Assembly (NCBI RefSeq): GCF_022012335.1
Contig: NZ_JAKLTO010000003.1
Span: forward strand, 124,001-188,000
Direction: 5' to 3'
From: Flavobacterium sp. SM15
GTDB taxonomy: Bacteria; Bacteroidota; Bacteroidia; Flavobacteriales; Flavobacteriaceae
Length of the DNA: 64,000 nucleotides
A program made the position numbers and the translations under genes. This document shows, in pieces, positions 1 through 64,000 of the stretch (the stretch's first letter is position 1; every line of letters begins with the position of its first letter). Under the pieces are notes generated by a model. It was not told the DNA's origin, searched no databases, and saw only the letters and a program-made list of their open reading frames with translations.

Positions 1-1499
1 ATTATAACGATGGAAACGGAAATACAGCCACACAAAACCAAACCGTTGTAATTTCGTCCACGGCTTTACCAACTTCATCTTTATCTCAACAATTCTGCAT
101 CCAACAAAATGCAACAATAAACAATATCTCCATTACCGGACAAAACATCAAATGGTACGACTCATTAACAGCTGGTAATTTATTAACAAACGTTACGCTT
201 TTACAAAACGGAATAACTTACTACGCTTCCCAAACCATTAACGGATGCGAAAGCAACAGAATTCCCGTAACAATCACTATTCAAAACACAACAGCTCCAA
301 CCGGAACTACAAACCAAAGTTTTTGTTCTTCTCAAAATGCAACTTTGAATGATATTATCGTTTCAGGCGCTAATATTATTTGGTATGCAAATTCAAGCGG
401 AACTACTGTTTTACCTTCAACAACTTTGCTTACTAATAATACTACCTATTACGCTACACAAACAATAAATGGTTGTGAAAGCCCTACCCGATTTTCTGTA
501 ACGATTAATCTAATCAATACTTTAAACGCGACCAATTATACCGAAACACTTTGTGACAACTTAAATAACGGAACAGAAACCGTGAACTTATCCAATTACA
601 ATAATCAACTTATTTCAAGCACAAATGGTACTTCGTTTTCATATTACGCCACTTATAATGGTGCAGAAAACCTAATTGCTTCTGAGAAAATCAATAATTA
701 TCAAAGTTTTCAATTGGCCGTCGAGACAAAAATTATTTACGTTAGAATTGATTCCTCGAACGGTTGTCATCAGATTGTAGAGTTAAAACTTACTGTTGTT
801 AGCAAACCAATTATCTCAATTTCAGATATTATGCCAATCTGTGAAGGAAGTTCGATTACTGTTGATGCCGGAACCGGCTTTGATAATTATTCATGGTCAA
901 CTGGAGCAACAACATCCTCGATTAGCATATCAACACCAGGCAATTATTCAGTTTCAGTTTCTGAAAATCATGGTTCGCTTGTTTGTACTTCAGTAAAAAA
1001 CTTTAGTGTTGTTAAATCGAATATTGCTACAGTTTCTGAAATTGTAACTTCTGACTGGACCTTTAACCAAAATACAATTACGGTATTGTTAACTGGTAAT
1101 AGTGTTGGCGATTATGTCTATTCAATTGATGGAACGAATTACCAAGCCAATAATACTTTCACAGGATTGGAAAGTGGTGAATATACCGTATTTATTAAAG
1201 ATAAAAATGGATGCGGAATTCAGCCTGAAGATTTCTATTTACTAATGTATCCGAAGTTTTTTACTCCAAACGCAGACAGTTATAACGATTATTGGAAAAT
1301 TAAATTCTCTGAAAACGAACCCAATCTAACTGCAAAGATCTTTGACCGATATGGCAAATTCATTAAAGAATTCGGCGCAAATGATATTGGATGGGACGGA
1401 ACATTAAACGGTCAAGCAATGCCTGCAACAGATTATTGGTTTGTAGTTAAAAGGCAGAACGGAAAAGAATACAGAGGCCACTTTTCATTAAAACGATAA
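1..1499 (+). CDS. T9SS type-B sorted surface protein with Ig-like repeats (3' part)
   Basis: The reading frame is open from the left window edge to the TAA at 1497-1499, so the 5' end lies outside the window. Two Ig-like repeats are visible (about 80-290 and 320-510), each with the pattern FC...QNAT, then WY, then YYA(S/T)QTINGCES, as in the Ig_7 domains of CHU-type surface proteins. A middle section follows with a D-x-Y-SWSTG-like motif typical of adhesin repeats. The last ~85 residues (FFTPNADSYNDYW, IFDRYGK, GWDGTLNG, PATDYWFVV) are the gliding-motility-associated C-terminal domain that routes proteins through type IX secretion (type B tail). The likely fate is export to the cell surface; binding specificity cannot be read. 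An apparent TTG start at 345 is internal. Confidence 0.93.
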   Translation, partial: YNDGNGNTATQNQTVVISSTALPTSSLSQQFCIQQNATINNISITGQNIKWYDSLTAGNLLTNVTLLQNGITYYASQTINGCESNRIPVTITIQNTTAPTGTTNQSFCSSQNATLNDIIVSGANIIWYANSSGTTVLPSTTLLTNNTTYYATQTINGCESPTRFSVTINLINTLNATNYTETLCDNLNNGTETVNLSNYNNQLISSTNGTSFSYYATYNGAENLIASEKINNYQSFQLAVETKIIYVRIDSSNGCHQIVELKLTVVSKPIISISDIMPICEGSSITVDAGTGFDNYSWSTGATTSSISISTPGNYSVSVSENHGSLVCTSVKNFSVVKSNIATVSEIVTSDWTFNQNTITVLLTGNSVGDYVYSIDGTNYQANNTFTGLESGEYTVFIKDKNGCGIQPEDFYLLMYPKFFTPNADSYNDYWKIKFSENEPNLTAKIFDRYGKFIKEFGANDIGWDGTLNGQAMPATDYWFVVKRQNGKEYRGHFSLKR

Positions 1500-1577
1500 A
1501 TCGAATTCATAACCCTTTGTTAAACCGAATTAGCAAAACTTTATTTTTCTTACTTTAGCAGTACAAAAAAAGTTGCT

Positions 1578-3170
1578 ATGCCTACCGACTGTATCAGTTA
1601 TCAAAATTCCGGATATTTCTCAAAACTTATTGTTGATTATTTAGATCAGAAAACTGAAACACAGTCGTTGTATCATCGTTTCCCAACTCTTGAAAATTTC
1701 AAGCTTCAAATCGAAGAAAAAAGGGAAAATTTTTCTCAGAAAACAAGAACTGTATTGGTTAACGAACTGAAAAATCAATATTCCGGTTTTTCAACTTCTG
1801 ATGTAACAGTAAAAAATATCGAGTTACTGGAAAACGAAAACACTTTTACCATAACAACCGGGCATCAGCTTAATTTGTTTACCGGCCCTTTGTATTTCAT
1901 TTACAAAATTGTTTCGGTAATCAATTTATGCAAACAGCTTAAATCGGCTTATCCGGATTTCAATTTTGTACCGGTGTATTGGATGGCAACCGAAGATCAT
2001 GATTTTGAGGAAATCAACTACTTTTATTTCAAGAACAAAAAGATCCATTGGAACAAAGAAAGCTTCGGCCCGGTAGGAAGACTTTCCACTAACGGGCTTG
2101 AAGAAGTTTTTGAAGTGTTTTCCAAAGAATTAGGCTTAGGCAATAATGCGGAATCTTTAAGAAATCTATTCCGTAAAGCCTATTTAGAGCATTCCAATTT
2201 AGCCGACGCCACACGTTATTTGGCCAATGAACTTTTCAAAGAAGAAGGTTTGGTAATTCTCGACGGCGATTGCTCTTCCTTAAAAAAACTGTTCAGTCCT
2301 TATATTAAAACAGAATTACAGCAGCAGCTTTCCCATAAACAAGTTTCACAAACCATTTCGAAATTCGGTGATTATGCTGTTCAGGTGAATCCTCGTGAAA
2401 TCAATTTATTTTACATAGAAGATAAACTTCGTGAACGCATACTCTTTGAAAACGGTATTTTTAAAATCAATAACGCTTCGCTTCATTTTTCTGAAAATGA
2501 ATTACTTGAGCAATTAGAAAAACATCCCGAGAAATTCAGTCCCAATGTAATTTTAAGACCTTTGTACCAAGAAGTCATCCTGCCCAATTTATGTTACATT
2601 GGCGGTGGAGGCGAACTTGCCTATTGGTTAGAGCTAAAAAGTAATTTTGAAACCAATCAGGTTACTTTCCCAGTTCTTTTACTTAGAAATTCCGTATTGC
2701 TGGCTTCTGAAAAACAAAATTTGAAAGCAGACAAACTCGGTTTAAACTGGAGTGATTTATTTTCCAAACAATCAGAATTAATAACCCAAAGAACTAAGGC
2801 CTTTTCTGAATTCAATCTCGATTTTTCTCAACAAAAAGAGTTTCTTAAAAATCAATTTGAGAATTTAACCCAAATTGCTCAAAAAACAGATGTTTCTTTT
2901 ATTGGTGCCGTTAAAGCTCAAGAGAAAAAACAGTTAAAAGGGCTTGAAAATCTTGAAAAGCGATTATTAAAAGCTGAGAAAAGAAATCATGCTGAAAAAC
3001 TGGAGCGAATAATCGAAATTCAAAACGAATTGTTTCCAAACCAATCATTACAGGAACGCAAAGCTAACTTTTCTGAGTTCTTTCTGGAGTGCGGAAATTC
3101 TCTCATTAAGGAACTGCTCAATCAGTTAAATCCATTATCCTCAGAATTCAATATAATAACATTAAAATAA
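1578..3170 (+). CDS. bshC: Bacillithiol biosynthesis cysteine-adding enzyme BshC
   Basis: 530 residues, the usual length of BshC, which joins cysteine to glucosaminyl-malate as the last step of bacillithiol synthesis in the cytoplasm. Family signatures are clear: TTGHQLNLFTGPLYFIYK near residues 94-111, VPVYWMATEDHDFEEIN near 131-147, an IGGGGEL(A/S)YW segment, and a C-terminal coiled region rich in Lys/Glu. ATG 1578 is preceded by a weak -7-like TACTTTAG at 1551-1558 (one mismatch to TAnnTTTG), so it probably has its own promoter rather than relying on the upstream adhesin. bshA and bshB are not in the window. The family call is firm; the enzymatic role follows from family knowledge. Confidence 0.95.
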   Translation: MPTDCISYQNSGYFSKLIVDYLDQKTETQSLYHRFPTLENFKLQIEEKRENFSQKTRTVLVNELKNQYSGFSTSDVTVKNIELLENENTFTITTGHQLNLFTGPLYFIYKIVSVINLCKQLKSAYPDFNFVPVYWMATEDHDFEEINYFYFKNKKIHWNKESFGPVGRLSTNGLEEVFEVFSKELGLGNNAESLRNLFRKAYLEHSNLADATRYLANELFKEEGLVILDGDCSSLKKLFSPYIKTELQQQLSHKQVSQTISKFGDYAVQVNPREINLFYIEDKLRERILFENGIFKINNASLHFSENELLEQLEKHPEKFSPNVILRPLYQEVILPNLCYIGGGGELAYWLELKSNFETNQVTFPVLLLRNSVLLASEKQNLKADKLGLNWSDLFSKQSELITQRTKAFSEFNLDFSQQKEFLKNQFENLTQIAQKTDVSFIGAVKAQEKKQLKGLENLEKRLLKAEKRNHAEKLERIIEIQNELFPNQSLQERKANFSEFFLECGNSLIKELLNQLNPLSSEFNIITLK

Positions 3171-3309
3171 AGTACTATTTAACTTATATTATTGCATTTC
3201 ACCGATATTTTTAAGCATTTCATCTAATATTCCATTTCCTAAAATTAGGTTGATAACGAAAAAATGTTATTTTCGCAACATAAAATTAAAGAAAAGTTAA
3301 AATTATTAT

Positions 3310-4143
3310 ATGAAGAAAAATTACGTAATGCTTGGTTTCAGTGCTTTGGCACTTTTTTTATGCTCTTTTTACGGGTTAAATTCAGTAAAACCGGAAATGG
3401 TTCATGTGGAAGGTGGTTCTTTTAAAATGACCCCACGTGAAAACGCAGTAGATCTTAAAACAAAAAAGAAAATTGTTTATGATGTTAAAGTTTCTACTTT
3501 CGAGATAAGTAAATTCGAAGTGACTGTTGCAGATTGGAGAACTTATGTGGAGGATACTAAATCCAATATGCCACAAAAGCCAAGCTGGGGATGGAACGAT
3601 GAATTTCCTATTACCAACATCACTTGGATCGATGCCGTAAAATATTGTAACTGGTTAAGCAAAGCCAATGGTTTACAAGCTGCCTATAAAAAAACAGACG
3701 ATAAATACGAATGTGATTTCTCAGCAAATGGTTTCCGTTTACCGAGCCAGGCGGAATGGGAGTTTGCTGCCAAAGGAGGTACTAAATCCAAAAATTATGT
3801 TTATTCTGGAAGCGATGATTTAGAAATGATCGCATGGTATGCAGCAAACAGCCGCAAGTCTCCACAAAAAAAGGGTACTAAACTTGCTAACGAGCTAGGG
3901 ATTTACGACATGAGCGGAAATGTTTGGGAATGGTGTTGGGACTACTACAGCCCAATTTACCACAAAGTAGAAAAAAGAGACAACCCAATCGGCCCGGAAA
4001 GAGGTGACAAACGTTGTGTTAGAGGAGGTTCTTGGGACAGCAGTAAATTGAATTACTTAAAACCTTCTAACCAATTAAGTTGGGATCCGCACTCTACTAA
4101 TGATTTCTTCGGATTTAGAGTTGTTAGAACCGTTTCTAAATAA
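3310..4143 (+). CDS. Formylglycine-generating-enzyme-fold (SUMF1) exported protein
   Basis: 277 residues with an N-terminal hydrophobic signal (about 5-24; a Cys at 18 could be a relaxed lipobox, but the match is poor). The rest matches the FGE-sulfatase/GldJ-GldK fold: FEISKFEVTVADWRTY, ITWIDAVKYCNWLS, GFRLPSQAEWEFAAKGG, YDMSGNVWEWCWDYY, CVRGGSWD and a terminal FGFRVVR. In true formylglycine enzymes a Cys follows the GGSW region; here GGSW is followed by DSSK, so the redox cysteines are absent and a structural or binding role like that of the gliding proteins GldJ/GldK is more likely than catalysis. Monocistronic by spacing; a one-mismatch -7 box TATTTTCG lies at 3268-3275. Confidence 0.85.
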   Translation: MKKNYVMLGFSALALFLCSFYGLNSVKPEMVHVEGGSFKMTPRENAVDLKTKKKIVYDVKVSTFEISKFEVTVADWRTYVEDTKSNMPQKPSWGWNDEFPITNITWIDAVKYCNWLSKANGLQAAYKKTDDKYECDFSANGFRLPSQAEWEFAAKGGTKSKNYVYSGSDDLEMIAWYAANSRKSPQKKGTKLANELGIYDMSGNVWEWCWDYYSPIYHKVEKRDNPIGPERGDKRCVRGGSWDSSKLNYLKPSNQLSWDPHSTNDFFGFRVVRTVSK

Positions 4144-4146
4144 AAT

Positions 4147-4160
4147 TTCTGTTAACAGAA
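4147..4160. promoter_or_regulatory. Perfect 14-bp palindrome abutting the ndk -33 element
   Basis: TTCTGTTAACAGAA is a perfect palindrome ending one base before the TTG of the ndk promoter. It has no loop and no immediate T-run, so it fits an operator better than a terminator of the preceding gene. The function is inferred only. Confidence 0.35.
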
Positions 4161-4190
4161 TTGTTTTTCAACAAGAAAGCAGTACTTTTG
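4161..4190 (+). promoter_or_regulatory. ndk promoter (TTG-N19-TAnnTTTG)
   Basis: TTG at 4161-4163, 19-nt spacer, TACTTTTG at 4183-4190. This is an exact match to the primary sigma consensus of Bacteroidota. The start of transcription is expected near 4195, giving a leader of about 18 nt before ATG 4213. Confidence 0.75.
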
Positions 4191-4212
4191 CGCCAAAATT
4201 AAAAATACGGAA

Positions 4213-4632
4213 ATGGCAACAAACAGAACATTTACAATGATTAAACCTGATGCGGTTGAAAAAGGACACATCGGAGGAATTTTAAATATGATTACTGAAG
4301 CAGGTTTCAGAATCGTTTCTATGAAACTTACTCAGTTAACTGTAGCTGATGCTCAGAAATTTTACGCAGTACACAGCGAAAGACCTTTCTACGGTGAGTT
4401 AGTAGAATTCATGTCTAGAGGTCCAATCGTTTCTGCGATCTTAGAAAAAGAAAACGCTGTTGAAGACTTCAGAACTTTAATCGGTGCTACAAACCCTGCT
4501 GAAGCTGCTGAAGGAACAATCCGTAAAAAATATGCTACTTCAATCGGTGAGAACGCAGTTCACGGTTCTGACAGCGATGAAAATGCAGCTATCGAAGGTG
4601 CTTTCCACTTTGCTGGAAGAGAGCAATTCTAA
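4213..4632 (+). CDS. ndk: Nucleoside diphosphate kinase
   Basis: 139 residues, full length for the bacterial enzyme, which moves the terminal phosphate of ATP onto other nucleoside diphosphates via a phospho-histidine. Visible motifs: FTMIKPDAV at the N terminus, [23 protein letters not shown], and the catalytic segment NAVHGSDS with His117. It stands alone between its own promoter and a strong bidirectional terminator. Confidence 0.98.
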
Positions 4633-4670
4633 TAAAGCTACATCTGTACTTAACAGATTTAAAAATAAAA

Positions 4671-4702
4671 AATCCCGATTCAAATGAATCGGGATTTTTT
4701 TT
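4671..4702. terminator. Bidirectional terminator between ndk and the PepSY gene
   Basis: A 10-bp perfect stem, AATCCCGATT / AATCGGGATT, closes a 6-nt loop, with a T-run on the plus side and an A-run on the minus side. It serves both convergent genes. Confidence 0.85.
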
Positions 4703-4718
4703 GTCCTAACTATATTTA

Positions 4719-5273
4719 TTATGCTAACAGAAATAAAAACAGCAGTGGGAAAAGGATTCCTGCCAAGGCCAGTTTCCAGCCTCTGCGCTTGAACGTATTC
4801 TTTCCTGCTGTAATCATCATCGCTCCTGTTACCGCGATGGTAATCAATGACAATCCAAAAATATCCGAGTAATAAATCCACCAATCGGAAGTATTTTTAT
4901 GAAGCTTCATCGTTTGACTGATAAAAGGCGTTTTCTTAAACGAAACGATCTCTCCTTTTCCGGTTTTCATATCAATTTCAACATCGGTGTTTTCAAAAGC
5001 AATTCGCAATTCGCCTTTTTTAACTCCGTGGCGTTTGAATTTATCGTCTACTCCTAATTCCTTAGCTAGGTCTTCGGCAAATTTCTCATTGATCTTATCC
5101 TCAGTTGGCAAGGCCACCTGAATGGTCTTGGTTTCAACAGTGTATTTTTCCGGATGCCAGCTTTCTCTGTGGTTCATTAAGATTCCCGAGAAAGCAAACG
5201 AAATGATCAATCCTAAATAAAAGTACCCGAAATCACGGTGGATCGCTCTGATATTTTTGTCTCTTTTTTTCAT
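4719..5273 (-). CDS. PepSY-associated membrane protein of an iron-uptake pair
   Basis: 184 residues with a cytoplasmic basic start (MKKRDKNIRAIHRDFG), then membrane segments near residues 16-33, 134-155 and 166-184. Between the first two is an external domain of about 100 residues of PepSY type (FENTDVEIDMKTGKGEIVSF). The HRDFGYFYLGLI start is typical of the iron-regulated PepSY-TM family. It starts 8 nt after the TonB receptor stop on the same strand, so the two are surely co-transcribed. Such partners are thought to act in release or reduction of siderophore iron at the inner membrane; this is family inference, not visible here. Confidence 0.82.
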   Translation of the reverse strand: MKKRDKNIRAIHRDFGYFYLGLIISFAFSGILMNHRESWHPEKYTVETKTIQVALPTEDKINEKFAEDLAKELGVDDKFKRHGVKKGELRIAFENTDVEIDMKTGKGEIVSFKKTPFISQTMKLHKNTSDWWIYYSDIFGLSLITIAVTGAMMITAGKNTFKRRGWKLALAGILFPLLFLFLLA

Positions 5274-5281
5274 TTTTATTT

Positions 5282-7681
5282 TTAGAATTTATATTTAATG
5301 GTTCCCATCACCTGACGAGGTGCAATCGGGTTCACACTGTAATTTTCGTGAACAGTATAGTTTAACTCGTTAGTTATATTGGAAAGTTTGCAAAGTAACG
5401 AAATTTGTTTCCAAGTATATCCTGCAGACACATCGATTGTTGTATATGCTTTTACTGGGATAGTTGTTCTTGTAGGATCGGTTTGACCAACTGTATCGTT
5501 CCATCCGCCTAAACGATCACCAATATAATTCGCAATACTTCCTAATGAAAATCCTTTTAAAAATCCGTTTTGAACTGTATAAAAGAAACTTACGTTTCCA
5601 GTATGTGCTGGTGTTCTAACCAAACGGTGTCCTTCATAAAAACTTCCTGTAGTACCTGTTGTTTTTGTATAACGCATATCATTGTAGCTGTAACCAACTA
5701 AAACACTTAACCCTTCAATTGGTTTTACATTTACATCCACTTCAACCCCTTTACTAGTAGTTTCACCAGAAAGCGTTTTAACATTAGTATTAGTATTTGG
5801 AGTTCCATCTGCTTTAAATTGTGCCATTTGTGCAAAATTGCTGTTTATAATTTGATACAATGTAACGTTGGTACTCAATTTACCACCTAAAAATTCTTTT
5901 TTAGCTCCTAATTCGTATTGATCAATAATTGAAGCCTCTAAGGTTGAATTGTTAATATCGAATCCTGAATTTGGTGTAAATGAATTTGCGTAACTAGCAA
6001 ATAAAGATGTCGATTTTGTTGGTTGATAAACTAATCCCACTTTTGGAGAAAAAGCTCTATCTAAACGTCTAGGATCTTTTACTCGAGCTGCGTCTTCAGC
6101 AGCAATAGTCGAAGTTGCAGTATAATTACTAGCATCAGATTCTTGCCAAGACCAACGAATACCTGCTAATACTTTGATTTTTTCAGTAAAAGAGATTAAA
6201 TCCTGTGCATAAGCTCCAAAACGTGTAGTTTCTGTTCTAACGATTTTAGAAACTTTTGATTGTGGCATCGTTTTTACGTCGTTCTCATAAGTTGCCGGGT
6301 CATAAATATTAATTTGGTCATATGTTGAGTTGGCAAAAGTATAAGTATAAGTCTCTGCAAAAGTAAAATCAGTATCAACACCGGTAGATAATTGATGTTT
6401 AATGCTTCCGGTATTAAAAATTCCTTGAATATTAAATTGTTGACCAGCAATCATTTCTGTATTGTAATTCTTACCTAAGATTCTATTTAAAGATCCTGAA
6501 CCATTAACGTTTGGCTGAATACGCTCTGTTCCTTCTGATTTTCTAGTGTAATCCTGCACGGAAGAATTCGAACTGAACTTCCAATTGTTATTGATTTTAT
6601 GCACTACTTGACCAGAAACTGAAGCCTGAGTAGTTAATCCGTTCGACCATTTTGCACCTAAATAAGTGTTTCTTGGTAAATCTATAATTTTTTTACCGAT
6701 CGCCCCAGTACCGAAATCCGGAGTCCAATTGTCTTTTAAATAATCTGCTTGTAATAAAACGGTTGTTTTCTTTGTCGCTTTAAAAAGCACAGAAGGATTT
6801 ACATAAATACGCTCACGGGTTACAACATCTCTGAAATTTTCAGAATTCTCATAAGAACCGACAAAACGGTAAGCAATGGTTTTACTTAACGGCCCATAAA
6901 CATCGACAGTTGGCTTATAATAAGCATAGCTTCCTGCTTGGAAAGACACACTTCCACCATGGTTGAATTGAGGTGTTTTGGTTACCATATTGATGATACC
7001 ACCAGGTGCTACATTTCCAAACAATAAAGCAGAACTTCCTTTTAAAGCTTCCACTTGTTCTAAAGAAGCTACTTCCGGCATGGATCCTCCGTTAAAACGA
7101 AATCCGTTTTTAAACATATTGTTGGGTCCCATATCATAACCTCTTGACCAGAACGACTCTTGAGCCCCACCACGAGCCGAACCAACATAAACCCCATTTA
7201 CATTTTTGATTACATCACTTAAACGAATGGTTTGTTGCTGCTCCAATACTTTATTGTCTATTATTTGAACACTTTGAGGTAAATCAAGCACTTTAATTCC
7301 GCTTTTTCCATTTGCCATAGTTTTTTTGATAACACTTCCGGAAACTACCACCTCATTTAATTCATTGGAGATTTCTTCAAGTGTGATTTCAACCACTACA
7401 ACATCATTTTCATCTTTAACATTCACGTGAGACGTAGAAGAAGTATATCCTACGTGAGAAAAAACCAAATTATATTTTCCGGGTTTTACATTGTTTATTA
7501 CAAACTCACCATTAGCATTGGTTACTGAGTTGAATGAAGTATTTTTAGCTGAAACACTAACCTTTTCAATTGGTGCATTATTTAAGGAAACCACTTTCCC
7601 CTTTATCGTTGCTGAAGACTGGGCATTAATTTGAAGTGTAAATAAAAGAACTGCAAATAATAATTGGATTGGGCTTTTCAT
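5282..7681 (-). CDS. TonB-dependent siderophore receptor
   Basis: 799 residues. A signal peptide (about 1-21, ending NAQ) is followed by a carboxypeptidase-like regulatory domain (about 25-110: IKGKVVSLNNAPIEKVSV, GEFVINNVKPGKY, VGYTS), then a plug (about 130-235, with DLPQSVQIID and GGIINMVTK) and a long beta-barrel ending in aromatic Phe (GTIKYKF). DLPQSVQII and SRGYDMGPN-type plug motifs are those of siderophore (FhuA-like) receptors rather than SusC glycan porins. The PepSY partner just downstream supports ferric-siderophore uptake. A perfect promoter lies at 7720-7750. No Fur box was recognised by eye. Confidence 0.93.
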   Translation of the reverse strand: MKSPIQLLFAVLLFTLQINAQSSATIKGKVVSLNNAPIEKVSVSAKNTSFNSVTNANGEFVINNVKPGKYNLVFSHVGYTSSTSHVNVKDENDVVVVEITLEEISNELNEVVVSGSVIKKTMANGKSGIKVLDLPQSVQIIDNKVLEQQQTIRLSDVIKNVNGVYVGSARGGAQESFWSRGYDMGPNNMFKNGFRFNGGSMPEVASLEQVEALKGSSALLFGNVAPGGIINMVTKTPQFNHGGSVSFQAGSYAYYKPTVDVYGPLSKTIAYRFVGSYENSENFRDVVTRERIYVNPSVLFKATKKTTVLLQADYLKDNWTPDFGTGAIGKKIIDLPRNTYLGAKWSNGLTTQASVSGQVVHKINNNWKFSSNSSVQDYTRKSEGTERIQPNVNGSGSLNRILGKNYNTEMIAGQQFNIQGIFNTGSIKHQLSTGVDTDFTFAETYTYTFANSTYDQINIYDPATYENDVKTMPQSKVSKIVRTETTRFGAYAQDLISFTEKIKVLAGIRWSWQESDASNYTATSTIAAEDAARVKDPRRLDRAFSPKVGLVYQPTKSTSLFASYANSFTPNSGFDINNSTLEASIIDQYELGAKKEFLGGKLSTNVTLYQIINSNFAQMAQFKADGTPNTNTNVKTLSGETTSKGVEVDVNVKPIEGLSVLVGYSYNDMRYTKTTGTTGSFYEGHRLVRTPAHTGNVSFFYTVQNGFLKGFSLGSIANYIGDRLGGWNDTVGQTDPTRTTIPVKAYTTIDVSAGYTWKQISLLCKLSNITNELNYTVHENYSVNPIAPRQVMGTIKYKF

Positions 7682-7719
7682 TTTGAATTAAGCTTATTTA
7701 GATTAATTTTAATTTGACG

Positions 7720-7750
7720 CAAAACTAAACAAGCCAACCTAAAAAAACAA
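7720..7750 (-). promoter_or_regulatory. Promoter of the TonB receptor-PepSY operon
   Basis: Reading the minus strand, TTG (7750-7748), a 20-nt spacer and TAGTTTTG (7727-7720) match the consensus exactly. The expected transcript start is near 7715, about 34 nt before the ATG. Confidence 0.72.
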
Positions 7751-7795
7751 GTTTATTTAGAACAAATAAAAATAAAATTGTGAGTTAAAACGTAA

Positions 7796-8092
7796 TTATC
7801 TTAAAATCAAATCTTTAATAATTTCTTTATTAAGCTCCTCGTTAATCATCTTGATGATTTTATCTTTTCCGTAACTTAATTCTTCTCTTAAAACGGCGGA
7901 AGAAAGCGCTACATAAAGCGTAGTTCCTTTTAAAAAAACTTCTGTAGTATAGTTATTTACTCCCGGCCCCATAAGGTTTTTCCAGGCTTCCTGAACATCA
8001 ATTTTATCCATGCCTGTTTCCAGCTTATGTTCATGAATAAACTGCTTTAAAACATCACCTATTGAATTCTCCTGATTAAAACGTTTTGCCAT
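7796..8092 (-). CDS. DUF721 (DciA-like) protein
   Basis: 98 residues, the normal size for Bacteroidota DUF721 proteins. It shows the family's IGDVLKQFI start, VQEAWKNLMGP, a TLYVALSSAVLREELSYGK strand-helix unit and a C-terminal KIIKMINEELN. The superfamily includes DciA, which loads the replicative helicase in many bacteria, but a role here is inference. Its ATG overlaps the stop of the upstream lipoprotein by one base (TAATG at 8092), implying translational coupling. Confidence 0.85.
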   Translation of the reverse strand: MAKRFNQENSIGDVLKQFIHEHKLETGMDKIDVQEAWKNLMGPGVNNYTTEVFLKGTTLYVALSSAVLREELSYGKDKIIKMINEELNKEIIKDLILR

Positions 8093-8511
8093 TACTTTAC
8101 AGAAAAAGGTTTCGGTCGCTTATAAGTATATTCCAAATCCTGATCGTTGCGAATTACCAAGTGTTCGTTTGTAACTTCAAGCACTTCTTCCTTCCATTTA
8201 GCATAAGAGGTCGAATAATGCAGCACAACTGTCCCATCTGTATTGGTAACTTCAATTTTTTCAGACACATTATTCATTAGGTAACTACCGTCCATTTGCG
8301 GCATCACTTTTTTACGAAAACCTTTATTTCCCTTTATTTCAATAAAATCAATAGTCGGATTCACGGTGTATTCTTTTTTGCTACCATCAGGCAGTTCGGC
8401 TTTTTCAATTTCCCAATACCCATTGATTTTCGCAAGATCGGCATCGCTTATTTTCTGTTTACAGCCGATAAAAAATAAACTAAACACTAGTAATACACCT
8501 ATTTTCTTCAT
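8092..8511 (-). CDS. Lipocalin-like lipoprotein
   Basis: 139 residues from ATG 8511. A longer frame to 8706 exists, but its first 65 codons overlap the divergent hydrolase gene and lack a signal peptide, whereas this start gives MKKIGVLLVFSLFFIGC, a lipoprotein signal with FIGC lipobox. The mature part opens with LAKINGYWEIEKAEL and has beta-strand-rich sequence through FIEIKGNKGFRKK and LEVTNEHLVIRN, resembling lipocalin-like domains of Bacteroidota. The ligand is unknown. A -7 element (TACATTTG on the minus strand) lies at 8537-8544. It is the first gene of a two-gene operon with DUF721. Confidence 0.82.
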   Translation of the reverse strand: MKKIGVLLVFSLFFIGCKQKISDADLAKINGYWEIEKAELPDGSKKEYTVNPTIDFIEIKGNKGFRKKVMPQMDGSYLMNNVSEKIEVTNTDGTVVLHYSTSYAKWKEEVLEVTNEHLVIRNDQDLEYTYKRPKPFSVK

Positions 8512-8621
8512 CTCTTTTCTTGTGAATGATTTTTTGCAAATGTACCTGAAAAAACAATCCGGGAAAAATAAACCCATTAAACTATTTGCTAATTTTAAAG
8601 TCAAAATTGAAAAACAACCCC

Positions 8622-9716
8622 ATGAGAAATATAATTGCTTGTTTGGCTCTATTGAACTTACTGTTAAGTTGCAATTCTGATTCAGATTCTGCAAACACAA
8701 CAACACCAGAAGAAACCATGTATTTTCCTCCTACAAGTGAAACTACTTGGGAAACTAAAAGCCTAAACTCTTTAAATTGGAATGAAACAGCAGTAGCACC
8801 TCTCTTAACTTATCTAAATGACAAGCATACCAAAAGCTTCATCCTTTTAGTAAACGGAAGAATTGTTATGGAAAATTATTTCAATGGTCAAACTGCATCA
8901 GATAATTGGTATTGGGCTAGTGCCGGAAAAACGTTAACTTCAACTCTTACCGGAATAGCACAACAAGAAGGACTGCTAAACATCAACAACAAAGTTTCGG
9001 ATTACTTAGGCACAGGATGGACCAGCGTACCACTTGCAAAAGAAAATCTGATTACCTGCAAACATTTATTAACAATGACTTCCGGATTAGATGATGCTTA
9101 TAACGACAGCTCTGACCCAACCACCGATGATTGCGTTTTACCCGATTGCTTAATGTATAAGTCTGATGCTGGAACACGATGGGCATACGATAATGTGTAT
9201 GTAAAATTACAAGATGTGGTGGCAAATGCATCCGGGCAAAACTGGAATACTTATTTCAACACAAGACTTCGGGATAAAATCGGAATGAATGGAAATTGGA
9301 TAACAGTTAACAACAATAGTGTTTATACAAGTACTGCAAGAAGCATGGCTCGATTTGGCTTACTTGCATTAAACAAAGGAAATTGGAACGGGACTCAAAT
9401 TGTAAGTTCCGGCTATTTTGACCAAGCGGCAACGACTTCCCAAAGCATAAATCTTGCCTATGGCTATTTGTGGTGGCTTAATGGAAAAGCGAATTACCAT
9501 TTACCTCAAACACAATTGCAATTTTCGGGCAGTTTGATTCCATCTGCTCCAAGCGATATGTATTGTGCCTTAGGGAAAAACGATCAGAAAATCTATATCA
9601 TTCCAAGTAAAAAAATGGTAATTATAAGAATGGGAGATACTGCCGATGGAGCCAACATGGCATTATCCGATTTTGATGAAGTACTATGGCAAAAAATTAA
9701 GGCGCTATATGAATAG
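8622..9716 (+). CDS. Serine hydrolase, beta-lactamase/class C fold lipoprotein
   Basis: 364 residues from ATG 8622; the frame opens 12 codons earlier, but this start gives a clean lipoprotein signal with LLLSC (Cys17). The penicillin-binding/class C fold is shown by Ser-x-x-Lys (SAGK, Ser100-Lys103), the HLLTMTSGLDD segment and YDN (Tyr189-Asn191), with IIPSKKMVIIRMG as the last strand. Members hydrolyse esters, amides or D-amino peptides; the substrate cannot be told and resistance to antibiotics should not be assumed. It is anchored in the envelope. The stop codon lies inside the terminator hairpin at 9699-9727. Confidence 0.88.
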   Translation: MRNIIACLALLNLLLSCNSDSDSANTTTPEETMYFPPTSETTWETKSLNSLNWNETAVAPLLTYLNDKHTKSFILLVNGRIVMENYFNGQTASDNWYWASAGKTLTSTLTGIAQQEGLLNINNKVSDYLGTGWTSVPLAKENLITCKHLLTMTSGLDDAYNDSSDPTTDDCVLPDCLMYKSDAGTRWAYDNVYVKLQDVVANASGQNWNTYFNTRLRDKIGMNGNWITVNNNSVYTSTARSMARFGLLALNKGNWNGTQIVSSGYFDQAATTSQSINLAYGYLWWLNGKANYHLPQTQLQFSGSLIPSAPSDMYCALGKNDQKIYIIPSKKMVIIRMGDTADGANMALSDFDEVLWQKIKALYE

Positions 9717-9727
9717 CGCCTTTTTTA
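9699..9727. terminator. Terminator overlapping the hydrolase stop codon
   Basis: The stem GGCGCTAT / ATAGCGCC around a 4-nt loop is followed by a T-run. The TAG stop at 9714-9716 is part of the right arm. It also faces the end of the minus-strand gene at 9725. Confidence 0.85.
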
Positions 9728-9907
9728 TTTTTTATTGAAGAATTTAATCAGTCCGTAAATAATTGTAATAAAAGCAAGCAATCGCATACCCATAAAAACA
9801 CTTGGAAGTTTCTTTTCCATAAAGTACGAAAGCGCAATCAAAAGCACTCCCAAAATCAAAAAAACCAAAGGAGATTTCGATTTAAAAAACTGAATAATTT
9901 GCTCCAT
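9725..9907 (-). CDS. Small two-helix membrane protein of unknown function
   Basis: 60 residues with hydrophobic helices near 13-29 (VFLILGVLLIALSYFM) and 40-57 (MRLLAFITIIYGLIKFF) and a basic C terminus (FFNKK). It starts 11 nt after the ftsY stop on the same strand and is probably co-transcribed with it. No family was recognised. The compact fit between ftsY and a terminator supports it being real. Confidence 0.65.
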   Translation of the reverse strand: MEQIIQFFKSKSPLVFLILGVLLIALSYFMEKKLPSVFMGMRLLAFITIIYGLIKFFNKK

Positions 9908-9918
9908 AATCTATCGGA

Positions 9919-10872
9919 TTATTTAAAAAACGAATCCACAAATTCGTATTTATTGAAGACTTGTAAATCTTCGATTCCCTCTCCAACTCCAATATACTTC
10001 ACCGGAATTTGGAATTGATCCGAAATCCCGATTACCACACCCCCTTTAGCCGTTCCATCCAATTTGGTAACTGCCAAACAGGTAACTTCAGTAGCTGCAG
10101 TAAATTGTTTTGCCTGCTCAAAGGCATTCTGCCCTGTAGAACCGTCCAATACCAATAAAACATCGTGAGGCGCATCGTCCAAAACTTTTTGCATTACACG
10201 TTTTACTTTGGTTAGCTCGTTCATTAATCCAACTTTATTATGTAGACGACCTGCTGTATCAATAATAACTACATCCGCATTCTGTGCTACCGCTGATTGC
10301 AAAGTATCAAAGGCTACAGAAGCCGGATCGCTACCCATTTGCTGACGTACAATCGGTACACCTACTCTATCAGCCCAAATTTGCAGTTGATCGATTGCGG
10401 CTGCACGAAAAGTATCTGCTGCTCCCAACACCACATTTTTACCAGATTTTTTAAACTGATAAGCTAATTTTCCGATAGTGGTTGTTTTACCTACACCATT
10501 TACCCCAACAACCATAATCACATACGGTTTTTTGTTTAAAGGGATTTCAAATTCAGTAGCTTCTCCGGAATTGGTTTCCGATAAAAGACCCGCAATTTCT
10601 TCGCGGAGGATTCCGTTCAATTCATCGGTTCCCAAATATTTATCACGGGAAACGCGTTCTTCAATGCGTTCGATGATTTTTAAAGTAGTATTTACACCAA
10701 CATCCGAAGACACTAAAACCTCTTCTAAATTATCCAAAACATCGTCATCAACTTTTGACTTTCCGGCTACCGCTTTGGTCAATTTTGATAAAAAAGAAGT
10801 ACTGGATTTCTCAAGACCTTTATCTAAGGTTTCCTTTTTTTCGGAAGAAAATATTTTTTTAAAGAAATTCAT
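9919..10872 (-). CDS. ftsY: Signal recognition particle receptor FtsY
   Basis: 317 residues. An N domain of four helices (about 20-110) is followed by the SRP-type GTPase: GVNGVGKTTTIGKLAY (G1), DTFRAAAIDQL, DTAGRLHN (G3), TKLDGTAKGG (G4) and GVGEGIEDLQVF. It lacks the long acidic A domain of E. coli FtsY, as is usual in this phylum. It docks the SRP-ribosome complex at the membrane for co-translational insertion. Upstream (10873-11226) no promoter is obvious; a dispersed repeat lies there. Confidence 0.97.
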   Translation of the reverse strand: MNFFKKIFSSEKKETLDKGLEKSSTSFLSKLTKAVAGKSKVDDDVLDNLEEVLVSSDVGVNTTLKIIERIEERVSRDKYLGTDELNGILREEIAGLLSETNSGEATEFEIPLNKKPYVIMVVGVNGVGKTTTIGKLAYQFKKSGKNVVLGAADTFRAAAIDQLQIWADRVGVPIVRQQMGSDPASVAFDTLQSAVAQNADVVIIDTAGRLHNKVGLMNELTKVKRVMQKVLDDAPHDVLLVLDGSTGQNAFEQAKQFTAATEVTCLAVTKLDGTAKGGVVIGISDQFQIPVKYIGVGEGIEDLQVFNKYEFVDSFFK

Positions 10873-10933
10873 TTTTTAAATGATGAATTATAAGTTATGA
10901 GTTATAAGTTTAAAAGAAGCTCAAAGTTTTCAC

Positions 10934-11070
10934 TAGCCCTGATGGGAGCGGTATCCTTTTTTTGGTGGCTGCTGGTCCCTGAGCTTGTCGAAGGGCCGAA
11001 GTCACCGAAAAAAGATAAAGCGTACAGCAGGAACTACATGTAAAAAACACCTAAATGTTTGGCTCCTAAA
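10934..11070 (+). repeat. Dispersed intergenic repeat, copy A
   Basis: The left arm TAGCCCTGATGGGAGCGG and a T-run, then the right arm beginning AAAAAAGATAAAGCG and ending GGCTCCTAAA, match three other copies in the window (26554, 36659, 43432). The inner part carries an inserted hairpin with CTGAGCTTGTCGAAG, and the right arm is interrupted by about 25 extra bases. It fills most of the gene-free stretch 10873-11226; no gene was found there. Confidence 0.75.
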
Positions 11071-11175
11071 TCTATTACAAACCGAAATAAAATTTCAATT
11101 ATGCCTCAAAAATATAAATTTTTCACGAGGTTCCTTTCTTCCCAAGGCTAAATATTACCAAAGGAATATAAAATA

Positions 11176-11208
11176 AAAAAGCTACTTCCTAATGAAAGTA
11201 GCTTTTTT
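11176..11208. terminator. Terminator of the rpmB-rpmG-DUF4295 operon
   Basis: The stem AAAGCTACTT / AAGTAGCTTT has an 8-nt loop and A/T runs on both flanks. It lies 19 bases beyond the DUF4295 stop on the minus strand. Confidence 0.82.
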
Positions 11209-11226
11209 ATATCTTGTATAACGGAA

Positions 11227-11379
11227 TTATTTCTTGCTTAAGAATGCATCCACTTCTTCAGGAGACATAACAGACTCAACGAAAGTATAAGCACCAGTTT
11301 TTGGTGATTTTACCATCTTGATAGCCTTAGTTAATCTTTTTGAAGCTGTCTGTAAAGTTGCTACGGTTTTCTTTGCCAT
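11227..11379 (-). CDS. DUF4295 protein (small basic, ribosomal cluster)
   Basis: 50 residues, MAKKTVATLQTASKRLTKAI... ending FLSKK, translated by hand from the minus strand. The size, the Lys-rich start and the position directly after L33 match the DUF4295 family conserved in Bacteroidota next to rpmG and ftsY. The link to the ribosome is by context only. It ends before the hairpin at 11176-11208. Confidence 0.85.
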   Translation of the reverse strand: MAKKTVATLQTASKRLTKAIKMVKSPKTGAYTFVESVMSPEEVDAFLSKK

Positions 11380-11450
11380 GACTCTTTATGTTTTAATTCA
11401 ATTTAAAAAATCTCCAATGAAATCATTTAAGATTTTTTTTAAATCTCTAA

Positions 11451-11633
11451 TTATTTAATTTCTTTATGAACAGTTACTCTCTTCAAAATTGGATTGAACT
11501 TTTTAATCTCTAATCTGTCTGGAGTATTTTTTTTGTTTTTTGTAGTAATGTAACGAGATGTTCCTGGAACACCAGAAGCTTTGTGCTCAGTACATTCTAA
11601 AATAACCTGGATTCTATTACCTTTCTTTGCCAT
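11451..11633 (-). CDS. rpmG: 50S ribosomal protein L33
   Basis: 60 residues with the L33 pattern: [42 protein letters not shown]. Only one Cys is present, so this is the zinc-free form. It sits between rpmB (27 nt upstream) and the DUF4295 gene, in one operon. Confidence 0.97.
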
Positions 11634-11660
11634 CTTTGATATATATTATTAGGTGACGAA

Positions 11661-11897
11661 TTATTTTACTAATCCGTTAGCTTTAGCTTGTTTCAAAACT
11701 GCAGCAATACCGTTTTTATTAATAGTTTTCAATGCAGATGTAGAAATTTTTAAAGTTACCCATCTGTCTTCTTCAGGAATGTAGAAACGTTTCTTTACTA
11801 AGTTAACACTAAATTTTCTTTTAGTTTTGTTCATAGCGTGAGAAACATTGTTTCCAACCATTGCTCTCTTACCTGTAAGTTCACAAACTCTTGACAT
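11661..11897 (-). CDS. rpmB: 50S ribosomal protein L28
   Basis: 78 residues: MSRVCELTGKRAMVGNNVSHAMNKTKRKF then WVTLKISTSALKTINKNG, the standard L28 signature. First gene of the rpmB-rpmG-DUF4295 operon, read from the promoter at 11936-11966 with a leader of about 35 nt. Confidence 0.97.
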   Translation of the reverse strand: MSRVCELTGKRAMVGNNVSHAMNKTKRKFSVNLVKKRFYIPEEDRWVTLKISTSALKTINKNGIAAVLKQAKANGLVK

Positions 11898-11935
11898 TAT
11901 ACTTATCTTTATATTCGTTATTCAAAATCAGGGTG

Positions 11936-11966
11936 CAAAGTAACAAAAAAGAAACCTAATACACAA
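11936..11966 (-). promoter_or_regulatory. Promoter of the L28/L33 operon
   Basis: Minus strand TTG (11966-11964), 20-nt spacer and TTACTTTG (11943-11936), one mismatch from TAnnTTTG. Confidence 0.6.
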
Positions 11967-11976
11967 ACTATTCTGA

Positions 11977-13224
11977 TTAGTTTTTTAAAATTTCTTTGTA
12001 AATTTTTTCCAACCCCTTTGTTACCGCCCTGTCGATGACTTTTTCACGAGGCTGACCAAAGTTAAATTCTTCAGTATAAACCCCATTCGGCGTTGCCATT
12101 GCAATGATTACCGTGCCTACTTCCGCCTCTGCTTCGCCTTTATTTGGTCCTGCATTTCCCGTGGTTGCCAACGCATAATCCGACTTCATTAATTGCTGAA
12201 CACCTAAAGCCATAGCCTGAGCCACCTCAACACTTACAACAGAATGTTTGTCGATTAATTCCTGAGAAACCCCTAAAATATTCACTTTGGTCTCTGTGGC
12301 ATAACTCACCACGCTTCCTTTGAAATAACTAGAGGAACCAGAAACCGATGTTAAAGTAGATGCAATTTTCCCTCCTGTACAACTTTCTGCGGTGGACAAA
12401 GTTAAACCTTTTTCTTTTAGCAATTTTCCCAAAACCACTTCAATAGTTTCGCCGTCATCAAAACCAACAATAGCCTCACCAATAATTTCATGCAGTTTTT
12501 CCACTTGCTTATCCAATTCCAAATAAAGAGCACCTTCATCGGTTCCTCGTGCAGAAAGACGCAAACGCACTTGACCCGGACTTGGCAAGTACGCCAATTT
12601 TATAAATTCGGGTAAATTATCTTCCCAACTTTCGATTTGTTCCGCCAAAAGACTTTCCCCAATTCCATAAGTACGGATGGTTTTATGAACAATAAAAGGT
12701 CTGTTGAATTTTGAAACCAACCTCGGAATCACTTCGTTTTCAATCAGATATTTCATCTCAAAAGGAACACCTGGAAGCGAAATAAAAACAGTATGCTCTT
12801 TCTCCATCCACATACCCGGAGCCGTTCCAACCTTATTGAACAACACTTGGCTTTTTGAAGGAACCAAAGCCTGATCTTTATTAATTTGAGTTATCGGACG
12901 TTTGAAAAAACCTTCAATTAACTGAGTTACATGAGCCAGAACTTCTTCATTGTAAATCAGTTCGTCATCTAAGTATTCACATAGCGTTTTCTTAGTAATA
13001 TCATCTTTGGTCGGCCCTAAACCACCCGTCAAAATCACAACATCGGACTGGTTTTGAAGCCCCGCTAACGTAGAAAGAATATGCTGTTTGTCGTCGGTGA
13101 TGGAAAGCATTTCATGAACTCCAACCCCTATTTTATCCAGAGCTTTGGCAATAAACGACGAATTAGTATCTATGATTTGTCCGATGAGAATTTCATCGCC
13201 AATGGTAACTATAGTAGCTTTCAT
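11977..13224 (-). CDS. cinA: CinA family protein (MoaB-like plus nicotinamide amidase-like domains)
   Basis: 415 residues with both CinA domains. The N-terminal MoCF/MoaB-like part (1-170) has [34 protein letters not shown] and [10 protein letters not shown]. The C-terminal PncC-like amidase (about 260-415) has [34 protein letters not shown] and [11 protein letters not shown]. The family deals with NMN deamidation or ADP-ribose pyrophosphate hydrolysis in pyridine-nucleotide recycling; the competence link of the name is not universal. A perfect promoter lies 19 nt upstream. Confidence 0.93.
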
Positions 13225-13242
13225 TTTTCGGGAGTATACTCA

Positions 13243-13272
13243 CAAAGATATCATGCTTTACCTACAAAACAA
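13243..13272 (-). promoter_or_regulatory. cinA promoter
   Basis: Minus strand TTG (13272-13270), 19-nt spacer, TATCTTTG (13250-13243), an exact consensus. Transcription is expected to start near 13238. Confidence 0.72.
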
Positions 13273-13325
13273 AGAAAATAAAATCGAAACTTACGTTAAA
13301 TTTTAAAACTATCTGTTAACACCAA

Positions 13326-13673
13326 TTAAGGAACCAAAAGAAAATTGAACAGTTTTAAAAGCGCATTAAGCGTTACTAAAACAAAAACAAGTTTAAGGTA
13401 AAAATTAAAAATCTTCTTCTCTTTTGAAACATCAAAAAAAGTGATGGCATTGAACGTAATTGGAAATGTATTTTCAAAATCAAAAGAATCCAACAGATCT
13501 TTATGTTTATTAGGAATGCAAAAGGATTTTTTTGTATTCCAGAGTCTCTTATAGGAATCGGAATAAAAATCGATTTGATTTTCGTTTAAATAATTTTCAA
13601 AAAAAACAGCGTTTTCAACCGGAACATCCACTTTATAATGGCTTCCAAGTTTCACTTTGATGGTATTTGGCAT
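13326..13673 (-). CDS. Unknown protein with C-terminal membrane anchor
   Basis: 115 residues, not recognised. The first ~80 residues are soluble and mixed alpha/beta (KVKLGSHYKVDVPVENAVFFENYL); residues about 92-113 (FYLKLVFVLVTLNALLKLFNFLL) form a terminal hydrophobic helix, suggesting a tail anchor. It follows the HPt gene by 9 nt on the same strand, so it is probably co-transcribed with the phosphotransfer protein. Confidence 0.65.
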   Translation of the reverse strand: MPNTIKVKLGSHYKVDVPVENAVFFENYLNENQIDFYSDSYKRLWNTKKSFCIPNKHKDLLDSFDFENTFPITFNAITFFDVSKEKKIFNFYLKLVFVLVTLNALLKLFNFLLVP

Positions 13674-13682
13674 AACTGAAAG

Positions 13683-14027
13683 TTAGAGATTGTAATCCTT
13701 CTTTATTTCTTTCAGGGCGTTGTCGATGTGTTCTTTTAAACTTTTAAAAACTTCTTTAATTTCTTTTCTTTTACCTTCGGATTTAGTCCATTCCATGATC
13801 TGAAGATTTTCTTCATAGGCTAAATCCATTCCCAACAAATCCAAGGTAGGTTTGATTTTATGGGAAGAGGCGTATGTTTTCTGATAATCTTTTTCTTCAA
13901 TTCCTTCCTTTATGGACTTTAATTCCTGCGGAACTTCTTCAACAAAAAGATTAATGATTTGCTGTGCAAAATCGGTATCGTTATCCGAAATTTCATAGAC
14001 TTTTGATAAGTTATAATGTAATGCCAT
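13683..14027 (-). CDS. Histidine phosphotransfer (HPt) domain protein
   Basis: 114 residues, nearly all one HPt four-helix bundle. ASSHKIKPTLDLLG carries the phospho-accepting His56, in the usual H-K-(L/I)-K context followed by a Gly. HPt proteins relay phosphate between a hybrid kinase and a response regulator; no such kinase is in the window. Its ATG overlaps the stop of the upstream FAH-family gene by one base (TAATG), so the two are translated together although unrelated in function. Confidence 0.85.
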   Translation of the reverse strand: MALHYNLSKVYEISDNDTDFAQQIINLFVEEVPQELKSIKEGIEEKDYQKTYASSHKIKPTLDLLGMDLAYEENLQIMEWTKSEGKRKEIKEVFKSLKEHIDNALKEIKKDYNL

Positions 14028-14638
14028 TATTTTACCTGGATTCTAAAAAGTTGTTGACCTTCAATAAAACCTTCCAAAACGTCATTCGGTTGCACTTTAC
14101 CCACTCCGGCGGGTGTTCCCGTAAAAATAACATCTCCTGTTTTTAGTGTGAAATATTGAGAAACATAAGCAATGATTTCATCAATTTTCCACAACATATG
14201 ACTGGTATTTCCACTTTGAACCACTGTCCCGTTGTTGGTTAGTTCAAATTTAATATTTTCCAGCGAACTAAAACTTTTTTTCGATAAAAAGTCACTTATT
14301 ATCGCTGAATGGTCAAATGCTTTTGCTTTTTCCCAAGGAAGCCCCTTACTTTTCAACTCTGATTGCAAGTCCCGAGCAGTAAAATCGATTCCCAACCCAA
14401 TTTCATCATAATATTTGTGTGCAAATTTGGCATCAATGTATTTTCCAACCTTATTGATCTTTACCAAAATCTCCACTTCATGATGCACATCATTAGTAAA
14501 TTCCGGAATCACAAAAGGAGTTTGTTTAGGCAAAATTGCCGTATCCGGTTTCATAAAAATTACCGGTTCCGATGGACGTTCGTTGTTTAATTCCGAGATA
14601 TGGTCTGCATAATTACGACCAATACAAATAATCTTCAT
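14027..14638 (-). CDS. Fumarylacetoacetate hydrolase family protein
   Basis: 203 residues, the size of short FAH-fold enzymes (acylpyruvate hydrolase / oxaloacetate decarboxylase type). Features: KIICIGRNYADHI at the N terminus, PVIFMKPDTA, the metal-binding HHEVEILVKI, IGLGIDFTARDLQ, KAFDHSA and GDVIFTGTPAGVG. It cleaves C-C bonds in 1,3-dicarbonyl compounds with Mg; the exact substrate is open. Leads a minus-strand operon with HPt and the 115-residue protein. Confidence 0.9.
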   Translation of the reverse strand: MKIICIGRNYADHISELNNERPSEPVIFMKPDTAILPKQTPFVIPEFTNDVHHEVEILVKINKVGKYIDAKFAHKYYDEIGLGIDFTARDLQSELKSKGLPWEKAKAFDHSAIISDFLSKKSFSSLENIKFELTNNGTVVQSGNTSHMLWKIDEIIAYVSQYFTLKTGDVIFTGTPAGVGKVQPNDVLEGFIEGQQLFRIQVK

Positions 14639-14707
14639 AGTATTCAGTATCTGTGTTTGGTTCCAATGTCCAGCTTAACCACTACCACTGCAACCAAAAC
14701 TCAATTA

Positions 14708-15481
14708 TTACTGTTTTGTGTTCAATTTTCTTAATTTGATTCCAGTCAGCACTTTTTTAGTATATAAAGGAAAATCAGCATTTTGTATCCAACCAAAATA
14801 ACCTGGTTCTTTTTCTAAAACCTCATCCACCAAAGCGCCTTTGTGCTTTCCGAAGGTGAAAATTTCCTGTCCTTCCGCATTTAAAGCGATAAAACCGGCA
14901 AAATCCACTGATTTTTTACGTGTTGTGAATTCCGATAAAGATTTCATATCGTTTTCCAATTCAGGATAACGCTCCAATTGGGCTTTTAGTATCTCATAGG
15001 TTGCCGTGGTATCTGCTTCAGCGCTATGAGCATTGTCCAGAGTCTGTCCGCAGTAAAATTTATAAGCCGCACTTAAAGTACGCTCTTCCATTTTATGAAA
15101 AATTGTTTGCACATCTACAGAAACGCGGTTTTTCATGTCGAAATCTACTTCAGCACGCAGTAATTCTTCTGCCAACAAAGGAATATCAAATCGATCGGAA
15201 TTAAAGCCTGCCAAATCCGAATCTTTAATCATTGCATGAACCTGCGAAGCCAATTCTTTAAACGTAGGCTCGTTAGCCACTTTTTCGTTTGTAATTCCGT
15301 GAACCGCTGTTGCATGCGCCGGAATAGGGATGGTCGGGTTCACCAGCCAGGTTTTACTTTCTTTATTTCCGTTAGGATATATTTTTACTATTGCGATTTC
15401 CACGATACGGTCTCGAGCTACATCGATTCCAGTGGTTTCAAGATCGAAAAAGCAAATAGGTCTTGTGAGTTTTAATTCCAT
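14708..15481 (-). CDS. DEDDh 3'-5' exonuclease
   Basis: 257 residues. Exo I FFDLETTG (D-x-E), Exo II GFNSDRFDIPLLAEE, and Exo III HSAEADT (H-x4-D) are all present, so the proofreading-type nuclease is intact. After about residue 190 a short domain (FGKHKGALVDEVLEKEPGYFGW) of the kind found behind DnaQ-like exonucleases is fused. No polymerase domain, so it is a stand-alone nuclease. Its promoter (15503-15531) overlaps the terminator of the upstream E2 gene. Confidence 0.92.
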   Translation of the reverse strand: MELKLTRPICFFDLETTGIDVARDRIVEIAIVKIYPNGNKESKTWLVNPTIPIPAHATAVHGITNEKVANEPTFKELASQVHAMIKDSDLAGFNSDRFDIPLLAEELLRAEVDFDMKNRVSVDVQTIFHKMEERTLSAAYKFYCGQTLDNAHSAEADTTATYEILKAQLERYPELENDMKSLSEFTTRKKSVDFAGFIALNAEGQEIFTFGKHKGALVDEVLEKEPGYFGWIQNADFPLYTKKVLTGIKLRKLNTKQ

Positions 15482-15502
15482 TAATATATTATTATCTACT
15501 TA

Positions 15503-15531
15503 CAAATATAGACGAATCCAATTCATTACAA
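15503..15531 (-). promoter_or_regulatory. Exonuclease promoter
   Basis: Minus strand TTG (15531-15529), 18-nt spacer, TATATTTG (15510-15503). The -33 element sits in the T-run of the preceding terminator. Confidence 0.68.
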
Positions 15532-15558
15532 AAGAAAAACCCGCCTATATGACGGGTT
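15530..15558 (-). terminator. Terminator of the E2 gene
   Basis: Minus strand stem AACCCG / CGGGTT with a 9-nt loop, followed by a T-rich tract, 23 bases after the stop at 15581. Confidence 0.75.
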
Positions 15559-15580
15559 CTTACTATTCTATTTCGATTTA

Positions 15581-16882
15581 CTAAAAATCTCTGTTGATGT
15601 CCCAAGCTTCTAAGTAATCCGCAACACGTTTTACAAAGCTTCCTCCTAATGCACCGTCTACAACTCTATGATCGTAAGAGTGCGATAAGAACATTTTCTG
15701 ACGGATTCCGATGAAATCCCCTTCTGGAGTTTCAATAACTGCAGGCACTTTTCTGATAGCTCCCAAAGCCAAGATTCCCACTTGTGGCTGATTGATGATC
15801 GGTGTTCCGAAAACAGAACCGAATGTACCAACATTAGTTACAGTATAAGTACCACCTTGCGTATCGTCTGGTTTTAATTTACCTGCTTTTGCTCTGTTTC
15901 CTAAATCGTTAACCGCTTTTGCCATACCTACCAAGTTCAATTGGTCTGCATTTTTGATTACCGGTACAATTAAGTTTCCGTTTGGTAAAGCTGCTGCCAT
16001 ACCTAAATTAATGTTTTTACGTTTGATGATAAATTCACCGTCAACCGAAATATTCATTCCAGGGAAATCCTTCAATGCTTTTGCAACCGCTTCCATGAAG
16101 ATTGGCGTGAAGGTTAACTTCTCCCCCTCTCTCTTTTCGAAAGCGTTTTTCACTTTGTCTCTCCATTTTACGATGTTGGTTACATCTACTTCGATGAACG
16201 ACTGAACGTGCGCCGAAGTTTGTACCGATTCCACCATGTATTTGGAGATCAGCTTACGCATTCTGTCCATTTCCACGATTTCATCCCCACCGTTTACAGA
16301 GACCGGAGCTGCTTTTGCTACTTCTGCAACTGGAGCTGCCACAGCCGGAGCCGTTGTAACTGTTGCTGAGCTTGTCGAAGCACCTCTGTTTTTGATATAG
16401 TTTAAAATATCTTCTTTGTTAACGCGACCGTCTTTTCCAGAACCTTGGATAGACTCTAATTCAGTCAAAGAAATTCCTTCTTCTTTAGCAATGTTTTTCA
16501 CCAATGGCGAGAAGAATTTATCCGATGCTGAAAAATCTGCAGGAGCCGCGACTTCTTTAGCTGCTTCCACTGTTTTAGCTACTTCTGCTACCGGAGCTGC
16601 CACTGCTTCTGCTTTTGGAGCTTCCGCTGCTACCGCACCACCTTCCGTTTCGATAATTGCGATGGTTTGTCCAACCTGAACCACATCATCCGTATTGAAA
16701 AGAATTTCCACAAGGGTTCCAGCCACTTCAGAAGGTACTTCACTGTCTACTTTATCGGTAGCGATTTCAAGCACTGCTTCGTCCATTTCAATTCTATCTC
16801 CAACCTTTTTTAACCAGTTGGTTACCGTTGCCTCAGCAACACTTTCTCCCATTTTGGGCAATTTCAATTCAAACTTTGCCAT
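15581..16882 (-). CDS. 2-oxoacid dehydrogenase E2 (dihydrolipoyl acyltransferase)
   Basis: 433 residues. A single N-terminal lipoyl domain (about 1-80) carries the lipoylated Lys44 in EIATDKVDSEVPS. An Ala/Pro linker follows, then an E1/E3-binding domain (about 138-181, FFSPLVKNIAKEEGI... GSGKDGRVNKEDI), another linker, and the catalytic domain ending SYDHRVVDG (His405, Asp409). DKVDSEVPS and the overall layout look more like the branched-chain type than succinyl or acetyl E2, but specificity is not settled by sequence alone. The linker contains a CTTGTCGAAG repeat motif at 16366-16381. A -7 box lies at 16920-16927. Confidence 0.93.
   Translation of the reverse strand: MAKFELKLPKMGESVAEATVTNWLKKVGDRIEMDEAVLEIATDKVDSEVPSEVAGTLVEILFNTDDVVQVGQTIAIIETEGGAVAAEAPKAEAVAAPVAEVAKTVEAAKEVAAPADFSASDKFFSPLVKNIAKEEGISLTELESIQGSGKDGRVNKEDILNYIKNRGASTSSATVTTAPAVAAPVAEVAKAAPVSVNGGDEIVEMDRMRKLISKYMVESVQTSAHVQSFIEVDVTNIVKWRDKVKNAFEKREGEKLTFTPIFMEAVAKALKDFPGMNISVDGEFIIKRKNINLGMAAALPNGNLIVPVIKNADQLNLVGMAKAVNDLGNRAKAGKLKPDDTQGGTYTVTNVGTFGSVFGTPIINQPQVGILALGAIRKVPAVIETPEGDFIGIRQKMFLSHSYDHRVVDGALGGSFVKRVADYLEAWDINRDF
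16366..16381. repeat. Short palindromic CTTGTCGAAG motif inside the E2 linker
   Basis: GCTGAGCTTGTCGAAGC shares TGAGCTTGTCGAAG with the centre of dispersed repeat copy A (10979-10992). Here it encodes Ala-Ser-Thr-Ser-Ser-Ala in a flexible linker. Confidence 0.55.
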
Positions 16883-16966
16883 ATCTTTAAACTAAAGTTG
16901 TGTTTTCGTATTTGGTTTGCAAAATTACTAATTATTTCGATTTATAATTTCACAATATGTATTTTT

Positions 16967-18127
16967 TTACTCGATTTCGATTATTTGACCCCGATCATTA
17001 CTACTGTTGCTTCCAATCATAAATGATGAGGCTTCAGGAATGATTTTAAAGGTGTATCCTCTATTTTTATTTTTCTGCAGAAACGCAATGATTTTTTTAA
17101 ACGAAAAACTCCCGTTATCCAACAATATTTCCTTATGCTTTTCCGAAGAATTTGCTCGCGAAAATAAGGCATTTTCGTCAATATCAGCAAGACGTATCAC
17201 CTTTTTTTGCAGTTGGTTTTCCAATTTGTTTTTCAGGCTTTCATCCGATGAAAACAAAACATATTCATCAACGGTATAAACAACTTGTTTCTGCTGACTC
17301 TTCTTCAATAACGAAAAAGCAAACGCACCAATTCGCATAAAAACATCAAAAACAAATGAGCCTCCAAAATGCTTTTTATAGAAAAACTGCATTGCTTCAC
17401 GAAAACGTTTCATATACGTTCCATCACGAACAGTACTTTCTCCTTTATAATGAATAACCGAAGTTTCGTGGAAATAATAATTTGATTTCCCCGATTTCAA
17501 CACCAGATAGCTCAGATCGATATCGTCGGAATACATAAAACAGTTTTCATCAAAACCACCAACTTCAAGGTACAAATCACGCTCCATTATCATAAAAGCT
17601 CCTACAAGAATATCCACTTTGCCGGTTTGGTTTTCCGATAAATGCTGTGCGTAATATTTATTAAAAAGAGACGATTTCGGAAAGAGTTTATACAAGCCGA
17701 AGATTTTGGTAAAAGCCACCCAAGGTGTGGGTATTCCGCGTTTGCATTCCGGAAGAAAGTTCCCGGTTCCGTCGATTAGTTTACAACCGACAATTCCTAA
17801 ATCCGGTTTGGATGCCGCAAAATCAAGCACCTTTTTAAAAGTATCTTCTGCAACAACGGTATCGGGATTCAGAATACAGATGTGTTTTCCTTTGGCTTGA
17901 GCTACTCCTATATTATTACCTTTGGGAAAACCAAGATTCGCTTTATTCTCGATGAGCTTCACATTTGGAAAACAATGTCTCATCATCTCACAACTTCCAT
18001 CTACGGAAAAATTATCCACCACAATAATCTCACCTTCAATACCTTCCAACGCTTTTTGAACACTCAAAACGCATTGCTCTAAAAAATAACGAACATTGTA
18101 GTTCAGAATTATTACCGATAGTTGCAT
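16967..18127 (-). CDS. Glycosyltransferase family 2
   Basis: 386 residues. The GT-A fold occupies about 1-250: LSVIILNYNVRYFLEQC, GEIIVVDNFSVDGS, NLGFPKGNNIGV, ICILNPDTVV and YSDDIDLSYLVLKSG (the DD-x-D acceptor-site element). This is the rhamnosyltransferase-like branch that builds envelope glycans. A hydrophobic stretch (about 258-275) precedes a C-terminal extension of ~110 residues of unknown role, with no transmembrane export features. Own promoter at 18132-18162; no sugar-nucleotide genes adjoin it. Confidence 0.9.
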   Translation of the reverse strand: MQLSVIILNYNVRYFLEQCVLSVQKALEGIEGEIIVVDNFSVDGSCEMMRHCFPNVKLIENKANLGFPKGNNIGVAQAKGKHICILNPDTVVAEDTFKKVLDFAASKPDLGIVGCKLIDGTGNFLPECKRGIPTPWVAFTKIFGLYKLFPKSSLFNKYYAQHLSENQTGKVDILVGAFMIMERDLYLEVGGFDENCFMYSDDIDLSYLVLKSGKSNYYFHETSVIHYKGESTVRDGTYMKRFREAMQFFYKKHFGGSFVFDVFMRIGAFAFSLLKKSQQKQVVYTVDEYVLFSSDESLKNKLENQLQKKVIRLADIDENALFSRANSSEKHKEILLDNGSFSFKKIIAFLQKNKNRGYTFKIIPEASSFMIGSNSSNDRGQIIEIE

Positions 18128-18131
18128 TTTT

Positions 18132-18162
18132 CAAAGGTATATTTTAGTACGCAAAGTTGCAA
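18132..18162 (-). promoter_or_regulatory. Glycosyltransferase promoter
   Basis: Minus strand TTG (18162-18160), 20-nt spacer, TACCTTTG (18139-18132), an exact consensus only a few bases from the ATG at 18127. The mRNA leader is therefore very short or absent. Confidence 0.6.
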
Positions 18163-18251
18163 CGGTTCAAAGTAACAAAGTTTCATTTCAAAAGATTACT
18201 TTTGCAGCCAAGATCATTAAGATCGAATTATAAGAAGTAAAAAATAGCGTT

Positions 18252-20111
18252 GTGAATTACCTATCAGTCGAAAATATATCGAAATCCTTTGGCGAAAGAA
18301 CTTTGTTTAAAGACATTTCATTCGGAATCAACAAAGACCAAAAAATCGCGTTCATCGCCAAAAACGGTTCGGGAAAAACCTGCATCATGAAAATTATCAA
18401 TGGTGAGGATGATCCCGATACAGGTCAAGTAGTGGTCCGCAAAGACATCAAAATGGCGTTTTTGTCGCAGGATCATAATTTACAGGACGAACTAACCATT
18501 GAAGAAAGTATTTTCGCATCGGACAACGAAATTTTACACGTTATCGAGCGTTATGAAAAAGCATTGGAACGCCCTGAAGACGAAGAAGCCTATCAAAAAG
18601 CCTTCGACGATATGGACCGTCACAACGCTTGGGATTTCGAAACACAATTCAAGCAGATTCTGTTCAAACTAAAGCTGGAAGATTTCAAACTGAAAGTAAA
18701 AAACCTTTCCGGTGGACAGAAGAAACGTTTATCATTAGCCATTATTCTTATCAATCGTCCGGATTTACTAATTCTGGATGAGCCTACCAACCACCTTGAT
18801 TTAGAAATGATCGAATGGCTGGAAAGTTATTTCGCCAAAGAAAACATCACCTTGTTTATGGTTACCCACGACCGTTTCTTTTTGGAGCGTGTTTGTAACG
18901 AAATCATCGAACTGGACAACGGTAAACTTTATCAATATAAAGGAAATTACTCCTATTATTTAGAGAAAAAAGAAGAACGCATCGCTTCTGAAAATGCAAC
19001 GATTGATAAAGCACAAAACCTTTTCGTAAAGGAATTGGCCTGGATGCGCCGTCAACCAAAAGCAAGAACCACTAAATCGAAATCGCGTCAGGACGACTTC
19101 TATAAAATCAAGGAAGTAGCCGAAAGCCGCAGAAAAGAAAACGTAGTGGAACTGGAAATCAACATGGAACGTATGGGAAGTAAGATTATCGAACTTCACA
19201 AAATCTCCAAAAAATTCGGCGATAAAGTCATTCTAAATGATTTTACGTTTGATTTTCAACGCGGGGCACGAATTGGTATCATAGGGAAAAACGGAACCGG
19301 AAAATCGACATTTCTTAACTTATTAACGGGAACCATTCCAGCTGACAGCGGAAAAGTTGTGGTTGGTGACACCATAAAAATCGGTTATTACACACAAAGC
19401 GGTATCAATCCGAAACCGGGACAACGTGTGATTGATATTATAAAGGAATACGGCGAATACATTCCGCTAGCCAAAGGACGCATTATTTCGGCTTCACAAT
19501 TATTGGAACGCTTTTTATTCGACGCCAAAAAACAATACGATTACGTTGAAAAGTTAAGCGGTGGTGAATTAAAACGTTTGTATTTGTGTACCGTTTTAAT
19601 TCAGAACCCGAACTTTTTGATTCTCGATGAACCGACCAACGATTTGGACATTGTAACGCTGAACGTATTGGAAAGTTTCCTTTTGGATTATCCCGGCTGT
19701 TTGTTGGTTGTAAGTCACGACCGTTATTTCATGGACAAAATCGTGGATCATTTGTTTGTATTTAGAGGACAAGGCGAAATTGAAAACTTCCCCGGGAATT
19801 ATTCCGATTTCAGAGCCTATGAAGACAGCGTGGAGCCCGTAAAAGAAGAACCGAAGGAAAAAGTAAATTGGAAACAGAACAATCCAACTTCATCAGGATT
19901 AACGTTTAATGAACAGAAAGAATTTCAGAAAATCGAGCGTGAAATAAAAGAGTTAGAGCTTAAGAAAAAAGAAATCGAACAATTATTTTCAGACGGAAAA
20001 GTAGCGGATGCAGATATCGAAAAGAAAGCCAATGAATTGCAGAATGTGATTAAAAAAATGGAAGAAAAAGAGGAACGCTGGTTTGAACTTTCTTCTAAAT
20101 TGGAAGGATAA
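18252..20111 (+). CDS. ABC-F ATPase, Uup-like
   Basis: 619 residues from GTG 18252. Two ATPase cassettes and no membrane domain: first Walker A AKNGSGKT, signature LSGGQKKR, Walker B LLILDEPTNHLD; second Walker A GKNGTGKS, signature LSGGELKR, Walker B FLILDEPTNDLD. The inter-domain linker is Arg-rich (MRRQPKARTTKSKSR), and a C-terminal coiled coil (about 545-619) of Lys/Glu heptads is like that of Uup, which binds DNA or ribosomes. ABC-F proteins act on ribosomes in translation or antibiotic tolerance. A perfect -7 box TACTTTTG is at 18197-18204. A second ABC-F lies at 44430. Confidence 0.93.
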   Translation: MNYLSVENISKSFGERTLFKDISFGINKDQKIAFIAKNGSGKTCIMKIINGEDDPDTGQVVVRKDIKMAFLSQDHNLQDELTIEESIFASDNEILHVIERYEKALERPEDEEAYQKAFDDMDRHNAWDFETQFKQILFKLKLEDFKLKVKNLSGGQKKRLSLAIILINRPDLLILDEPTNHLDLEMIEWLESYFAKENITLFMVTHDRFFLERVCNEIIELDNGKLYQYKGNYSYYLEKKEERIASENATIDKAQNLFVKELAWMRRQPKARTTKSKSRQDDFYKIKEVAESRRKENVVELEINMERMGSKIIELHKISKKFGDKVILNDFTFDFQRGARIGIIGKNGTGKSTFLNLLTGTIPADSGKVVVGDTIKIGYYTQSGINPKPGQRVIDIIKEYGEYIPLAKGRIISASQLLERFLFDAKKQYDYVEKLSGGELKRLYLCTVLIQNPNFLILDEPTNDLDIVTLNVLESFLLDYPGCLLVVSHDRYFMDKIVDHLFVFRGQGEIENFPGNYSDFRAYEDSVEPVKEEPKEKVNWKQNNPTSSGLTFNEQKEFQKIEREIKELELKKKEIEQLFSDGKVADADIEKKANELQNVIKKMEEKEERWFELSSKLEG

Positions 20112-20160
20112 AAAAAGTGAACCGTCACAGTTAGCAGTGCCTAACGTTATTAAAATTCAT

Positions 20161-20202
20161 AAACCCTCAACAGAATTTTATTTTGTTGTGGGTTTGTTTT
20201 TT
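20161..20202 (+). terminator. Terminator of the ABC-F gene
   Basis: AAACCC-T-CAACA pairs with TGTTG-T-GGGTTT across a ~10-nt loop, followed by a T-run. The rest of 20112-20352 shows nothing clear. Confidence 0.7.
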
Positions 20203-20352
20203 CAGCAAATAACAATTTTAATTTTGCAAAAATTTTACTGACAAATCAAAAGGCGATTACAGTTTTACAGCTTGTTTATATTTAATAAAAAATAAAGTTT
20301 TACGTTTACCAGAATTATACTCTAAGCGAATAAAACCTATAACTCTATCAAA

Positions 20353-21255
20353 ATGAAACTCCTATTAGTAATAATCATTAACCTCTTTATATCAAAAATT
20401 TATAGTCAAAATAAAATCATAACCACATACGACGCAACTAAAAACACAGCCATAGAAAATGTGAATTTTATATTTAATGAGGGAACCAAATACCGTTCAG
20501 ACAAAAATGGCAAGGTGATATTAAAGTCGATTCCTTCTGAAAATCTAACGATTACACATATTGCCTACGATAGCATACCTACTAAAATTTCATTCCTGAG
20601 AGATACGGTTTTCTTAAACAAGAAAATCACCAAACTCAATGAGATTCTTATCCCTAAAAAGAAAATAAAAATAATTTACCCTAAAAAATCGGTTGCCAAT
20701 TTAAATCCCAGAAACTATGGAACATCAGCTCCATTAGATGAAAAAAGCAAATATGCAGTTCATATTCCGAACAATTTGAGTGTTACTTTTTTTATTAAAA
20801 GTATTACATTAGAACCCACTGATTTTACGGTTGCTTATTTTAATGAGAACGATAAAATCAAATCCAAACATTATAAAAATCAGAAATACGCTCCTTTTAA
20901 ACTAAACCTATATACGGTTGATTCTGTATATGGTATTCCCGATCAACCCATTTTTGAGAATGATTTTATTTTAAAATTAGAGGACGGTAAAAAATACGTA
21001 ACTCTTAAATTGGACAATCAAATAGAAATAAACAATACTGGCTTTTTTATAGTACTTTCCCCCTTGTCAAAAGAAGAATATGAAAACCTGGCTTTTGAAA
21101 GAGCTCCTGCTTTTAAACATATTCAAGCAAATAAAGATATTGAATATAAAGTCCTGACAAAAAATGAAAGGGTTGATTACAGCATTTGGAAACAGACACA
21201 ACGAAGCAAAGATTACAATCAGGTTTTATATTTTGAATTAGAAATAGAATATTAA
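20353..21255 (+). CDS. Secreted protein with carboxypeptidase-like regulatory domain, unknown function
   Basis: 300 residues with a signal peptide (MKLLLVIIINLFISKIYSQ). Residues about 20-100 look like the beta-sandwich CarboxypepD_reg fold found at the N terminus of many Bacteroidota envelope proteins (AIENVNFIFNEGTKYRSDKNGKVILKSIP). The remaining 200 residues are beta-rich (FIKSITLEPTDFTVAYFNEN..., FKLNLYTVDSVYGIPDQPI) and not recognised. No T9SS tail. It stands alone before a long gene-poor stretch. Periplasmic or outer-surface location is inferred. Confidence 0.75.
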   Translation: MKLLLVIIINLFISKIYSQNKIITTYDATKNTAIENVNFIFNEGTKYRSDKNGKVILKSIPSENLTITHIAYDSIPTKISFLRDTVFLNKKITKLNEILIPKKKIKIIYPKKSVANLNPRNYGTSAPLDEKSKYAVHIPNNLSVTFFIKSITLEPTDFTVAYFNENDKIKSKHYKNQKYAPFKLNLYTVDSVYGIPDQPIFENDFILKLEDGKKYVTLKLDNQIEINNTGFFIVLSPLSKEEYENLAFERAPAFKHIQANKDIEYKVLTKNERVDYSIWKQTQRSKDYNQVLYFELEIEY

Positions 21256-21526
21256 CCACTACTGCTAAAAATAGTTTGAAAGTTTGAGTCTTCGTCGAAC
21301 TATACAATAGTTCTAGATTAAACTGCGAAAATGACATTGCTCCCCCTAATAATGAGTTAACAGCAAGCGCCATAACGACCGTTAAAACGCTGTGAATTAA
21401 TCATTAGCAAACTCTAAAAAACTTCCAAGAAATTCTTTAGAATATTTTAACCGCAGGTAAAATTATCATTTCCTCATCTAGATTTATTGCTTGCGCATTT
21501 TTATTTATTACTACTTGCTTTTTTTT
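21256..21526. other. Gene-free stretch before the 21-bp array
   Basis: No convincing gene, hairpin or promoter was seen in these ~270 bases. Short open frames here have no start context or recognisable protein. Together with 21744-21898 it flanks the tandem array; neither side looks like a known insertion sequence. Confidence 0.5.
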
Positions 21527-21743
21527 GATACTGTTTATCAATTTTTTAATACTGCTTATTAATTTTTTAATACTGCTTATTAATTTTTTGATACTACTTA
21601 TCAATTTTTTGATACTGCTTATCAATTTTTTGATACTGCTTATCAATTTTTTAATACTGCTTATCAATTTTTTGATACAGCTTATCAATTTTTTGATACA
21701 GCTTATCAATTTTTTGATACAGCTTATCAATTTTTTGATACAG
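21527..21743. repeat. 21-bp tandem array, 10.3 units, phased T6 tracts
   Basis: The unit is GATACTGCTTATCAATTTTTT, ten full copies from 21527 to 21736 plus 7 bases of an eleventh. Units differ by single bases: position 1 is A in units 2, 3 and 7; position 6 is A in units 4 and 8-10 in different contexts (GATACTA in 4, GATACAG in 8-10); C-to-T changes occur in units 1-3. No unit has an indel. Because 21 is seven codons, open frames run through the array on both strands, giving heptad peptides (minus: LISSIKK or QKIDKLY; plus: LLINFLI). None has a convincing start. Confidence 0.95.
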
Positions 21744-21898
21744 TGAAAAGAAACTCCTTATTGCATATACTCTTTTGGCACTCTTAACTTTATAATAGAA
21801 GTGAAATAACTCAAAGAAGGCAGCCGTTAACAGCGGTTTCATGAAATGGCTGGCACTGGTTCATAATGGCATGAAGTCGGCAGGACATACATAACACA

Positions 21899-21936
21899 AA
21901 AAACCACAGCAAACTAAAAGTCTGCTGTGGTTTTTT
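21899..21936. terminator. Terminator of the zinc-ribbon SDR gene
   Basis: The 11-bp stem AAACCACAGCA / TGCTGTGGTTT has an 11-nt loop and A/T runs both sides, 19 bases beyond the SDR stop. Confidence 0.85.
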
Positions 21937-21954
21937 ATTAAACGTTTATGTGAA

Positions 21955-23508
21955 TTACCAAGCTATCGGCACATAATCTTTTAAAAATTTCCCGCACCAA
22001 TGTTTTCCGGTATTAATTCCATCAAATAAAGGATCCATAACGCGGGCTGCTCCATCAACAATGTCAAGTGGTGGCTGAAAATCTTCTTCTTCCTGTTTTC
22101 GTTTTGCCAATTCAGCCGGATCTTCATCGGTAACCCAACCCGTATCGACTGCATTCATAAAAATACCTTCTTTCGCCAATTCACCGGCAGCCGTATGCGT
22201 TAACATATTCAATGCGGCTTTGGCCATATTGGTATGCGGATGACGGGCATCTTTATACCCATAATAAAACTTGCCTTCCATCGCGGAAACATTGATGATG
22301 TGTTTTTGGCCGGTGTTGTCTTTCTTCATAACTTCTGCAAGACGATTACACAATACAAAAGGCGCTACCGAATTTACCAATTGCACTTCGATCATTTCCG
22401 TGGTTTCGATTTGCCCTAGTTTTAAACGCCAGCTGTTGGTTTTTCTTAAATCGACTTGTTGCAAATCGGCATCCAACTCGCCTTCCGGAAAAACCTCGTT
22501 CGTTACTAACGCATTATCAAAAGAGTAAGGAATCTGCGATAATTGAGCCGAAGCCCGAAGTCCAATTCCCGGTTCCGGTCCGTGCCAGGTTACCGGCATA
22601 TTCTGATTGGAAGAGGCGCCGGAAGTCAATAGTTTCAATTCCTGCAAACAATCGGTATGGTCGAACAATAAATCCTGTACTTGTTTAGGCAATGAAGCAA
22701 CCGGACGTTCTTCATTCTCCATTAAATGCGTATAAAATCCTGCCGGACGCCTTACCGTTTGGGCTGCGTTGTTGATCAGAATATCCAAACGTCCGTATTT
22801 TTGCTCGATAAAATTGCAGAAAATCTCTACACTGGGAATGTGTCGCAAATCCAATCCGTGAATTTTTAACCGATGACCCCATTCCATAAAATCTTCTTCC
22901 TGAGCAAAACGCAATGCGGAATCAACCGGAAAACGAGTGGTTGCAACAACTGTAGCTCCGCCACGTAAAAGCATCAGCGTAATATGATACCCGATTTTTA
23001 AGCGTGAACCTGTCACTACCGCGATTTGTCCTTTTACATTTGCCGTTTGAAAACGTTTAGCGTAATTAAAATCGCCGCAATCACAACACATCGTATCGTA
23101 AAAATGATGCAGTTTGGTAAACGGTGTTTTGCAGACGTAACAATTTCTTGGTGTTTCCAATTCCAATTGCTCTTTATTGGCTAAATCCGCAGCTGCCAAT
23201 AATTTTGGTGCAATAAAAATACTTGCCTCGCGAGCACTTCGGATCCCGGTTTCTTTTCGAGCAGTTTTGTCTGCATTTTCCTTTTTGCGTTTGGCTACTA
23301 ACCTTCCGTCCTTTTTTCTGCGGGAAAGTTCCTCTCTGTCTGGTCTGGAGAATTGCCCTGCCGCTTTAATTAAGGCTGTTCGCTGCTCTTTAGGAATATC
23401 GAATATTTGATCAGTATTCGTATTTAATTGCGTTAATAGCGCTATGCATTTATCAATTTCTTCCGAAGTTAATGCGTTTGTATTTTCTATTTCATCTTTC
23501 GTCTTCAT
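21955..23508 (-). CDS. SDR-family oxidoreductase with N-terminal zinc ribbon
   Basis: 517 residues from ATG 23508. A longer frame reaches 23649, but the promoter at 23547-23574 starts transcription near 23542, which excludes it. Domains: helical, charged N-terminal part (1-118); a four-Cys ribbon, C-x2-C (Cys123, Cys126) and C-x2-C or CC-x-C (Cys141-144); then a Rossmann SDR (160-517) with [25 protein letters not shown] and SAMEG (Ser408). Before the usual Lys (Lys430 in MAKAALNML) the Tyr position is Thr426; YYGYK (415-419) is the only nearby Y-x3-K. A large insert sits at 270-370. Substrate unknown. Confidence 0.88.
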
Positions 23509-23546
23509 AAAACAAGGTGTCGATTTTGGCGAAACTGCCAAGGCTG

Positions 23547-23574
23547 CAAATATAGTTTTTAAATCCGGTTTCAA
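23547..23574 (-). promoter_or_regulatory. Zinc-ribbon SDR promoter; decides its start codon
   Basis: Minus strand TTG (23574-23572), 17-nt spacer, TATATTTG (23554-23547), exact consensus. It lies inside the longer open frame, so translation must begin downstream, at ATG 23508. Confidence 0.72.
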
Positions 23575-23653
23575 CTTTTTACCGTAAAGGATTCCATGTT
23601 TCTGAAATGACTTTGTATCTTCGCCTTCTGTTTGTAAAACCTTGTGCACTACT

Positions 23654-24433
23654 ATGCTGTTTCAAATAAAAGCCTACCTGAATTTCCTCTGGCACTCCAA
23701 AAACCAACACGGAGTCCATTCGCCGTTTGTGTATTCTTTGGTAACGAAATGTTTTTACGATAAAAAAGTAAAACCGGAATACAAAATACTGAGGGAATAC
23801 CGCAATGCATTGCTTCGTAACAAAAACACCATTGAAGTAACGGATTTTGGTGCCGGATCAAGGGTTTTTAAATCAAACAAAAGACAAATTTCCAAGATTG
23901 CCGAAACCGCAGGAATTACACCGAAACGTGCCGAATTGTTGTGCCGAATCGTCAATTATTTTCAACCCGAAACCATTTTAGAAATCGGAACCTCGTTAGG
24001 ATTAGCAACTTCTGCCCTTTCACTTGGTAATCCGAAAGCAAAAATCACCACATTGGAAGGCTGTCCTGAAACATCCGGCGTAGCTCAACATCAATTTCAA
24101 AAATTTACTTTAAACAATATAGAACCTGTTATAACGGAGTTCAAAGATTATTTTTCAAAAGCTGCGACTGGAAACTGCGACTGGAAACTAATCTACTTTG
24201 ATGGCAACCATTCCAAACAGGCAACTTTAGATTATTTTGAACAATTACTACCAACCATTACCAACGATACGGTTTGGATTTTCGATGACATTCATTGGTC
24301 AGAAGACATGGAAGAGGCTTGGGAAATTATAAAAAACCATCCAAAAGTTACCGTAACCATTGACACGTTTCAATGGGGACTTGTATTCTTTCGTTACGAA
24401 CAAGAAAAAGAACATTTTATCATCCGAATCTAG
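23654..24433 (+). CDS. Class I SAM-dependent methyltransferase
   Basis: 259 residues from ATG 23654 (an in-frame ATG four codons upstream is possible). The Rossmann core has [16 protein letters not shown] (SAM site), [30 protein letters not shown] and [16 protein letters not shown], as in O-methyltransferase-type class I enzymes. The N-terminal ~90 residues ([28 protein letters not shown]) form a conserved Flavobacteriaceae lead segment. It faces the SDR gene divergently. A 13-bp tandem duplication at 24163-24188 lies within the coding region. The substrate is unknown. Confidence 0.88.
24163..24188 (+). repeat. 13-bp tandem duplication inside the methyltransferase gene
   Basis: TGCGACTGGAAAC occurs twice head to tail. 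Since 13 is not a multiple of 3 the copies are read in different frames, giving ATGNCDWK at a surface loop before the strand LIYFD. Confidence 0.8.
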
Positions 24434-24441
24434 GTTTTTAG

Positions 24442-24449
24442 TACCTTTG
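24442..24449 (+). promoter_or_regulatory. -7 box of the carbonic anhydrase gene
   Basis: TACCTTTG matches TAnnTTTG exactly, 20 bases before ATG 24469; no TTG at the right distance upstream. Confidence 0.5.
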
Positions 24450-24468
24450 AAGTACTAAAACAACACCG

Positions 24469-25098
24469 ATGAACATCGAACAAATCTTTGAGAACAATCG
24501 TCACTGGATTTCCCAAAAACTGCAGGGCGATCAGAATTATTTTGAAAATTTATCTAAAGGTCAGTCTCCCGAATTTCTTTATATTGGCTGTTCCGACAGT
24601 CGTGTAACTGCTGAAGAACTCATGGGCTTAGCCCCCGGTCAGGTTTTTGTTCACCGCAACATCGCCAACATGGTCCCTAACACCGATTTGAACTCGATGT
24701 CGGTAATTAATTATGCCGTTCAGCATTTAAAAGTTAATCACATTGTAGTTTGCGGTCATTATGGTTGTGGAGGCGTAAAAGCGGCCATGCAGCAATCGGA
24801 TTTAGGCATTTTAAATCCTTGGCTGAGGAATATTCGCGATGTGTACCGCATCCACAAAAAAGAATTGAATGCCATTGTAGACGAAGAAAAAAAATACGAG
24901 CGGCTAACAGAACTCAATGTTCAGGAACAGTGTATTAACATCATAAAAACTGCAGATGTTCAAAAAGCATTTCATGAGCGTGGCTTAAAAGTTTATGGCT
25001 GGATTTTCGATATTAAATCGGGAAAACTGATTGATTTGGAAATCGATTTCAACGAAATACTCAAAGATATCACCGAAATATACAAGATAACCTTCTAA
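24469..25098 (+). CDS. Beta-class carbonic anhydrase
   Basis: 209 residues, full length. Zinc ligands and the Asp-Arg dyad are intact: CSDSRV (Cys41, Asp43, Arg45) and HYGCGG (His97, Cys100). It interconverts CO2 and bicarbonate in the cytoplasm, supplying bicarbonate for carboxylases and pH balance. VHRNIANMVP and INYAVQHLKVNHIVVCGH are typical of the family. It is transcribed from its own -7 box; no transporter such as SulP is adjacent. Confidence 0.97.
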   Translation: MNIEQIFENNRHWISQKLQGDQNYFENLSKGQSPEFLYIGCSDSRVTAEELMGLAPGQVFVHRNIANMVPNTDLNSMSVINYAVQHLKVNHIVVCGHYGCGGVKAAMQQSDLGILNPWLRNIRDVYRIHKKELNAIVDEEKKYERLTELNVQEQCINIIKTADVQKAFHERGLKVYGWIFDIKSGKLIDLEIDFNEILKDITEIYKITF

Positions 25099-25197
25099 CA
25101 AATTCATTTACAGAATTTTAACAAATAAATAACACCTCCAAAAAACATAATCGACAGTTAAATTGGTAACTTTAATAGCTAATTAAAAACTGTAATT

Positions 25198-25683
25198 ATG
25201 AACATCAGCGATTTATTAATCCCCGAATTACATCACGAAGTAGCCTTAACCGAAAAATTTTTACGCAGGATTCCTGAAAACAAATTTGACTGGCAACCGC
25301 ATTCCAAATCAATGAATGTAAAACAATTAGCCAGTCATTTAGCAGAAATTCCAAGTTGGATTTCCGGCACGATGGATATGGATGAGATGGATATGGGAGG
25401 CTATACACCCCCAATGTACAATTCGGTCGATGAAATGGTAAATGTTTTAAAAGAAAATGCCAAAAACGCTGAAATTTCATTAAAAAAGGCAGACGAAGAA
25501 TACCAGAAAAACTGGAAAATGACACAAAACGGGCAAACCTTAATGGAAATGCCTAAATATAATGTGTTGCGCAGCATGGTGCTAAACCAACTACCGCATC
25601 ACAGGGCTCAATTGGGTGTTTATTTACGATTACTAGACGAGTCAGTTCCATCCAGTTATGGCCCATCGGCAGATGAGCAATAG
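25198..25683 (+). CDS. DinB-family four-helix protein
   Basis: 161 residues, an all-helical bundle of the DinB/YfiT type (not the polymerase DinB). Candidate metal ligands are in VKQLASHLAEIP (His47) and NQLPHHRAQLGVYLRLL, where the last helix carries the paired His; the ending VPSSYGPSADE is common in this family. Members act as metal-dependent transferases, several using thiol cofactors such as bacillithiol, which is interesting because bshC is in the same window. That link is inference. Confidence 0.88.
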   Translation: MNISDLLIPELHHEVALTEKFLRRIPENKFDWQPHSKSMNVKQLASHLAEIPSWISGTMDMDEMDMGGYTPPMYNSVDEMVNVLKENAKNAEISLKKADEEYQKNWKMTQNGQTLMEMPKYNVLRSMVLNQLPHHRAQLGVYLRLLDESVPSSYGPSADEQ

Positions 25684-25712
25684 CTCATCGTCATATCATA
25701 CTTTTTTTATTG

Positions 25713-25743
25713 CTCCCCGTTCGTTTCACGGGGAGTTTTTTTT
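25713..25743 (+). terminator. Terminator of the DinB gene
   Basis: Stem CTCCCCG / CGGGGAG, 9-nt loop, then eight T. Confidence 0.88.
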
Positions 25744-25827
25744 ATCGTGTAACAAACTGTAAAAATTTTCTACTTATATCCGTATAAAAATCCGTTTTTG
25801 TACTTTTAAGAACTGAAAATTAGCACC

Positions 25828-26517
25828 ATGTCACAAGCGATTATTGATATCAAAGGAATTACACGCGACTTTCCACTGGGAAACGAAACCGTATATGTTT
25901 TAAAAGGAATTGATTTACACATTAACAAAGGGGAATATGTAGCCCTGATGGGACCTTCCGGTTCCGGAAAATCAACTTTGATGAACATTTTGGGCTGTCT
26001 CGATACCCCAACAGCCGGAAGTTACGTATTAAACGGAAAAGATGTCAGCCAAATGCAGGATGACGAACTAGCTGAAATCCGTAACAAAGAAATCGGATTC
26101 GTATTCCAAACCTTCAACCTTTTGCCAAGAACTACTGCTTTAGACAACGTTGCTTTACCTATGGTTTATGCCGGACATGGTAAAGAAAGCCGCAATGAAA
26201 GAGCAACAACAGTTTTAACCCAAGTTGGCCTATCCGACCGTATGGATCACAAACCTAACCAACTTTCTGGTGGTCAGCGCCAGCGTGTTGCCGTTGCCAG
26301 AGCTTTGGTGAATCATCCTTCCATCATTTTAGCCGATGAGCCAACCGGAAACCTGGACAGTAAAACCTCTGTGGAAATCATGAACCTTTTCGACGAAATC
26401 CATGCCAACGGAAACACCGTAATTCTGGTAACCCACGAGGAAGATATTGCCAAACACGCCCACCGCATTATCCGTTTAAAGGATGGTTTAATTGAAAGTG
26501 ATAATCCGAACAGATAG
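25828..26517 (+). CDS. ABC transporter ATPase, LolD/MacB type
   Basis: 229 residues with GPSGSGKST (Walker A), [15 protein letters not shown] (signature), [10 protein letters not shown] (Walker B) and the switch His in LVTHEE. The sequence [28 protein letters not shown] is typical of the LolD/MacB group, which powers lipoprotein release or export. No permease gene adjoins it, so the partner must be elsewhere. A one-mismatch -7 box TACTTTTA is located just upstream. Confidence 0.92.
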
Positions 26518-26553
26518 CTAAAATTTTCTGTCTCAAACTCAAATTATCTAAAC

Positions 26554-26660
26554 TAACTCGTTCCTGTAAGCTTTTTTAGTTGGAGCGAAAGGCCTGGGCT
26601 TACCTCTAAACCTTATTCCCGCCATCCGCTGTACTTCGTGCCGCTGCTGTCGGGGCTAAA
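26554..26660 (-). repeat. Dispersed intergenic repeat, copy B
   Basis: In minus orientation: the rc of the right arm (ACTCGTTCCTG and TTCCCGCCATCCGCTGTA) and the rc of the left arm (GTGCCGCTGCTGTCGGGGCTAAA) are recognisable, but the copy is the most diverged of four, with the arms rearranged around an insert. It fills most of the gap between the ABC ATPase and the adenosyltransferase; no B12 riboswitch is seen there. Confidence 0.65.
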
Positions 26661-26737
26661 GAGTTTTTGTCTTTTGTACTTGGAAACTCCTTAAAAAACT
26701 CGGAACTTAGCGACTTTGACACTAAGCACCATTAATT

Positions 26738-27310
26738 ATGAAGGTATATACCAAAACCGGTGATAAAGGAACCACTGCCCTTTTTGGCGGAACCCGCGTT
26801 CCCAAACACCATATCCGCATAGAAAGTTATGGCACTGTTGATGAATTGAATTCCTATATCGGCTTAATTCGCGATCAGGACATCAATCCCTTATACAAAA
26901 ATGTTTTAATTGAAGTGCAGGATCGTTTATTCACTTTAGGCGCAATTCTGGCCACTCCCCCGGAAAAAGAAGTGCTCAAAAACGGGCAACAACGTTTAAA
27001 CATCAACCGTATTGCTCCGGAAGACATTGCGCTTTTAGAAAACGAAATTGACACTATGGACACCGCTTTACCTCCAATGACGCACTTCGTATTGCCAGGT
27101 GGTCATACTACTGTGTCATATTGTCATATTGCACGCTGTGTATGCCGTCGTGCCGAGCGTTTAGCCACACATTTAAACGAAATCGAGGTCATCGACGAGT
27201 TGGTTTTAACCTATCTGAACCGACTTTCTGACTATCTTTTTGTCTTGGCACGAAAGTTGTCCTTAGACCTGAACGCGGATGAAGTGAAATGGATTCCTCG
27301 TAAAAATTAA
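26738..27310 (+). CDS. Cob(I)alamin adenosyltransferase, PduO type
   Basis: 190 residues. Signatures: MKVYTKTGDKGTTALFGG at the start (ATP site), RIESYGTVDELNSYIG, LPGGHTTVSYCHIARCVCRRAERL and YLNRLSDYLFVLARK. It makes adenosylcobalamin from cobalamin and ATP. The likely client is methylmalonyl-CoA mutase, whose GTPase chaperone MeaB is encoded at 38974. The mutase itself is not in the window. Confidence 0.96.
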   Translation: MKVYTKTGDKGTTALFGGTRVPKHHIRIESYGTVDELNSYIGLIRDQDINPLYKNVLIEVQDRLFTLGAILATPPEKEVLKNGQQRLNINRIAPEDIALLENEIDTMDTALPPMTHFVLPGGHTTVSYCHIARCVCRRAERLATHLNEIEVIDELVLTYLNRLSDYLFVLARKLSLDLNADEVKWIPRKN

Positions 27311-27396
27311 TTTAGCAAGATATTTACAGTAAAAAACTGAAAATCAAAAGACTAAAGAAACGTTCTTAACTTTTTTTAAAATAAAACGAATTTTAC

Positions 27397-27426
27397 TTGA
27401 TTTTTTCAGTATAAAATTTATTTTTG
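27397..27426 (+). promoter_or_regulatory. Promoter of the DUF2795 gene
   Basis: TTG 27397-27399, 19-nt spacer, TATTTTTG 27419-27426, exact consensus, about 26 nt before ATG 27453. Confidence 0.72.
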
Positions 27427-27452
27427 CATAAAACTATTAATCGATATTAACG

Positions 27453-27674
27453 ATGTATTGGACATTAGAATTAGCATCTTATTTAAGCGATGCTCCGTGG
27501 CCAGCCACAAAAGACGAACTTATCGACTATGCGATTAGAACCGGAGCTCCTTTAGAAGTAGTGGAGAACCTTCAGTCAATAGAAGACGAAGGAGAAATCT
27601 ACGAATCAATGGAAGAGATTTGGCCGGACTATCCAACAGACGAAGATTATCTTTGGAACGAGGATGAGTATTAA
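27453..27674 (+). CDS. DUF2795 family small acidic protein
   Basis: 73 residues: MYWTLELASYLSDAPWPATKDELIDYAIRTGAPLEVVENLQ then an acidic tail ending DEDYLWNEDEY. The core is the DUF2795 helical domain, here in its short Bacteroidota form. Function unknown; strong dedicated promoter and terminator suggest good expression. Confidence 0.88.
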   Translation: MYWTLELASYLSDAPWPATKDELIDYAIRTGAPLEVVENLQSIEDEGEIYESMEEIWPDYPTDEDYLWNEDEY

Positions 27675-27689
27675 AAAATAAACACATCG

Positions 27690-27719
27690 AAAAAGTCTCA
27701 AATGAGGCTTTTTTTTTGT
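27690..27719 (+). terminator. Terminator of the DUF2795 gene, abutting the secA promoter
   Basis: AAAAG-T-CTC pairs with GAG-G-CTTTT over a 4-nt loop with a nine-T tail. The secA -7 box begins at 27721. Confidence 0.72.
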
Positions 27720-27720
27720 G

Positions 27721-27728
27721 TAAATTTG
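27721..27728 (+). promoter_or_regulatory. secA -7 box
   Basis: TAAATTTG, exact; about 32 nt before ATG 27761. The -33 region falls inside the preceding terminator hairpin and has no clear TTG. Confidence 0.55.
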
Positions 27729-27760
27729 CAGACATTATTTGAATATAAACCAACAGAATT

Positions 27761-30700
27761 ATGAGTTTCATAAACAGCATATTAAAAGCCTTTGTGGGCG
27801 ATAAATCCCAAAAAGACGTAAAAGCGATTCAGCCGATTATTGCCAAGGTAAAATCTTATGAAAGTGCTTTAGCGGCTCTTTCCAACGATGAGTTGAGAGC
27901 TAAAACAACTTACTTTAAAGAACAGATTAAAAACGCTAGAGCCGAAAAAGACTCTAAAATCGAGGCTTTAAAACAAGAAGTTGAAACCATCGACAACATC
28001 GACAAAAGAGAAGATATTTATGCTGCCATCGATACGTTGGAAAAAGAAGCTTATGAAATCTCTGAAAAAGTACTAAACGACATCCTTCCTGAAGCTTTTG
28101 CTGTAGTAAAAGAAACGGCACGTCGTTTTAAAGAAAACACTCAAATTAAAGTAACTGCAACTGCTAAAGATCGTGAACTTTCTGCTGCTAAAGCCTATAT
28201 CACTATTGAAGGTGATAATGCAATATGGGCAAACTCTTGGGATGCTGCAGGAAAAGCCATCACTTGGGATATGATCCACTACGACGTTCAGTTAATTGGC
28301 GGTACCGTTCTTCACCAAGGAAAAATTGCTGAGATGCAAACCGGGGAAGGTAAAACCTTAGTAGCAACACTTCCTTTATACTTGAATGCTTTGACAGGAA
28401 ACGGAGTACACCTTGTAACGGTGAACGACTACCTTGCAAAACGTGACAGTACTTGGAAAGCACCTTTATTCGAATTCCACGGAATGACTGTAGATTGTAT
28501 CGACAATCACCAACCAAACACCGATGCAAGACGTCGCGCTTATAATGCAGACATCACTTACGGAACCAACAACGAATTCGGTTTCGACTACTTGCGTGAT
28601 AACATGGCGCATACACCAGGTGAATTAGTACAAAGAAAACACAACTACGCCATTGTCGACGAGGTGGATTCAGTATTAATTGACGATGCACGTACACCGT
28701 TAATCATTTCCGGACCGGTACCTCAGGGTGACCGTCACGAATTCAATGAGTTAAAACCGAAAATTGAAAACTTATATAGCCTTCAACGTCAATTAGCCAA
28801 TAACTTCTTAACGGAAGCAAAACGCCTAATCAAAGAAGGAAATACTAAAGACGGAGGATTCCAATTATTAAGAGCTTACCGTTCTTTACCTAGAAATAAA
28901 GCACTAATCAAATTCCTTTCTGAAGAGGGTGTTAAACAAATTCTTCAGAAAACGGAAAACGAATACATGCAGGACAACAACCGTAAAATGCCACAGGTTG
29001 ACGAAGCTTTGTATTTCGTAATTGAAGAGAAAAACAATCAGGTAGAATTGACCGACAACGGGATCAAATTCTTATCTAAAGATACTTCAGACGATTTCTT
29101 CATCTTACCAGACATCGGAACAGAAATTGCAAACATTGAAAAACAAAACTTTTCCAAAGAACAGGAAGCGGAAGCCAAAGAAATCTTATTCCAAGATTTT
29201 GGAGTAAAAAGCGAGCGTATCCATACCTTAACCCAGCTTTTAAAAGCGTATACTTTGTTCGAAAAAGATACGGAATACGTTATCATGGACAACAAGATTT
29301 TAATTGTTGACGAGCAAACAGGTCGTATCATGGACGGACGTCGTTATTCTGACGGATTGCATCAGGCGATTGAAGCAAAAGAGAACGTAAAAATCGAAGC
29401 TGCAACTCAAACCTTTGCGACCATTACCCTTCAGAATTACTTCCGTATGTACAACAAATTAGGAGGTATGACCGGTACTGCAGTTACTGAGGCTGGCGAG
29501 TTCTGGGAAATTTACAAATTAGACGTGGTGGAAATTCCAACCAACCGAGGAATTGCCCGTAAAGATAAAGAAGACTTAATTTACCGCACCGTTCGTGAGA
29601 AATTCAACGCGGTTGCTGAAGATGTTCAACAATTGGTTGCAGAAGGCCGTCCGGTACTAATCGGTACGACTTCGGTAGAGATTTCAGAATTATTGAGCCG
29701 TATGCTTAAAATGAAAGGAATCCAACACAATGTATTGAACGCAAAATTACACAAACAAGAAGCGCAGATTGTTGCTGAGGCTGGTAAACCAGGAGTCGTA
29801 ACTATCGCAACAAACATGGCCGGTCGTGGAACCGATATCAAATTGACTGACGAAGTAAAAGCTGCCGGAGGTTTAGCCATCATCGGTACGGAGCGTCATG
29901 ATTCGCGTCGTGTAGACCGTCAGTTACGTGGTCGTGCTGGTCGTCAGGGAGATCCGGGAAGTTCACAGTTTTATGTGTCTTTGGAGGACAACCTAATGCG
30001 TTTGTTCGGATCGGAACGTGTTGCTAAAATCATGGATAGAATGGGTATCAAAGAAGGAGAAGTAATTCAGCATTCTATGATGACCAAGTCTATCGAAAGA
30101 GCACAGAAAAAAGTAGAAGAGAACAACTTTGGAGTTCGTAAACGTTTGTTAGAATATGATGATGTGATGAACGCGCAACGTGAGGTAGTTTACAAGCGTC
30201 GTCGTCATGCTTTACACGGAGAACGTTTAAAAGTAGACATCGCTAACATGATGTATGATTTAGCAGAACTAATCGTTGAAAACAATAAAGTAGCTAAAGA
30301 TTTCAAGAACTTCGAATTTGAGTTGATCCGTAATTTCGCCATCGAATCTCCGGTTTCAGAAAGTGATTTCAACAGACTTTCAGAAGTGGAATTGGCCGGA
30401 AAAGTTTACAAATCGGCTTTAGAAACTTATGAAAATAAACAAAACCGTAATGCAAAAGAAGCGTTCGCTGTAATTAAAAATGTTTACGAAAACAATAACG
30501 GACAATTCGAACGTATTGTAGTTCCTTTCACCGACGGAATTAAATCACTTAACGTGGTAACCGACCTTGAAAAAGCCTACACCAGCGAAGGAAAAACGTT
30601 ATTGACTGATTTCGAGAAAAACATCACTTTGGCTATCGTGGATGAAGCTTGGAAGAAACACTTACGCAAAATGGACGAATTAAAACAATCCGTTCAGTTA

Positions 30701-31120
30701 GCCGTACACGAACAAAAAGATCCGTTATTGATCTATAAATTCGAAGCCTTCAACCTGTTCAAAAACATGTTAGACGGTATCAACAAAGAAGTAACTTCGT
30801 TCTTGTTCAAAGGAGATTTACCATCACAAAATACAAGTGAGATTCAAGAAGCAGAAGAACTTCCAATGCACGAAGAATATACCACTTCAAAAGAAGAGGT
30901 TTTGAATACCGATGAAATCGCAGCAAGAAACCGTGAAGCAGGACAAATGCAACACGAACAGCATCATGTAACAGAAACTATTGTACGTGATGCCCCGAAA
31001 ATCAACCGTAACGACAATGTGACCATTAAGCACGTTATCAGCGGAAAATCGGAAACGATGAAATACAAAAAAGCAGAAGCACTTTTAGCTTCCGGTGAGT
31101 GGATTATCGTAAACGAGTAA
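27761..31120 (+). CDS. secA: Preprotein translocase ATPase SecA
   Basis: 1,119 residues, about 200 longer than E. coli SecA but usual for Bacteroidota. Domains: NBD1 with Walker A QTGEGKT and the [14 protein letters not shown] motif; the preprotein crosslinking domain; a lineage-specific insert (about residues 345-440, [12 protein letters not shown]... to QVELTD); NBD2 with [10 protein letters not shown] and [11 protein letters not shown]; helical scaffold and wing ([19 protein letters not shown]). It pushes unfolded exported proteins through SecYEG. The C-terminal tail lacks the Cys-rich zinc/SecB-binding motif and ends SGEWIIVNE. Confidence 0.98.
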
Positions 31121-31141
31121 GCCATAAACTTTAAATAATTG

Positions 31142-31176
31142 ATCCCCAATTGCAAATGTAATTGGGGATTTTTTTA
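31142..31176 (+). terminator. secA terminator
   Basis: Perfect 10-bp stem ATCCCCAATT / AATTGGGGAT with an 8-nt loop and T-run. Confidence 0.9.
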
Positions 31177-31198
31177 TATTTATGTAAAATTGTATGGT

Positions 31199-31777
31199 AT
31201 GCGACTAAAAATTACCTTTTTATTGTTGCTTTTTTCGGGAGTTGTACTGGCTCAAAATCTGGATGATTTAAAAAAAGACACTAAAACCCTTTACGAAGCC
31301 ACCTACAACATGGCTTTTGAAACCATACTTGATTATACGCATCCAACTGTTTTCAAACTTGTTAAGCGTGAAGACATGTACACCATGCTCGACACCGCTT
31401 TTCAAAACGATGCTTACCGTCTTCGTTATGTTTACACTACACCTCATTTTAGTTATTCAGAAATAAGCAGTTTCAATAACAGCCACTATTGTGTAATCAC
31501 CTATGAAAACGCCATGAGGATTACTTATGAAAACAAAATAGAAAGCGAAGAATCACAGAAAAAAATAATGGCTACACTTCAAAAAAATTTCCCTGATGCC
31601 AGTATTCGCTTTGAAAAAGACCGCAATGCTTTTTATATTGTGAAGAACGACAAATTATTGGCCATTTCAGACGATGAAACCAATGGTAAATGGAAATTCA
31701 TGAACGTAAATCCTAACTACAAAGAATTGCTTGAAGCGGTAATAACCGAAAACGTCAGAAAGCAGCTCGGACTATAA
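31199..31777 (+). CDS. Secreted protein of unknown function
   Basis: 192 residues from ATG 31199. A frame open from 31139 would start inside the secA terminator, while this start gives a signal peptide (LKITFLLLLFSGVVLAQ). The mature part is mixed alpha/beta (MAFETILDYTHPTVFKLV, MYTMLDTAFQ, YVYTTPHFSYSEI) with no cysteine cluster or lipobox. It resembles small secreted Flavobacteriaceae proteins with a nuclear-transport-factor-like rhythm, but no family is assigned. Flanked by terminators on both sides, so transcribed alone. Confidence 0.75.
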   Translation: MRLKITFLLLLFSGVVLAQNLDDLKKDTKTLYEATYNMAFETILDYTHPTVFKLVKREDMYTMLDTAFQNDAYRLRYVYTTPHFSYSEISSFNNSHYCVITYENAMRITYENKIESEESQKKIMATLQKNFPDASIRFEKDRNAFYIVKNDKLLAISDDETNGKWKFMNVNPNYKELLEAVITENVRKQLGL

Positions 31778-31802
31778 AAAAGCCTCTTTCGAGGCTTTTT
31801 TA
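31776..31802. terminator. Bidirectional terminator
   Basis: AAAAAGCCTC / GAGGCTTTTT, 4-nt loop. Serves the secreted protein (plus) and the copper locus (minus). Confidence 0.9.
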
Positions 31803-32762
31803 TCACAAACTGTAATTCAAATGTAAGCTCCAACGATAGGATGCTTCTACTCTACCTCCGGTCAGGTTTTGATTAATTGGAAGCATTGCATTTGCCCCAA
31901 AAGACAATTTATCCCTACCAATTTCAAATCCAAATTTACCAAAGATTACATCGCCATTTGTATTACGAACCTTTTCACCGTACTGATAATTAAAGGCATA
32001 TACTTCACCGGCCAATCCTAATTGAGGGGCAACGGAATATTCATTTTTTTCCCAAAGATAAAAGAGTGTGACTGCGTAATTTGTTTGATTTCCAAATCGA
32101 TACTTCTTTTCATTTTCGGTTTTAATAATGTAATTCAGCATGGTATTCAAACCTATTTTTTTATGTTTTATAACATATTCCAAAGTTAAAAGATAGTCCC
32201 AACTTCCGGTTCCCAACTGAAAACTCGGGTTAACACTTCCGTTATTGGCCGCATCAAACTTTCCGGTTGGAGCTTTAATTCCTCCGCCTAGTTGCAGCGT
32301 ATGAACAAAAACCGTACTGTCTTTATGCGTTTGATATAATCGATACATTCCAATAAATGTAATGTCACCCAAACCGGAAATCAACTGACTTTCGGCAAAA
32401 GTTTTCCTTGAATTAAAATGATAAGGAGCCAATACGGAAACCTGAACATTTTTAACAACCGGAATTCGGGCCCAAAGCTGAATCGTATTAAAATTTTCAT
32501 CATGCCAAACCGAATTCGTATAGAGTTTATCATTACTACGGTACCGCTGATTAAAATAGCGAATCCCAATAAAATTTGAATTTAACATGGACGAAAAACC
32601 CATGCTTCCACCGCTGGCAGAACATCCGCAGGCATCACAATCGTCTTCTAACAAAAAAAAATGCTTTTTAAAAGGATTAACAAATGCGGTACTGTCAATT
32701 ACCGATGCCGATGCTAATTGAAAACCAATCAACAGCACCAAGACTAAATAGTTTTTTTTCAT
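31803..32762 (-). CDS. Outer-membrane protein of the MbnP-type locus
   Basis: 319 residues with a signal peptide (about 1-20). Just after it is a Cys cluster, DDCDACGCSASGG (three Cys in six residues), a likely metal site facing the periplasm. The rest is a beta-barrel-like series of amphipathic strands ending RWSLHLNYSL. It lies 49 nt after the MbnP-like gene and shares its transcript. Context suggests handling or passage of copper across the outer membrane; the sequence itself shows only barrel and Cys motif. Confidence 0.78.
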   Translation of the reverse strand: MKKNYLVLVLLIGFQLASASVIDSTAFVNPFKKHFFLLEDDCDACGCSASGGSMGFSSMLNSNFIGIRYFNQRYRSNDKLYTNSVWHDENFNTIQLWARIPVVKNVQVSVLAPYHFNSRKTFAESQLISGLGDITFIGMYRLYQTHKDSTVFVHTLQLGGGIKAPTGKFDAANNGSVNPSFQLGTGSWDYLLTLEYVIKHKKIGLNTMLNYIIKTENEKKYRFGNQTNYAVTLFYLWEKNEYSVAPQLGLAGEVYAFNYQYGEKVRNTNGDVIFGKFGFEIGRDKLSFGANAMLPINQNLTGGRVEASYRWSLHLNYSL

Positions 32763-32811
32763 CTATTTAAGTATCATATCACCGTCAATTTTACAATCGA
32801 CTGTGATAATT

Positions 32812-33609
32812 TTAATCGTTATGAACATGGTTTACCGAAAACATTTCCTGTAGGTTTGCTGTAATTAGTGAAACGTTGTTTCCACTCATAATCATTGCTC
32901 CCATTCCTCCCGCAGTATTATCGGAAAGTTTTATTTTATTGGCTCCGTCAATGATTTTATTCACGTCGGCCATGATGTGAATTTCCGGCGTTATTTTAGT
33001 TCGCACTAACGCTTTGTCTGGCATACTCAATGTGATTTCAGTATAGTTATAATTGGAAGCGGTTTTTCCGGTATGTACCATAAAAGGAGTATCGGAAGAA
33101 ACTGTGTTTGAGGTAAATGTTCCTTCGAAAGCAATAAATTTATAACCTGCATCCCAAGAGCCTAACATATCAGCCGCTTCAGCCTGAGCCAAAAAATCCC
33201 CTTGACCTGTTGCGCCTAAATTGTATTGTGCCTGATCCACACCAATTCCAAATTTAATCTGTGTATAATTTCCAACCGGAACATCCTGAAGCTCCAAAAC
33301 ACGTTTGGTTTCATCAGATTCATCAACTATGAAATAACTTTGGTTTTTCGGATACACAAAAACAGTTCCGTCTTCCTTGGTTAAAACAATATTGCTCACG
33401 ATGTATTTGATCTTCCCTATTTTTAGATTTTCCCCTTGAGAAGTAGTATTTAGCTGATTATTCAACGTTAAATCTGCACCGGAAAAAATGTTATCAAATT
33501 CAACTTCCAGTTTTCCTTTCTCGTTAGAATTCAAGATAGTTTCATCGTTATTACATGCCACCAAAGTAATAAGCACAGCCATAAAGGCAATTAAGTTTTT
33601 AAATTGCAT
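32812..33609 (-). CDS. MbnP-like copper-associated lipoprotein
   Basis: 265 residues with lipobox LVAC. Motifs fit the MbnP family (periplasmic partners of methanobactin-type or copper uptake systems): KLEVEFDNIFSGADL, IGKIKYIVSNIVLTKEDG, VPVGNYTQIKFGIGVDQAQYNLG, MLGSWDAGYKFIAFEG and a His at the tail (VNHVHND). The Trp in GSW and conserved His are candidate copper contacts by family knowledge. Middle gene of a three-gene minus-strand operon. Confidence 0.85.
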   Translation of the reverse strand: MQFKNLIAFMAVLITLVACNNDETILNSNEKGKLEVEFDNIFSGADLTLNNQLNTTSQGENLKIGKIKYIVSNIVLTKEDGTVFVYPKNQSYFIVDESDETKRVLELQDVPVGNYTQIKFGIGVDQAQYNLGATGQGDFLAQAEAADMLGSWDAGYKFIAFEGTFTSNTVSSDTPFMVHTGKTASNYNYTEITLSMPDKALVRTKITPEIHIMADVNKIIDGANKIKLSDNTAGGMGAMIMSGNNVSLITANLQEMFSVNHVHND

Positions 33610-33726
33610 TGTATAAATTTTTATTAATTAAAGTATATAAGGATTGGGTTCGGAAACCCGAACAATAAATTCGCAGCGTTCTGTCAATCTTGCAAAAGCA
33701 AAATCGAGAATGCTACCAAAAAGACT

Positions 33727-34101
33727 TTAAGAAATAAAACTCGGCGGATGAAAAACAAAAGAAGCAACCTGATGAAAATACAAGTTATTATAAAGAGTAT
33801 TGTTCTTTTTAGAAATTGGAAAACAAACAGTTGTTATTTCAAATGCTTTGATTTCCTGAACAAACAGAGTTTCGTGTTCGTGAAAGGAAGATTTTTTACC
33901 CGAAGATATTGGATTTTCGCTTTCGGAAGCTTTGGCCATTTCTTTCATTAAATGACATTTTCCGTTACATTTCATCTGCGGTTTGGCCTTGTTTTCACAA
34001 AGCTCTTTTACAATATAGTCGTAATTTATAACATATTCTAAAACGGGCAGCACCGGCTTCAGAATAAAAAAGAAAACTACGATTATTATGGCTTTTTTCA
34101 C
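33727..34101 (-). CDS. Small Cys/His-rich membrane protein leading the copper locus
   Basis: 124 residues from GTG 34101. The frame is open to 34134, but the promoter (34106-34134) covers that part, so it cannot be translated from this transcript. A hydrophobic N-terminal segment (KAIIIVVFFFILKPVLPVL) is followed by ELCENKAKPQMKCNGKCHLMKEM, with three Cys (C-x9-C-x3-C) and His, a plausible metal site, and a His-bearing linker (HEHET). Similar short proteins precede copper-related TonB/MbnP genes in Bacteroidota. Function inferred from context only. Confidence 0.72.
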   Translation of the reverse strand: MKKAIIIVVFFFILKPVLPVLEYVINYDYIVKELCENKAKPQMKCNGKCHLMKEMAKASESENPISSGKKSSFHEHETLFVQEIKAFEITTVCFPISKKNNTLYNNLYFHQVASFVFHPPSFIS

Positions 34102-34105
34102 CTTG

Positions 34106-34134
34106 CAAAAGTAACCGCAAAATTTAAAATCCAA
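34106..34134 (-). promoter_or_regulatory. Promoter of the copper locus; implies a leaderless start
   Basis: Minus strand TTG (34134-34132), 18-nt spacer, TACTTTTG (34113-34106), exact. The transcript start should be within a few bases of GTG 34101, leaving no room for a leader. Confidence 0.68.
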
Positions 34135-34233
34135 CAGGTTTTTAGCGATTTCTTTTTTTTAAAAACACTAAAAAGTTTATCAATATTTTCTTATTTTTAC
34201 TACACACTGTTTTCTTCATTAAAAATACTGCGG

Positions 34234-35169
34234 ATGTTTTTTACTCTTAAAATAAGTCGATTTGTGATTTTCGGTTTTTTGCTGTTTTTCATATCCTGTA
34301 AAACAATTGAGATACAAGAAAAAAACGCATTCCGAGACTCAAAATACAATTACGATTTTTACGAAAAACAACTTGAACATTCAAAGCTTTCTCAAGAAAA
34401 TAAAAACCAACTCCACTCCATTCTTTATGATTTGGTAAAAACCGATAAAACCGAAATCGTTACCAATGATTCCATTGCAATTCGCCGTGATTTTTTTAAA
34501 CCAAACGATTCAATCAAACTCGAATATTTTGAATTTACTCCCAAGAATTATAAAAAGTCAGGCTTGTTTTTCTTAGGAAACGGCTCCACAATTTTGCGCG
34601 TTTTTAACGAGTTGAAAGAAATGGCCATTGCTTCTCAAACCCAGATTTATGTTTTAAACTATCGTGGTTACGGCAAAAGCGAAGGCGAACCTTCCTTTAA
34701 AACCGTTTTTAAAGACAATCAGGCCTTTTTAAATTTGATCCAAAAAAGCAATAAAATTGATTTTGTTATCGGGTATTCCTTAGGAACCGTCTCGGCAACC
34801 TATCTTGCTACTGACAATAAAATAAACGAATTAATATTGCTCTCGCCAATTTCCAATGCACGTGAATCTATTTCAGTGATAAAAAAAAGACAGACCCGAG
34901 GTGTTAAATCGGTAGTTCGACCCTTTATAAAATTAACCATGCCTGAGTATTTGGCCGATTTATCAAACAATGAAAAAATAAAAGCCTACAAAGGAAAAGT
35001 AATAGTCATGCACTCAAAAGACGATGAAACACTGCCCTATTCCATGGGATTGGGAGTTTACAGAAGTATCACTTCCCCTAACAAAGAATTTATAAGTCTG
35101 GAGCATGGCGGACATAAAGCTCCCTTCGAGCAAAGCAACTGGAACATGATCATCGACCGTTTGAAATAG
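34234..35169 (+). CDS. Alpha/beta hydrolase lipoprotein
   Basis: 311 residues. Lipoprotein signal FFISC (Cys22). The hydrolase core shows IYVLNYRGYGKSEGEPS, nucleophile elbow GYSLG (Ser182), KVIVMHSKDDETLP (acid Asp) and EHGGHKAP (His), i.e. a full catalytic triad of the serine-aminopeptidase S33 / BD-FAE kind. A TATTTTTA box (one mismatch) precedes it. Anchored in the envelope; substrate unknown. Confidence 0.87.
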   Translation: MFFTLKISRFVIFGFLLFFISCKTIEIQEKNAFRDSKYNYDFYEKQLEHSKLSQENKNQLHSILYDLVKTDKTEIVTNDSIAIRRDFFKPNDSIKLEYFEFTPKNYKKSGLFFLGNGSTILRVFNELKEMAIASQTQIYVLNYRGYGKSEGEPSFKTVFKDNQAFLNLIQKSNKIDFVIGYSLGTVSATYLATDNKINELILLSPISNARESISVIKKRQTRGVKSVVRPFIKLTMPEYLADLSNNEKIKAYKGKVIVMHSKDDETLPYSMGLGVYRSITSPNKEFISLEHGGHKAPFEQSNWNMIIDRLK

Positions 35170-35178
35170 CGGAACTTT

Positions 35179-36585
35179 CTAATTCAGTTCATCCGGAAAG
35201 ATTTTTCCAGGATTTAGAATGTTGTTTGGATCGAAAACTTTTTTGATGTTCTTCATCAAATACAATTGACTATCACTAAACGCAATATCCATAAAATTCT
35301 TCTGAACATAACCGATACCGTGTTCTCCGGACAACGTTCCTTTTAACGAAACCGTCAGTTCAAAGATTTCGCGTATTCCTTTAGGCACTTCTGATTTCCA
35401 ATTTTCGTCGGTCATATCCGCTTTGATTATGTTTACATGTAAATTTCCATCACCTGCATGACCATAACACACCGATTTGAAACCGTATTTATTTCCAATG
35501 GTTTTGATGCCTTTCAATAAAGTTGGCAGCTCATAACGAGGAACAACCGTATCTTCTTCTTTATAAACGGAATTGGATTTCACCGCTTCTGCCACTCCGC
35601 GACGCATACGCCACAAAGCATTTTTCTGATCTTCGGTATCGGCAAAAAGAATTTCATCGATTTCGAATTGCTCTACAACTTCCATTATTTTTTCGGCTTC
35701 CAACATCAAAACATCCGGATAATTACCATCAACTTCGATAAGCAAATGAGCCTCAATTTCGTCTTTGATATCGACATTAACACCATCAATGTATTTGATT
35801 GCCCAATCAATCGCATCCCGCTCCATGAATTCCAAAGCGCTTGGCACTACTCCGGCTCTGAAAATTGCCGAAACTGCTTCACAGGCTTGTTCCGCTTTAT
35901 AAAACGGCACTAACATTAGTACATTATGTGCGTTTTTCGGAAGTAGTTTTAAAACGATTTTGGTGATGATGCCCAATGTTCCTTCACTTCCAACCATTAA
36001 CTGCGTTAAGTTGTAGCCAGTTGAATTTTTTAACGTATTCGCTCCTGTCCAGATGATTTCTCCAGTTGGCAAAACTACTTCTAAATTCAGAACATAATCT
36101 TTGGTTACCCCATATTTCACCGCTCTTGCGCCACCTGCATTTTCTGCCACATTTCCACCGATGAAACAACTGCCGCGACTGCTCGGATCTACGGGATAGA
36201 ACAAACTTTTCTCCAAAAGTGTTTCCTGCAAAACTTGCGTAATTACAGCCGGTTCGGTTACAACCTGCAAGTTTCTTTCGTCGATTTCAAGGATTTTGTT
36301 CAAACGGTCTGTCGATAAACCGATGCCCTGATGAATACTTAAAGCACCACCACTCAAACCGGTTCTTCCGCCGATAGGTACAACAGGGATTTTATATTCG
36401 TTGGCTAATTTTACAATTTCTGAAATTTCCTGAGCAGATACCGGTTTTACAACTACTGACGGCGGAAAAACATAATCTTCCGTTTCGTCGTGACCGTAAT
36501 GGTTGCGGGTTGCTTCATCGGTGAATACGAATGAGGAACCAACGATTGCTTCAAGTTTTTGTAGTATTTCGGGTGTGAATTGCAT
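35179..36585 (-). CDS. FAD-linked oxidase, GlcD / D-lactate dehydrogenase type
   Basis: 468 residues. FAD-binding PCMH domain: VVPIGGRTGLSGGAL, DPSSRGSCFIGGNVAENAGG and GSEGTLGIITK. The C-terminal cap has CYGHAGDGNLHVNI and TLSGEHGIGY (His-Glu at the active site). It oxidises 2-hydroxy acids such as glycolate or D-lactate and passes electrons onward. No GlcE/GlcF partner is adjacent, so it looks like a single-subunit enzyme. Promoter at 36603-36630. Confidence 0.93.
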   Translation of the reverse strand: MQFTPEILQKLEAIVGSSFVFTDEATRNHYGHDETEDYVFPPSVVVKPVSAQEISEIVKLANEYKIPVVPIGGRTGLSGGALSIHQGIGLSTDRLNKILEIDERNLQVVTEPAVITQVLQETLLEKSLFYPVDPSSRGSCFIGGNVAENAGGARAVKYGVTKDYVLNLEVVLPTGEIIWTGANTLKNSTGYNLTQLMVGSEGTLGIITKIVLKLLPKNAHNVLMLVPFYKAEQACEAVSAIFRAGVVPSALEFMERDAIDWAIKYIDGVNVDIKDEIEAHLLIEVDGNYPDVLMLEAEKIMEVVEQFEIDEILFADTEDQKNALWRMRRGVAEAVKSNSVYKEEDTVVPRYELPTLLKGIKTIGNKYGFKSVCYGHAGDGNLHVNIIKADMTDENWKSEVPKGIREIFELTVSLKGTLSGEHGIGYVQKNFMDIAFSDSQLYLMKNIKKVFDPNNILNPGKIFPDELN

Positions 36586-36602
36586 GGCAGATGTATTTTA
36601 AA

Positions 36603-36630
36603 CAAATTTAATAAACTTAACGGCAAACAA
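36603..36630 (-). promoter_or_regulatory. FAD oxidase promoter
   Basis: Minus strand TTG (36630-36628), 17-nt spacer, TAAATTTG (36610-36603), exact; 17 bases before the ATG. Confidence 0.68.
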
Positions 36631-36658
36631 AGCAAAGCTTGTTATAAAGTTGTGGCCC

Positions 36659-36742
36659 TAGCCCCGATGGGAACGGCATCCTTTTTTTGCTTCCATAAAT
36701 GGCAAAAAAAGATAAAGTGGACAGCGGGAAAAAGCTCCTAAA
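36659..36742 (+). repeat. Dispersed intergenic repeat, copy C (supplies a stop codon)
   Basis: The most compact copy: left arm TAGCCCCGATGGGAACGGCA, T7 run, loop, A7 run, right arm GTGGACAGCGGGAAAAAGCT then CCTAAA. T7 and A7 pair to form the inner stem and GGAACGGC/AGCGGG-type outer arms pair imperfectly. The TAG stop of the AEC transporter (36740-36738, minus strand) is inside its right end. Confidence 0.78.
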
Positions 36743-37649
36743 TAAATTTCAGTATAAAATACCAGAAAATCAGGGTGAGAAACGAAAGCGGAATTCCAAA
36801 ACCGATCATCATGTTGGCCAATTTGGGTTTCAAACCGTAATTTGCCGCCACGATCGCTCCGGTAATCATGGGCGCCATTGCAGATTCCAAAAGGGAAACC
36901 TGCACTTCCAAACCGTGACCTTTCAGAATTACTACATAAAGTAAGTAAAAGAACGCCGGCGTAACAAAAAGTTTGAAAAACAATCCTAATGTTAAGAATT
37001 TCCAATGCTTGCTTTTACTGTCGAATTCTAATTGCATCCCTACTGAAACTAAAGCGATTGGCGTAACCGTACTTCCCAAACGCTGAAAAACCGATTGCAA
37101 CGCTTCGGTAAAATCAAGTTGCTGTACATTTAAAAAACAAGCCATCACAAAGGCAACAAATGGCGGAAAAAACACTATTTTTTTGAAAATGGCGCTCGAA
37201 CTCGTAGTGCTTCTGGAATACATCGTTGCGATCAAAATTGCCAAAGTGGAAACCACTACAAACGAGCCGGGCTGATCGACAATTACTGCGGTTTCTAGGG
37301 CTTCCTTTCCATATACTGCTTCAATAACGGGAAAGCCTACAAACGAAGTATTCCCTAATCCTGCCACTATTATCAAGCATCCGGTTAACTTTTTAGACCA
37401 GCCGAATATTTTTGAAAAAGCGGTAAAAAACAAATAAGAAAGTGCAAAACCCAGCCAGGCAATTCCCAACGGGAACAGTAATTTAGAGCTGATTTCGAGT
37501 TTCGGAATATAATACAATGCAACGGCAGGAAGTGAAATGTAAATCACGAACTGGTTGAGCGTTTTGAAACTTAACGACGGAAAATCTTTGTTTCTTTTGA
37601 GCAAAAAACCCAAAAGCATGCAAACAAAAATGAGTATAATGTTATCCAT
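36738..37649 (-). CDS. AEC-family transporter (auxin efflux carrier fold)
   Basis: 303 residues, 10 hydrophobic segments in two inverted halves, the usual AEC size. Motifs: FVCMLLGFLLKRNKDFP, LPAVALYYIP, CLIIVAGLGNTSFVGFPVIEA (the unwound helix with Asn), ESAMAPMITGAIVAANYGL. It probably exports organic acids (malate or malonate in characterised members); substrate not readable. The last codon and stop lie in dispersed repeat copy C. The divergent Rrf2 gene starts 137 bp away. Confidence 0.92.
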   Translation of the reverse strand: MDNIILIFVCMLLGFLLKRNKDFPSLSFKTLNQFVIYISLPAVALYYIPKLEISSKLLFPLGIAWLGFALSYLFFTAFSKIFGWSKKLTGCLIIVAGLGNTSFVGFPVIEAVYGKEALETAVIVDQPGSFVVVSTLAILIATMYSRSTTSSSAIFKKIVFFPPFVAFVMACFLNVQQLDFTEALQSVFQRLGSTVTPIALVSVGMQLEFDSKSKHWKFLTLGLFFKLFVTPAFFYLLYVVILKGHGLEVQVSLLESAMAPMITGAIVAANYGLKPKLANMMIGFGIPLSFLTLIFWYFILKFI

Positions 37650-37758
37650 ACTGAAATTCTGTACTACAATATTACGAGTAAATCCTCTATGGACAAGGGT
37701 TTTCTTTGTTTAACGAAATTTTATGTTCGTTTTATGTTACGGTTTCAAAAAACGTTTC

Positions 37759-37766
37759 TATATTTG
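37759..37766 (+). promoter_or_regulatory. -7 box of the Rrf2 gene
   Basis: TATATTTG, exact, 20 bases before ATG 37787; it supports this start over an in-frame start at 37706. Confidence 0.55.
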
Positions 37767-37786
37767 CAATATATTTTATTACAGTT

Positions 37787-38194
37787 ATGATTTCCGGTAA
37801 GTTTGCCATCACCACCCACATTTTGACTCTGTTAGCCAAATTCCCAACGGAGTTTATGGCTTCGGATTACATTGCAGGGAGTTTGAACATTCATCCGGTA
37901 CTGGTTCGCAAAGAAATTTCGAATCTGAAAAAACATAAGTTAGTAGAAAGTAAAGAAGGAAAAAACGGTGGTGTCAAGCTTTTAGTTTCTGCCGATAAAG
38001 TGACTTTAGAGGACGTTTTTAAAATCACGTTTGACAAGGCCAGTTTAGGTTTTTCCAAAAACGAACCAAATCCGGAATGCCCCGTTGGAAAGAAAATCAA
38101 CCATAATCTCGATGATTTGTACAACAATCTGAATCAAACCATTAGCCTGCAACTGCAAAAGCTCACACTGGCGGATTTCGTGGAGAAATTCTAA
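37787..38194 (+). CDS. Rrf2-family regulator, YwnA-like, no Fe-S cysteines
   Basis: 135 residues. Winged helix near 8-65 (THILTLLAKFP, SLNIHPVLVRKEISNLKKHKLVESKEGKNGGVKL). Iron-sulfur Rrf2 proteins such as IscR carry three Cys in the loop; here only Cys98 (PECPVG) is present, as in the YwnA/HypR group that senses thiol stress through cysteine. The next gene encodes a YwnB-like NAD(P)-binding protein 55 nt downstream, the same pairing as in Bacillus ywnAB, so it probably represses it. The 162-residue frame from 37706 is rejected because of the -7 box at 37759. Confidence 0.88.
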   Translation: MISGKFAITTHILTLLAKFPTEFMASDYIAGSLNIHPVLVRKEISNLKKHKLVESKEGKNGGVKLLVSADKVTLEDVFKITFDKASLGFSKNEPNPECPVGKKINHNLDDLYNNLNQTISLQLQKLTLADFVEKF

Positions 38195-38249
38195 CCTATT
38201 TTTTTAATTAAAACTGTAACATTTTTTATAACAATTAAATTATACACAT

Positions 38250-38891
38250 ATGAAAGTAGCCATTATTGGAGCCACAGGTTTTGTAGGTTCTGCCATTTTA
38301 AACGAAATTTCAAATCGCAATCACGAAATCACCGCAATTGTGAGAAACCCAAAATCTGATGACAAGACCAACTGGGTAAAAGCAGATGTTTTCAATTCAG
38401 AGGATTTAGCAGAAGCTTTAAAAGGAAATGATGTAGTAATCAACGCTTACAATTCCGGATGGACCAACCCAAACATTTACGATGATTTTATCGCCGGTTC
38501 GAAATCGATTCAGCAAGCAGTAAAAAAATCAGGTGTTAAACGTTTTATTACCATTGGAGGTGCGGGAAGTTTGTTCGTTGCGCCGAATGTACAAGCGGTT
38601 GACACACCGGATTTCCCAAAAGAATACCATGCAGGAGCTTCCGCAGCGAGAGATTATCTGAACATCATCAAAGAAGAAAAAGAGTTGGATTGGACGTTTT
38701 TCAGTCCCGCTTTCGAAATGCATGCCGGAATCACAACCGGTAGAACCGGAAAATATCGCTTAGGCTTAGAGAATCCGGTTTTTGATCAAAACAACAGAAG
38801 CATTTTATCTGTAGAAGATTTAGCCGTGGTCATTGCCGATGAAACCGAAAATCCGAAACACCATCAAGTGCGTTTTACCGCTGCCTATTAA
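38250..38891 (+). CDS. NAD(P)H-binding SDR-like protein, YwnB-like
   Basis: 213 residues with an N-terminal VAIIGATGFVGSAIL (NAD(P) site), DVFNSEDLAEALKGNDVVINAY and GVKRFITIGGAGSL. It is an atypical SDR lacking Tyr-x3-Lys, as in the NmrA/YwnB branch. Likely regulated by the Rrf2 protein upstream and perhaps a redox-related reductase. Ends at a hairpin (38911-38956). Confidence 0.88.
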   Translation: MKVAIIGATGFVGSAILNEISNRNHEITAIVRNPKSDDKTNWVKADVFNSEDLAEALKGNDVVINAYNSGWTNPNIYDDFIAGSKSIQQAVKKSGVKRFITIGGAGSLFVAPNVQAVDTPDFPKEYHAGASAARDYLNIIKEEKELDWTFFSPAFEMHAGITTGRTGKYRLGLENPVFDQNNRSILSVEDLAVVIADETENPKHHQVRFTAAY

Positions 38892-38910
38892 TTTCTGATT
38901 TCATACTATG

Positions 38911-38956
38911 AAAGTGCACAATGTTCCATTTCTATTGAATGTTGTGCACTTTTTCT
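38911..38956 (+). terminator. Terminator of the Rrf2/YwnB unit
   Basis: Stem AAAGTGCACAA / TTGTGCACTTT with a ~20-nt loop, then a T-rich tail. Confidence 0.72.
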
Positions 38957-38973
38957 TTATTTTTACTGCATAA

Positions 38974-40068
38974 TTGAATATTGTGGCGCTACGAAAATCA
39001 CATCCTTCGGCTTTAAAAGAAAATGACGGAATTCAGCAACCGGAAAGCATTAGTGCTGCTTCTGTGGAACAAATCCAGAAGTTTCGTCGAACACAACCTA
39101 CAGCCGATGAACTGATTGCCAACATTTTAAAAGGCGATAAAACTTCACTGAGCCGTGCCATCACTTTAGTGGAAAGTACCAGTGAAAAACATCTGGAAAA
39201 AGCTAACGAGATAATCAAAGGCTGTTTGCCCCATGCTAATAAATCTTTACGTATTGGAATTACAGGCGTTCCCGGTGTTGGAAAATCGACTTTTATTGAA
39301 GCTTTTGGAAAATTTTTGACATCCCTTGGAAAGAAAGTAGCGGTTTTAGCTGTTGATCCGAGCAGTTCTATTTCGCACGGCAGTATTTTAGGCGATAAAA
39401 CCCGAATGGAAGAATTGGTAAAAGATGAAAACGCTTATATCCGTCCAAGTGCTTCCGGTGAAAGTTTAGGAGGTGTGGCTAGAAAAACCCGTGAAACCAT
39501 TATTTTGTGTGAAGCTTGTGGATTCGATACAATTCTGATTGAAACTGTTGGTGTAGGTCAAAGTGAAACCGCAGTTCACAGTATGGTCGATTTCTTTTTG
39601 CTGTTGAATTTAGCCGGTGCTGGAGATGAACTTCAGGGAATTAAACGCGGAATTATGGAAATGGCGGATTTAATCGTAATCAATAAAGCGGATGGTGACA
39701 ATATAAAACGCGCCCGATTGGCCAAAACCGAATACAACCGCGCTTTGCACCTGTTCCCAATGAAAAACTCAGGCTGGTCGCCGAAAGTAACCACTTGCAG
39801 TGCACTTCATAACGAAGGAATTGCAGAGGTTTGGGAAACCATTACCGAATACTTCGACTTAACCAAAGAGAATCGTTTCTTCGAACAAAAACGCAAGGAG
39901 CAAAATCAATACTGGCTGATTGAAACCATCAACGAACAGCTAAAACAGAATTTTTACAACCATCCGGAAATCCAAAAACTGCTGGAAGAAAACAAAAAAG
40001 CGGTACAAAACAATGAGATTTCACCGTTTGCTGCCGCTCAACTGCTTTTGAACAAGTATCACAAATAG
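38974..40068 (+). CDS. meaB: MeaB, GTPase chaperone of methylmalonyl-CoA mutase
   Basis: 364 residues from TTG 38974; GTG 38983 is an equally possible start as no ATG is present at the N terminus. G3E GTPase features: GITGVPGVGKSTFIEA (98-106 P-loop), VAVLAVDPSSSISHGSILGDKTRM, IETVGVGQSE, LINKADGD (NKAD). MeaB protects and repairs the B12-dependent mutase. The adenosyltransferase that makes its cofactor is at 26738; the mutase subunits lie outside the window. Confidence 0.95.
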   Translation: MNIVALRKSHPSALKENDGIQQPESISAASVEQIQKFRRTQPTADELIANILKGDKTSLSRAITLVESTSEKHLEKANEIIKGCLPHANKSLRIGITGVPGVGKSTFIEAFGKFLTSLGKKVAVLAVDPSSSISHGSILGDKTRMEELVKDENAYIRPSASGESLGGVARKTRETIILCEACGFDTILIETVGVGQSETAVHSMVDFFLLLNLAGAGDELQGIKRGIMEMADLIVINKADGDNIKRARLAKTEYNRALHLFPMKNSGWSPKVTTCSALHNEGIAEVWETITEYFDLTKENRFFEQKRKEQNQYWLIETINEQLKQNFYNHPEIQKLLEENKKAVQNNEISPFAAAQLLLNKYHK

Positions 40069-40106
40069 ACAAAAACTGCTAACTGCGACTGTCTACTGAA
40101 TACTTT

Positions 40107-40334
40107 TTAGTCCTCGTAGCGTTCCATTTCACGGTCGTAAAACTCTCCCGCCAAGGTAATCAAATGTTCCATTTCAGATTCCATTTCCTGTTCGTCTTCT
40201 TCATCAATGTCTTCTAAAAATTCTACTGAATCGTCTTTCAAATTGATTAAAAAACGTGGAAATTCTAAGTGAATGATGAAAATATCGTCCGGAAAATCGG
40301 TGTTGTCTGCTAATACGAATTTTGGTAATTCCAT
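40107..40334 (-). CDS. Small acidic conserved protein of unknown function
   Basis: 75 residues: hydrophobic first half (DIFIIHLEFPRFLINLKD) and a very acidic second half (EFLEDIDEEDEQEMESEMEHL). No signal or membrane segment. It follows the MATE gene by 29 nt on the same strand. Not recognised. Confidence 0.68.
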   Translation of the reverse strand: MELPKFVLADNTDFPDDIFIIHLEFPRFLINLKDDSVEFLEDIDEEDEQEMESEMEHLITLAGEFYDREMERYED

Positions 40335-40363
40335 ATAAATTATGAATTATGAGTTATAAATTT

Positions 40364-41743
40364 TTAGTTATGGTTCTGTTCAATCAACTTGTTGCTCAAA
40401 TGATTGAAGCGAAGATACAAAAATAGTGCGGCCGCCGTTAATCCGGACAATAATCCGATCCAGATCCCAATGGCTTTCAAGTCGGTGTACACCCCTAAGT
40501 AAATCGAAATTGGAAAACCGATCAACCAATAAGCGATAAAGGTAATATACATTGGAATTTTAACATCCTGCAATCCACGTAACGCGCCCAAAACCACAAC
40601 CTGAATTCCATCAGAAATCTGGAAAATGGCAGCTATAATGATTAAATGAGCAGCAATGGAAATCACTTCGGAACTGTCTGCCAATTGCGAAACGTTTTCC
40701 GCATTCATAAACAATTCCGGTAAATAAGGATGCAACACCACAAAAATAAAAGCGAAAATTCCCTGAATTATAATCGCCAGTAAAAACAAGGAACGCGCCA
40801 CGATCTGCAGCATTTTAAAATCCTGTGATCCTTTATAATTTCCTACGCGAACCATTGCGGCAACACCCAATCCGGAAACGAACATGAAGGTAAATGTTGC
40901 TAAACTCAAAGCAATCTGATTGGCTGCCTGTGCACTAGTCCCGATACGTCCGGAAAGCCAAACAGCACTTGTAAACAAAGCCACTTCAAAAAACATCTGC
41001 ATAGAAGAAGGTAATCCTAAGTTTACTATCTTTTTAACGATATCCTTTTGCAATTCTTTAAATGAAAAGCCATCAAAATAAGTTCTGAAACGCTCTTTGT
41101 GCTTTAAGGAAAAGTGAATGTAAATCAGCATCACAAAACGTGAAATTACTGTTCCGTAGGCTGCTCCCAGCATTCCTAATTTCGGAAAGAACCACAAACC
41201 GTAAATTAGAACCACATTCAGGAAAAAGTGTACTACGTTGCAAAGCAAATTCGCCCACATGGCAACTTTCGTCTCCGATTTTCCATCGGCAAACTGCTTA
41301 TAACCCTGAAAAATAATTAAAGGAATCAATGAAAAAGCAACGATATCTAAAAACGGTTTGGCCATCTCCACCACTGCATCCGGCTGTCCCATATAGTTGA
41401 TTAGCGGTTTTGAGAAATAAATGATGGAAAATAAACTGATTCCTAAAATCGTGCACAAAATCAGTCCGTGATGGAAAATAGTTCGTTCTTTATCCACGTT
41501 CTTCTCACCGTCTGCCTCAGCAACTAAAGGTGTGATTGCGGTTGAAAAACCTAATCCGATGGACATGGCAATGAACACAAAACTGTTGGCCAAAGAAGCT
41601 GCAGCAAGTTCCGTTGGCCCTAATTTTCCAACCATGATGTTATCCACGATACTCACCAAAGTATGTCCTAACATTCCCAAAATAATTGGGTAAGCCAGTT
41701 TCAGATTTGCAGAAAATTCTTTTGTATAGTCAGACCAACGCAT
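40364..41743 (-). CDS. MATE-family multidrug/cation antiporter
   Basis: 459 residues with 12 membrane segments in two 6-helix halves. Motifs: GMLGHTLVSIVDNIMVGKLGPTELAAASLANS, the core MATE cation region, and LGVAAMVRVGNYKGSQD in the second half. It exports organic cations or drugs using Na or H. A -7 box (TACCTTTG on the minus strand) is at 41760-41767. Confidence 0.94.
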   Translation of the reverse strand: MRWSDYTKEFSANLKLAYPIILGMLGHTLVSIVDNIMVGKLGPTELAAASLANSFVFIAMSIGLGFSTAITPLVAEADGEKNVDKERTIFHHGLILCTILGISLFSIIYFSKPLINYMGQPDAVVEMAKPFLDIVAFSLIPLIIFQGYKQFADGKSETKVAMWANLLCNVVHFFLNVVLIYGLWFFPKLGMLGAAYGTVISRFVMLIYIHFSLKHKERFRTYFDGFSFKELQKDIVKKIVNLGLPSSMQMFFEVALFTSAVWLSGRIGTSAQAANQIALSLATFTFMFVSGLGVAAMVRVGNYKGSQDFKMLQIVARSLFLLAIIIQGIFAFIFVVLHPYLPELFMNAENVSQLADSSEVISIAAHLIIIAAIFQISDGIQVVVLGALRGLQDVKIPMYITFIAYWLIGFPISIYLGVYTDLKAIGIWIGLLSGLTAAALFLYLRFNHLSNKLIEQNHN

Positions 41744-41972
41744 TTTTCAAAATTTTGGGCAAAGGTAAGAACTAGATTTTCGGTATTTGTACAGAATTTT
41801 GAAAATTTAGCCGATTTTCAGTAAAAACACAATTATTTAAAAGTCAGAGATTTACATTATTTTATTAAGAAACCTTAAGATATTTTAACAGAAGTTTATC
41901 GTTTCACACAAAACAAAACCTCGGAAAGGCTGTTTTCATAGGGAATCAATAACATTTAATGCATTTAAAACT

Positions 41973-42485
41973 ATGAGAACAGTAAAACGAATTTTAGGCC
42001 TGACACTGATTGCAACCGCGATGTTATTTTCGATTAATGCCTCAGCTCAGGAAACTACACAAACCAAACCCAAGCCGGAATACCTACACCATTGGCGCCT
42101 AGGCTATGGGCTTAACGGAGGAATTCCATTAAAAAACGTATACGATTTCAGTTTGGGAGCAGACGCACGCTTGCAATACGATTTTACCACCAAAACCTCT
42201 TTGGCTGCCACAACCGGTTACACACATTTATTCAGTCCCGGTGACGATGCCGGGTTTATTCCTGCCAAATTAGGATTCAAGGCCTTTTTAGGAGATCAGA
42301 TTTATGCGTTGGGTGAAGCCGGTGGTGCATTCGGAACTACCAAAGAATTAGGAAACTCTTTTTTGTGGGCTCCGGGTGTAGGGATTGCAACCAAACACAT
42401 CGACATCAGTTTGCGTTACGAAAACTACAGTGAATACAATACCGGTCAGATTTCACTTCGATTGGCTTATGGCTATAAAATATAA
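41973..42485 (+). CDS. Small outer-membrane beta-barrel protein
   Basis: 170 residues with a signal peptide ending NASAQ. Mature part of alternating strands (WRLGYGLNGGIPL, LGADARLQYDFT, AATTGYTHLF, IDISLRYENYSE, SLRLAYGYKI), which suggests an 8-stranded barrel of the OmpX/OmpA size. No function assigned. 41744-41972 upstream shows no consensus promoter. Confidence 0.75.
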   Translation: MRTVKRILGLTLIATAMLFSINASAQETTQTKPKPEYLHHWRLGYGLNGGIPLKNVYDFSLGADARLQYDFTTKTSLAATTGYTHLFSPGDDAGFIPAKLGFKAFLGDQIYALGEAGGAFGTTKELGNSFLWAPGVGIATKHIDISLRYENYSEYNTGQISLRLAYGYKI

Positions 42486-42488
42486 ATG

Positions 42489-42520
42489 AAAAACGCCTTC
42501 TTTATCGAAGGCGTTTTTTT
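42489..42520. terminator. Bidirectional terminator
   Basis: AAACGCCTTC pairs with GAAGGCGTTT, 5-6-nt loop, T-run. Between the convergent barrel and PPK2 genes. Confidence 0.88.
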
Positions 42521-42521
42521 A

Positions 42522-43397
42522 TCATTTGCTTAATTGATTGCGATACAAAGCAAAATCGGCTTTTACTTTTTCATCCAGTTCCGGTTCTTTGATATCGGTG
42601 TATTTCTGCATTTCCTCCCAGATGATTTTCGCCACCATATAACGCGCCATTTCCTTATCATCGGAAGGAATTACATACCAAGGCGAATGAGGTTTTGAAG
42701 TTTTGTTAATGGCTTCTTGGTAATAGTTCATATAATCATCCCAACGGTCGCGTTCTTTTAAATCGCCGGGCGAGAATTTCCAATGATGCTCTTCTTCTTC
42801 CAAACGACGCAACAAACGTTTACGCTGTTCTTCTTTACTCATGTGGAAATAAAATTTCAAGACAATCGTTCCGTTTTGGGTGATGTGCTTCTCAAAATTG
42901 TTGATTTGCTCGAAACGGTTTTCCCAAAATTCAGGTTTGATATCTTCTACTTTTTCGATTCCGGGTAGGTTTTCGTTCAAAATATATTCCGGATGCACAC
43001 GGGTTACCAATACATTTTCATAATGCGTTCTATTGAAAACCGCAAACTTCCCTTTTTCCGGCAAGGCCAAATAATGGCGCCATAAATAATCGTGTTCCAG
43101 CTCCGTAGAATTTGGTGTTTTAAAACTGTGCACCACTACCCCGCGCGGATTAAATTCCTTAAAAACTTCGCGAATCAGGCTGTCTTTACCCGAAGTATCC
43201 ATGCCTTGCAAGCAAATGAGCACACCGTATCGATTATGCGCATAGATAACATCTTGCAATTCACTCAATTTCGCCTGAACTTTGTCTAACTTTTCTTCTT
43301 TATCGTCATCGTCAAGATGCGTTTGTAATTCCGTTGGAAAATCGCTTATCGTAAAATTTTTGGTGATTTTAAAATCGTCGGGATTAAATACTGCCAT
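42522..43397 (-). CDS. Polyphosphate kinase 2 (PPK2) family protein
   Basis: 291 residues from ATG 43397. A frame to 43496 is open but its first 33 codons run through dispersed repeat copy D. Core: QGMDTSGKDS (Walker A, 64-73), NRTHYENVLVTRVHPEY, FEKHITQNGTIVLKFYFHMSKEEQRKRL (lid), WKFSPGDLKERDRWDDY. It phosphorylates nucleoside mono- or diphosphates using polyphosphate in the class I-III enzymes; the direction is not clear from sequence. Confidence 0.94.
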   Translation of the reverse strand: MAVFNPDDFKITKNFTISDFPTELQTHLDDDDKEEKLDKVQAKLSELQDVIYAHNRYGVLICLQGMDTSGKDSLIREVFKEFNPRGVVVHSFKTPNSTELEHDYLWRHYLALPEKGKFAVFNRTHYENVLVTRVHPEYILNENLPGIEKVEDIKPEFWENRFEQINNFEKHITQNGTIVLKFYFHMSKEEQRKRLLRRLEEEEHHWKFSPGDLKERDRWDDYMNYYQEAINKTSKPHSPWYVIPSDDKEMARYMVAKIIWEEMQKYTDIKEPELDEKVKADFALYRNQLSK

Positions 43398-43431
43398 AAT
43401 TTTTCGGTTTATATTCGTAAATATAAGTAAT

Positions 43432-43531
43432 TTTAGGAGCTCGTTCCCGCTATCCGCTGTATCTTTTTTAAAAGTCATTTCGAGAGTCTCAACCACCTTT
43501 AAAAAAGGATGCCGCTCCTATCGGGGCTAAA
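43432..43531 (-). repeat. Dispersed intergenic repeat, copy D
   Basis: In minus orientation: TTTAGGAGCTCGTTCCCGCT at one end and GGATGCCGCTCCTATCGGGG near the other, with T6 and A6 runs inside. It lies between the divergent PPK2 and beta-propeller genes, 35 bases from the PPK2 start. Confidence 0.78.
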
Positions 43532-43546
43532 CCTGAACACAACGCT

Positions 43547-44380
43547 ATGCATAAATTCACCTTGGAAATCTTGTTTCAAATTATCGGTATCGGTTCCGCT
43601 TCCGGACTAATGTTCAAAAACAATCAGCTATTGGTTGTGGGCGACAACAGCAGTTATTTATACGAATACAACATTGAAAACAAAGTGCTGGAACGCCATC
43701 CGTTAACGGAAAACCCATCAGAAAACATCGCCAAAAAAGACAAACCCGATTTTGAAGCAATAACCGAATTTGATAACAAAATCTACATTTTCGGTTCTGG
43801 TTCAACCGAAAAAAGAACTAAAATGGTACAGTTAGACACAAAAACCAGAGCCGTTGAAACCACTACTGATTTAAGTGATTTATACCTGTCCATGCAAACT
43901 TTCGCCGAATTACCCGAAGGCGATTTAAACATTGAAGGCGTGGTGCGCAAGGATAACGAATGGTATTTCTTCAACAGAGGAAATGGCGCCAAAGGAAAAA
44001 ATATCGTGTTTACCGTTCAGGGCAAAAACCTAACGGAAGAATTCAACATCATTACCAACCAGTACAAACTTCCTAAAATAAAAGGCATACGAACCAGTTT
44101 TACCGATGCGGTTTTGGTTGGTGATAAAATCTACTTTCTGGCTACGGCTGAAAACACCGATTCGACTTATAATGACGGCGAAGTTTTAGGCAGCATTATC
44201 GGAAGCATTGACACGAAAACCATGAAAATCGGCTTTACCAAAAAAATTACCGATGCGCATAAATTTGAAGGCTTAACACTTTATAAAGAAACCGAAAAAG
44301 AGCTTACCTTCTTACTTTGCGAAGACAATGACACGGAGGAATTAAAAGCAAACATTTTTAAGTTAACCCTTAATAAATAG
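43547..44380 (+). CDS. Beta-propeller-like conserved protein (DUF6929-like)
   Basis: 277 residues, no signal peptide. Repeated short strands, SGLMFKNNQLLVVGDNSSYLYEY, DFEAITEFDNKIYIFGSG, LNIEGVVRKDNEWYFFNRG, FTDAVLVGDKIYFLATAE and HKFEGLTLYKE, match the blades of a small propeller such as DUF6929. The function is unknown. It begins 15 bases after repeat copy D. Confidence 0.72.
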   Translation: MHKFTLEILFQIIGIGSASGLMFKNNQLLVVGDNSSYLYEYNIENKVLERHPLTENPSENIAKKDKPDFEAITEFDNKIYIFGSGSTEKRTKMVQLDTKTRAVETTTDLSDLYLSMQTFAELPEGDLNIEGVVRKDNEWYFFNRGNGAKGKNIVFTVQGKNLTEEFNIITNQYKLPKIKGIRTSFTDAVLVGDKIYFLATAENTDSTYNDGEVLGSIIGSIDTKTMKIGFTKKITDAHKFEGLTLYKETEKELTFLLCEDNDTEELKANIFKLTLNK

Positions 44381-44384
44381 AATT

Positions 44385-44422
44385 AAAAAAGGGATAAAAA
44401 AATTATTTCTTATCCCTTTTAA
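44385..44422. terminator. Bidirectional terminator
   Basis: AAAAGGGATAA / TTATCCCTTTT, 12-nt loop; lies between the convergent propeller and ABC-F genes. Confidence 0.83.
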
Positions 44423-44429
44423 TTTACAA

Positions 44430-46064
44430 CTATTTCTCAATTTCCTTTAAACTCTCCATCTTCTTATGAGCAAGGAAACCTTTAATATCTTCAAAATGTT
44501 CTTTCACGCGTTTGTGACCGAATTCGAATACTTTTTCAGCTAAACCGTCTAAGAAATCACGGTCGTGAGAAACTAAAATCAACGTTCCGTCGAAATCTCT
44601 TAAAGCGTCTTTGATGATGTCTTTGGTTTTCATATCCAAGTGATTTGTTGGCTCATCCAGAATCAGAACGTTTACCGGTTCCAACAATAATTTAATCATC
44701 GCCAAACGTGTTTTTTCTCCTCCGGAAAGCACTTTAACTTTCTTTTGGATATCATCACCTTTGAACATGAACGCACCCAACAAATCTTTGATTTTGGTAC
44801 GCACATCGCCTACGGCAATCTGATCGATGGTATCAAAAATGGATAGTTCTCCATCCAGTAATGAAGCTTGATTTTGAGCAAAATAGCCCACCTGAACATT
44901 ATGTCCGATTTCTAATTTTCCTCCATCATGCTCAATTTCCTTCATGATCGCTTTAATCATGGTCGATTTTCCTTCCCCGTTTTTACCCACAAAAGCAACT
45001 TTCTGACCACGCTCGATTACCATACTGGCATTATTGAAAACCACATGATCACCGTACGATTTTGACAATTCTTCCACAACCACAGGATATTGTCCCGAAC
45101 GTGGCGAAGGCGGGAATTTAAGTTTTAATGCTGATGTATCTAATTCGTCCACCTCAACAAGAACCAATTTTTCAAGCATACGCACACGGGATTGTACTTG
45201 TTCCGTTTTTGAAAAAGTTCCTCTAAAACGCTCAATAAAAGCTTGATTATCTGCAATAAATTTTTGTTGTTCGTCGTAGGCTTTTTGTTGATGAATTCTT
45301 CGGTCTTGGCGCAACACCAAATAATCGGAATATTTCGCTTTGTAATCGTAAATGCGTCCCATTGTTACTTCGATGGTTCGATTGGTAATATTATCAACAA
45401 AAGCACGGTCGTGGGAAATTACCATTACCGCTTTTGCCTGGTTAACTAAAAATTCTTCAAGCCACTGAATACTTTCCATATCCAAGTGGTTTGTAGGCTC
45501 ATCCAAAAGAATTAAGTCGGGTTTCTTTAAAAGGATTTTTGCCAGTTCGATTCGCATTCTCCAACCTCCTGAAAATTCGGAAGTGGAACGCGTAAAATCT
45601 TCTCTTTCAAAACCTAAACCTTTCAGTACTTTTTCAACCTCAGCTTCGTAATTTACTTCTTCAATCGAATAATATTTTTCAGAAAGTTCCGAAACACGTT
45701 CGATCAATTTCATGTACTGGTCACTTTCGTAATCAGTACGGATTGTTAGTTGCTCGTTAATTTCGTCGATTTCCTTTTTCATGTTCAACACATCAGCAAA
45801 TGCTTTGGAAGTTTCTTCCATAACTGTACAATCATCAGCAGTAAGCAAATGCTGTGGCAAATAAGCGATTACAGCATCACTCGGTGCAGAAATCCCACCA
45901 CGACTCGGTCTGTTTTCACCCGCTACAATTTTTAAAAGTGTCGATTTCCCGGCACCATTTTTACCCATTAAGGCGATTTTATCATTTTCATTGATGGCAA
46001 AAGTAATGTCGCTGAACAATGTCGTTCCGCCAAATTCTACCGCGATGTCGTTTACTGTAATCAT
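44430..46064 (-). CDS. ABC-F ATPase, YbiT/EttA-like
   Basis: 544 residues, two cassettes: Walker A GKNGAGKS with FSGGWRMR and LLDEPTNHLD; second GKNGEGKS with LSGGEKTR and LDEPTNHLD. The inter-domain arm (ADNQAFIERFRGTFSKTEQVQSR) is the ribosome-contacting region of the YbiT type. No C-terminal Uup coil, in contrast to the copy at 18252. A translation factor in function by family. Exact promoter at 46096-46125. Confidence 0.94.
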   Translation of the reverse strand: MITVNDIAVEFGGTTLFSDITFAINENDKIALMGKNGAGKSTLLKIVAGENRPSRGGISAPSDAVIAYLPQHLLTADDCTVMEETSKAFADVLNMKKEIDEINEQLTIRTDYESDQYMKLIERVSELSEKYYSIEEVNYEAEVEKVLKGLGFEREDFTRSTSEFSGGWRMRIELAKILLKKPDLILLDEPTNHLDMESIQWLEEFLVNQAKAVMVISHDRAFVDNITNRTIEVTMGRIYDYKAKYSDYLVLRQDRRIHQQKAYDEQQKFIADNQAFIERFRGTFSKTEQVQSRVRMLEKLVLVEVDELDTSALKLKFPPSPRSGQYPVVVEELSKSYGDHVVFNNASMVIERGQKVAFVGKNGEGKSTMIKAIMKEIEHDGGKLEIGHNVQVGYFAQNQASLLDGELSIFDTIDQIAVGDVRTKIKDLLGAFMFKGDDIQKKVKVLSGGEKTRLAMIKLLLEPVNVLILDEPTNHLDMKTKDIIKDALRDFDGTLILVSHDRDFLDGLAEKVFEFGHKRVKEHFEDIKGFLAHKKMESLKEIEK

Positions 46065-46095
46065 GTTTTTGTTCTAAAATTCGATTTTGAAGGTG

Positions 46096-46125
46096 CAAAG
46101 ATAGTTGAATCTGAAGACTCTGCAA
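46096..46125 (-). promoter_or_regulatory. ABC-F (544 aa) promoter
   Basis: Minus strand TTG (46125-46123), 19-nt spacer, TATCTTTG (46103-46096), exact. Confidence 0.7.
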
Positions 46126-46252
46126 TTTCAAAAACGGCCAATCGTTTGTAAAATATTAGTACATTTTCAGGCATTTGAAAAAATTAACAAACTTTTATAT
46201 AAGACTTTTCGTTTTTATTTTTAAAATTGCTTGATATATCAAATAAATTAAA

Positions 46253-47407
46253 ATGAAACGAATTCATATAACTACGCTTTTACTATCCGTTTTAATTTCA
46301 AACGCACAAACCAAACCAAGAGCCCGCGAATTAGGGATTCCTTTTGAGGGCACAACTGGTAAAAATAATGCGATCACTGATGTTCCCGGAATTGAAGTAG
46401 GCTACAAAACCCTGATTGAAGGCAATGGTAAATTAGATGTCAGCAAAGGACCGGTGCGCACTGGAGTAACCGTAATTCTTCCAAAAGGAAAAACTCCTAA
46501 AAATTACCCGATTGCCTGGTACAACTTAAACGGAGACGGCGAAATGACAGGTGTAGCCAATATAGAAGACTATGGTTTAGGCTACGGCCCAATTGGAATT
46601 ACCAACACCAATAGCGTAGGAACCGTTCGTGATGCAATTGGTCAGTGGAACTACAAAAAATTCTCTGAAGGCGACTTTACCGATTTCTCTTTTGGTCTTC
46701 CGATTGTGGCTGAAACTTGGGACGGTATGCTTAATGACATCAACGGTTTTCACGTAAAAACAGAACATGTTTGGGAAGCTTTGGACAATGCAAAAGATGG
46801 ACCTGTTCAGGAAGGAAATATTGGTGGCGGTACCGGTATGGCACTCTATCTTTTTAAAGGAGGAAACGGAACGGCATCAAGAACATTTACCATTGATGGA
46901 AAACAATACACTCTGGGTGTATTCATTCAGGCGAATTTTGGCGGCAGATCGGATCTGATGATTGCAGGTGTACCGGTTGGCAAAGAAATCAAAGAATATA
47001 AACCTATTTTAAATGATGCGAAGCGTAAAGACGGCTCTGCAATAGTAATTATTGCCACAGATGCCCCACTTCTTCCAAGTCAGTTAAAACTAGTAGCAAA
47101 AAGAGTTGCTCACGGAATTGCGCGCACCGGCACTTTTAGCAACGACAGCTCGGGAGAAATCTTTTTAGCGCTTTCTACTGCCGAACCGATTACTAACGAA
47201 AAAGGAACAATGCAAACCTGGAAGGTCATTCCCAAAGAACATCTGAACCCAATTTTTAAAGCTACAGTTCAGGCAACCGAAGAAGCAATTATCAATACAT
47301 TAATTGCCGCTGAAGACATGGAAGGAATCAACAATAATAAAATATTTGCCCTGCCGCATGAGGCGTTACTAAATGCTTTAAAAAAGTACAACCGATTAAA
47401 AAAATAA
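46253..47407 (+). CDS. P1-family (DmpA/BapA) aminopeptidase, exported
   Basis: 384 residues with a short signal (MKRIHITTLLLSVLISNAQ). The DmpA fold: ARELGIPFEGTTGKNNAITDVPGIEVGY, GLGYGPIGITNTNSVGTVRDA, GNIGGGTGMALYLFKGG. Self-cleavage is expected before Ser262 in KDGSAIVIIATDAPL, the Ntn-type nucleophile; all conserved residues are present. These enzymes release N-terminal residues from L- or D-peptides or beta-peptides, so this is likely a periplasmic peptidase. Confidence 0.93.
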   Translation: MKRIHITTLLLSVLISNAQTKPRARELGIPFEGTTGKNNAITDVPGIEVGYKTLIEGNGKLDVSKGPVRTGVTVILPKGKTPKNYPIAWYNLNGDGEMTGVANIEDYGLGYGPIGITNTNSVGTVRDAIGQWNYKKFSEGDFTDFSFGLPIVAETWDGMLNDINGFHVKTEHVWEALDNAKDGPVQEGNIGGGTGMALYLFKGGNGTASRTFTIDGKQYTLGVFIQANFGGRSDLMIAGVPVGKEIKEYKPILNDAKRKDGSAIVIIATDAPLLPSQLKLVAKRVAHGIARTGTFSNDSSGEIFLALSTAEPITNEKGTMQTWKVIPKEHLNPIFKATVQATEEAIINTLIAAEDMEGINNNKIFALPHEALLNALKKYNRLKK

Positions 47408-47555
47408 GCTTTTAAAACTTATTTAATCGGAGTAAAATCATCAAGCATGAAAAAAAACCTTGAGCTTTAAAGTTACCTGAAGTATAAAAAGTAAGATTAA
47501 ACTACTTAATTCTAAATAGAAAGACTATTTTCGCAGAAGATATCAAAGCCTTTTT

Positions 47556-48956
47556 ATGAAAAAAATCTTTACTCTGTTTTTATTCTTTGCAATTACTTTT
47601 TGCGTTGCATCTGCAAAAACTAAAGAAACTGTTGCCTGTCCAACAGCTGCAATATCATATCCAGAATCTTCATTCTGCTCAAATTCTCCTACTCAATTTG
47701 TAATGCTTACAGGAACAAATACTTATAACGGTGGTACTTTTTCGAGCTCACCAGCAGGACTTTCGATTAACGCTTCAACCGGAGCGATTTTACCTTCCCA
47801 AAGCACATCTGGAACTTATACTGTAACTTATACGATTCCTTCAGGTCCAGGCTGTTCAGCTGTAATAGCCACAGCTACAGTAGTTGTAAACGAGGCCCCA
47901 TGGGGAATGATTAGTGATCACCAAACAATTTGTTCAGGATATTCAGGGATGATCTACTTTACAGGAACTGCAAACAGCACAGCTACTTATAATGTAAACG
48001 GTGGACCAAACCAAACCATTACGTTAAATTCGGCTGGAAACGCCATGATAACTACACCTCCATTAACATCAAACACTACGTATAATTTAGTAAGCGTATC
48101 AACTTCTAGTGGCTGTACAAGTACCCTTTCGGAATCGGTTATAATTACGGTTTTACCAAGTCCTATTATGACAGCTGCACCAAGTAGCCAGACCATATGT
48201 TCGGGATCCATGACTATGATAAACATGACAAGCTCTAGCCCTAATACGACCTTTACTTGGAATTGTGTTCAAGCCGGAGTGATTGGAGGCAGTGCAGGAA
48301 CTGGGAACATGATTATGCAAGTACTAAGCACAACGGGAACTAGTCCGGGTCAAGCGGTTTACTCTATTACACCAACTGCGAATGGATGTCCTGGAACACC
48401 TTATACAGTTGTGGTTACGGTTTATCCAACACCCAATGTAACCCCAAGCACTCCTGGAAATACCATAAATTCAGGTGACACAACCAACATTGTCCTTTCG
48501 AGTACTATTCCAGGAACTACTTATACTTGGACGGTAAGTTCAAATAATGTTACTGGGGCAACTTCAGGAAGCGGAAATTCAATTTTCCAACAACTTTCAA
48601 CAATTAACTCAAATCAGACAGGATATGTTACCTATACTATAACTCCTTCTGTAAATGGTTGTGTAGGCATGTCTAATATTGTTCAGATGACGGTTAACCC
48701 TAATTTAGGAACTAACGACTTCACTAAAAATAGTTTCATTGTAAGCCCGAATCCGGTTGTTGACTACATATCTATTAAAGGAGATGCAATTCTTAACCAT
48801 ATAAATGTTATCAATCAATTAGGACAGAACGTTTTAGAAAAGGAGCTTAACTCTAATGAAGCTCAACTGGATTTATCTGCTCTAAAAACCGGAATCTACT
48901 TTATAAAATTAGAGTCTGGAAACAAAAAGACAACTTATAAAATCATAAAGCAATAA
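47556..48956 (+). CDS. T9SS type-A sorted repeat protein 1
   Basis: 466 residues. Signal peptide (1-20), then CPTAAISYPESSFCSN, three or four Ig/PKD-like units (about 100-200, 200-300, 300-385) each with SICSGxxxxI and TTFTW or TTYTW strands, then the type-A sorting tail (FIVSPNPVVDYISIKGDA to KIIKQ). Exported through type IX secretion and probably surface-attached or released. Very rich in Thr/Ser/Asn and repeat-like DNA. A near-consensus TATTTTCG box (one mismatch) precedes it. Paralogous to the next gene. Confidence 0.9.
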   Translation: MKKIFTLFLFFAITFCVASAKTKETVACPTAAISYPESSFCSNSPTQFVMLTGTNTYNGGTFSSSPAGLSINASTGAILPSQSTSGTYTVTYTIPSGPGCSAVIATATVVVNEAPWGMISDHQTICSGYSGMIYFTGTANSTATYNVNGGPNQTITLNSAGNAMITTPPLTSNTTYNLVSVSTSSGCTSTLSESVIITVLPSPIMTAAPSSQTICSGSMTMINMTSSSPNTTFTWNCVQAGVIGGSAGTGNMIMQVLSTTGTSPGQAVYSITPTANGCPGTPYTVVVTVYPTPNVTPSTPGNTINSGDTTNIVLSSTIPGTTYTWTVSSNNVTGATSGSGNSIFQQLSTINSNQTGYVTYTITPSVNGCVGMSNIVQMTVNPNLGTNDFTKNSFIVSPNPVVDYISIKGDAILNHINVINQLGQNVLEKELNSNEAQLDLSALKTGIYFIKLESGNKKTTYKIIKQ

Positions 48957-48973
48957 ATAAAAACACGACAACT

Positions 48974-50377
48974 TTGAAATTTTTTTTTACTTTATTCTTA
49001 TTACTGACGATTAGCTTTTCGTTTGCATCAGCTAAAACAGATGATACTATTACTTGTCCAACAGCAACTATTTCTTATCCTGAAAATGTGTACTGTACTA
49101 GCGTGGCAGAATCTCAAGTTATGATAAGTGGAACTGACAATTTCACGGGAGGTGTATTTTCCAGTACCTCTGGTTTAGTTCTTAATTCTACGACGGGCCA
49201 AATTTACCCTTCTCAAAGTTTGCCAGGAGGTTACAACATCTCCTATACACTGTCTGCTACCTCAGAATGTCCTGCATTTACAACTTCAACCTATATTATC
49301 ATAGAATCTTTACCAACAGCAGCTATCAGTTCAAATCCATCGTCTGTTTGCTATGGAAATTCTGCAACTGTTTTTTTCTCAGGCACAGCTTACAGTACCA
49401 TAACTTACAATATAAATGGAGGTCCAAACCAAACGATTACTTTAAACCAATCAGGTTTCGCTTCAATATCAACAATGTCGCTTACCTCTAACAAAACTTA
49501 TAATTTGGTAAGTGTTTCTACTTCATTAGGATGTACTTCCTCAATTTCAGGATCGAAAACTATTACTGTTTTACCTGTACCTTCTATGGCTAATACACCT
49601 AGTTCTCCATCAATATGTTCAGGTGCAACAGTGATGATTTCAATGGCTGGCTCAACTCCCAATACAACTTTTACATGGACATGCATTCAATCTGGTGTAA
49701 CCGGAGCTAGTGCTGGTTCCGGAAACATGATTATGCAAACACTTTCAACAACCGGAAATACCGGTGGTCAAGTAATTTATAACATCACTCCTACAGAAAA
49801 TGGATGTACCGGAACACCTCGACAAGTATTTGTAAATGTATTTCCTAACCCTGTAGCAACCTTAACTCCACCATATCAGGAGATTTCTTCAGGACAAACA
49901 ACCAATTTGAGCTTATCGAGCAATCAAAATAGTACGAATTATTCATGGACCGTCAGTTCCAATAATGTAAATGGTGCAAGCTCAGGTAGTGGAAATACAA
50001 TCAACCAAACACTTACATTAATTAACCCATCAGTATCTGGAACAGTAACATACTTTATCACTCCACGTACAATTTTAAACTGCTATGGCACACCAATAGT
50101 TTCAGACGTCACAGTTCAACCGAATTTGGGGGTAAACGACTTTAACAACCTTGTTTTTACTTTAAGCCCGAATCCGGTTGTTGACTATATATCTATTAAA
50201 GGAACTACGCTACTTAACCAAATTACTGTTATTAATCAGTTAGGGCAGCAAGTTTTGGAGAAGCAAGTTAATTCGAAAGAAACTCAACTGGATTTATCCG
50301 CTCTAAAAAACGGAATCTACTTTATAACATTAGAGTCCGAAAACAAAAAGACAGCTTACAAAATCATTAAGCAATAA
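48974..50377 (+). CDS. T9SS type-A sorted repeat protein 2
   Basis: 467 residues from TTG 48974 (only a TTG gives the signal peptide KFFFTLFLLLTISFSFASA), 17 nt after its paralogue stop, so one operon. Domains as in protein 1 (CPTATISYPENVYC, SICSGATVMISM, TTFTWTC, TNYSWTVSSNN). The 3' end of the two genes is almost the same at DNA level: AGCCCGAATCCGGTTGTTGA at 48747-48766 recurs near 50163, with further matches to the stop. Rare start codon may lower its level. Confidence 0.9.
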   Translation: MKFFFTLFLLLTISFSFASAKTDDTITCPTATISYPENVYCTSVAESQVMISGTDNFTGGVFSSTSGLVLNSTTGQIYPSQSLPGGYNISYTLSATSECPAFTTSTYIIIESLPTAAISSNPSSVCYGNSATVFFSGTAYSTITYNINGGPNQTITLNQSGFASISTMSLTSNKTYNLVSVSTSLGCTSSISGSKTITVLPVPSMANTPSSPSICSGATVMISMAGSTPNTTFTWTCIQSGVTGASAGSGNMIMQTLSTTGNTGGQVIYNITPTENGCTGTPRQVFVNVFPNPVATLTPPYQEISSGQTTNLSLSSNQNSTNYSWTVSSNNVNGASSGSGNTINQTLTLINPSVSGTVTYFITPRTILNCYGTPIVSDVTVQPNLGVNDFNNLVFTLSPNPVVDYISIKGTTLLNQITVINQLGQQVLEKQVNSKETQLDLSALKNGIYFITLESENKKTAYKIIKQ

Positions 50378-50380
50378 ATA

Positions 50381-50412
50381 AAAAAGCCTCGGTTAAATCG
50401 AGGCTTTTTTTA
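50381..50412. terminator. Bidirectional terminator
   Basis: AAAAGCCTCG / CGAGGCTTTT, 7-nt loop; between the T9SS pair and the DEAD-like gene. Confidence 0.88.
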
Positions 50413-50425
50413 TTTTATCTATAAA

Positions 50426-51046
50426 CTATTCTTCATCGTCCATTTCGAAAAAGAGCGGCTCAATCATAATTTTATCGGCCATGATTTCTACTTTTTCGGT
50501 GATGACTGTACAAAAGAAAAGACGCTGCGTTTTAGCAATACTGTCTGATATCCTGGTTACTTTTGGTTCCAATCGATTTTTGAAAATAGCATCGGCATCA
50601 TCCACAACAAACATTTTCAATTGGTTCACATCATAACCCGCCGTAGCAAACATATCGTTTAGACGAGTCGGTGTTCCGATTAAAACATCAATCCCGACAG
50701 AAATTTGGTTCTTGTCATAATCCAAATCGCTTTTATCGTGGGTTCCGTAAACGCGTAAATCAGTGTATTTCCCTAAAACAGAAAACATTTCGAGCATTTC
50801 AAGCATTTTCTCTTTGTCTTCCACAATGACCAGAGCTCTGGGTGACATCATGTGTGCCTTTTCCAAACGTTGGATTACGTTAAGTACAATCGTTGTGGTT
50901 TTTCCACTTCCACCGATGGATTGAATCACTGCATCTGCACCGCTTTTGATGGTAGAAAATGTTTCCTGTTGCATTTCGTTGGCTTCAATTAAATCGTGCT
51001 CAATTAATGCTTTTTGCAGGTTAGAGTTTATTTTTTTTAATTGCAT
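50426..51046 (-). CDS. Single-domain DEAD-like ATPase remnant or adaptor
   Basis: 206 residues, only the first RecA domain of a DEAD-box helicase (usual minimum ~370). Present: Q-motif QQETF (Gln26), Walker A IGGSGKT (45-51), GTPTRLND (124-131), motif II as DDAD (149-152) rather than DEAD, and CTVIT where SAT is expected. The second RecA domain is missing, with no frameshift or remains downstream; the stop is followed by a terminator. It starts 17 nt after the NtrC-type regulator and is co-transcribed with it. An RNA-binding ATPase without unwinding is one option; a decayed gene another. Confidence 0.8.
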   Translation of the reverse strand: MQLKKINSNLQKALIEHDLIEANEMQQETFSTIKSGADAVIQSIGGSGKTTTIVLNVIQRLEKAHMMSPRALVIVEDKEKMLEMLEMFSVLGKYTDLRVYGTHDKSDLDYDKNQISVGIDVLIGTPTRLNDMFATAGYDVNQLKMFVVDDADAIFKNRLEPKVTRISDSIAKTQRLFFCTVITEKVEIMADKIMIEPLFFEMDDEE

Positions 51047-51063
51047 TCTTCTTGATTCTTAAT

Positions 51064-52227
51064 TTATTTGGAAGCAAACAGCTTCACATCATTTTCTGAA
51101 ATTTCGTTTCCGCCTAAAATAATTAGACGTTCAACAACGTTTCTCAATTCTCTAATATTTCCCGTCCAATCGTATTCTTGCAATAATGTTATAGCACCAT
51201 TTGAAAACTGCTTAACCGCATTACCCTGCTCGGAAGCAATTTTATCGGCAAAATGATTGATCAATAACGGAATATCGTCACGACGGTCGTTCAAAGCAGG
51301 AACTTTAATTAAAATTACCGCTAAACGATGATACAAATCCTCACGGAAACGACCTTCAGCGATTTCTTTTTTCAGGTCTTTATTAGTAGCGGCTACCACA
51401 CGAACATCAATTTTAATATCCCTGTCTGCTCCTACTCTTTGGATTAAATTTTCTTGCAAAGCTCGCAATACTTTTGCTTGTGCCGATAAACTCATATCCC
51501 CTATTTCATCCAAGAAAATTGTTCCACCGTTTGCAGCTTCAAACTTACCAGCGCGGTCTTTCACGGCAGAAGTAAAGGCTCCTTTTACGTGTCCGAACAA
51601 TTCACTTTCGATTAACTCCGATGGAATGGCTGCACAGTTTACCTCGATTAAAGGAGCCGAAGAACGCTCGCTTTTCTCATGCAGCTGATGCGCCACTAAT
51701 TCCTTCCCGGTTCCGTTAGGTCCGGTGATTAATACTCGTGCTTCGGTTGGCGCTACCTTCTCAATCATTTCTTTGATTTGATTGATAGGATCACTTTCCC
51801 CAATCATTTCATAGTTTTTGGAAACTTTCTTTTTCAAGATTTTATTTTCCACTACGAGTTGTTTACGGTCTAATGCGTTGCGAACCGTGTTTAACAAACG
51901 ATTCAAATCCGGTGGCTTGGAGATATAATCAAAAGCGCCTAAACGCATCGTATTTACTGCAGTTTCCAAATCTCCGTGACCGGAAATCATGACCATCGGA
52001 ATTTCAGGCTTTATTTTTTTAACGGCTTCGAGTACTTCTTCACCGTCCATTTTTGGCATTTTGATGTCGCACAACACCAAGTCATAGTCTTCGTTCTTGA
52101 TTTTCTCCAAGCCCTGAAGACCGTCTTCAGCTTCGTCTACCTTATAGGTATCGCTTTCTTCCGATAGGATTTTGGTTAAAACTCTACGGATTGCTGCTTC
52201 GTCTTCGATGATTAATATTTTTGACAT
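51064..52227 (-). CDS. NtrC-type sigma-54 activator lacking a DNA-binding domain
   Basis: 387 residues: receiver (1-120, phospho-acceptor Asp54, K103), AAA+ core with GPNGTGKE (169-176) and FLDEIGDMS. The sigma-54 contact loop reads GAFTSA (216-221), not GAFTGA. The protein ends at LFASK right after the helical lid, so the Fis-type HTH found at the end of NtrC proteins is absent. It may act without specific DNA binding, as some Chlamydia and other such proteins do, or rely on a partner. Promoter at 52249-52281; the single-domain DEAD-like gene follows. Confidence 0.9.
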   Translation of the reverse strand: MSKILIIEDEAAIRRVLTKILSEESDTYKVDEAEDGLQGLEKIKNEDYDLVLCDIKMPKMDGEEVLEAVKKIKPEIPMVMISGHGDLETAVNTMRLGAFDYISKPPDLNRLLNTVRNALDRKQLVVENKILKKKVSKNYEMIGESDPINQIKEMIEKVAPTEARVLITGPNGTGKELVAHQLHEKSERSSAPLIEVNCAAIPSELIESELFGHVKGAFTSAVKDRAGKFEAANGGTIFLDEIGDMSLSAQAKVLRALQENLIQRVGADRDIKIDVRVVAATNKDLKKEIAEGRFREDLYHRLAVILIKVPALNDRRDDIPLLINHFADKIASEQGNAVKQFSNGAITLLQEYDWTGNIRELRNVVERLIILGGNEISENDVKLFASK

Positions 52228-52248
52228 TCTGTTGAATTTCTTTAATTA

Positions 52249-52281
52249 CAAAGGTAAACATTAAAATTTCTCAATACTCAA
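52249..52281 (-). promoter_or_regulatory. Promoter of the NtrC-like/DEAD-like operon
   Basis: Minus strand TTG (52281-52279), 22-nt spacer, TACCTTTG (52256-52249). Confidence 0.62.
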
Positions 52282-52289
52282 ACGCTTAA

Positions 52290-53723
52290 TTACCAGTCAA
52301 ATTTTAAAAGCTTGTATTGATTTTCTTTACTGTTTTCTTCAATGAGATAAATACCATTCTCAAATAAATGTGCTGCAAATTTCACTCCAACCTTTCCATT
52401 GATATATTGTTTTACATCAGCATTGAAATTTATTGCACAAATAGTATTCATATCCATTCTTATTTTATCCGACCCATCGGCAATATACAAATCGGAATCT
52501 TTTAATCCTCCAAAGGCTTTTTTACGGCTAAATTCAAAATCAACAGCACCTAATATAGTTGTGGGTTTATTTTCTAGAATCTCACCATTTTCAAGATTGA
52601 TTTTATAAAAAACAGATACATCCGACAAAAATCGTTTACACCAAAACCCTAAAGAGTTATTATTTAAAAATATCAGTTTAAAAGTTTGACCTGTAACATA
52701 GTTCTTTTGTGTATCCTGATCATTACGATGATCTTTTTGCACCTTCCAAAGCAGATTTCCTTTGGAATCAAATTTATGAATATAAAACCCTCCTAAAACC
52801 TGCTCATCCTTCTTATCTTTTGTGCTAAACAATCCATAAACATAAAAACTGTTTTGGTTAGGGGCAATCATTAATTTAACAGCACCTCCATCTGTTGATT
52901 CGTAAACAGCATAGTCCCTTCTATAACCTTTCAATATACTGTTTTCACTGCCTCCGTTAGTATACTTATTAAAAATTTTCTCTTGTTCCAATTCCATTGT
53001 AAAAGGAATATTATCAATCAGTTTCCCTTCGTAATCAAAAGAAACCAAAGCACAAACGTTCTTTTTATTGTCGTTGTAAAGTTCATTCAGGATAAAAAAA
53101 ACCTTTTCATTAGTATGACTTTGATATTGATAAAACACTCTGGCATTGGGAAATGACTGCATAGGCAGGTCGATCTTAACAAGTTTGGTCGCAAGAGTTT
53201 TAACATCAGTCATGTAAAAATACAAGTCAGTATACTCTGTCCCTGCCATGATCGATTTAAACTTTCTCTTTTCATGTTTTCCGAAACAAATTTGATGCGA
53301 ATCTGTGTTAAATACTTTTATAACTTCTTTTAAAGGCCCTCTGTTTTTTTTACCCTCAATGATTTTCTGCTCATTGTTAGATGAAAAATAATGGGAATTT
53401 TTCTCGCTGAATGCTGTTGCAGCTTGTCTGTAAAAACCTGACAATCTACCTGTTGGAGTTGTAATACCTTCCAATTCCAAACTAATTTTAGATAAATCGA
53501 TATCTTCCGTTTTTTCCAAAGAGGATGAATACAACATCATTTTTTTATCTAATGGTGGATTTACAAACTCCATAATCCTACCAAATTGGAAATAAACCCC
53601 ATGATTATCCAGGAATTTATACTCAAACAACTGCTTATTGGAGGGCAACTCAACTTCTTTAGATTGAGAAAAACATGCTTTAAAAACAAAAATAAATAGT
53701 AGTGTGTACAGGTATTTTTTCAT
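52290..53723 (-). CDS. Large secreted protein of unknown function
   Basis: 477 residues from ATG 53723 (three codons shorter than the open frame, giving MKKYLYTLLFIFVFKACFSQ, a signal peptide with possible lipobox). Repeated strand-turn-strand units (FFILNELYNDNKKNVCALVSFDYEGK, NSFYVYGLFSTKDK, GFYIHKFDSKGNLLWKVQ) suggest a beta-propeller. Family not recognised. It begins 18 nt after the ABC permease, so probably belongs to that operon. Confidence 0.7.
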   Translation of the reverse strand: MKKYLYTLLFIFVFKACFSQSKEVELPSNKQLFEYKFLDNHGVYFQFGRIMEFVNPPLDKKMMLYSSSLEKTEDIDLSKISLELEGITTPTGRLSGFYRQAATAFSEKNSHYFSSNNEQKIIEGKKNRGPLKEVIKVFNTDSHQICFGKHEKRKFKSIMAGTEYTDLYFYMTDVKTLATKLVKIDLPMQSFPNARVFYQYQSHTNEKVFFILNELYNDNKKNVCALVSFDYEGKLIDNIPFTMELEQEKIFNKYTNGGSENSILKGYRRDYAVYESTDGGAVKLMIAPNQNSFYVYGLFSTKDKKDEQVLGGFYIHKFDSKGNLLWKVQKDHRNDQDTQKNYVTGQTFKLIFLNNNSLGFWCKRFLSDVSVFYKINLENGEILENKPTTILGAVDFEFSRKKAFGGLKDSDLYIADGSDKIRMDMNTICAINFNADVKQYINGKVGVKFAAHLFENGIYLIEENSKENQYKLLKFDW

Positions 53724-53741
53724 AATCAACAATTTCGGCTT

Positions 53742-55046
53742 TTAATATTTCAACCACTTAAACAATTCTTTCCAAGTCGGTTTTTTACCATACATTAAAA
53801 TTCCCACACGATAAATTTTAGAAGCAAACCAAACCACCCCAAGGAATGTTCCAAACAATAATGTAATGGAAATGGCCAGCTGCCACCAAGGCACTCCGAA
53901 CGGAATACGCATCAGCATTACAATTGGAGAAGTAAGCGGAATCATGGAAAATATTGTAGCCACCGTTCCGTGCGGATCGTTCATAACGGTGAAGAAACCT
54001 ACGTAAACCCCTAACATTAAGGGCATAATGATCGGTAATAAGAATTGCTGAGAATCGGTTTCAGAATCTACAGCTGCTCCAATGGCTGCATATAAAGAAC
54101 TGTACAAAAAGTAACCACCAATAAAATAAATGATGAAACAGGCAATTAACGTTCCTATGGGTAAATTCCATATTTCATTGATATACAACTGAATCGTTCC
54201 TCCCATTTGCTGTTGCGCTGCAGTAACAATTTCAGGATCTACAGCAGCCTGCGCTCCGGTTTGTACTCCAAAAAACGAAGAAACTCCAATCAAAAGCGCG
54301 ACCCCAACAATAGCCCAAATTGCAAACTGAAGGATTCCCGCCAAAGAATTTCCAATGATTTTCCCCATCATCAACTGATACGGTTTCACCGAAGAAATGA
54401 TGATTTCGATAATACGGTTCGTTTTTTCCTCAATCACACTGCGCATTACAAAGTTTCCGTAGATGATGATGAACATCATAATCAAATACCCGAAAGCCGA
54501 ACCAATACCGATCTTGATTTCGTTCAAGCCTTTTAAGGAGTTTTCTCCAGAGAATTTCTGGATATGAATATCGGATTTCACCTGAGCACTGTCAATTTTG
54601 GAAGAATCAAAGCCAAGTTCTTTTAAATTATTTTGGGTTAATTGATGGTCGATCACGTCTTCCATTTCCATGATGAATTCCATGCTTGGGCTGTCATCGG
54701 AAATGTATTCCACTTTGTTTACCAAATCTTTCGGATTGGCTACTTTAGGAATGTAAATCAAACCTTCATAACTTTTACTGGCCGTATCCTTTGCTGCTTT
54801 AAACGGCATTGCGGATAAATCTGTATAAACTGTTTCTTTGGAATTTTTGAAGTCTTTTTTAAACAGTCCTGACTGGTCGTGAATCGCGATTCGTTTTACT
54901 TCACCTTCATTCATACTCGCTAAATAACCAATCAAAAATGACATCCCGACAATTAAAAGCGGACTTAAAAATGTCATTACGATAAACGATTTATTGCGCA
55001 CTTTGGCAATAAATTCCCTTTTTATGATAAGTGATAAAACTCCCAT
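53742..55046 (-). CDS. ABC-2 type permease (NatB-like)
   Basis: 434 residues. One N-terminal membrane helix (about 22-44, SFIVMTFLSPLLIVGMSFLIGYLA), a ~150-residue external loop, then five helices from about 185 on, including MMFIIIYGNFVMRSVIEEKTNRIIEI, the mark of NatB/ABC-2 permeases. Its ATG overlaps the ATPase stop (TAATG, base 55046). Exports a substrate that could be sodium or a peptide; unknown. Confidence 0.9.
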   Translation of the reverse strand: MGVLSLIIKREFIAKVRNKSFIVMTFLSPLLIVGMSFLIGYLASMNEGEVKRIAIHDQSGLFKKDFKNSKETVYTDLSAMPFKAAKDTASKSYEGLIYIPKVANPKDLVNKVEYISDDSPSMEFIMEMEDVIDHQLTQNNLKELGFDSSKIDSAQVKSDIHIQKFSGENSLKGLNEIKIGIGSAFGYLIMMFIIIYGNFVMRSVIEEKTNRIIEIIISSVKPYQLMMGKIIGNSLAGILQFAIWAIVGVALLIGVSSFFGVQTGAQAAVDPEIVTAAQQQMGGTIQLYINEIWNLPIGTLIACFIIYFIGGYFLYSSLYAAIGAAVDSETDSQQFLLPIIMPLMLGVYVGFFTVMNDPHGTVATIFSMIPLTSPIVMLMRIPFGVPWWQLAISITLLFGTFLGVVWFASKIYRVGILMYGKKPTWKELFKWLKY

Positions 55047-55969
55047 TATTGTTTGGTTACAGTTTGAATAAAAATATCGTTGATGCTCGGAATCTTTTCC
55101 ACGAAATGGGTCACTTGCCCGTTTTGCGTTAAAATGTTAAGCAACTCATTTGGAGCAGCTCCGTTTAATTGTACTTGTAATTTCAATTCGTCGTTTAACG
55201 ATTTGAAATCGGTTTGTTCTAATTTGAATTTTTGGGTCAAATCGTACATCAAACGCTCAACATTATTGGATAAAATCCCTACTTCATAAGCATTGGTTCG
55301 GTGTGATTTTTTAACATCGATTAACTTTCCTTCGATTAATTTATTCGATTTATGAATTAAGGCAATATGATCGCACATTTCCTCCACACTTTCCATACGG
55401 TGCGTTGAAAAAATCACAGATGTTCCTTTTTTGTTGAGTTCGATGATTTCATCCTTGATTAAATTCGCGTTAACCGGATCAAAACCTGAAAACGGTTCGT
55501 CCAGAATCAATAGTTTAGGCTGATGCAAAACTGTTACGATGAACTGTACTTTTTGCGCCATTCCTTTGGACAATTCCTGAATTTTCTTGTTCCACCAGCT
55601 TTCGATTTCGAATTTTTCGAACCAATATTTAAGTTGTTTTTTTGCCTCGGAAGCGGAAATCCCTTTCAATTGCGCAAGGTACATGCATTGCTCGCCCACT
55701 TTCATGGTTTTGTACAAGCCACGCTCTTCCGGCATATAACCTATGAATTGCACGTGTTTGGGAGCTAGTTTTTCGCCATCCAAAATGACTTGACCGCCGT
55801 CGGGCATGGTAATCTGGTTGATGATACGTATTAAAGAGGTTTTTCCGGCACCATTGGGGCCAAGCAGCCCGTAAATACTGCCTTTTGGTACAGTTAACGA
55901 AACGCTGTTCAGCGCGGTATAATCGCCATATTGCTTGACAACATTATGCACTTCAAGAATTGAACTCAT
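55046..55969 (-). CDS. ABC transporter ATPase (NatA-like)
   Basis: 307 residues: LLGPNGAGKTSLIR (Walker A), ELSKGMAQKVQFI (signature LSKGM), LLILDEPFSGFDPVN (Walker B), STHRMESVEEMCD (switch). C-terminal ~80 residues are the extra domain of the NatA/DrrA group. First gene of the operon with the NatB-like permease and probably the 477-residue secreted protein. Confidence 0.93.
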   Translation of the reverse strand: MSSILEVHNVVKQYGDYTALNSVSLTVPKGSIYGLLGPNGAGKTSLIRIINQITMPDGGQVILDGEKLAPKHVQFIGYMPEERGLYKTMKVGEQCMYLAQLKGISASEAKKQLKYWFEKFEIESWWNKKIQELSKGMAQKVQFIVTVLHQPKLLILDEPFSGFDPVNANLIKDEIIELNKKGTSVIFSTHRMESVEEMCDHIALIHKSNKLIEGKLIDVKKSHRTNAYEVGILSNNVERLMYDLTQKFKLEQTDFKSLNDELKLQVQLNGAAPNELLNILTQNGQVTHFVEKIPSINDIFIQTVTKQ

Positions 55970-56098
55970 GAATATATTTTGTTTTTGTAAATGTAAGTAT
56001 TTGATGCGAGATCTGTGAATTTGTTACACAAAAAACCCACCCTAATTTGCATCAGGATGGGAAAAAAATTGCTATGAATACTCATAACAATAAAAAAA

Positions 56099-57223
56099 TT
56101 ATGAAAACATGTCTTTTACTTTTTCAAAGAAAGACTTGTCTGATTTTTCAGGCTTCGGAACAAAATTAGGATCTTCCATCATTTTCTCGAAGAATTGTTT
56201 TTGCTCTTTGTTTAAGGTTTTCGGTGTCCAAACGTTTACATGAACCAGCAAATCACCACTTCCGTAACTGTTCAAACTTGGAATTCCTTTTCCTTTTAAA
56301 CGAAGAATTTTTCCGGATTGGATACCTTCTTCCAATTTGATGCGCACTTTACCTCCAACGGTTTCAATTTCTTTAGATGTTCCTAAAGCCGCTTCAGCAA
56401 AACTAATGTACAAATCGTAATGCAGGTTTTCGCCTTCACGTTTTAACGTTTCGTGCTCGACTTCTTCAATCACCACAATCAAATCTCCCGGAATACCATT
56501 TGCTCCCGGTGCGTCGTTTCCTTTTGATGAAACTTTTAACTGCATACCATCTACTACTCCTGCAGGAATTTTGATCGATACGGTTTCGTCTTCCAGAATC
56601 ATTCCGTGTGCATCGGCCCCAGCTGGTTTACTGTCAATCATTTGACCCGTTCCACCACAAGAAGTACACGGAGAAGATGTTTGCATTCTACCTAAAATTG
56701 TATTGGTCACACGCGTTACCTGACCCGAACCATGACACGTTGGACAAGTTCTGTAAGTAACACCCTGTGCTTGAACTTTACGTTTAACTTTTACTTTTTT
56801 CTCTACCCCGTGAGCAATTTCCTCCAAGGTAAGCTTTACTTTAATACGAAGGTTGCTTCCTTTCATTCTGCGTTGGCCGCCACCGCCACCAAAACCTCCG
56901 AATCCACCACCAAAGGCTCCTCCGAAGATATCACCGAACTGGCTGAAAATATCATCCATGTTCATGTGGTGACCACCTCCGCCAAATCCTCCGGCTCCGT
57001 CAAAGGCTGCATGGCCGTATTGGTCGTAACGTGCTTTTTTGTCAGCATCGCCTAAAACTTCGTAGGCTTCTGCTGCTTCTTTAAACTTGTCTTCCGCTAC
57101 TTTATCGCCCGGGTTTTTATCAGGGTGAAATTCAATAGCTTTCTTACGGTAGGCTTTTTTAATTTGCTCCGGTGTGGCGTTTTTATCAACTCCTAATACT
57201 TCGTATAAGTCTCTTTTCTTCAT
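56099..57223 (-). CDS. dnaJ: Chaperone DnaJ with one zinc centre
   Basis: 374 residues. J domain (1-70) with HPD in [10 protein letters not shown]; Gly/Phe-rich region (73-118, many GGGF); then the cysteine domain with only two C-x2-C-x-G-x-G motifs, CPTCHGSG and CTSCGGTG, instead of the four of E. coli DnaJ, so one zinc site is missing. A normal C-terminal substrate-binding region ([13 protein letters not shown]... to the tail) follows. Co-chaperone of DnaK; grpE is 22 nt upstream on the same strand. Confidence 0.96.
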
Positions 57224-57245
57224 TAGTCTTGTTAATTTTTCAGAG

Positions 57246-57806
57246 TTATGCTCCGATAACTACTTTAGGGAAACGAATAATTTTGTCGCCTAATTTATAG
57301 CCTTTTTCCACAACATCAACCACTTTTCCTTTCATATCGTCTCCGGCTGGAATTTGAGTAATTGCCTCGGCAAAATCGGCATTGAAATCATCACCTGCTT
57401 TTAGCTCCACTTCTTCTAAACCTTTTGAAACTAAAGTCGATTTCAATTTATCGTAAATTAATTCTACTCCCTTTACCAAAGCTTCATCTTCCGATTTGGA
57501 AATTTGAGTAAGCGCTCTGTCAAAATCATCCATTACCGGCAACATCGACTGTAAAACTTCCCGACCAGCTGTTTTAAAAAGCTCTACACGCTCTTTGGAA
57601 GTTCTTTTCTTATAATTCTCAAACTCCGCAAACAAACGCAAAAACTTGTCTTTCTCTTTTGCTAAATCTTCCTGCAATTGTTCTTCAACGGTTAATTCAG
57701 GATTGGTAATTTCCTGATTTTCTGAAACATTTTCATTATGCAACGGCTCTTTCTCGATGTTTTCAGTACTTTCCTTGGTCATATTTTTGAATATTTTTTT
57801 AAACAT
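57246..57806 (-). CDS. grpE: Nucleotide exchange factor GrpE
   Basis: 186 residues from ATG 57806 (ATG 57782 also possible). Long charged N-terminal helix ([28 protein letters not shown]) and the C-terminal beta domain ([38 protein letters not shown]), the clear GrpE signature. It releases ADP from DnaK. Operon with dnaJ; no CIRCE element is seen by eye. Confidence 0.95.
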
Positions 57807-57833
57807 TTATGCAATTCACTTCAAATAAGATTG

Positions 57834-57866
57834 CAAAAGTATTGCCAAAGCATCAAAAAATGCCAA
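57834..57866 (-). promoter_or_regulatory. grpE-dnaJ promoter
   Basis: Minus strand TTG (57866-57864), 22-nt spacer, TACTTTTG (57841-57834). Confidence 0.6.
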
Positions 57867-57988
57867 TTTGTCATTTGTTTTTTTTCATAAAAATTAAAAG
57901 TCAAAATATCCATACCAACTTTAATATAATTTTAAGAAGTTTTTGTTTACGAATTAATAGATTTGTGTAACGCGTAAAATCATCAATT

Positions 57989-58648
57989 ATGAAAAAAATC
58001 ATCTTAAGTTTAGCAATTATAGCATCGATTTTAACTGTTTCCTGCAAAAAAGACGCGGCAGAAACCCAAACAAATGATGCTGAGAAAATAACTGCTGTCC
58101 AAGGGAATGAGTACAACGCCGACATTAAAGCTTCGGTTATTAATTGGGGGGGATCAAAACCAGGTGGAAAGCACAGAGGTACGATAAATCTTCAGGATGG
58201 CGTAATCACGGTTAAAGACAATAAAGTGGTGGGCGGAAAATTTACCATCAACATGAGTACCATAACCGTTACTGATTTAAAAGCAGACGACGGAAAAGAA
58301 GATTTGGAAGCACATTTAAAAGGAACCGGTGACAAAGCGGGACAAGATCATTTTTTTAACATTCAAAAATATCCCACTGGGCTATTTGTTATTAATAAAG
58401 TAGAAGACGAGAAAGGAAAAACCATTGTTTATGGAAACCTTTCTCTGAAAAACATAACCAAAGCGGTTAATTTTCCAGCTATCATCTCTGTTTCAGACAA
58501 GACCGTTAGTATTGAAAGTGACACTTTGGTATTAAACAGAACCTATTGGGGAGTTAATTATGGTTCCAAATCAATTTTTGACAACCTGAAAGACAAATTT
58601 ATAAACGACGAAATCCAAGTAAAAGTAAACGTTAAAGCCACAAAATAA
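57989..58648 (+). CDS. YceI-family lipoprotein
   Basis: 219 residues, lipobox LTVSC (Cys19). The YceI lipocalin fold occupies the rest: VINWGGSKPGGKHRGTINLQDG, INMSTITVTDL, DHFFNIQKYPTGLFVINKVE, YGNLSLKNITKAVNFPAII, LVLNRTYWGVNYGSKS. YceI proteins bind isoprenoid-like lipids in the periplasm. A -7 box TAGATTTG is at 57958-57965. Confidence 0.95.
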   Translation: MKKIILSLAIIASILTVSCKKDAAETQTNDAEKITAVQGNEYNADIKASVINWGGSKPGGKHRGTINLQDGVITVKDNKVVGGKFTINMSTITVTDLKADDGKEDLEAHLKGTGDKAGQDHFFNIQKYPTGLFVINKVEDEKGKTIVYGNLSLKNITKAVNFPAIISVSDKTVSIESDTLVLNRTYWGVNYGSKSIFDNLKDKFINDEIQVKVNVKATK

Positions 58649-58675
58649 TTATTAATTCACCTTACGTTATAATTT

Positions 58676-58707
58676 TAAAAAGCACCGCTGGTTCGGTGCT
58701 TTTTTTA
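58676..58707. terminator. Bidirectional terminator
   Basis: AAAAGCACCG / CGGTGCTTTT, 6-nt loop; between YceI and TIGR01777 genes. Confidence 0.88.
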
Positions 58708-59610
58708 TACCAGAAGATTATCCAGTGCTTTATCTAAGATTTTGTACTTGTATTGAAATCCGTTATCTAACGCTTTTTGAGCACTTACGTTCTGGCTTTC
58801 AAACAATAGGATGTGCATATCTCCCAACAACAGTTTCATTAAAAATTGAGGCACATTGGGTATAACAAGGTCTTTGTCCAAAATTCCTGCTATGGATTTT
58901 ATAAGTTCCGAATTTGTAACCGGATGCGGGGCCACAGCATTAAACACACCATTCCAATTATTCTGAATGGCATACAAAAACATATTGGCCAAGTCATGAA
59001 TATGAATCCAGGACTGCATTTGCTTGCCGTTTCCAAAGGCTGCTCCTATTCCTGATTTAACAGGTTTTACCAACTCGGGAAATGCTCCTCCTTGTTTAGC
59101 AAGAACCAATCCTATCCTTAATTTACAAACTGAAATATTAAGGCGACGGAATTTTTCCAACGAAGCTTCCCATTTTTCGGTCACGGTTCCCAAAAAAGTT
59201 GGACTTATCTCCTTATTTTCTTCAGTGTATAATTTCTCGAAACTGCTCGGATAAATTCCTATTGCAGAAGCTGAAATAATTTGCTTAACCTGATTAGGAT
59301 TGTTTTTTAGAGCATTAAACAAAAGGTTTGTAGTTAAAATACGACTCTCAATGATTTCCTGTTTATAAGAATTTGTCCAGCGTTTAGCAATACTGGCTCC
59401 TGCCAAATGAACAATAGCATCTACACCCAAAAGACAATTTTCATCAATGGTTCCTTTTTCGGGGTTCCAGAGAAAACCGTGGTAATTAGGCTCACTTTCT
59501 ATTTTTTTGGAAGAAGTAGTTAGATAGTGGATGGATATTCCGTTTTGCAAAAGCAGCGAAACCAGCTCTTTCCCTATCAAACCAGTGGCTCCTGTTACCA
59601 AAACTTTCAT
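58705..59610 (-). CDS. TIGR01777-family epimerase-like SDR
   Basis: 301 residues. VLVTGATGLIGKELVSLLL (NAD(P) site), GVDAIVHLAGASIAKRW, SASAIGIYPSS (replaces the usual YxxxK region), LRIGLVLAKQGGAFPELVKPVK, QSWIHIHDLANMFLYAI, GVFNAVAPHPVTNSEL. This is the YfcH/SulA-like extended SDR group, with a C-terminal DUF1731-like tail (HILLFESQNVSAQKALDNGF). Reaction unknown. Confidence 0.93.
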   Translation of the reverse strand: MKVLVTGATGLIGKELVSLLLQNGISIHYLTTSSKKIESEPNYHGFLWNPEKGTIDENCLLGVDAIVHLAGASIAKRWTNSYKQEIIESRILTTNLLFNALKNNPNQVKQIISASAIGIYPSSFEKLYTEENKEISPTFLGTVTEKWEASLEKFRRLNISVCKLRIGLVLAKQGGAFPELVKPVKSGIGAAFGNGKQMQSWIHIHDLANMFLYAIQNNWNGVFNAVAPHPVTNSELIKSIAGILDKDLVIPNVPQFLMKLLLGDMHILLFESQNVSAQKALDNGFQYKYKILDKALDNLLV

Positions 59611-59691
59611 ACTCAGCTTTTTATTACAAATTTAAAAGCCAATGCATAAAAATAAATGTTAATTAAGGTAGGTTTAACTTTTCGAGGGAAA

Positions 59692-60144
59692 TTACTTTAT
59701 TTTAATGCTCCATTCAAAATCCATTTCAGAAACCTGATCGCCTTTTTCATCGGTTCCGATAGATTTCATCCAGAAGGTTTGCCCTTCTCCGGTAGCAATG
59801 GTGCGCTCAATGGCTTCTTCAATTAAATGACCGTCTTTACACATAAAAGTAATTCGTCCTTTAGCCTTTTTGCTGAAATTACCTTTATTATTAGCCACTA
59901 ACATGGAAATATTTTTACCGCTCTTCTTTATCTGATACATCACCAAAGCTCCGGTAGTAAGCTCTGCCGCCATCGCCTGAACCGCAAAATACATGGAGTT
60001 AAAAGGATTTTGATTAATCCAACGATGCTTTACACTAACCGTACATTGCTCGGTGGAAATCTGTTTTACACGCACTCCACTCCAAAAAGCGGACGGTAAT
60101 TTAAAAAACAAAAAAGTATTCAATTTTGACGGTGTAAACTCCAT
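59692..60144 (-). CDS. DUF4442 hotdog-fold protein
   Basis: 150 residues: KHRWINQNPFNSMYFAVQAMAAELTTGALVM is the central hotdog helix of the DUF4442 family (a thioesterase relative), then ISMLVANNKGNFSKKAKG and a last strand FEWSIKIK. The Asp/Glu of thioesterases is not obvious. Function unknown. Confidence 0.85.
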   Translation of the reverse strand: MEFTPSKLNTFLFFKLPSAFWSGVRVKQISTEQCTVSVKHRWINQNPFNSMYFAVQAMAAELTTGALVMYQIKKSGKNISMLVANNKGNFSKKAKGRITFMCKDGHLIEEAIERTIATGEGQTFWMKSIGTDEKGDQVSEMDFEWSIKIK

Positions 60145-60215
60145 AAACCTTTATTTTTCGCTAAGATACAAAAAAATACTATGCGTTCATATAAAAATCA
60201 ATTTGTTAAATAAAT

Positions 60216-60302
60216 GTTAATTTACAGTACTTTGTATTGCAAGGTATCTTCTTTTAGCCTTATCTTTGTATAAGAAATTAATGGCTAATCAATAGTATTA
60301 TA
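60216..60302 (+). repeat. Duplicated promoter-leader module, copy 1
   Basis: 87 bases that recur at 60819-60905 with 8 substitutions and no gap. Contains the -33/-7 elements and about 35 bases of leader (AAGAAATTAATGGCTAATCA, ATAGTATTATA). Lies 15 bases before the ATG at 60318. Confidence 0.9.
60237..60268 (+). promoter_or_regulatory. Promoter of the 150-aa secreted protein
   Basis: TTG 60237-60239, 21-nt spacer, TATCTTTG 60261-60268, exact consensus. Confidence 0.72.
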
Positions 60303-60317
60303 AAAATAAAAAACATC

Positions 60318-60770
60318 ATGAAAACATCAATCATTTATTTAGGTATCGCTTTACTAACATTTTCAAATGTTATTCCGGCATTAAGTCAAGAATCTTTTAT
60401 TAAAGGTGAAAGTTTGGCTCAAAAAGTAAGTTCAACGCAAAGCAAAAGCAGAAATGCTTCAGAAGAGGTTTCAATTAAAAGAAACAGCAATGCAGAGCAA
60501 AATGTTGTAAGTTTTGATCCGGAAGCAATCGCTGCTCCTGCTTATGAAAAAACCATAGAGGAAATCATTGCTGAAAACAATCTAATTACAGAAAGTTCTT
60601 TATTAGCTGAACTAAATGCCGATAAAAATCAAATCGAAGTTAAAATTGACGGAATTCCATCAAACTTTGAAAAAACAACAGAAGAAAGAATACTGGAGGA
60701 CAGCCAAATCATCGAAAGCCAACTTTCAGAATTAAATCAAATGGCAGTTGAAACCAAAACAAGGAAGTAA
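60318..60770 (+). CDS. Secreted charged helical protein, unknown function
   Basis: 150 residues with a signal peptide (MKTSIIYLGIALLTFSNVIPALSQ). The mature protein is Glu/Lys/Asn-rich and contains two related motifs, EKTIEEIIAENNLITESSLL and EKTTEERILEDSQIIESQLS, an internal duplication of about 60 residues. No membrane segment, no T9SS tail. Shares its promoter-leader with the DUF4870-PadR-PspC unit, which suggests a common envelope-related regulon. Family not recognised. Confidence 0.75.
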   Translation: MKTSIIYLGIALLTFSNVIPALSQESFIKGESLAQKVSSTQSKSRNASEEVSIKRNSNAEQNVVSFDPEAIAAPAYEKTIEEIIAENNLITESSLLAELNADKNQIEVKIDGIPSNFEKTTEERILEDSQIIESQLSELNQMAVETKTRK

Positions 60771-60818
60771 TATTTCTAAACATCTTATAAAGAACTAAAA
60801 CAGAAATGTTAAAAAAAA

Positions 60819-60905
60819 GTTAATTTCTAGTATTATGTATTACAAGGTATCTTCTTTTAGACTTATCTTTGTATAAGAAATTAATAGCTTATCAATAGTA
60901 TTATA
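60819..60905 (+). repeat. Duplicated promoter-leader module, copy 2
   Basis: Pairs with 60216-60302, same length, 79 of 87 bases identical by eye. It precedes the DUF4870 gene by 40 bases. Confidence 0.9.
60840..60871 (+). promoter_or_regulatory. Promoter of the DUF4870-PadR-PspC unit
   Basis: TTA (for TTG) 60840-60842, 21-nt spacer, TATCTTTG 60864-60871. The weaker -33 is one of the differences from copy 1. Confidence 0.68.
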
Positions 60906-60945
60906 ATAATATCGTCATTTCAATCATCAACCAAAAAACAAAACC

Positions 60946-61425
60946 ATGACAGCTTTAACCTTTAAAAACACAATGGCTACTTCAAGCGAAAGAAACACAG
61001 CAACACTGATTCACTTAAGCACTTTAAGCCAGTATTTTATTCCGTTTGGAAATTATTTCTTTCCGCTAATCATTTGGGCCTTCAAAAGAGACAAATCCGA
61101 ATTTGTGGATTACAACGGAAAACAAGCCATGAACTTTCAGCTTAGTATGTTGTTGTATTCATTCATTCTTTTGGTAATCGCAGTTCCTATTTTGCTTTAC
61201 ACGATCTTTAAAAATGTAAGTTTTTACGAAATGCAAAACGGAAACTTCGAACTGGATCAACTTTCAACAGGAAACATCACAGGAATTGTTGCTGTAGCTT
61301 TAATGGCTGCCTTTATCTTCTGTTCCTTAAAAGTAGTAGAGTTTTTTATGGTAATCTATGCCGCGGTTAAAAGCAGCAGCGGAGAAACCTTTAAATATCC
61401 ATTGAGTATTTCATTTTTAAAATAA
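60946..61425 (+). CDS. DUF4870 membrane protein
   Basis: 159 residues. LIHLSTLSQYFIPFGNYFFPLIIWAFKRDKSEFVDYNGKQAMNFQLS is the DUF4870 signature; hydrophobic segments are near 28-45, 68-90, 112-135, with a short final segment FFMVIYAAV. Four-helix inner-membrane protein, unknown function, often next to PspC genes. First gene of the operon. Confidence 0.9.
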   Translation: MTALTFKNTMATSSERNTATLIHLSTLSQYFIPFGNYFFPLIIWAFKRDKSEFVDYNGKQAMNFQLSMLLYSFILLVIAVPILLYTIFKNVSFYEMQNGNFELDQLSTGNITGIVAVALMAAFIFCSLKVVEFFMVIYAAVKSSSGETFKYPLSISFLK

Positions 61426-61462
61426 AATCATCAATCATCACCAATCAATCATCAATCAAAAA

Positions 61463-61498
61463 ATGAACAGTTTAAACCTTAAAAAAGAAATTCTATGA
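61463..61498 (+). CDS. Possible 11-codon leader ORF overlapping padR
   Basis: ATG 61463 opens MNSLNLKKEIL and stops at TGA 61496-61498; the stop overlaps the padR ATG as ATGA. It could couple padR translation. Too short to judge by coding bias. Confidence 0.4.
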   Translation: MNSLNLKKEIL

Positions 61499-61827
61499 AC
61501 ATTGAGAACACCAAAGCTCAGATGCGTAAAGGAGTTTTAGAGTTCTGTATCCTTTCGGTATTAAAAGAAAAAGATGCCTACACTTCAGAAATCCTAGACA
61601 CCTTGAAAAACGCTAAGTTATTAGTGGTTGAGGGAACCGTTTACCCCCTACTAACACGCTTAAAAAACGACGGATTACTCAACTATCGTTGGGAAGAATC
61701 CACATCGGGACCACCCAGAAAATATTACGGTTTAACCGATGAAGGACACGAATTTTTAAAAGAATTAGACGGAACCTGGAACGAATTAGCCGGAGCCGTT
61801 AACACAATAACCAGCCAAAACCAATAG
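61495..61827 (+). CDS. PadR-family transcriptional regulator
   Basis: 110 residues. Winged helix: KAQMRKGVLEFCILSVLKEKDAYTSEILDTL, VVEGTVYPLLTRLKNDGLLNYRWEESTSGPPRKYYGLTDEG, the exact PadR PF03551 pattern, with a short C-terminal dimer helix. The operon encodes its likely targets (DUF4870, PspC), so autoregulation at the duplicated leader is plausible. The PspC gene starts 2 nt after its stop. Confidence 0.95.
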   Translation: MNIENTKAQMRKGVLEFCILSVLKEKDAYTSEILDTLKNAKLLVVEGTVYPLLTRLKNDGLLNYRWEESTSGPPRKYYGLTDEGHEFLKELDGTWNELAGAVNTITSQNQ

Positions 61828-61829
61828 TC

Positions 61830-63554
61830 ATGAACAAAACAGTAAGCATAAATTTAGGAGGTCTTCCATTTAACATCGACGAAGACGCCTTTCAAAAACT
61901 GAGTCGTTATTTTGATGCGATAAAGAAATCTCTTGCCCCTGATGGTAGAGACGAAATCATAAGCGACATCGAGAGCCGAGTTGCAGAATTATTATCTGAA
62001 AAACTTAACAACGACAAACAAGTTGTAGGACTTACCGAAATTGACCAGGTTATTGCAGTAATGGGACAACCGGAAGATTACAGAATCGAAGAGGAAACCA
62101 CACAAAACACCTACACAACTTACAATCCGTCAGGGTCTAAAAAATTATACCGTGACAAAGAAAAAGGAATGTTAGGCGGTGTGGCAGCAGGTTTCGGTCA
62201 TTATTTAGGTTTTGACCCGCTTTGGATCCGTTTATTCTTGATTTTATTGGTTATTGCAGGATTTGGAACCGGTATTTTAGTGTACATTATCTTCTGGGTA
62301 TTGGTTCCCGAAGCTAAAACCACAGCAGAAAAACTGGAAATGACCGGCCAACCGATTACCATCTCAAATATCGAGAAAAAAGTAAAGGAAGGCTTTGCTG
62401 AAATTTCCGATACGATAAACAACATCGATCATCAGAAAATTGCGGATAACGCTAAAAGTGGTGCCCAAAAAATCGGAAGCTCGCTTGAGGAAGTTTTCAT
62501 GACCATTTTCCGTGTGATTGCTAAAGTAATTGGAGCGTTTATCGTGGTAATTTCAGCATCATCACTAATCGGAATCATTATTTTTTCTATCATGTTGATT
62601 TTTTCTTCAACTATGACTGATGCACCTTGGTTTAATTACATCAACGCCGGAAACTATACTGATATTCCAATGTGGTTGTTAGGAATCCTGACGTTATTTG
62701 CAATTGGTATCCCGTTCTTTTTCTTATTCTTATTAGGATTGAAATTATTGGTAAGCAATTTGAAATCAATCGGAAACTACGCTAAGTTTACTTTGTTAGG
62801 CGTTTGGTTGATTGCCGTTGCAGCGATGATTTACTACGGAATTCGTCAGGCAACTGAAGTTGGTTACGATGGTAAAGTGGTTAAAAAAGAGCAATTGATG
62901 TTATCTCCAAACGACACTTTACACATCAAATTCCGTTTCAACGATTATTTTTCTAAAACGGCTGATAGCGAGACCGATTTCCGTTTCACACAGGATTCTT
63001 TACAAAATGAAGTAATTTACTCCAACAATGTAGAACTTCACATTCTAAAAACTACGGAGCAGCCTTACCTTCAAATTGAAAAAACCGCAGAAGGAAAATC
63101 TTTGGCAGATGCACGAAAAAGAGCTGAGAAAATAAAATTCAGCTACACCATTGATCCAAACACGATTATTTTAGACAATTATCTTTTAACGGATATCGAA
63201 AGTAAATTCAGAAACCAGAAAGTAAAAGTATTCTTGTACCTAAATGAAGGAACGATCATCAACCCGGATGAGAACACTTCAAAATATTTAGACAACGATT
63301 ACTCTAACTATTACTTCTATTCTGACAGCAACCAAAACCTTTACAAACTTGAAAAAGAAGAGTTAAAGTGTTTAAACTGCCCTGAAGACGATGAAGACTG
63401 GAATCAAGAGGAGCCAGACAGTACAGCCACAAAAACCACTACAATAAAAATCAATGAAGATGGTTTGCAAATAAAGGAAAGTAAAAAAGTAACCAACAAA
63501 GAGATTAAAGACATTGATTACCAACAGGATAAAGTAATCATTACTACCAAATAA
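61830..63554 (+). CDS. PspC-domain membrane protein with HAAS-like N terminus
   Basis: 574 residues. Residues 1-90 (FQKLSRYFDAIKKSL...EIISDIESRVAELL...VMGQPEDY) look like the HAAS signalling domain, then a PspC domain (about 105-155: KKLYRDKEKGMLGGVAAGFGHYLG, PLWIRLFLILLVIAGFGTGILVYIIFWVLVPEA). Three more membrane segments at about 230-345 are followed by a ~220-residue external beta-rich region with Asp/Lys-rich ends. Probably senses or buffers envelope stress together with PadR. Confidence 0.92.
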   Translation: MNKTVSINLGGLPFNIDEDAFQKLSRYFDAIKKSLAPDGRDEIISDIESRVAELLSEKLNNDKQVVGLTEIDQVIAVMGQPEDYRIEEETTQNTYTTYNPSGSKKLYRDKEKGMLGGVAAGFGHYLGFDPLWIRLFLILLVIAGFGTGILVYIIFWVLVPEAKTTAEKLEMTGQPITISNIEKKVKEGFAEISDTINNIDHQKIADNAKSGAQKIGSSLEEVFMTIFRVIAKVIGAFIVVISASSLIGIIIFSIMLIFSSTMTDAPWFNYINAGNYTDIPMWLLGILTLFAIGIPFFFLFLLGLKLLVSNLKSIGNYAKFTLLGVWLIAVAAMIYYGIRQATEVGYDGKVVKKEQLMLSPNDTLHIKFRFNDYFSKTADSETDFRFTQDSLQNEVIYSNNVELHILKTTEQPYLQIEKTAEGKSLADARKRAEKIKFSYTIDPNTIILDNYLLTDIESKFRNQKVKVFLYLNEGTIINPDENTSKYLDNDYSNYYFYSDSNQNLYKLEKEELKCLNCPEDDEDWNQEEPDSTATKTTTIKINEDGLQIKESKKVTNKEIKDIDYQQDKVIITTK

Positions 63555-63561
63555 CTAACTA

Positions 63562-64000
63562 ATGAAATCATCAATCAAATATTATTTAGCGTTAGTTAAT
63601 TTGGCAGGTGTAACCTGGTTGTCTACTGCTCAGGAAGTCCTCATCAGTCATAAACCTGAGCAGCCGATAATCGAAACAATGGAAAACAAAAGTGTTCTTA
63701 ATTTCGATTTCATCATCAGCAATACTTCTAAAGACACGTTACAACTTACTCGTTTGGAAGTAAAGTTTTTCGACAAAAACAACCAACTTATCCAACAAAA
63801 GTTCTTAGACAACAACGGTACGGCACCAAGCATTAACACCATTCCTACTCATCAATGGAATGGTGTTTCCAAAACACTGATATTCAATCCTTTTGAAGAA
63901 GTCTATCCGTTAACCGAAAAACTTGAGTTCACATTTACATTCAACGATAAAATTGAAGTAAAGCAAATTGTTCTTCCAAAAAAGTATCACCAATCCAGTG
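63562..64000 (+). CDS. Exported protein, cut by the window end
   Basis: From ATG 63562, 7 nt after PspC, the frame stays open to the window edge (146 codons seen). Signal peptide MKSSIKYYLALVNLAGVTW with LSTAQ cleavage, then Ig-like strands (VLISHKPEQPIIETMENKSV, LNFDFIISNTSKDTLQLTRL). In similar Flavobacteriaceae loci such an N-terminal domain is sometimes followed by an M23 peptidase, but the C terminus is outside the window. Confidence 0.8.
   Translation, partial: MKSSIKYYLALVNLAGVTWLSTAQEVLISHKPEQPIIETMENKSVLNFDFIISNTSKDTLQLTRLEVKFFDKNNQLIQQKFLDNNGTAPSINTIPTHQWNGVSKTLIFNPFEEVYPLTEKLEFTFTFNDKIEVKQIVLPKKYHQSS

Follow-up and report, generated by a model that had tools for sequence, protein, structure and literature searches.

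The locus raises the question of why two neighbouring genes, one coding for a small secreted-like protein and one opening a padR operon, should begin with almost the same stretch of DNA. An earlier reading made from the sequence alone (the sequence-only reading) had described a near-identical pair of promoter-leaders of equal length, and this pair is real. Positions 60216-60302 and 60819-60905 of the window (the whole 64-kb stretch of DNA that was analysed) are identical at 79 of 87 positions, and a repeat search extends the likeness to 60204-60308 and 60807-60911 (105 bp at 90%). Elsewhere in the window, the runner-up among ungapped matches to the first copy reached only 42/87 on the + strand and 45/87 on the - strand, the + strand background having a mean of 24.4 (sd 4.2). 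The 2.99-Mb genome of the same organism held no full-length copy beyond the two, the third-ranked match having E = 0.043 over 25 bases, and a sequence model of the module (R1) gave two matches there. The search for further copies that the sequence-only reading had called for did find them across Flavobacterium relatives, as set out below.

Anatomy of the duplicated stretch and the genes behind it

Both copies lie on the + strand and share one layout, GTTAA-N6-GTTAA-N6-palindrome-14 nt-TAHHTTTG, in which the palindrome (TACTWTG-N5-CAWRRTA) covers the -33 region. Copy 1, before the gene that we call SEC, has its GTTAA-N6-GTTAA direct repeat at 60205..60220, a palindrome-like operator (TACTTTG-TATTG-CAAGGTA) at 60228..60246 and the -7 element TATCTTTG at 60261..60268. 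The corresponding parts of copy 2, before the padR operon, are the direct repeat at 60808..60823, the palindrome-like operator at 60831..60849 (TATTATG-TATTA-CAAGGTA, the more degenerate of the two) and the -7 element, again TATCTTTG, at 60864..60871. In the accessible text of PMC6847099, the Flavobacterium -7 element is numbered from T at -12 to G at -5; this numbering puts the predicted starts near 60273 and 60876 and the centre of the palindrome at about -36. Of the -33/-7 promoter claimed for each copy, the -7 elements are present in both, and a separate -33 TTTG is not obvious, the nearest TTG of copy 1 (60237-60239) falling within the palindrome. A scan with an E. coli-type promoter model returned 8 sites against 4.1 expected, and was discarded because that model is not apt for this phylum.

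The GTTAA-N6-GTTAA pattern occurs in the window at copies 1 and 2 only, with 0.40 occurrences expected by chance; 10 of 100 shuffled windows reached two. Across 86 leaders, the spacing from repeat to repeat to palindrome (six bases each) was exact in 84, the remaining two having no pattern match. The alignments across the genus were also most constant at the GTTAA repeats, the arms of the palindrome and the -7 box. With its 11-bp spacing and its fixed register with the palindrome, GTTAA-N6-GTTAA is probably the site of a second factor.

SEC (60318..60770, + strand) codes for a 150-aa protein with a signal-peptide-like N-terminus and no family over cut-off, the best Pfam match being SurA_N_3 at E = 0.049. 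The genes behind copy 2 are likewise on the + strand and code for a DUF4870 membrane protein (60946..61425; PF09685, 109.2 bits against a cut-off of 25), a 110-aa PadR regulator (61495..61827; PF03551, 70.5 bits against 27) and a HAAS/PspC/Toastrack protein (61830..63554; PspC 72.8, LiaI-LiaF-TM 138.1 and Toastrack 142.7 bits). All eight relatives scanned, like the window protein, exceed the cut-off for PspC, LiaI-LiaF-TM and Toastrack. The HAAS domain scored 23.4 bits against a cut-off of 27 in the window protein; in the eight relatives it was over cut-off in two (L050, L054), below it in two (L067, L106) and unreported in four. Past the window end (L134, C23:187500-192000), genes for an M23 peptidase-family protein and two DUF2807 (head GIN domain) proteins lie downstream of the PspC/Toastrack gene on the same strand, and these are probably the remainder of the padR operon.

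The closest solved relative of the window PadR is PDB 5h20_A, a putative PadR-family regulator (E 1.4e-40, 108 residues), which we take to be Bacteroides fragilis BF2549; the open-access full texts searched gave no description of its operator or targets. The window PadR is 99% identical to the PadR of F. cauense over residues 1-109, and by its sequence the window's Flavobacterium is close to that species. Its PadR match spans residues 19-90 of 110, and in both domain and size the protein fits PadR-2, whose members have about 100 residues and a winged helix without a separate C-terminal domain (PMC6457526, accessible text). The two signature tyrosines of PadR-2 that contact operator DNA may correspond to Tyr29 and Tyr50, which by eye in the translation stand at the expected places.

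Conservation of the module at padR and at other genes

Relatives of the window PadR were found at 568 named loci, the best 80 of which were taken for a profile search of the module. The module stood before padR or its operon in 80/80 of these best-ranked Flavobacterium loci, one of them truncated by a contig end (L115) and one giving a shorter match (L100). Its place is upstream of DUF4870 or, where a DUF4870 match is absent, directly upstream of padR. On the scale of the genus, R1 matched 195 of 199 Flavobacterium genomes at E <= 0.01, and all 30 of the best-match loci contained padR (30/30). The second copy is retained as well. SEC lies beside padR at four of the best 80 of 568 loci, and exactly these four carry a second module copy (4/4); the loss of a copy in relatives keeping both genes, which the sequence-only reading had named as the observation that would count against it, was not seen.

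The palindrome reaches further than the genus. Among genomes drawn from the order, 103 of 196 had a match to the window PadR or a paralogue, and upstream DNA was read for 50 of these 103 (30 loci and 20 stretches). A palindrome lay within 1300 nt of padR in 47 of the 50, that is, in 17/18 genomes of the genus and 30/32 outside it, with shuffle means of 0.05 and 0.08 and 0/32 for the reversed pattern; in the three genomes without one (L240, L253, L269), a degenerate form can be made out by eye. Its consensus is TAGTACTTTGTATTGCATAGTACC outside the genus and AGTACTTTG-TATTG-CATAGTACC order-wide. Of 11 sites from the family's other genera, 10 have the GTTAA repeats (L244-L252 and L254) and L255 does not; of 19 sites beyond the family, none has them. 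Since the repeats are seen only at the level of the family and the palindrome more widely, the palindrome is the old part of the module and the repeats are a later, roughly family-level addition.

We then consider copies of the module away from padR. SEC homologues gave 23 matches in 18 of the 199 genus genomes, and the module was present at 19 of these 23 loci. In four cases this was the padR locus, and in the other 15 neither DUF4870 nor PadR was matched within a flank of about 1.5 kb. On one complete chromosome (G118), the two places of the module are far apart, at 1,645,404 and 2,716,871. Three of the SEC matches (L149, L151, L152) cover the first 29 residues only and are the ankyrin genes of L203, L211 and L212. 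At three more loci (L146, L147, L157) an ankyrin gene intervenes between SEC and the module, which are several hundred bases apart, as was seen in L201, L224 and L197, respectively. The second SEC paralogues of the window's clade (L153-L156) had no module. One of these loci, L155 (C45, 1501-2463), is in the own genome and pairs a SEC paralogue with a small secreted ankyrin protein encoded after it, a combination that carries the module elsewhere in the genus; neither the profile nor inspection by eye found a module in the sequence preceding it.

Starting from the module instead of from SEC gave a similar set of genes. Forty genomes were picked for having at least two R1 matches, and 38 stretches were taken at forward R1 matches (E up to about 0.0024, among the matches listed), excluding those presumed to belong to padR; one stretch (L199) was a padR copy, leaving 37. 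A gene of one of three kinds lay within 300 nt downstream in 35 of the 37: SEC homologues accounted for 12, secreted ankyrin proteins of some 125 aa for 20 and OMP_b-brl_3 outer-membrane proteins for 3. The two misses were a weak match with no target gene (L220) and a stretch that ends at a contig edge (L222). Many ankyrin sites keep the repeats and the palindrome with a diverged promoter, and the profile matches at ankyrin sites are weak (15/23 at E above 1e-8). The GTTAA repeats are absent at the three Flavobacterium OMP_b-brl_3 sites (L207, L218, L219). None of 43 control loci from the own genome gave a profile match below E 0.15.

For genomes outside the genus, a second model (R2) was trained on 30 padR sites from outside the genus; these came mostly from the genomes then scanned, so padR sites there match by construction. 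Secondary palindromes matched by R2 were read in 13 stretches. The genes behind them code for OMP_b-brl_3-like proteins (L286, L292 and L293, with Pfam run on L286 and L292), for a hydrolase of the beta-lactamase family (L287) and for small proteins whose N-termini are signal-like (L283, L288-L291). The site in L294 precedes a membrane-like protein and that in L295 no gene, and both look like other kinds of site. In L290 and L291, from two genomes of one genus, the palindrome stands before tandem small signal-like proteins of the MKKLILLLIALTTFMNVSYASFP type. In L284 and L285, also from two genomes of one genus, it stands directly before an ABC transporter ATPase gene (Pfam run on L284), and the 410-aa protein that follows is probably the permease of this transporter.

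PadR as the likely reader and the rival explanations

The module, its link to padR, its copies elsewhere and the lack of RNA structure can all be read off the DNA itself. On the reading that we favour, the two copies are one promoter-operator module read by PadR, which would serve an autoregulated operon together with SEC and distant targets and be released under stress. We give this reading a probability of about 0.75. The reader of the module is probably PadR, the candidate that the sequence-only reading had favoured. A PadR dimer would bind the palindrome covering the -33 region of the TAHHTTTG promoter and, when bound, would repress its own operon (DUF4870, padR, the HAAS/PspC/Toastrack protein and the genes beyond) as well as SEC. 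Envelope trouble sensed by the membrane HAAS-PspC-Toastrack protein would release PadR, and both promoters would fire together. Elsewhere in the genus, the module would drive SEC homologues, small secreted ankyrin proteins and OMP_b-brl_3 proteins away from padR, with GTTAA-N6-GTTAA serving the putative second factor. Repression, a stress signal and this role of the targets are what we consider most likely, and the module is probably the mark of a small network of genes for envelope stress.

Apart from the two copies, scans of the own genome yielded nothing but weak sites and variant palindromes at two loci, one with an HTH_34 gene and one with an MpaB-like gene. At the first (L130, C46:58500-62500), a unit of two genes, one of them for an HTH_34 winged-helix regulator, has a TACTTTG-N5-CAAAGTA palindrome on either side (about 1533-1551 and 2485-2503), one of the two just ahead of the first start codon; the unit looks like a separate autoregulated operon with a related half-site. 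At the second (L131, C34:58000-60500), the palindrome AACTTTGAAATACAAAGTA stands at about 1085-1103, shortly before a gene with an MPAB_Lcp_cat domain. Because related palindromes occur at these two places, the half-site is not private to PadR. R2 had 8 matches in the own genome, and the window's padR-side palindrome was not among them. As the own genome holds no module beyond the two copies, a wider regulon in this organism would need weaker sites.

Another regulator could read the module, either a GTTAA binder or a winged-helix protein such as that of the HTH_34 locus, with PadR merely one of its targets; we consider this unlikely. Such a regulator would fit the exact spacing of the GTTAA repeats in 84 of 86 leaders and the similar palindrome at the HTH_34 locus of the own genome. 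It would also fit a set of 22 genomes that lack a close PadR match, two of which have a palindrome at E < 1e-3 all the same (G232, and G199 at a contig end); 20 genomes of this set have no match and two (G219, G285) a weak one, and several are small or incomplete. Against this, all 19 sites read outside the family lack the GTTAA repeats, as does one of 11 in the family's other genera, and the palindrome stays at padR there; the three OMP_b-brl_3 sites lack the repeats as well.

The second explanation concerns the likeness of the two copies rather than their reader: a recent tandem duplication only, which left the second promoter passive and with no selected shared regulation. With SEC next to padR (four genomes), the core identity of the two copies is 0.90-0.96 and the tail identity 0.70-0.85, against averages of 0.755 (core) and 0.361 (tail) for padR and unlinked SEC copies within one genome (8 pairs). 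In a tree over about 100 bases, with modest supports, linked SEC copies are interspersed with the padR copies of their clade, and the unlinked SEC and ankyrin copies group apart. The extreme likeness of the window copies is thus in part the product of local duplication or homogenisation. Yet SEC, ankyrin and OMP genes away from padR have the module too, and none of the 4 named loci in which SEC neighbours padR has lost either copy. Since SEC homologues away from padR carry the module, duplication at this locus no longer suffices as the only explanation, and by itself it now seems to us quite improbable. With the unlinked copies diverged and the linked ones alike, co-regulation appears wider than the locus, and local duplication or homogenisation would account for the likeness seen here.

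Least credible, to the point of being very improbable, is a riboswitch-like or protein-bound RNA element in the transcribed leaders of both genes, the stretches of about 35 bases whose likeness downstream of the -7 box had suggested one and whose bases right after that box (ATAAGAAATTA) are well kept in the genus. The one Rfam match to the leaders is sub-threshold and on the - strand (E 0.19, 18.1 bits against 33), their folding is no more stable than that of shuffled sequences (z -0.02 and 0.57), and positions 79-105 average 36% identity between the padR copy and the unlinked copy of the same genome, in the same 8 pairs that keep the palindrome upstream of the -7 box. Of the operator or RNA element that had been proposed for the conserved leader, what stands is the operator-like palindrome in both copies; the RNA element and the transcribed leader as the conserved part are not supported. 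The proposal was also incomplete, since the module serves genes across the genus and the copies at this locus are homogenised.

The reading in which PadR controls both copies could be taken further, and we do so only tentatively. The module may have three parts, two GTTAA boxes and a palindrome in 11-bp phase on one helix face, read by PadR and a second factor together. It might then define an envelope-stress regulon of Flavobacterium and near genera, with the SEC family, secreted ankyrins and OMP_b-brl_3 proteins as effectors and with HAAS-PspC-Toastrack as a sensor working without a two-component system.

Comparison with known systems

We compared the locus with published PadR systems, in each case as far as the accessible text of the source goes. 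HAAS-PadR has been proposed as an alternative to two-component systems (2024, PMC11237479), and the domain make-up of the window operon is that of the published HAAS-PadR arrangement. The text of that paper available to us gives no operator or target list, whereas the present analysis finds an operator that is conserved, a promoter module of composite build and candidate targets lying apart from padR. In Listeria monocytogenes, LltR is a PadR repressor of its own operon, which also codes for DUF1700 membrane and DUF4097 proteins (Hauf et al. 2019, PMC6624303); liaI and liaH are up in the LltR mutant, so LltR acts, directly or not, elsewhere in the genome. LltR differs in being a Firmicute system. 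LftR, from the same species (PMC6457526), belongs to PadR-2, has about 110 residues and binds, with a Kd of 6.2 nM, to a partial palindrome upstream of the gene that codes for it; the authors of that paper presume autoregulation. Unlike the window PadR, it is tied to a multidrug transporter and not to a PspC/Toastrack protein. BC4206-BC4207 of Bacillus cereus is an operon of padR and a membrane-protein gene that is induced by the bacteriocin enterocin AS-48, and differs in that no operator or further targets were determined in the accessible text (PMC2774856).

Nearer to Flavobacterium, a Zobellia padR gene (ZGAL_1768) is reported, in the part of the source available, to be up on algal polysaccharides. 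The main text of the F. psychrophilum transcriptome paper contains none of the words 'PadR', 'PspC' or 'ankyrin'. In the open-access full-text literature, no description was found of an operator, a composite module, a target list or a PadR regulon in these bacteria. The kind of system is known, then, and its operator, composite module and target list were not found described in those open-access full texts. By comparison of the loci, our data support an autoregulated PadR operon with targets in trans, inside the published HAAS-PadR-PspC-Toastrack arrangement. A PadR/PspC/Toastrack system that has so far rested on gene neighbourhoods (PMC11237479, accessible text) would thereby acquire a concrete operator and a list of targets, and two uncharacterised families of secreted proteins would gain their first functional context.
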